A stretch of 17,642 nt of DNA from Bdellovibrio sp. (GTDB taxonomy: Bacteria > Myxococcota > SpSt-1050), in contig DYEF01000062.1 in the NCBI GenBank assembly GCA_020725805.1, positions 1 to 17,642 of the forward strand, in the 5' to 3' direction. Below, piece after piece: positions 1 to 17,642 of the stretch (the first letter of the stretch is position 1; each line of letters opens with the position of its first letter). The notes below the pieces were generated by a model. It saw only the letters and a program-made list of their open reading frames with translations, ran no database searches and was not told the origin of the DNA. Both the position numbers and the translations under genes were made by a program.

Positions 1-23
1 ACAAATTCATAAAGTTCTCCCAT
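1..23 (-). CDS. Possible 5' end of a minus-strand gene cut by the window edge
   Basis: Reading leftward on the minus strand, an ATG at position 10 is preceded by GGGAG (positions 21-17) with a 6-nt spacer, a good ribosome binding site. A second ATG in another frame at position 23 (reads M-G-E-L-Y-E-F) also stays open to the edge. At most seven codons are visible, so no product can be named and the frame is undecided. If real, it would be the next gene downstream of the Mut7-C gene on the same strand. Confidence 0.25.
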
Positions 24-43
24 CAAAACTTCATCCCTCTCGC

Positions 44-56
44 CTTCAGCTCTACA
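44..56 (+). repeat. CTTCAG-type short repeat, single unit
   Basis: One CTTCAG followed by CTCTACA. The same CTTCAG plus CTCTATA ending recurs at 201-220 and at 6935-6962, so this is probably a degenerate member of one intergenic repeat family. Confidence 0.4.
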
Positions 57-90
57 TCGCTTCGGTACACTCAATTACTCAGCGACCTTA
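57..90 (+). repeat. Intergenic hairpin element, divergent copy
   Basis: Stem TCGCT (57-61) pairs with AGCGA (81-85) around a 19-nt loop that starts TCGGTA and ends TTACTC. This matches the loop ends of the element at 143-176 (TCGATA ... CTACTC). The stem differs from that copy (TGGCT/AGCCA) but keeps pairing, a compensatory change. The bases after the stem (CCTTAGTATTA) resemble those after the 143-176 stem (CCTTAATAGTC). Confidence 0.55.
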
Positions 91-99
91 GTATTAAAA

Positions 100-134
100 G
101 GACATTGAGTAGGCGAAGCCTTATCGAAATGTCC
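100..134 (-). repeat. Intergenic hairpin element, inverted copy
   Basis: On the minus strand, stem GGACATT (134-128) pairs perfectly with AATGTCC (106-100) around a 21-nt loop that starts TCGATAAGG and ends CCTACTC. Loop ends match the other family members, but the stem sequence is entirely different while fully complementary. This copy lies in opposite orientation to the two that flank it. Confidence 0.55.
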
Positions 135-142
135 ATCTTGGC

Positions 143-189
143 GGTGGCTTCGATACGCTAACGCTACTCAGCCACCTTAATAGTCCTAT
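143..189 (+). repeat. Intergenic hairpin element, reference copy
   Basis: Stem GGTGGCT (143-149) pairs perfectly with AGCCACC (170-176) around a 20-nt loop beginning TCGATACGC and ending GCTACTC. The 46 bases at 144-189, which include the trailing TTAATAGTCCTAT, are matched at 7005-7050 with one mismatch (175 C against 7036 A). It is clearly a dispersed repeat. I see no open reading frame or transposase in it; it resembles REP/MITE-type palindromic repeats. Confidence 0.75.
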
Positions 190-200
190 CACCTGCAGCA

Positions 201-220
201 CTTCAGCCTTCAGCTCTATA
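201..220 (+). repeat. CTTCAG short tandem repeat
   Basis: CTTCAG at 201-206 and 208-213 is followed by CTCTATA. The same arrangement, with three units, is at 6935-6962. Confidence 0.5.
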
Positions 221-232
221 GCACTATCTTTC

Positions 233-260
233 TGTGGACTGTCGACTGTGGACCGTGGAC
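233..260 (+). repeat. 7-bp tandem repeat, four units
   Basis: Four abutting 7-mers: TGTGGAC, TGTCGAC, TGTGGAC, CGTGGAC. They lie just past the stop codon of the Mut7-C gene, which is read in the opposite direction. The same heptamer family recurs at 6891-6924 and 6970-7010. The unit is too short and has no spacers, so it is not a CRISPR array. Confidence 0.7.
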
Positions 261-266
261 TATAAC

Positions 267-734
267 CTATCTGCTCATTATCTGTCTTACTGTATCCACC
301 CATCTTCTTATCCGTTCATAATGTGTCCCCTGCCAGTATACGGAATTGCATCTTTCGCAAAAGGAGAAGCTCTTCTGAGTCTTATAGACATAATCCGGGA
401 CCTTATCTCTGATATCTTCCTTCTCTATAATTCTGAGTTCGCAATTGCATCTCAGGCATCTTGAAAACGGTCTGAATTCCTGCAATTCTATCTTCAGCCC
501 CTCAAGCACCTCCGGCAGCTGCATATCGGGGTAATTGCTCTTTACGAAGAAGTACGGCGGCACATTTTTCATCTTCAGCACCCTTGTATCACGGGTCAGA
601 AATATTCTCTCCTCTCCCCTTACCCTGTCAGTCTTCAGGTCAAAATACCTCGAATCAGAATATTCGGTATCTATTCCCAGCGTCCTCAGATATACCGCCA
701 GTTTTCCGAGCATTGAATCACAGAGAAGTTTCAT
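267..734 (-). CDS. Mut7-C RNase domain-containing protein
   Basis: A 155-residue cytoplasmic protein that fits the Mut7-C (DUF82) family along its whole length. This family combines a PIN-like ribonuclease fold with a C-terminal zinc ribbon. The N-terminus KLLCDSMLGKLAVYLR carries the conserved early Asp (D6). FLTRDTRVL supplies a second acidic position (D49). Two CxxC pairs (C93/C96 and C126/C129) form the expected zinc-binding site, with the typical YWQGTHYERI near the end. Family members are thought to degrade RNA, but the substrate is unknown. The ATG abuts the TAG of the preceding lipoprotein gene, so it is the last gene of a four-gene operon. Family assignment is firm; the activity is inferred. 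Confidence 0.85.
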   Translation of the reverse strand: MKLLCDSMLGKLAVYLRTLGIDTEYSDSRYFDLKTDRVRGEERIFLTRDTRVLKMKNVPPYFFVKSNYPDMQLPEVLEGLKIELQEFRPFSRCLRCNCELRIIEKEDIRDKVPDYVYKTQKSFSFCERCNSVYWQGTHYERIRRWVDTVRQIMSR

Positions 735-1346
735 CTACGGTTTGTATTCTCTGATACTCAGATTGTCATAATATGCATCTGTCATCCAGTTCGAGAAAGC
801 AAATCTGTTGTGCTTACTGCCAAAGAGCGGCTCTTTATCGGCTCTCTCCATATAGGGTTTGTCGTTCAGATACCACTCAATCTTACCGTTGTATCTGATA
901 ATCCTGAAATGATGTCTTGCCTTCGGGTCGCATTCGGTCGGTCTTTTCTCTATGCGGGTCTTCTCGTGTTCATCGAGCCTTGCAATGGTCGAAATCTGGT
1001 TCTTCCATCCGCCAAGAATAATGATGTAACCGCTTGCGTGAATCCTTCCGTCGGCAAAGATCTCACACTTCAGGTCACAGAAGTTCGTCTTCTCCGCCCA
1101 CGCATCAAATTCAATGATAACATTCTCGGGCAATTTCAGCTTGAGCCACAACGGGACATTCTTGGAATTGCTGCTGTGAAGTGCCCCGTTTTTAATCTCC
1201 CAGTCGGCATTCTCTATCATATACCAGTTGTCTCCAAGGCGGTCTCTCTCGAAATCGTCCGTAAAGGGGACGCTCACTGTTACAGGCGGTGCACAGGAAA
1301 TAATCAAAAGAAGAAAAAAGGACAAACAGGTCTCTCTTCTGTTCAT
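735..1346 (-). CDS. Predicted lipoprotein with a LamG/DUF1080-like jelly-roll domain
   Basis: A 203-residue protein with a lipoprotein signal peptide: basic MNRRE, a hydrophobic stretch, then the lipobox I-I-S-C at C18. The mature part opens with a DDFERDRLGDNWYM segment, then a DWEIKNGALHSS segment, and later EWYLNDKPY. This is the usual order in concanavalin-like, sugar-binding-type jelly-roll domains. The ligand cannot be told from sequence. It is probably anchored to a membrane on the cell-envelope side. Its ATG overlaps the TGA of the upstream hydrolase gene (ATGA), indicating translational coupling, and its own TAG directly precedes the Mut7-C start. The lipoprotein call is strong; the fold call is moderate. 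Confidence 0.7.
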   Translation of the reverse strand: MNRRETCLSFFLLLIISCAPPVTVSVPFTDDFERDRLGDNWYMIENADWEIKNGALHSSNSKNVPLWLKLKLPENVIIEFDAWAEKTNFCDLKCEIFADGRIHASGYIIILGGWKNQISTIARLDEHEKTRIEKRPTECDPKARHHFRIIRYNGKIEWYLNDKPYMERADKEPLFGSKHNRFAFSNWMTDAYYDNLSIREYKP

Positions 1347-2179
1347 AGTTTAATCTCTTCCTTTATCTCAAAATCGTTATTGTTATATCTGACCTTCGCA
1401 GCGGCAGTAAAGATATCGTGAGGGAAAAGCATTACCGAATCATTTTCTGCTGCGTAATCAAGAAGGTTTCTCTTCTCCTCTATCGCCTTAAGCGGATTCA
1501 GGTCGTATGCCATAATATACGGAATCTTTATGTGCCGTGCCGTAGGTATGAGGTCCGCGGTAAAAATAAAATTATGCTCACCTGTATCGATATATACCGT
1601 CTGCATACCCGGTGTATGACCAAAGACCGGCTTAATCCTGACACCACTTAACAACTCATACTCCCCGTCGAGAATGACAGAATTCCGGTATCCGGCGAGG
1701 AATTCAAAATCTTCCCTTATATAACTCCCTCTGTCTTTAACCGACGGATTCATCGCATTTTCAAGCTGAGCCTTCTGAACGTAAATCCGGGCATTGGGAT
1801 ATACAGGTGCAACCTTTTCACCCTCTCTCTTCGTAAGCCCTCCGGCGTGGTCGAAATGGAGATGCGAGACGATTACATCCGTTATCATCTCCTCCGAGAG
1901 CGAATGCATTTTTAGAAGTTCGGTCAGATTATTTTGGCGGATATTATAGATTTTCCTGAATTTCTCGTCGTATTTTGTCCCCATTCCCGTCTCTATAATT
2001 ATATTTCTGCCTTCCTTTGAAAGAATGAAGATTCTCCCCGCCATATCTATTCTGTTCATCTCGTCCGACGGATAGACCCTGTTCCACAATGGTTTAGGGA
2101 CAATACCGAACATAGCACCGCCGTCGAGCCCGAATACAGACGGCAGAATCTCCCTTATCTCGAAACCGCCGCTTCTCAC
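1343..2179 (-). CDS. Metallo-beta-lactamase-fold hydrolase
   Basis: A 278-residue MBL-fold enzyme without a signal peptide. The metal-binding signature SHLHFDHAGG supplies H106, H108, D110 and H111. Further ligands are H188 (FGHTPGMQ), D209 (FTADLIP) and H254 (LFPHD), giving a complete dinuclear zinc site. The upstream region (GRIFILSKEGRNIIIETGMG) is typical of the AttM/lactonase-like group, but many other MBL hydrolases look the same, so the substrate is not assignable. Translation starts at a GTG immediately after the TAA of the lipoprotein gene upstream, with GGAAGGA just before it. It overlaps the next gene by four bases (ATGA). It is probably cytoplasmic although its operon neighbours are lipoproteins. 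Confidence 0.85.
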   Translation of the reverse strand: MRSGGFEIREILPSVFGLDGGAMFGIVPKPLWNRVYPSDEMNRIDMAGRIFILSKEGRNIIIETGMGTKYDEKFRKIYNIRQNNLTELLKMHSLSEEMITDVIVSHLHFDHAGGLTKREGEKVAPVYPNARIYVQKAQLENAMNPSVKDRGSYIREDFEFLAGYRNSVILDGEYELLSGVRIKPVFGHTPGMQTVYIDTGEHNFIFTADLIPTARHIKIPYIMAYDLNPLKAIEEKRNLLDYAAENDSVMLFPHDIFTAAAKVRYNNNDFEIKEEIKL

Positions 2180-4291
2180 TTATCCTTCCTTCTCGCAATA
2201 GACGTCGAAGATAATGTAATTATTGTTGTTCTCCCTGCACTCATTATACTGCTCATTCCCGTCACAGTCTTCATCGACAATAAACTCGAGATTTACAGGG
2301 TAACTCACATCTACCTGATACCACTTGACATCCACATCCGTATAATCACCGGGTCTGAGTCCTTTTGTAGTCTTGCCGGACCCTACACATTTGCCTCCGT
2401 CCTTCTTCTTGCCATAATACATTGAGACATTGACACCTTTGCCTACCGGTGCCTCGCCTTCATTTCTGATTGTCACCCTTGCCCACAAATTTGTTGGGCA
2501 TTCAGTTCTTATAAAATCCACCTTTGTAATTATCAGGTCAGCGGCCTTAAAACCTGAAGTCCCCTGAACATTCTGTCTGAAATTATTGAGTGAGGATACC
2601 TCCCAGTTTTTTATCTGATTTTTAGGTATAGCCCCGTATCTGTTATCCGTACTCTTGCAGAATCCGTCCTCCTCTCCTGTGCAGATATTCGTAATATGAT
2701 ATGCGTGCTGATTCCAGATTTTGCGTGTAGATACCCAGTTGTTCAGCGTGTCGGCATATACTCTCACACCGTGATTCGGACTGGAACTGCAATTGGAATA
2801 ACAGATAGTATTTGCAATTACGACTATCTCTGCCTTATTGTCGTTATTGACATCTACAATCAGAGGATATTCGAATGTCGTATTCGTTGTATTCGGTGTC
2901 TGAAAGAGGACCTGTCCGTCCTTGCCGCTATAGACTCTCAGATAAAGTTCATCGTTATAGACAGCCTCAGCCTTCCCGTCTCCCTCGAAGTCGAATACAG
3001 AGGCACCTGTAACATTCGAAGACTTGTCGGATGTAGGACTCTGCCACAAAATCTTACACTGATTGTCGAATACCACGAAATATTCGGCACCTGCCACCCC
3101 GTATTCAGGCTTGCCGTCTCCGTTGAAATCGGCGATTATCGGGGCACCGCCTTTATTCAGGCTCGCATTCATCGAACCCGGTATTGCTGCAGGACCGCAG
3201 ATAGTACTCCCGCTGCTGTCCAGAATAAAGGTCTTATTATAGGCGACAAGAACGATCTCGGGCTTTGTATCCAGATTCATATCCGCAACCCCGACCAGAC
3301 CATCCACAAGGTCATTTCTCTGCCACAGGATTTCGCCGTTGTATTTATATGCCGTATTACCCGCAATAATTTCCGGTCTGCCGTCTGCGTTGATATCGGC
3401 TGCCACAGATATGGAGCCTGAATGCGTTGTAACAAGATCCTTCCCCATTCCGCCGTTGCCGCCCTGCCCCTTCCACATCAGCTTCCCTTTATAGTCGAAT
3501 ACCACATTCCCGACGATTATTTCGGACTTTCCGTCCCCGTCAAGGTCTGCGAGCGTAGGTGAACCCCAGCCTGCATTCACGACATCTGAGGAGACCCATT
3601 CAGTAAGGTCATCCTGCTTTTTGGGGATACAGAGATAGTCATCACCCTTCTCGTTCTTTACGACATTGAAAACAAAGAGGTGCGAGGGAACAAGTTTCAG
3701 TTTGTTCGTCCCTCCCTCATTTACCCAGACCCTGTTCTTCTCGAGAGCAACTATATCGACTATCCCGTCTCCATCGATATCACCCGCCGCAAGACCCGAT
3801 TCGTATGCAAGTCTCATATTCGGGTCATCGAATGAACATATTTCGCTCCCGTCATCTCCGCTCACAACCCTCAGAACACCGCCCTTGTCATAATCCTCCT
3901 TTTTTGACGAGAATGAAATAAAGACCACATCGGGGGTATCATTTATATCCGCCTTCTTGTCGCCGTTGTCATCTGTAAGGCTCACAACGACAGGAAGAGC
4001 GATTACTTCATTATAATCAGGTGCAACCTGAGATGAGGTAGTCCATTCCCATAAAAGTTTCGGATTAAATTTTCCAACAGGAGGTCTGTATATACACTCA
4101 AATATAGACGTATCTCCCTCGTCGGCGTCAGGGAAGACATCGGCATCCTTCAATACCTCCGAATCCTTACCAACCAGATCCGTAACCGATACATCGCCTC
4201 CGCCGTTCTTCTTCCCGCCGTCATCGCTGCAGAAGAGGAAGAGAAGACCGCCTATTCCTGCAAGAATGATCAACATTATAATCTTTTTCAT
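2180..4291 (-). CDS. Surface lipoprotein with FG-GAP/VCBS-type beta-propeller repeats and a C-terminal CARDB-like domain
   Basis: A 703-residue protein beginning MKKIIMLIILAGIGG, with Cys21 as probable lipidation site. Phe at -1 (L-F-C) is an unusual lipobox residue. A Gly/Asp-rich linker (about 22-60) follows. About eight Asp-rich calcium-loop motifs then recur, for example DIDGDGIVDIV, DLDGDGKSEII, DINADGRPEII, DFNGDGKPEYG, DFEGDGKAEAV and DVNNDNKAEIV, consistent with a seven- or eight-bladed propeller. After it come WNQHAYHITN and LNNFRQNVQG, a pairing I associate with Myxococcota-type surface proteins. The last ~120 residues (DLIITKVDF ... VTIRNEGEAPVG ... VDEDCDGNEQYNECRENNNN) look like a CARDB/Ig-like domain with several Cys. 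A role in adhesion or surface binding is inference. AAGGAG lies 5 nt before the ATG. It is the first gene of the four-gene operon. Confidence 0.8.
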   Translation of the reverse strand: MKKIIMLIILAGIGGLLFLFCSDDGGKKNGGGDVSVTDLVGKDSEVLKDADVFPDADEGDTSIFECIYRPPVGKFNPKLLWEWTTSSQVAPDYNEVIALPVVVSLTDDNGDKKADINDTPDVVFISFSSKKEDYDKGGVLRVVSGDDGSEICSFDDPNMRLAYESGLAAGDIDGDGIVDIVALEKNRVWVNEGGTNKLKLVPSHLFVFNVVKNEKGDDYLCIPKKQDDLTEWVSSDVVNAGWGSPTLADLDGDGKSEIIVGNVVFDYKGKLMWKGQGGNGGMGKDLVTTHSGSISVAADINADGRPEIIAGNTAYKYNGEILWQRNDLVDGLVGVADMNLDTKPEIVLVAYNKTFILDSSGSTICGPAAIPGSMNASLNKGGAPIIADFNGDGKPEYGVAGAEYFVVFDNQCKILWQSPTSDKSSNVTGASVFDFEGDGKAEAVYNDELYLRVYSGKDGQVLFQTPNTTNTTFEYPLIVDVNNDNKAEIVVIANTICYSNCSSSPNHGVRVYADTLNNWVSTRKIWNQHAYHITNICTGEEDGFCKSTDNRYGAIPKNQIKNWEVSSLNNFRQNVQGTSGFKAADLIITKVDFIRTECPTNLWARVTIRNEGEAPVGKGVNVSMYYGKKKDGGKCVGSGKTTKGLRPGDYTDVDVKWYQVDVSYPVNLEFIVDEDCDGNEQYNECRENNNNYIIFDVYCEKEG

Positions 4292-4315
4292 AAAGACTCC
4301 TTAAAACTAATACTA

Positions 4316-4344
4316 AAAATAACACCACAGATATAAATTGTCAA
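4316..4344 (-). promoter_or_regulatory. Predicted sigma70-type promoter of the lipoprotein/MBL/Mut7-C operon
   Basis: On the minus strand, TTGACA (4344-4339, perfect -35) is followed by a 17-nt spacer and TATTTT (4321-4316, 4 of 6 matches to TATAAT). Transcription would start near 4309, giving a leader of about 18 nt that contains the AAGGAG ribosome site at 4302-4297. Confidence 0.6.
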
Positions 4345-4527
4345 AGAGAGAAAGAAAGAAGTAAAACAGCGAGGCGGGCATATATTAACTCAAAGTTGCA
4401 GAAATTGTTTCCGGCACTATTATTCCATTTGTTAAAACACCCAAAACGGGGGATTGTGGCAATATTCTGTATTGTTAAAGATACCTGTCAGAGTAAAATA
4501 ATTCTTTCCCAAAATGTTCGTAATCTC

Positions 4528-4560
4528 TTGACTATTCATACAAAAATATATACCTATAAA
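4528..4560 (+). promoter_or_regulatory. Candidate promoter of the acyl-CoA dehydrogenase/kdd operon
   Basis: TTGACT (4528-4533, 5 of 6) precedes a very AT-rich stretch containing TATATACCTATAAA (4547-4560). No hexamer at exactly 17 nt is a good -10 match (TACCTA at 4551), so the -10 is uncertain. The rest of the 294-base divergent gap holds no gene or clear operator that I can see. The gene's ribosome site GGAGG (4575-4579) is 6 nt before the ATG. Confidence 0.35.
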
Positions 4561-4585
4561 AGACCACTTTTGAGGGAGGAAATTT

Positions 4586-5743
4586 ATGCCGGATTATAAT
4601 CTTACACAGGAACAGGAGATTCTGAGAAAGAGTATCAGAGAGTTTGCCGAACAGGAGATTGCACCAGTTGCTCAGGAACTGGATGAAAAGGAGGAGTTCT
4701 CGGTAGAACTTACAAAGAAGATGTTCGATATGGGGCTCTTCGGGATGTATGTCAGTGAAAAATACGGCGGTTCGGGGCTCGATTATCTCTCCTATGTGAT
4801 TGCTGTCGAGGAGATTGCAAGGATAGACGGCTCTCAGGCTGCAACAGTGGCTGCCGGCAACTCGCTTGGCATCGGTCCGATATATTACTTCGGGACAGAA
4901 GAACAGAAGATGAAATGGCTGCCCGAACTTTGCAGGGGCAGACTTGCCGGATTCGGTCTTACTGAACCGAATGCCGGTTCAGATGCCGGAGGCTCGAAGA
5001 CCACGGCCGTTCTCAAAGATAAAAAATGGGTTATAAACGGCTCCAAAATATTTATTACGAATGCGGCCAATCCGCTCACCGCTGTCGTGACGGTTCAGGC
5101 GGTTACCGGCACACGTCCCGACGGTAAGAAGGAATACTCCTGTATACTCGTACCCTACGGCACAAAAGGGTTCACTGCAAAGGAGATGCACAAGAAACTT
5201 ATGTGGAGGGCATCCAATACAGCAGAATTATACTTCGAAGACTGCGAAGTACCTGAGGAGAACCTGCTTGGCAAAAGAGGCGAAGGATTCCACCAGATGC
5301 TGAAGACTCTCGACGCAGGAAGACTCTCGATAGGTGCAATGGGTCTCGGCGGTGCACAGGGTGCGTTCGAACTCGCCCTGAAGTATGCAAAGGAGAGAGT
5401 TCAGTTCGGAAGACCAATAGGAGACAATCAGGCTATTGCCTTCAAACTCGCAAATATGGCAATGGAGATCGAGGCGGCCAGAAATCTTCTTTATAAAGCT
5501 GCCTGGCTCAAAGATCAGGGGAAGCCTTTCTCCAGAGAGGCGGCAATGGCAAAACTCTATTGTTCCGAGGTAATGAAAAGGGTCGTAACCGATGCGGTTC
5601 AGATACATGGAGGCTACGGTCTTATGAAAGAATACAATGTTGAACGTTTCTTCAGAGACCAGAAACTTCTTGAGATCGGGGAGGGAACCAGTGAGGTCCA
5701 GAGAATCGTTATTGCGAGGAATCTGGGTCTCAATGTAAGATGA
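4586..5743 (+). CDS. Acyl-CoA dehydrogenase, short-chain/butyryl-CoA dehydrogenase-like
   Basis: A 385-residue flavoenzyme of standard family length with no signal peptide. The N-terminal helical domain begins YNLTQEQEILRKSIREFA. The FAD/substrate signature GFGLTEPNAGSDAGG lies near residue 125. The C-terminal domain carries the RVQFGRPIGDNQAIAFKLA helix and the QIHGGYGLMKEYNVERFFRD motif. The catalytic base is E366 in the GEGTSEVQR motif, the position typical of short-chain enzymes and butyryl-CoA dehydrogenases. Chain length specificity is inferred: the similarity to Bcd and the adjacent kdd gene favour crotonyl-CoA/butyryl-CoA. It would need an electron-transfer flavoprotein, and none is encoded in the window. 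It is first in a two-gene operon; the kdd ribosome site AAAGGAGG overlaps its stop codon. Confidence 0.9.
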   Translation: MPDYNLTQEQEILRKSIREFAEQEIAPVAQELDEKEEFSVELTKKMFDMGLFGMYVSEKYGGSGLDYLSYVIAVEEIARIDGSQAATVAAGNSLGIGPIYYFGTEEQKMKWLPELCRGRLAGFGLTEPNAGSDAGGSKTTAVLKDKKWVINGSKIFITNAANPLTAVVTVQAVTGTRPDGKKEYSCILVPYGTKGFTAKEMHKKLMWRASNTAELYFEDCEVPEENLLGKRGEGFHQMLKTLDAGRLSIGAMGLGGAQGAFELALKYAKERVQFGRPIGDNQAIAFKLANMAMEIEAARNLLYKAAWLKDQGKPFSREAAMAKLYCSEVMKRVVTDAVQIHGGYGLMKEYNVERFFRDQKLLEIGEGTSEVQRIVIARNLGLNVR

Positions 5744-5756
5744 AAGGAGGCAAACT

Positions 5757-6803
5757 ATGTCTTACAGAACAAACGGTTGTCCCTACGGGTCGCACAGAGT
5801 AATCGAACCAAAAGGCAGTCTTCCCCAGCCGGCGCTGAGGCTCGACAATTCACTACCCCTCTATGACAACGAGATACTCATCGACGTAATTACACTCAAC
5901 ATTGACTCGGCGAGTTTTCACCAGATGAAGAACGCTGCCGGTGGTAACCCTGACGGTATTGCAAAGATCATTACCGAGACGGTAGCCGAGAGAGGTAAAC
6001 AGCACAATAAGGTTACCGGTTCGGGCGGTATGCTGATCGGCAGGGTAAAGGATATCGGACCAAATTACAAAGGTAAACTGAAACTCCAAAAAGGTGACAA
6101 GATTGCTACCCTCGTATCCCTCTCACTGACTCCGCTCTATATCGAAAAGATCAAAAATGTAATAGTGGATAAGGAACAGGTTGAGATAGACGGTTATGCT
6201 GTTCTTTTTGAATCCGGAGTTGCAGTAAAACTCCCCGATGACATACCGGAGAAGATCGCACTTGCCGCACTTGATGTTGCTGGCGCCCCTGCACAGACCG
6301 CACACCTCGTAAAGGACGGTCACACCGTTCTGGTCATCGGTGCCGGAGGCAAATCGGGAATGCTCTGCCTTTACGAAGCAAAGAAGAAGGTCGGTAAGAA
6401 CGGCAAGGTAATCGGGCTTGCACACTCTGATTCATCCTTCGAGAGGATGAAGAAATACGGCTGGGCAGATATCTGTCTGAAGGGAAATGCCCAGAAACCG
6501 CTCGAAATCTATGAGATGGTAAAGGAACAGACCGGCGGAAAGATGTGCGATATCGTTATCAACTGCACAAACGTCCCGAATACGGAAATGAGTTCGATTC
6601 TTACCTGCAAAGACAACGGTACTGTCTACTTCTTCTCAATGGCAACATCATTTACGGCGGCTGCACTCGGAGCGGAAGGAATAGGACACGGAGCCACAAT
6701 GCTGATCGGCAACGGATACTTCCCAAATCACGCCGAATATACGATTTCGATTCTGAGGGAATCAAAGGAACTATACAGATTATTTGAAGAGCTCTACGGA
6801 TAA
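5757..6803 (+). CDS. kdd: L-erythro-3,5-diaminohexanoate dehydrogenase (lysine fermentation)
   Basis: A 348-residue NAD(P)-dependent dehydrogenase that I recognise as 3,5-diaminohexanoate dehydrogenase. It oxidatively deaminates (3S,5S)-3,5-diaminohexanoate to 5-amino-3-oxohexanoate. The family's opening is present (CPYGSHRVIEPKGSLPQPA), as is a GroES-like N-terminal half. The Rossmann glycine motif VIGAGGKSGMLCLYEAKKK lies at about residues 197-215. The C-terminal half has NCTNVPNTEMSS and a glycine-rich GAEGIGHG. In lysine fermenters the enzyme acts after KamA and KamDE and before Kce and Kal; none of those genes is in this window. The gene begins 13 bases after the dehydrogenase stop with AAAGGAGG 6 nt before the ATG, and is the last gene of its operon. 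The name is well supported; pathway membership is inferred from the family. Confidence 0.88.
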   Translation: MSYRTNGCPYGSHRVIEPKGSLPQPALRLDNSLPLYDNEILIDVITLNIDSASFHQMKNAAGGNPDGIAKIITETVAERGKQHNKVTGSGGMLIGRVKDIGPNYKGKLKLQKGDKIATLVSLSLTPLYIEKIKNVIVDKEQVEIDGYAVLFESGVAVKLPDDIPEKIALAALDVAGAPAQTAHLVKDGHTVLVIGAGGKSGMLCLYEAKKKVGKNGKVIGLAHSDSSFERMKKYGWADICLKGNAQKPLEIYEMVKEQTGGKMCDIVINCTNVPNTEMSSILTCKDNGTVYFFSMATSFTAAALGAEGIGHGATMLIGNGYFPNHAEYTISILRESKELYRLFEELYG

Positions 6804-6818
6804 AAAGGGCCTTCTGAC

Positions 6819-6873
6819 AGACTATACGTTTACAAATCAGGATTAAAGATATTCTCTCCTGAAGCTATAGTCT
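6819..6873. repeat. Nested inverted repeat in the gap after kdd
   Basis: AGACTATA (6819-6826) pairs with TATAGTCT (6866-6873). Inside it TCAGGA (6837-6842) pairs with TCCTGA (6857-6862). It lies 16 bases past the kdd stop and could fold in the kdd transcript as a terminator-like or mRNA-end structure. There is no T-run directly after it, so it is not a standard intrinsic terminator. Confidence 0.35.
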
Positions 6874-6890
6874 TTCCACACTTACTTGTC

Positions 6891-6924
6891 TGTAGACTTC
6901 CTCTGTCGACTATGGACAATGGAC
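6891..6924 (+). repeat. 7-bp tandem repeat, second locus (left block)
   Basis: TGTAGAC (6891-6897), a 6-base break, then abutting TGTCGAC, TATGGAC and AATGGAC (6904-6924). It belongs to the same heptamer family as 233-260. Confidence 0.6.
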
Positions 6925-6934
6925 TAATATCGAA

Positions 6935-6962
6935 CTTCAGCCCTTCAGTCTTCAGCTCTATA
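6935..6962 (+). repeat. CTTCAG short tandem repeat, three units
   Basis: CTTCAG at 6935-6940, 6943-6948 and 6950-6955, followed by CTCTATA. It parallels 201-220. A block of A residues (6962-6968) follows. Confidence 0.5.
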
Positions 6963-6969
6963 AAAAAAC

Positions 6970-7010
6970 TGTGGTCTGTGGACTGTGGACTTCTTCTATG
7001 GACTGTGGCT
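6970..7010 (+). repeat. 7-bp tandem repeat, second locus (right block)
   Basis: TGTGGTC, TGTGGAC, TGTGGAC (6970-6990), a 6-base break, then TATGGAC and TGTGGCT (6997-7010). The last unit runs directly into the hairpin element that starts at 7005, so the two repeat types are physically joined here. Confidence 0.65.
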
Positions 7011-7050
7011 TCGATACGCTAACGCTACTCAGCCAACTTAATAGTCCTAT
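7005..7050 (+). repeat. Intergenic hairpin element, second locus
   Basis: Identical to 144-189 at 45 of 46 positions. Stem TGGCT (7006-7010) pairs with AGCCA (7031-7035) around the same 20-nt loop. The outer two stem pairs of the 143-176 copy are lost here (G7005/A7036). It lies between the convergent kdd and nuoN genes. Confidence 0.75.
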
Positions 7051-7053
7051 TGC

Positions 7054-7074
7054 CTTCAGCTCTTCAGTCTTCTG
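7054..7074 (+). repeat. CTTCAG short tandem repeat after the hairpin element
   Basis: CTTCAG at 7054-7059 and 7062-7067, then CTTCTG at 7069-7074. A similar run follows the hairpin at 143-189, so hairpin plus CTTCAG tail is a recurring arrangement. Confidence 0.45.
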
Positions 7075-7102
7075 CACTTAATATGTTTGGAAAAATGATT
7101 AG

Positions 7103-8551
7103 TTATCTGAGTACTGTATGGAAGTATTCTACAAATCTCAGAACCGGTGAAAACCAGACTCCAAAGAGTACTGCCAGAACCCCTAAAAACCCAATCGTAT
7201 ATTTTCTGACTGAATCGAAGACAAAAGGCTCGTCATTTCCATTTAAGAGATACATCGCCCTTATAATTCTGGCATAGTAATATAGGGAAATCGCCGAATT
7301 TATTACTCCGATTATGGCAAGTGCATAATACCAGCCTCCGCCTTTATGGATAATCGCCGCGAAGAGATAGAACTTTCCGATAAAACCGAAGAAAGGAGGA
7401 ATACCTGTAAGAGATAAAAGGAATACCGTAAATAAAGCTGCCAGATATGGATTTCTTGATGAAAGTCCGTAATAATTTTCGATATCCTCACTGTCTGTTC
7501 TGTCCGAGACAATCTGCACACAATAGAATGCCCCCAGATTCATAACAAGATATGCAACAAGATAGAACTTGACAGCCAGAACCGATGTATCATCTACTGC
7601 ACTAAGTGCCATTATCATATACCCGGCGTGAGCAATCGAAGAATAGGCAAGAAGCCTCTTTAAGTTATTCTGATTTATAGCCATCAGGTTCCCCAGAGTC
7701 ATTGTCAGAACCGCAATAATTCCGAGTATGAGGGCAATATTTCCGTTGGTAAGGGCATTTGTATCTGCCGCAAACATAATCATAACAACCTTAATCAGTG
7801 CACCTATTGCAGCCGCCTTGGATGCCACTGAGAGCAGAGCCACAAACGGGGTCGGACCGCCCTGATATACATCGGGAGACCACGCATAAAACGGGAATAC
7901 GGAGAGCTTAAAGAAGAGTCCTCCGAAAATCATAAGAATTACAAGTATATTCATCAGGAAGACGGGTTCACTGAGACTGCCTGTCTCCTGTAGCTTCTGG
8001 GCAATCTCGCTGTAATAAAGGCTTCCGGTCGTGCCGTACATATACGATATGCCAAAGAGCATTATCGAAGAGGCAACCGCCCCGTAAATTGCATATTTTA
8101 AGCCCGCCTCCTTTGACCTCGCACGGTCAAAGTCAAAAGAGACGCAGATGTAGGATATCAGAGAGAGAATCTCCATCGAGATATAGAGTGAGAGCAGATT
8201 TTCGGCCATTACCATAAATGAAGCCGCAACGAAGAAGAGATAGAGCATAAGAAAATATTCAGGTGCCGTATTCTCTGAAATCTCCCTCGAACGGTTAGAG
8301 AAAAGGAAGGTAAACAAAAGCGACACAAAGATAATAATCCTGAAGAACTCCGTAAATCTGCTGGAGGCAAATAATCTGCTGGAAGCATCCGGCTGAACAA
8401 TTCCCGAGACCGAAATAACCATTAATACAAGTAAAGTAAGAAAGGAGACGGAGGTGATTATATCAAAACTGCTTCTTCTGACTGAAAAGACAAAGAGTAT
8501 CAGAAGCCCTGCTGCAAAAGTAAGTATCTCAGGAAGGTAGGATAAAAGCAT
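7103..8551 (-). CDS. nuoN: NADH-quinone oxidoreductase subunit N
   Basis: A 482-residue, very hydrophobic antiporter-like subunit of the complex I membrane arm with about 14 predicted helices. It helps drive proton translocation on quinone reduction. Family motifs include SMEILSLISYICVSF (conserved Glu in TM5) and KLSVFPFYAWSPDVYQGGPT (broken-helix Lys and loop). LLAYSSIAHAGYM and FLLSLTGIPPFFGFIGKF follow. Length is normal for NuoN. It is the last gene of the nuo operon, 10 bases after nuoM, with AGAGG about 7 nt before the ATG. No intrinsic terminator is evident downstream, where the repeat mosaic lies. Confidence 0.95.
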   Translation of the reverse strand: MLLSYLPEILTFAAGLLILFVFSVRRSSFDIITSVSFLTLLVLMVISVSGIVQPDASSRLFASSRFTEFFRIIIFVSLLFTFLFSNRSREISENTAPEYFLMLYLFFVAASFMVMAENLLSLYISMEILSLISYICVSFDFDRARSKEAGLKYAIYGAVASSIMLFGISYMYGTTGSLYYSEIAQKLQETGSLSEPVFLMNILVILMIFGGLFFKLSVFPFYAWSPDVYQGGPTPFVALLSVASKAAAIGALIKVVMIMFAADTNALTNGNIALILGIIAVLTMTLGNLMAINQNNLKRLLAYSSIAHAGYMIMALSAVDDTSVLAVKFYLVAYLVMNLGAFYCVQIVSDRTDSEDIENYYGLSSRNPYLAALFTVFLLSLTGIPPFFGFIGKFYLFAAIIHKGGGWYYALAIIGVINSAISLYYYARIIRAMYLLNGNDEPFVFDSVRKYTIGFLGVLAVLFGVWFSPVLRFVEYFHTVLR

Positions 8552-8561
8552 ATGACAACCT

Positions 8562-10085
8562 CTATCTCAGTGTATTAATCAGTCTGAATATCGTCGGATT
8601 TATTATATCAAGTATAATCATCGGATAAACGCCGAGTATCACAATAATAAGCGCGAGAGGATAGAGAGTAAATCTCTCTCTCAGGTTCAGGTCGGGATAA
8701 CCTTCGTAGCGCGGATTTTTGGGGCCAAGAAATACTCTCTGCATCGTCCAGAGATAATACGCCGCCGTTATAACAACGCTCGTGGCGGCAATTACTGTCA
8801 TAAGTTTGAATGCCGAGAATGCCCCTATAAAACAGAGCACCTCTGCAATAAATCCGGCAAGTCCGGGCAGTCCGAGCGATGCCATAAAGGCAAGTCCGGT
8901 AAATGCAGAATACTCCGGCATAATATGGGCAAGTCCGCCAAACTTATTTATATCCCGGTGATGCGCCCTGTCATAAATCACACCGGCGATCAAGAAGAGC
9001 ATCGGAGAGATCACTCCGTGTGTAAAGAGCTGTAAAACTGCCCCCGATATGCCGGGCTCTGAAAATGAACTCATTGCGAGCAGAGAAAACCCCATATGAC
9101 TCACAGACGAATAGGCAATCAGTTTTTTCAGGTCCTCCTGAGCCATACACACAAATGCCGCATATACGATATTTATCACTCCGAATACTGCAACAACAGG
9201 TGCAGCCCACTGGGTCGCCTCTGGCAGAATCTGATAATTGATTCTGAGAATTCCGTAGATACCCATCTTGAGCAGAATACCGGCAAGAATCACTGATATC
9301 GGTGTAGGTGCCTCAACGTGTGCATCAGGCAACCACGTATGGAACGGAAACATAGGTATCTTAATAGCAAAGCCTATAAAGAAGAGCACAAAGACCAGTT
9401 TGGCAAAGGAAATACCAAATAAAGGCGCCTTTGAAGAAAAATCATTTTCGGTTGTAAGCTTCATAATATTGAATGTATGGGATGCGGCAGTACCGTCCAC
9501 AAGGGTCGTCGGTTCCGAATTGTAGTACAGGGCAATAATACCTACGAGCATCAGGACCGAACCAAAAAGGGTATAGAGAAAGAATTTTATCGCTGCGTAT
9601 TCCTTGCGGGGTCCTCCCCATATCCCTATGAGAAAATACATAGGCAGCAACATTACTTCCCAGAAGATGTAGAAGAGAAAGAGGTCGAGTGCAACGAACG
9701 TCCCCATCATTCCGGTCATCAGCAAGAGGAACATTGCAAAATAACCCTTTACTTTCTTTTCGATTCCGAGTGATGCTATGCAGGCAATAAGTGAAATGAG
9801 TGCAGTGAGAATAACGAGCGAGACATTCAGCCCGTCGACACCCATAAAATATTCGATATTGAATCCTCTTATCCAGACAAAATGCTCTACAAACTGCAAA
9901 TCTGTACTGTCTCTGTCGAAATAGGCATACATTACAAGAGAGAGCAGAAAGACCAGACCGCTAACCAGAACCGAGAAGTATCTGATATACTGCGGATATC
10001 TCGACGGAATGAGAGCAACGATTACCATTCCGACGAGCGGCAGAAATGTCATAAGCGATAATATGTGTGATAAAATGAAGTCCAT
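8562..10085 (-). CDS. nuoM: NADH-quinone oxidoreductase subunit M
   Basis: A 507-residue antiporter-like proton-channel subunit of complex I with about 14 membrane helices. It carries FWEVMLLPMYFLIGIWGG (TM5 Glu), KIPMFPFHTWLPDAHVEAPT and LLKMGIYGILR. The LIAYSSVSHMGFSLLAM and SLGLPGLAGFIAE motifs are also present. These fix it as NuoM rather than NuoL or NuoN. Length matches the family. It starts 12 bases after the nuoL stop and is followed at 10 bases by nuoN. Confidence 0.95.
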   Translation of the reverse strand: MDFILSHILSLMTFLPLVGMVIVALIPSRYPQYIRYFSVLVSGLVFLLSLVMYAYFDRDSTDLQFVEHFVWIRGFNIEYFMGVDGLNVSLVILTALISLIACIASLGIEKKVKGYFAMFLLLMTGMMGTFVALDLFLFYIFWEVMLLPMYFLIGIWGGPRKEYAAIKFFLYTLFGSVLMLVGIIALYYNSEPTTLVDGTAASHTFNIMKLTTENDFSSKAPLFGISFAKLVFVLFFIGFAIKIPMFPFHTWLPDAHVEAPTPISVILAGILLKMGIYGILRINYQILPEATQWAAPVVAVFGVINIVYAAFVCMAQEDLKKLIAYSSVSHMGFSLLAMSSFSEPGISGAVLQLFTHGVISPMLFLIAGVIYDRAHHRDINKFGGLAHIMPEYSAFTGLAFMASLGLPGLAGFIAEVLCFIGAFSAFKLMTVIAATSVVITAAYYLWTMQRVFLGPKNPRYEGYPDLNLRERFTLYPLALIIVILGVYPMIILDIINPTIFRLINTLR

Positions 10086-10097
10086 ATCAAACCTCGT

Positions 10098-12179
10098 CTA
10101 ATTACCTGCAAAATAATTAATTATCCTTATAAGTACAAGCCCCAGAAATCCTCCCGTAACCATTATATAAACATAGTCCTGAATCCTTCCGGTCTGAAGC
10201 CCTCTCATCCTTTCACCCGCAAACTTAATACCCTGTGCCGTGAGATTTACAGCCCCGTCCACAACATATTTGTCAATCAGGCCATCGAGATTGGCAAAGA
10301 TTACCGTTATCTTTCCGCATAGATTTACAAGTCCGTCTATTACATATTTGTCGAAAAGCGAGAGAAGATACGATAGAATCTTTACCGGCTCTATCACAAT
10401 CAGGTTGTAAATCTCGTCAATAAAGTACTTGTTCTCAACAATATAGTGAACGGTCTTTATCCTTTCCCTGATATTTCTGGCACCTTCATAGCCATTTTTG
10501 TAATAAATCTGATATGCTGCAAAAATTCCTGATGCTGCAACAACTGTCGAGAGAAACATAATTATCCATTCTGCACTGTGAGAGGATGGAAGATTCAGAG
10601 CAGAGCCCGATTTTTCAAAAACTGTTGCAAGAAAACCCTCAAAGGCCGAGTGAACACCGAATATCTCCGGAAGTCCTATATAACCTCCAAGCACAGAAAG
10701 AACTGCAAGAACAATAAGAACAGAGGTCATAGACTTTGGCGATTCGTGAATGTGGTGAATTACAGATTCGTCTGACCTCACCTCTTCTCCGTAGAATGTA
10801 ATGAAAACCAGCCTGAACATATAAAATGCCGTGCAGAGAGCAGCCAGAAGAAGCAGTCCGAAAACAATATAACCCCATATTCCGGCAAATCCCTGTGCAC
10901 TCATAAATGAGCGGTATAATATCTCGTCCTTCGAAAAGAAGCCCGAGAGCCCGGGCACCCCTGCTATGGCAAGCGATGCAACAAGAAAAGTATAGAATGT
11001 TACAGGAATCCTCTTCTTAAGATTCCCCATCTTCCTGATATCCTGCTCCCCGCTCATTGCGTGGATTACCGAACCCGCTCCCAGAAAGAGGCAGGCCTTG
11101 AAGAACGCGTGTGTCATCAGATGAAAAATACCGGAGGCAAAAGCCGCTGAACCGACCGCGGCAAACATAAAACCGAGCTGCGAGATAGTGGAATATGCTA
11201 AAACCTTCTTAATATCAGTCTGTGCAAATCCCATTGTGGCGGCATAGAGTGCCGTAGCCGCACCGACAAGTGCAACAACCGTCAATGCCGTTGGAGAAAG
11301 AACATAAATAAAATTAAGCCTTGCTATCATATATACCCCGGCTGTCACCATAGTTGCAGCGTGAATGAGAGCCGAGACCGGCGTAGGACCTGCCATTGCA
11401 TCGGGGAGCCAGACGTAGAGCGGTATCTGTGCCGACTTTCCGGTAGCCCCTACAAAAAACAGAAGTCCGACAATAGTAAGAAGGGCGATTCCTGAGAATT
11501 CGATACCTGATAGTTTATCCGCACTCTCTGCAAGTGCCTGATACGATAGAGAAACTACAGAGATATCGGCTCCGGCATTTTTAAGACCCCAAATCAGGAA
11601 GAACAACCCTAAGAGAAAACCGAAATCACCAACGCGGTTAGTTATAAATGCCTTCATACCGGCGGTCGCCTTATCCGAATCCTGATACCAGAAACCGATC
11701 AGGAGATAAGAACAGAGCCCTACCCCTTCCCAACCGACAAACATTAAAAGCAGATTATCAGCCATTACAAGAACGAGCATCGAGAAGGCAAAGAGATTCA
11801 GGTATGCAAAGTATCTCCACTGGCTCTTATCAGTGTGCATATATCCTATTGAATACAGGTGAATCAGAGAGCCCACGCCGCTGACTACCAGAATCATTAC
11901 AGCAGAGAGCGGGTCCATTACCAGCTCAAAACCGACCTCAAGGGTCTTTGCAGAAATCCAGCTGTAAAGGTTAAGTATTATGGCTCTGTTTTCTGCCTCC
12001 ATACCAAGCAGTCTGAAAAAGAGATACAGGGCTATCAGAAAAGAGAACGAAATCGAAGCGGTTGCAATAATTCCATTGGTTTTGCCCCCGAATCTCTTCT
12101 GGATGAAATATCCTGCAGTGCCGTTAATGATTGCACCAAGCAGCGGAAGAAGCGGAATTAATAATAACAGATTCTCCAT
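10098..12179 (-). CDS. nuoL: NADH-quinone oxidoreductase subunit L, long C-terminus
   Basis: The distal antiporter-like subunit of complex I, 693 residues, longer than the ~610-650 usual in many bacteria. Conserved parts include FVGWEGVGLCSYLLIGFWYQ (TM5 Glu), a GKSAQIPLYVWLPDAMAGPT segment and SALIHAATMVTAGVYM. FSKDEIL and the C-terminal QTGRIQDYVYIM are also present. The C-terminus should form the long lateral helix lying along NuoM and NuoN. The extra length includes a tandem duplication near its end: LFDKYVIDGLVNL at 608-620 and LIDKYVVDGAVNL at 634-646, 26 residues apart. The duplication is visible in DNA too (10321-10358 and 10243-10280). It starts 1 base after nuoK. Confidence 0.95.
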   Translation of the reverse strand: MENLLLLIPLLPLLGAIINGTAGYFIQKRFGGKTNGIIATASISFSFLIALYLFFRLLGMEAENRAIILNLYSWISAKTLEVGFELVMDPLSAVMILVVSGVGSLIHLYSIGYMHTDKSQWRYFAYLNLFAFSMLVLVMADNLLLMFVGWEGVGLCSYLLIGFWYQDSDKATAGMKAFITNRVGDFGFLLGLFFLIWGLKNAGADISVVSLSYQALAESADKLSGIEFSGIALLTIVGLLFFVGATGKSAQIPLYVWLPDAMAGPTPVSALIHAATMVTAGVYMIARLNFIYVLSPTALTVVALVGAATALYAATMGFAQTDIKKVLAYSTISQLGFMFAAVGSAAFASGIFHLMTHAFFKACLFLGAGSVIHAMSGEQDIRKMGNLKKRIPVTFYTFLVASLAIAGVPGLSGFFSKDEILYRSFMSAQGFAGIWGYIVFGLLLLAALCTAFYMFRLVFITFYGEEVRSDESVIHHIHESPKSMTSVLIVLAVLSVLGGYIGLPEIFGVHSAFEGFLATVFEKSGSALNLPSSHSAEWIIMFLSTVVAASGIFAAYQIYYKNGYEGARNIRERIKTVHYIVENKYFIDEIYNLIVIEPVKILSYLLSLFDKYVIDGLVNLCGKITVIFANLDGLIDKYVVDGAVNLTAQGIKFAGERMRGLQTGRIQDYVYIMVTGGFLGLVLIRIINYFAGN

Positions 12180-12180
12180 A

Positions 12181-12486
12181 TCAGCCCTTTAATGAATCGA
12201 GTTTGTCGGCCTCTACTGTCCTGAGGCTCCTGAAGATACTTATAATAATGGCAAGAGCCACAGCAACCTCTGATGCCGCTATCATAATGTTTATTATGGC
12301 AGCGATGTTGCCGTCGATTCTGTCAAACAGAAATCTGTCGAAGGCCACAAAGTTAATATTTACCGAATTCAGTATCAGTTCCACTCCCATAAGTATTGCG
12401 ATCGCATTCTGTCTTGTAAGAATGATGAAAATCCCCGTTGAAAAGAGGAATGCTGCCAGAAGCAATGTCTCCTGAAGACTCAACAT
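12181..12486 (-). CDS. nuoK: NADH-quinone oxidoreductase subunit K
   Basis: A 101-residue, three-helix complex I subunit of normal length. It carries the two membrane Glu residues needed for proton transfer: E36 in GVELILNSVN and E73 in AASEVAVALA. The start ATG has AAAGGAG 5 nt upstream, which overlaps the end of nuoJ; the two genes are 2 bases apart. It sits between NuoJ and NuoL in the usual MRP-like order. Confidence 0.95.
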   Translation of the reverse strand: MLSLQETLLLAAFLFSTGIFIILTRQNAIAILMGVELILNSVNINFVAFDRFLFDRIDGNIAAIINIMIAASEVAVALAIIISIFRSLRTVEADKLDSLKG

Positions 12487-12488
12487 AT

Positions 12489-12980
12489 CTACTCCTTTTT
12501 GGGTCTCGCAATTGTTATGGCTCCGACCAGCGAGACCAGAAGTATGACTGCTATCGCTATCAGAAAAGGAAGATACTCTGCAGAAATCACCTTTCCTATT
12601 CTCTCCACGCTCTGATGTTCGAGCATACTCGCCTTTTCGAAAGGATAATATAAAATGATAAAAGCAAACATTACGAATATAGCCAGACTGATTATCAGAG
12701 CCTGAATCCAGCCGTAAGACCTGTTTGTGATATTTATATCTTCAATCTTGGAGGTAAACATAACAGCGAAAATAAAGAGAACCATTATACCGCCCACATA
12801 TATCATTATCTGTATGACTGCAAGATAGGCAGAACCTAAAATGCCGTAGATACAGGCAACACCTATCATTACACCAAGAAGGGCAAAGACAGACCTGACA
12901 ATATTTTTAGACATCGCCGTAAAGAGTGCCAGACCGGCTATCCCGAGCGATATTATATAAAAGAGAATCTTTACAAGCAT
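12489..12980 (-). CDS. nuoJ: NADH-quinone oxidoreductase subunit J
   Basis: A 163-residue, five-helix subunit of the complex I membrane arm. Helix 3 contains the family motif AVIQIMIYVGGIMVLFIFAVM, whose Tyr/Gly region forms the pi-bulge linked to quinone-coupled gating. Length is normal. The ATG overlaps the stop of nuoI by one base (TGATG), suggesting coupled translation. Confidence 0.93.
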   Translation of the reverse strand: MLVKILFYIISLGIAGLALFTAMSKNIVRSVFALLGVMIGVACIYGILGSAYLAVIQIMIYVGGIMVLFIFAVMFTSKIEDINITNRSYGWIQALIISLAIFVMFAFIILYYPFEKASMLEHQSVERIGKVISAEYLPFLIAIAVILLVSLVGAITIARPKKE

Positions 12981-13558
12981 CAGTTCTTCTCCTTTTCGGT
13001 CTGACCACCATCGGGTATCTTTACGGAAGGCGCCTCATACTCAACATATTCCTTCTCTCTGTTTTTTACAATCTCAGATACAAATCTTCCGGCATTAAAA
13101 TTATCGGGAGTAGCGTCCTTGACAGGTTTATAAGGTTTTACCGGCTCTTTTATATAGTGAAGAACCAGTTTTCTTATGTCATCAACCGAATATGCGAACT
13201 CCTTTGTATGTCTTATGGCATTTGTCGGACAGGCCTCCGTGCAGAGACCACAGTACATACACTTGGCGGCATCTATATCGAATCTGGTGATATATCTCTC
13301 TGTTCCCTTGCTCACCTCAACCAGTATGACACCTATCGGGCAGGTTCTCTGACAGGCAAGACATCCGGTACAGAGGCTTACATCCACCTCCAGAATGCCC
13401 CTGAACCCTTCCTTAATCAGTTCGTGGCCCTTATCTACTTTATCAGGATACTGAACAGTATGGGGACGTCTCAGCATCCATGAAAATGTAACCGCCATAC
13501 CCTCAAATATTGAGACTACTGAATTTCTGATATTTGCAAGATAATTCGTAAAACTCAT
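12980..13558 (-). CDS. nuoI: NADH-quinone oxidoreductase subunit I (two [4Fe-4S] ferredoxin-type)
   Basis: A 192-residue peripheral-arm subunit carrying clusters N6a and N6b. The two binding motifs are CTGCLACQRTCP (C63, C66, C69, C73) and CMYCGLCTEACP (C100, C103, C106, C110). The N-terminus (NIRNSVVSIFEGMAVTFSWM, then VQYPDKV) is typical. I chose the ATG at 13558 because it forms a TAATG junction with the nuoH stop, as at nuoD/nuoH. An in-frame ATG at 13570 would add four residues and a 13-base overlap. Neither has a strong ribosome site. A charged ~80-residue C-terminal tail follows the clusters. NuoI passes electrons to NuoB, from whatever donor replaces or supplements the missing NuoEFG. 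Confidence 0.93.
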   Translation of the reverse strand: MSFTNYLANIRNSVVSIFEGMAVTFSWMLRRPHTVQYPDKVDKGHELIKEGFRGILEVDVSLCTGCLACQRTCPIGVILVEVSKGTERYITRFDIDAAKCMYCGLCTEACPTNAIRHTKEFAYSVDDIRKLVLHYIKEPVKPYKPVKDATPDNFNAGRFVSEIVKNREKEYVEYEAPSVKIPDGGQTEKEKN

Positions 13559-14763
13559 TATATCATCCATCTGAGATAAGTTTTATCAGGGAAATACTTT
13601 ATGTTAAAATAAACCCTGTACCCGAAATATCCGGCAACTATCAGGCTCAGAATAAAGAGCACAATTCTGACTGCAAGAGAGAGAAACGGCAGAGAGTAGT
13701 AAATCACTGTAAAAAATACCGACAGCAATATCATAATTACCGAAAGCGGAATCAGATACTTGTAACACATAATCATCAGCTGATCTATTCTGAGCCTCGG
13801 GAGCGTCCATCTCAGCCAGATTATAACATTGACAAGTAAAAGTGCCTTGATAAGAAAGATTATAAATCCGACAAACTGAAGCCAGAGGCTTGCGGCCTGT
13901 ACTTCGTATGCAATACCCGGGATTCTCCAGCCACCTAAAAATACGGCTGTGGCGATTGCACCTATCACATACAGGTTCATCCATTCTGCAAACAGGAAAA
14001 AGAGAAATCTCATACCGGAATATTCGGTATTATACCCTGCTACCAGCTCGCTTTCTGCCTCGGGGAGGTCAAAAGGTGTCCTGTTCCCTTCTGCAAGTGC
14101 TGATGTAAAGTATATGAAGAATGCCGCAAATGTGCCGGGATTGTGAAAGATAAACCAGTTGTACGGCGCCCCGCCCTGCATCTGAATTATCTTCTGAAGG
14201 GAAAGCGTGCCCGCCGGAATGATTACCACGATCAGGGAGAGCGCAACCGGAATCTCATAGGATATCATCTGGGCGGCAGACCTGATACCGCCAAGGAGTG
14301 TCCATTTGGAATTACTTGCCCAGCCCGCCATAAGAATACCGGCAACAACAAGGGCTGTGATTGCAATGATATAGACGAGCCCCACATTCATATCAGAGCC
14401 AACGATTGTCGGAGAGAACGGAATCACAACGAATGTACTCAGAACCCCGGTAAATACAAAGTAAGGAGCAATCCTGAATAGAACCGAATCCGTATCCTTC
14501 GGGATAATATCTTCCTTGAACCAGCACTTAAGTCCGTCTGCAAGCCACTGCCAGAACCCCTGATATCCTACCCTGTTGGGTCCAATACGGCTCTGCATTC
14601 TCCCCGCAATCCTTCTCTCATACCAGCTCGTAATACCTGCAAAGAGAGAGGCAAACGTAAGTGCAAAAAGTCCGTAGACAAAAAAGACCAGAACAACAAC
14701 TATGACCGAGAAATCGGACGAAATTCCGAAATAATCCAGAATCTTTGATGAAATCTCAAACAT
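13558..14763 (-). CDS. nuoH: NADH-quinone oxidoreductase subunit H, extended C-terminus
   Basis: The membrane subunit that links the quinone site to the proton path. It has the quinone-cavity motif RMQSRIGPNRVGYQGFWQWL and the acidic signature EGNRTPFDLPEAESELVAGY, plus IWLRWTLPRLRIDQLM near the end. At 401 residues it is longer than the ~320-350 common in bacteria. After the normal final segment it continues ~50 residues with at least one extra hydrophobic helix (VRIVLFILSLIVAGYFGYRV). The start overlaps the nuoD stop as TAATG. Confidence 0.95.
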   Translation of the reverse strand: MFEISSKILDYFGISSDFSVIVVVLVFFVYGLFALTFASLFAGITSWYERRIAGRMQSRIGPNRVGYQGFWQWLADGLKCWFKEDIIPKDTDSVLFRIAPYFVFTGVLSTFVVIPFSPTIVGSDMNVGLVYIIAITALVVAGILMAGWASNSKWTLLGGIRSAAQMISYEIPVALSLIVVIIPAGTLSLQKIIQMQGGAPYNWFIFHNPGTFAAFFIYFTSALAEGNRTPFDLPEAESELVAGYNTEYSGMRFLFFLFAEWMNLYVIGAIATAVFLGGWRIPGIAYEVQAASLWLQFVGFIIFLIKALLLVNVIIWLRWTLPRLRIDQLMIMCYKYLIPLSVIMILLSVFFTVIYYSLPFLSLAVRIVLFILSLIVAGYFGYRVYFNIKYFPDKTYLRWMI

Positions 14764-15905
14764 TATCTGTCAATCTCCGGTGCAACAATATCCATACTTG
14801 CAATCAGTACAACAAGGTCTGCAATAAAACAGCCCTGTGATTTAATGTGAATTGCCTTCATCGCCGAAAAGGAACCCGTGCGTATCTTTACTCTGTACGG
14901 ATTCTCGGTTCCGTCGGATATAATATAATACCCCAGTTCACCCCTCGCACTCTCTACGGCAGAATAGACCTCGCCTTTGGGCGGCTTTATACGTTTGGGG
15001 ACCTTTGCCAGAATCTCACCTTCGGGAAGCTGGGAAACCGCCTGTTTTAATATCCTGGCACTCTCCTCCATCTCTTTCACACGAACAACAAATCTGTCAT
15101 AACTGTCACCGACCTCTCCTCTGAACCCCTCTCCCACCGGCACTTCAAATTTGAGTTCGGGGTAGACCGAATAAGGCATATTCTTTCTCAAATCCCATTT
15201 CACTCCGGATGCCCTCAGATTGGGACCTACGAGTCCGAAGTTGATTGCCTCATCCGCAGAAACAGTAGCAATATTTACACATCTTTTGACGAGTATCTCG
15301 TTGTTGGTAATAAGTCTGTTGAATTCATCAATAAAGCCGGGAAGAAATCTGTCGAGGAAATCATTAATCTTCTTTATGATTCTGTCATCTATATCTTTGG
15401 AGACACCGCCTACTCTCATATAATTATAGGTAAGCCTCGCCCCGCACAGCATCTCTGTTATGTCATTTATGAGTTCACGCTCTCTGATACCGTGCAGAAA
15501 AGGAGTAAATGCCCCTATATCCATAGCCATTGAGCCAAGAGCAATCAGGTGACTTGCAATCCTGTTGAGTTCACAGGCAATGACCCTCAGATATTCAGCC
15601 CTCTTGGGAACCTCGATTCCGAGCAGTTTCTCAACTCCCATAACATAGGCGTGGTTTGCAAACATAGCGGCGAGATAATCTACTCTGTCGGTATACGGGA
15701 TAAAACCGGTGTAAGGAGTCTGTTCGGCAAGCTTCTCGATACCTCTGTGCAGATATCCGACTACAGGAAGTGCCTCGACCATTATCTCACCGTCCGCCCT
15801 TACAATAAATCTTATGACACCGTGAGTAGACGGGTGCTGAGGCCCCATATTGAGAAGTATCTCATTCTCTCTTTTGACCAGATTTAATCTCTCTTCAAGT
15901 GTCAT
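14763..15905 (-). CDS. nuoD: NADH-quinone oxidoreductase subunit D (49 kDa)
   Basis: A 380-residue Q-module subunit that shapes the quinone-binding pocket with NuoB. Hallmarks are [16 protein letters not shown] near the start, [21 protein letters not shown] and [11 protein letters not shown]. The family C-terminus is [12 protein letters not shown]. Length is normal, and NuoC and NuoD are separate genes, not fused. The start overlaps the nuoC stop (TGATG). Confidence 0.96.
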
Positions 15906-16399
15906 CAGAATTTCCCCAGTATCTTTTCCCTTGAGGTCGGAATCCCGTGATAATTATCCTTCTCCTTAAAATCCTTTCTTAAGGGGTGTCCCTCAAAGTC
16001 GTCAGGCATCATAATTCGTCTCAGATCGGGATGCTCTTCAAAAATAATACCCATAAGGTCATAGGCCTCCCTCTCATGCCATTCTGCTGCGACGAATAAA
16101 TCGGAAATGCTTTTTATAATTGGATTTTCACGAGAGAGTCTGGTTTTTAAGTGAATGACGTTACCCCACCTGTAACTATAAAGACAATATACAAGTTCAA
16201 AGCACTCTTTATTGTCAACAGCTGCAATATATGAAAGGTGTTTGAATTCCATACCGATTTTATCACGGAGCACAAGGAAAAGCTCTTTGATTATCTCAGG
16301 TTCAAAATAGAAGAAACTAAGAGGCCCGGAAGCTATTACATCAGAAATCTTTTCAGGAAAAAACTTTTTTACCTCTGTATGAACTTCACTTATATTCAT
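15905..16399 (-). CDS. nuoC: NADH-quinone oxidoreductase subunit C (30 kDa)
   Basis: A 164-residue peripheral-arm subunit of normal length for an unfused NuoC. The family signature is clear at the C-terminal half: [20 protein letters not shown], then [19 protein letters not shown]. It has no cofactor and scaffolds NuoD and NuoI. Its ATG overlaps the nuoB TGA by four bases (ATGA). Confidence 0.95.
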
Positions 16400-16959
16400 A
16401 ATTCGTCTATTCTCGCTTTGTGTCTTGAAACAATCCTTCCCCAGTCTTCACTCTTAATCTTCTTCTGAAGAAGCATAAGCCCGTCCAGAAGTGCCTCAGG
16501 CCTCGGGGGACAACCCGGAATATAGATATCAACCGGAATAATCAGGTCAACCCCTTTTAAGACAGAATAGCTCCTGTCAAAGAGCCCGCCGCAGTTGGCG
16601 CAGGAGCCCATTGAAATGACATATTTGGGTTCCGACATCTGCTGATAAAGAAGTTTTACCCTTTCGGCCATCTTATATGTAACAGTCCCACCTACAATCA
16701 TTACATCTGCCTGTCTCGGAGTAGACCTGAAGACCATACCGAATCTGTCAAGGTCAGTCCTTGTCCCTCCGGCCTGCATCAGCTCGATGCCACAGCAGGC
16801 AGGAGAGAAGAGAAGATACCATAGGGAGTTTGCACGGGGAAGGTTTATCAGAAAACTCAGTTTCGAAAGAAGAACAAAACCGGTATTATCACCCTCAAGA
16901 TATAAATCACCGGTATGAGCATTTATTACAGAGTTATTGTTATTTACTTCCTTATCCAA
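16396..16959 (-). CDS. nuoB: NADH-quinone oxidoreductase subunit B ([4Fe-4S] cluster N2)
   Basis: A 187-residue Q-module subunit that binds terminal cluster N2. The adjacent cysteines are C55 and C56 ([11 protein letters not shown]), with later cysteines in GSCANCGG and [10 protein letters not shown]. The N-terminus has ~30 Asn/Asp-rich residues before the conserved domain. The start is TTG at 16959-16957, supported by AGGAG 7 nt upstream; the first conserved residue block is well inside. It overlaps the end of nuoA by 16 bases. An alternative later start is not needed. Confidence 0.94.
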
Positions 16960-17327
16960 TCCAGATCTCCTTTAATCAAGACATAGGAAAGTGCAGACAT
17001 AAGGATCAGCAAGAAGACAGAAAGCACAATGAGAAGACTGATATAATCACCCTGAATCAGAAAATATCTGAAGACCACGAAAGATGGCAGTGCTGCTGCA
17101 ACAGCCACATCAAAGACAATAAAAATAAGAGCAAACATATAAAAACGGGGATTATAATTAAACCAAGCCTTGGAAAACGGCCTTTCCCCGCACTCGTAAG
17201 TAGTTATCTTTTCATTATCTTCAACAGAAGGTCTTACGAACTTACCCAATAAAAGGGCAACAAATACAAATCCACTAGAAATTATGACAAATATAAAAAT
17301 TAAAAGGAACTCATACATAGTAAGCAC
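16944..17327 (-). CDS. nuoA: NADH-quinone oxidoreductase subunit A
   Basis: A 127-residue, three-helix complex I subunit, first in the operon. The family loop between helices 1 and 2 is present ([20 protein letters not shown]), including the conserved Cys and the ECG motif. [21 protein letters not shown] follows, with its conserved FD. The start is a GTG at 17327; the M-L-T-x-Y N-terminus resembles many NuoA proteins. An in-frame ATG at 17318 is a plausible alternative. Neither has a visible Shine-Dalgarno site. Confidence 0.94.
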
Positions 17328-17348
17328 AATCTGAATTTGAAATCAATA

Positions 17349-17367
17349 CTTACGCCAGAAGCGTAAG
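17349..17367 (-). promoter_or_regulatory. Hairpin in the nuo leader
   Basis: A perfect 7-bp inverted repeat: CTTACGC (17349-17355) and GCGTAAG (17361-17367) with a 5-nt loop, about 20 bases upstream of the nuoA start. If transcribed it would form a stable small stem in the 5' leader. As DNA it could be a dyad operator. No T-run follows, so it is not a canonical terminator. Confidence 0.4.
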
Positions 17368-17377
17368 GTAATGTTGT

Positions 17378-17405
17378 GTATTACAAATTTATACAAGGTA
17401 GTCAA
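17378..17405 (-). promoter_or_regulatory. Candidate nuo promoter (proximal)
   Basis: On the minus strand, TTGACT (17405-17400; 5 of 6) is followed by a 16-nt spacer and TAATAC (17383-17378; 3 of 6). The -10 match is weak. Transcription would start near 17370 and include the 17349-17367 hairpin. Confidence 0.35.
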
Positions 17406-17457
17406 TCTATTTTTATCACTTTTTCAATGACAACCATATTTTTGGCTAAAGATGACA

Positions 17458-17463
17458 ATTATA
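17458..17463 (-). promoter_or_regulatory. Candidate distal -10 element upstream of nuo
   Basis: A perfect TATAAT on the minus strand, about 130 bases upstream of nuoA, but no recognisable -35 at 16-18 nt. ATGACAA (plus strand) occurs at 17427-17433 and 17452-17458, exactly 25 bases apart, beside this element, and could mark a regulator site. Confidence 0.25.
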
Positions 17464-17502
17464 CGAAAATCCTCTCTGTACAATTCCCAATTCCATCGGT
17501 GC

Positions 17503-17525
17503 CAGGTAGAATTAGTTCTAACCTG
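17503..17525. repeat. Near-perfect inverted repeat upstream of nuo
   Basis: CAGGTAGAA (17503-17511) and TTCTAACCTG (17516-17525) pair with one bulged base around TTAG. The inner TAGAA/TTCTA arms are perfect. It may be an operator-like dyad or the hairpin end of a gene beyond the window. Confidence 0.35.
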
Positions 17526-17642
17526 TTGATTTCACTGCATATTACCACTCACCTCCCATTATCCCATATCCCTTTTCTTTTCTCCCTCTCTCTGCTATTC
17601 AACCGGTGCCTGCCAAAAATCTGGAACGCAATTTGATGTCAT

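Follow-up and report, generated by a model that had tools for sequence, protein, structure and literature searches.

Hairpin repeats with a fixed loop and a compensating stem in a Bdellovibrio sp. genome, and the linkage of their class to small GIY-YIG nucleases elsewhere

The stretch of DNA analysed here (the window, 17,642 nucleotides) is the whole of contig C57 in the assembly GCA_020725805.1 of a Bdellovibrio sp., a genome of 3.29 Mb in 115 contigs that is 98% complete. It carries four short hairpins (Table 1), three of them crowded near its start and one solitary, and a preliminary description made from the letters alone had placed all four correctly, with the stems and loops that we find. 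A covariance model built from 22 copies of the family recognises each of them: the class D hairpin (match at 55-87, E 1.2e-5), the class B hairpin (E 2.8e-6), the class A hairpin beside it (E 4.1e-8) and the solitary one (match at 7004-7037, E 7e-5). The loop pattern TCGRTA...TACTC occurs six times in the window, four times with a stem of 5-7 bp and twice without a stem. When folded as single-stranded DNA, three of the four hairpins beat their own shuffles (z -2.3, -4.1 and -2.7); the remaining one is not clearly better than its shuffles (z -1.1). The solitary hairpin lies between the ends of two convergent genes and carries the right flank of the three-hairpin unit. No part of the window matches a known RNA family in Rfam.

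Tandem arrays of a short repeat of about 7 bp, (CCTTCAG)n and (CTGTGGA)n, stand beside the hairpin units at 192-261 and 6935-7012, and similar ones surround many other hairpin units of the genome, as if several repeat types shared intergenic islands.

Table 1. Hairpins of the window, the composite unit that three of them form, and the four classes found across the genome
Feature	Position	Strand	Stem	Loop or remark
Composite three-hairpin unit D(+) B(-) A(+)	57-189	+		recurs in the genome
Class D hairpin	57-85	+	TCGCT (57-61)/AGCGA (81-85)	TCGGTACACTCAATTACTC (62-80)
Class B hairpin	100-134	-	GGACATT/AATGTCC	TCGATAAGGCTTCGCCTACTC (107-127)
Class A hairpin	143-176	+	GGTGGCT (143-149)/AGCCACC (170-176)	TCGATACGCTAACGCTACTC (150-169)
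Solitary class A hairpin	7006-7035	+	TGGCT (7006-7010)/AGCCA (7031-7035)	7011-7030
Class A (genome)			GGTGGCT/AGCCACC	TCGATACGCT(NN or NNN)GCTACTC
Class B (genome)			GGACATT/AATGTCC	TCGATAAGGCTTCGCCTACTC and variants
Class C (genome)			(A/G)GGCGTT/AACGCCC	TCGATATGCTCGCTTTGCTCACTACTC
Class D (genome)			xGTCGCT/AGCGACC	such as TCGGTACACTCAATTACTC

The family extends well beyond the window. Genome-wide, the loop is far more frequent than chance would give: the pattern TCGATAN{4,16}TACTC has 75 matches, against 8 for a reversed-pattern control, and the covariance model has 80 matches at E<=1 among the 150 of 1723 candidates that were scored. The whole-genome model search proposed in the preliminary description returns about 80 copies. 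Judged by stem and loop, the 55 copies that were read out completely belong to four classes. The idea that the stem is the variable part of the element thus needs qualification: the stems do differ and yet pair, but across the genome they are not free, being drawn from four fixed sets. In this genome the loop measures 19-27 nt and the stem 5-7 bp. Read on the GAGTA strand, nearly all copies have AAGG at the stem foot, while the outer positions of the opposite arm drift without compensation; visible constraint is limited to roughly the inner five pairs. The consensus is a fixed loop, 5'-T-TCGRTA...TACTC-A-3', which belongs to a wider class TTCGA...CTCA, with a stem that is free as long as it pairs and that bears a short tag at one of its feet (AAGG here).

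The classes are usually joined into a single unit, some 130 bp long and ordered D(+), B or C(-), A(+), which on contigs C82 and C99 is lengthened by further alternating hairpins. The unit at 57-189 is 95% identical to one on contig C110, and positions 1-178 of the window are 98% identical to the start of C82. The three hairpins at 57-176 should therefore be counted as a single composite, repeated elsewhere as a block, and not as separate copies. The identity between two units can be as high as 98% (C57 against C82) or around 70-75%, and so the family contains both young and old copies. By simple ORF calling, all 24 clusters examined are intergenic, which, together with the copy number and the alternating orientation, supports the likeness to REP-type palindromes noted in the preliminary description. 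The clusters lie in tandem (10), divergent (4) and convergent (3) gaps, and the other 7 are at contig edges. About eleven contig ends lie within some 500 bp of such a hairpin, which indicates that the repeats break the assembly; the contig of the window itself begins within a repeat. At the start of contig C20 (1-450), a hairpin unit lies near the apparent end of an rhs-like gene, and the flank between the two is partly common to C57 and C82. A (GATA)n tetranucleotide run lies near the end of contig C97 (within the last 200 bases or so), about 200 bp from a hairpin unit.

Are the stems kept paired by selection? In the alignment of the genome's own copies the covariation score is 0.514, against 0.212 +- 0.032 after shuffling and at most 0.13 with slid partners. 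Cells changed on both sides number 31, against 12.4 in shuffles, and such changes occur in four of the seven stem pairs, although, since this signal rests on four classes, it represents few events. A stronger test is provided by a scan of 84,980 species with the pattern TTCGATACGCTN{2,3}GCTACTCA, in which only the loop and the closing pair are fixed and the pairing of the stem is not selected. At least 114 stretches were found, and those listed come from Treponema, Anaerolineae, Bacteroidota, Dependentiae, Herbaspirillum, Actinobacteria, Ignavibacteria and others, with widely different stems (GGTGGTT, GCTCCCT, CTTGATT and others). Among the 128 matches listed, pairs 2-4 are Watson-Crick in 121, 114 and 92, against 63, 48 and 42 expected. 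When each organism contributes one stem, again among the matches listed, they form in 51, 47 and 43 of 53; shuffling gave 25, 21 and 19 on average and never more than 36, 35 and 29. These shuffles leave relatedness in, yet the stems vary between phyla and within them. A fixed loop with a compensating stem is a real property of these elements and it crosses phyla. Of the two explanations that had been offered for the compensating stems, selection on folding is the one that the data favour, as pairing is kept while the stem varies both in this genome and across phyla. Renewal of the stem upon insertion is not supported, in view of the fixed classes, their fixed order in the composite, the retention of (AA)GG at the 5' foot in nearly all copies and the uncompensated outer part of the other arm.

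The distribution of the repeats is patchy. Among 195 genomes of the same phylum, only that of the window is clearly above control for TTCGATA...TACTCA (43 against 1), and the covariance model has no match in 28 relatives, including one from its own genus. Many other phyla nevertheless contain this loop. Isolation within the phylum combined with presence in distant ones fits either horizontal arrival or repeated origin. Another genome of the phylum, G071, which is a single contig, has 75 copies of a related hairpin, TTCGACARGCTCA, no W-x-R-x-K-[KR] GIY-YIG gene (see below) and only a sub-threshold match to a Y1 transposase. The sister genome could not be used for an empty-site comparison, because its closest NuoN is just 25% identical.

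When 3301 ORFs located near hairpins were clustered, a small GIY-YIG protein stood out; the remaining clusters were common gene types or overlapping loci of one place, and provide no other candidate. In the hairpin-bearing genomes, hairpins lie no further than 400 bp from nine small GIY-YIG genes, in many cases on either side of the gene, and the motif W-x-R-x-K-[KR] is common to all nine. No hairpins are found within the same distance of 15 other small GIY-YIG genes or of 7 UvrC loci in those genomes. The motif was noticed after the fact, and for this reason it was tested on new material. A sample of the same phylum was collected by profile search, irrespective of any hairpins nearby. In it, TTCGA...CTCA hairpins, whose stems reach 12 bp, accompany six of the nine genes that score high and bear the motif, compared to none of 21 lower-scoring ones (p 1.4e-4). 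On viral contigs, hairpins are present at 3 of 3 motif-bearing loci and at 0 of 13 others, where two loci are near-duplicates and the search was partly seeded with the motif itself. On plasmids the corresponding figures are 2 of 3 and 0 of 4. In total, TTCGA...CTCA hairpins lie within 400 bp of 20 of the 24 W-x-R-x-K-[KR] genes, as opposed to 0 of 53 other small GIY-YIG genes and 0 of 7 UvrC genes (0 of 60 together; Fisher p ~1e-15). Four motif-bearing genes lack hairpins, and in three of these the second catalytic motif is damaged (YYVDHT, SLCVGHS, a stop). In a tree of GIY-YIG proteins the flanked genes occupy one region, together with a second subfamily. One Dependentiae genome has two paralogues, each between its own inverted pair of hairpins, and the two pairs have different loops; further flanked examples are Sphingomonas parapaucimobilis WP_347092679.1 and a gene of Methylobacterium bullatum. 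Our literature search for the hairpin sequence, or for GIY-YIG proteins with palindromes, returned nothing relevant.

This linkage of a GIY-YIG subfamily to a hairpin class is seen in other genomes only. In the assembly of the window, which is broken at repeats, a GIY-YIG domain was found in UvrC and in no small protein, so that the repeats are either orphans or have their partner in an assembly gap. Of 20 hairpin genomes, only 8 yielded a motif-bearing GIY-YIG gene (with a few of the small GIY-YIG matches left unread). Nor does copy number bear a simple relation to the presence of the nuclease within one genus; 75 and 25 copies are found in genomes without it (G071 and G066), and 42, 48, 32 and 4 in genomes with it (G067, G072, G074 and G069). 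Either the repeats persist longer than the enzyme, or an enzyme encoded elsewhere serves them in trans, or the link is indirect.

The preliminary description had compared the family with REP/RAYT-type palindromes, and had these been true REPs or REPINs spread by a RAYT (a Y1 tyrosine transposase), the gene could have decayed or be hidden in an assembly gap. Indeed, the single Y1 transposase that turned up in the genome is a RAYT-like fragment, truncated where its reading frame runs off the end of contig C60 (1615-2070 of the stretch examined there), a partial match to the REP-associated transposase model NF047646 with 58 bits, below the cut-off of 80; the loops of classes A-C include GTAG on one strand (within GAGTAG), and the orientation of the hairpins alternates as in BIMEs. 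However, no hairpin lies near the fragment, GTAG is confined to the loop and class D reads GAGTAA instead, and an unpaired GT[AG]G at the 5' foot of the stem is absent, the foot being AAGG on the GAGTA strand. Moreover, 6 of the 20 hairpin-bearing genomes have no Y1 match, and among 60 Y1 loci only two have a TTCGA...CTCA hairpin within 400 bp, both with stems of 4-5 bp, and none has one with a stem of 6 bp or more. The flanks and the distribution of Y1 genes speak against a RAYT as the partner of these hairpins, and we regard a hidden or decayed RAYT as very unlikely.

The intergenic position and the conserved pairing would also be expected if the hairpins acted as RNA, that is as 3' untranslated stem-loops involved in stability, termination or protein binding, with selection on the RNA fold. 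In our opinion this is very unlikely, given that the clusters lie in gaps of all three kinds, that G-T is not over-represented among the mismatches at pairs 2-5, whichever strand is read (4 of 15 and 7 of 15), that no T run follows the stem and Rfam has no match, and that the linkage to the nuclease would be left unexplained. Somewhat less easy to dismiss, though still unlikely, is the notion of passive relics: intergenic repeat islands with old, inherited stem classes, copied by slippage and recombination without an active partner. The covariation within this genome amounts to four stem classes in a fixed order, single copies decay without compensation, the clusters lie amid short tandem repeats, and no partner enzyme was found in the genome; all of this suits relics. 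The covariation across 53 organisms (among the matches listed) and the linkage to the nuclease do not. A passive, relic-like state may nevertheless describe this particular genome today, after loss of the partner.

We consider these elements to be REP-like repeats that are probably substrates of a site-specific W-x-R-x-K-[KR] GIY-YIG nuclease acting on folded single-stranded DNA. Single-stranded DNA at the repeat, on the lagging strand or on the incoming strand during transformation, would fold; the nuclease would read the ends of the loop, the closing T-A pair and the foot, and would nick the hairpin. Under such recognition, a change in one arm of the stem would be retained only together with its compensating partner. 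The unit could then be spread by repair or by recombination with other copies, or the host could exploit the cuts. As to the genome of the window, we infer that it once had such a nuclease or acquired its repeats together with one. A comparable system is the Ssn family of GIY-YIG nucleases, reported in a 2025 paper to be site-specific and to cut a Neisseria repeat in single-stranded DNA. The likeness consists of a small stand-alone GIY-YIG protein, a dispersed repeat linked to it and a proposed action on single-stranded DNA; the differences are that the repeat class is another one and that the present assembly has no such enzyme.

Two known groups of repeats invite comparison. GTAG REPs, REPINs and BIMEs, which go with a RAYT (PMC3733652, PMC6006769), are likewise intergenic palindromes in tens of copies, with composites of alternating orientation and stem subfamilies that differ by complementary changes. 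The family described here has no GTAG foot and no neighbouring RAYT, and its loop is fixed while its stem varies. It is REP-like in a wide sense, and departs from GTAG REPs in the two features that define them, the foot and the RAYT. The CGTC REPs, including dRS3 of Neisseria, are hairpins scattered between genes that carry a tag at one foot (Di Nocera et al. 2013, PMC3733652); they form subfamilies with complementary stem changes, are spread widely over phyla and are said to lack a dedicated transposase (PMC3733652). Our family resembles them in all these respects. CGTC REPs, however, have a CGTC (TGTC, CCTC) foot, a stem of 8-9 bp, a loop of 4-5 nt and a CCA tail (PMC3733652), a set of features that the copies of this genome do not show: here the foot is AAGG, the conserved stem has about 5 bp, the loop has 19-27 nt, and it is the loop that carries the conservation.

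Many bacterial genomes contain palindromic repeats without a known mobilising enzyme, and the 2013 survey left the mobiliser of the CGTC class open (PMC3733652). With one GIY-YIG subfamily closely linked to one hairpin class, and with covariation suggesting that the strand is recognised in its folded form, the question of a mobiliser becomes testable at the bench with a single small protein and a handful of oligonucleotides. Looking for a constant loop on a stem that varies but still pairs should also find repeats that plain searches for sequence similarity would miss. It is tempting to speculate, though we do so tentatively, that tagged palindromes without a known mobiliser (TTCGA...CTCA, perhaps also CGTC REPs) make up a widespread system of two components. 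In it a tiny GIY-YIG nuclease would recognise the loop and foot of a folded hairpin, leaving the stem to drift as long as its changes compensate; each subfamily of the nuclease would diversify along with its type of hairpin, and genomes such as this one would keep their repeats after losing the enzyme.

Genes of the second GIY-YIG subfamily are possible partners of further repeat classes. Judged by eye, some genes of this neighbouring subfamily, for example in Sinorhizobium meliloti, lie between repeats resembling CGTC REPs. Such genes are found between other palindromes, such as CATCCCTGTGCTCGTCACAGGGAT and CCCCGTGCTTGACACGGGG, also by eye, and the loci include Sinorhizobium meliloti pSymB (L367), Novosphingobium aromaticivorans pNL2 (L369) and Planktothrix agardhii p1 (L365).
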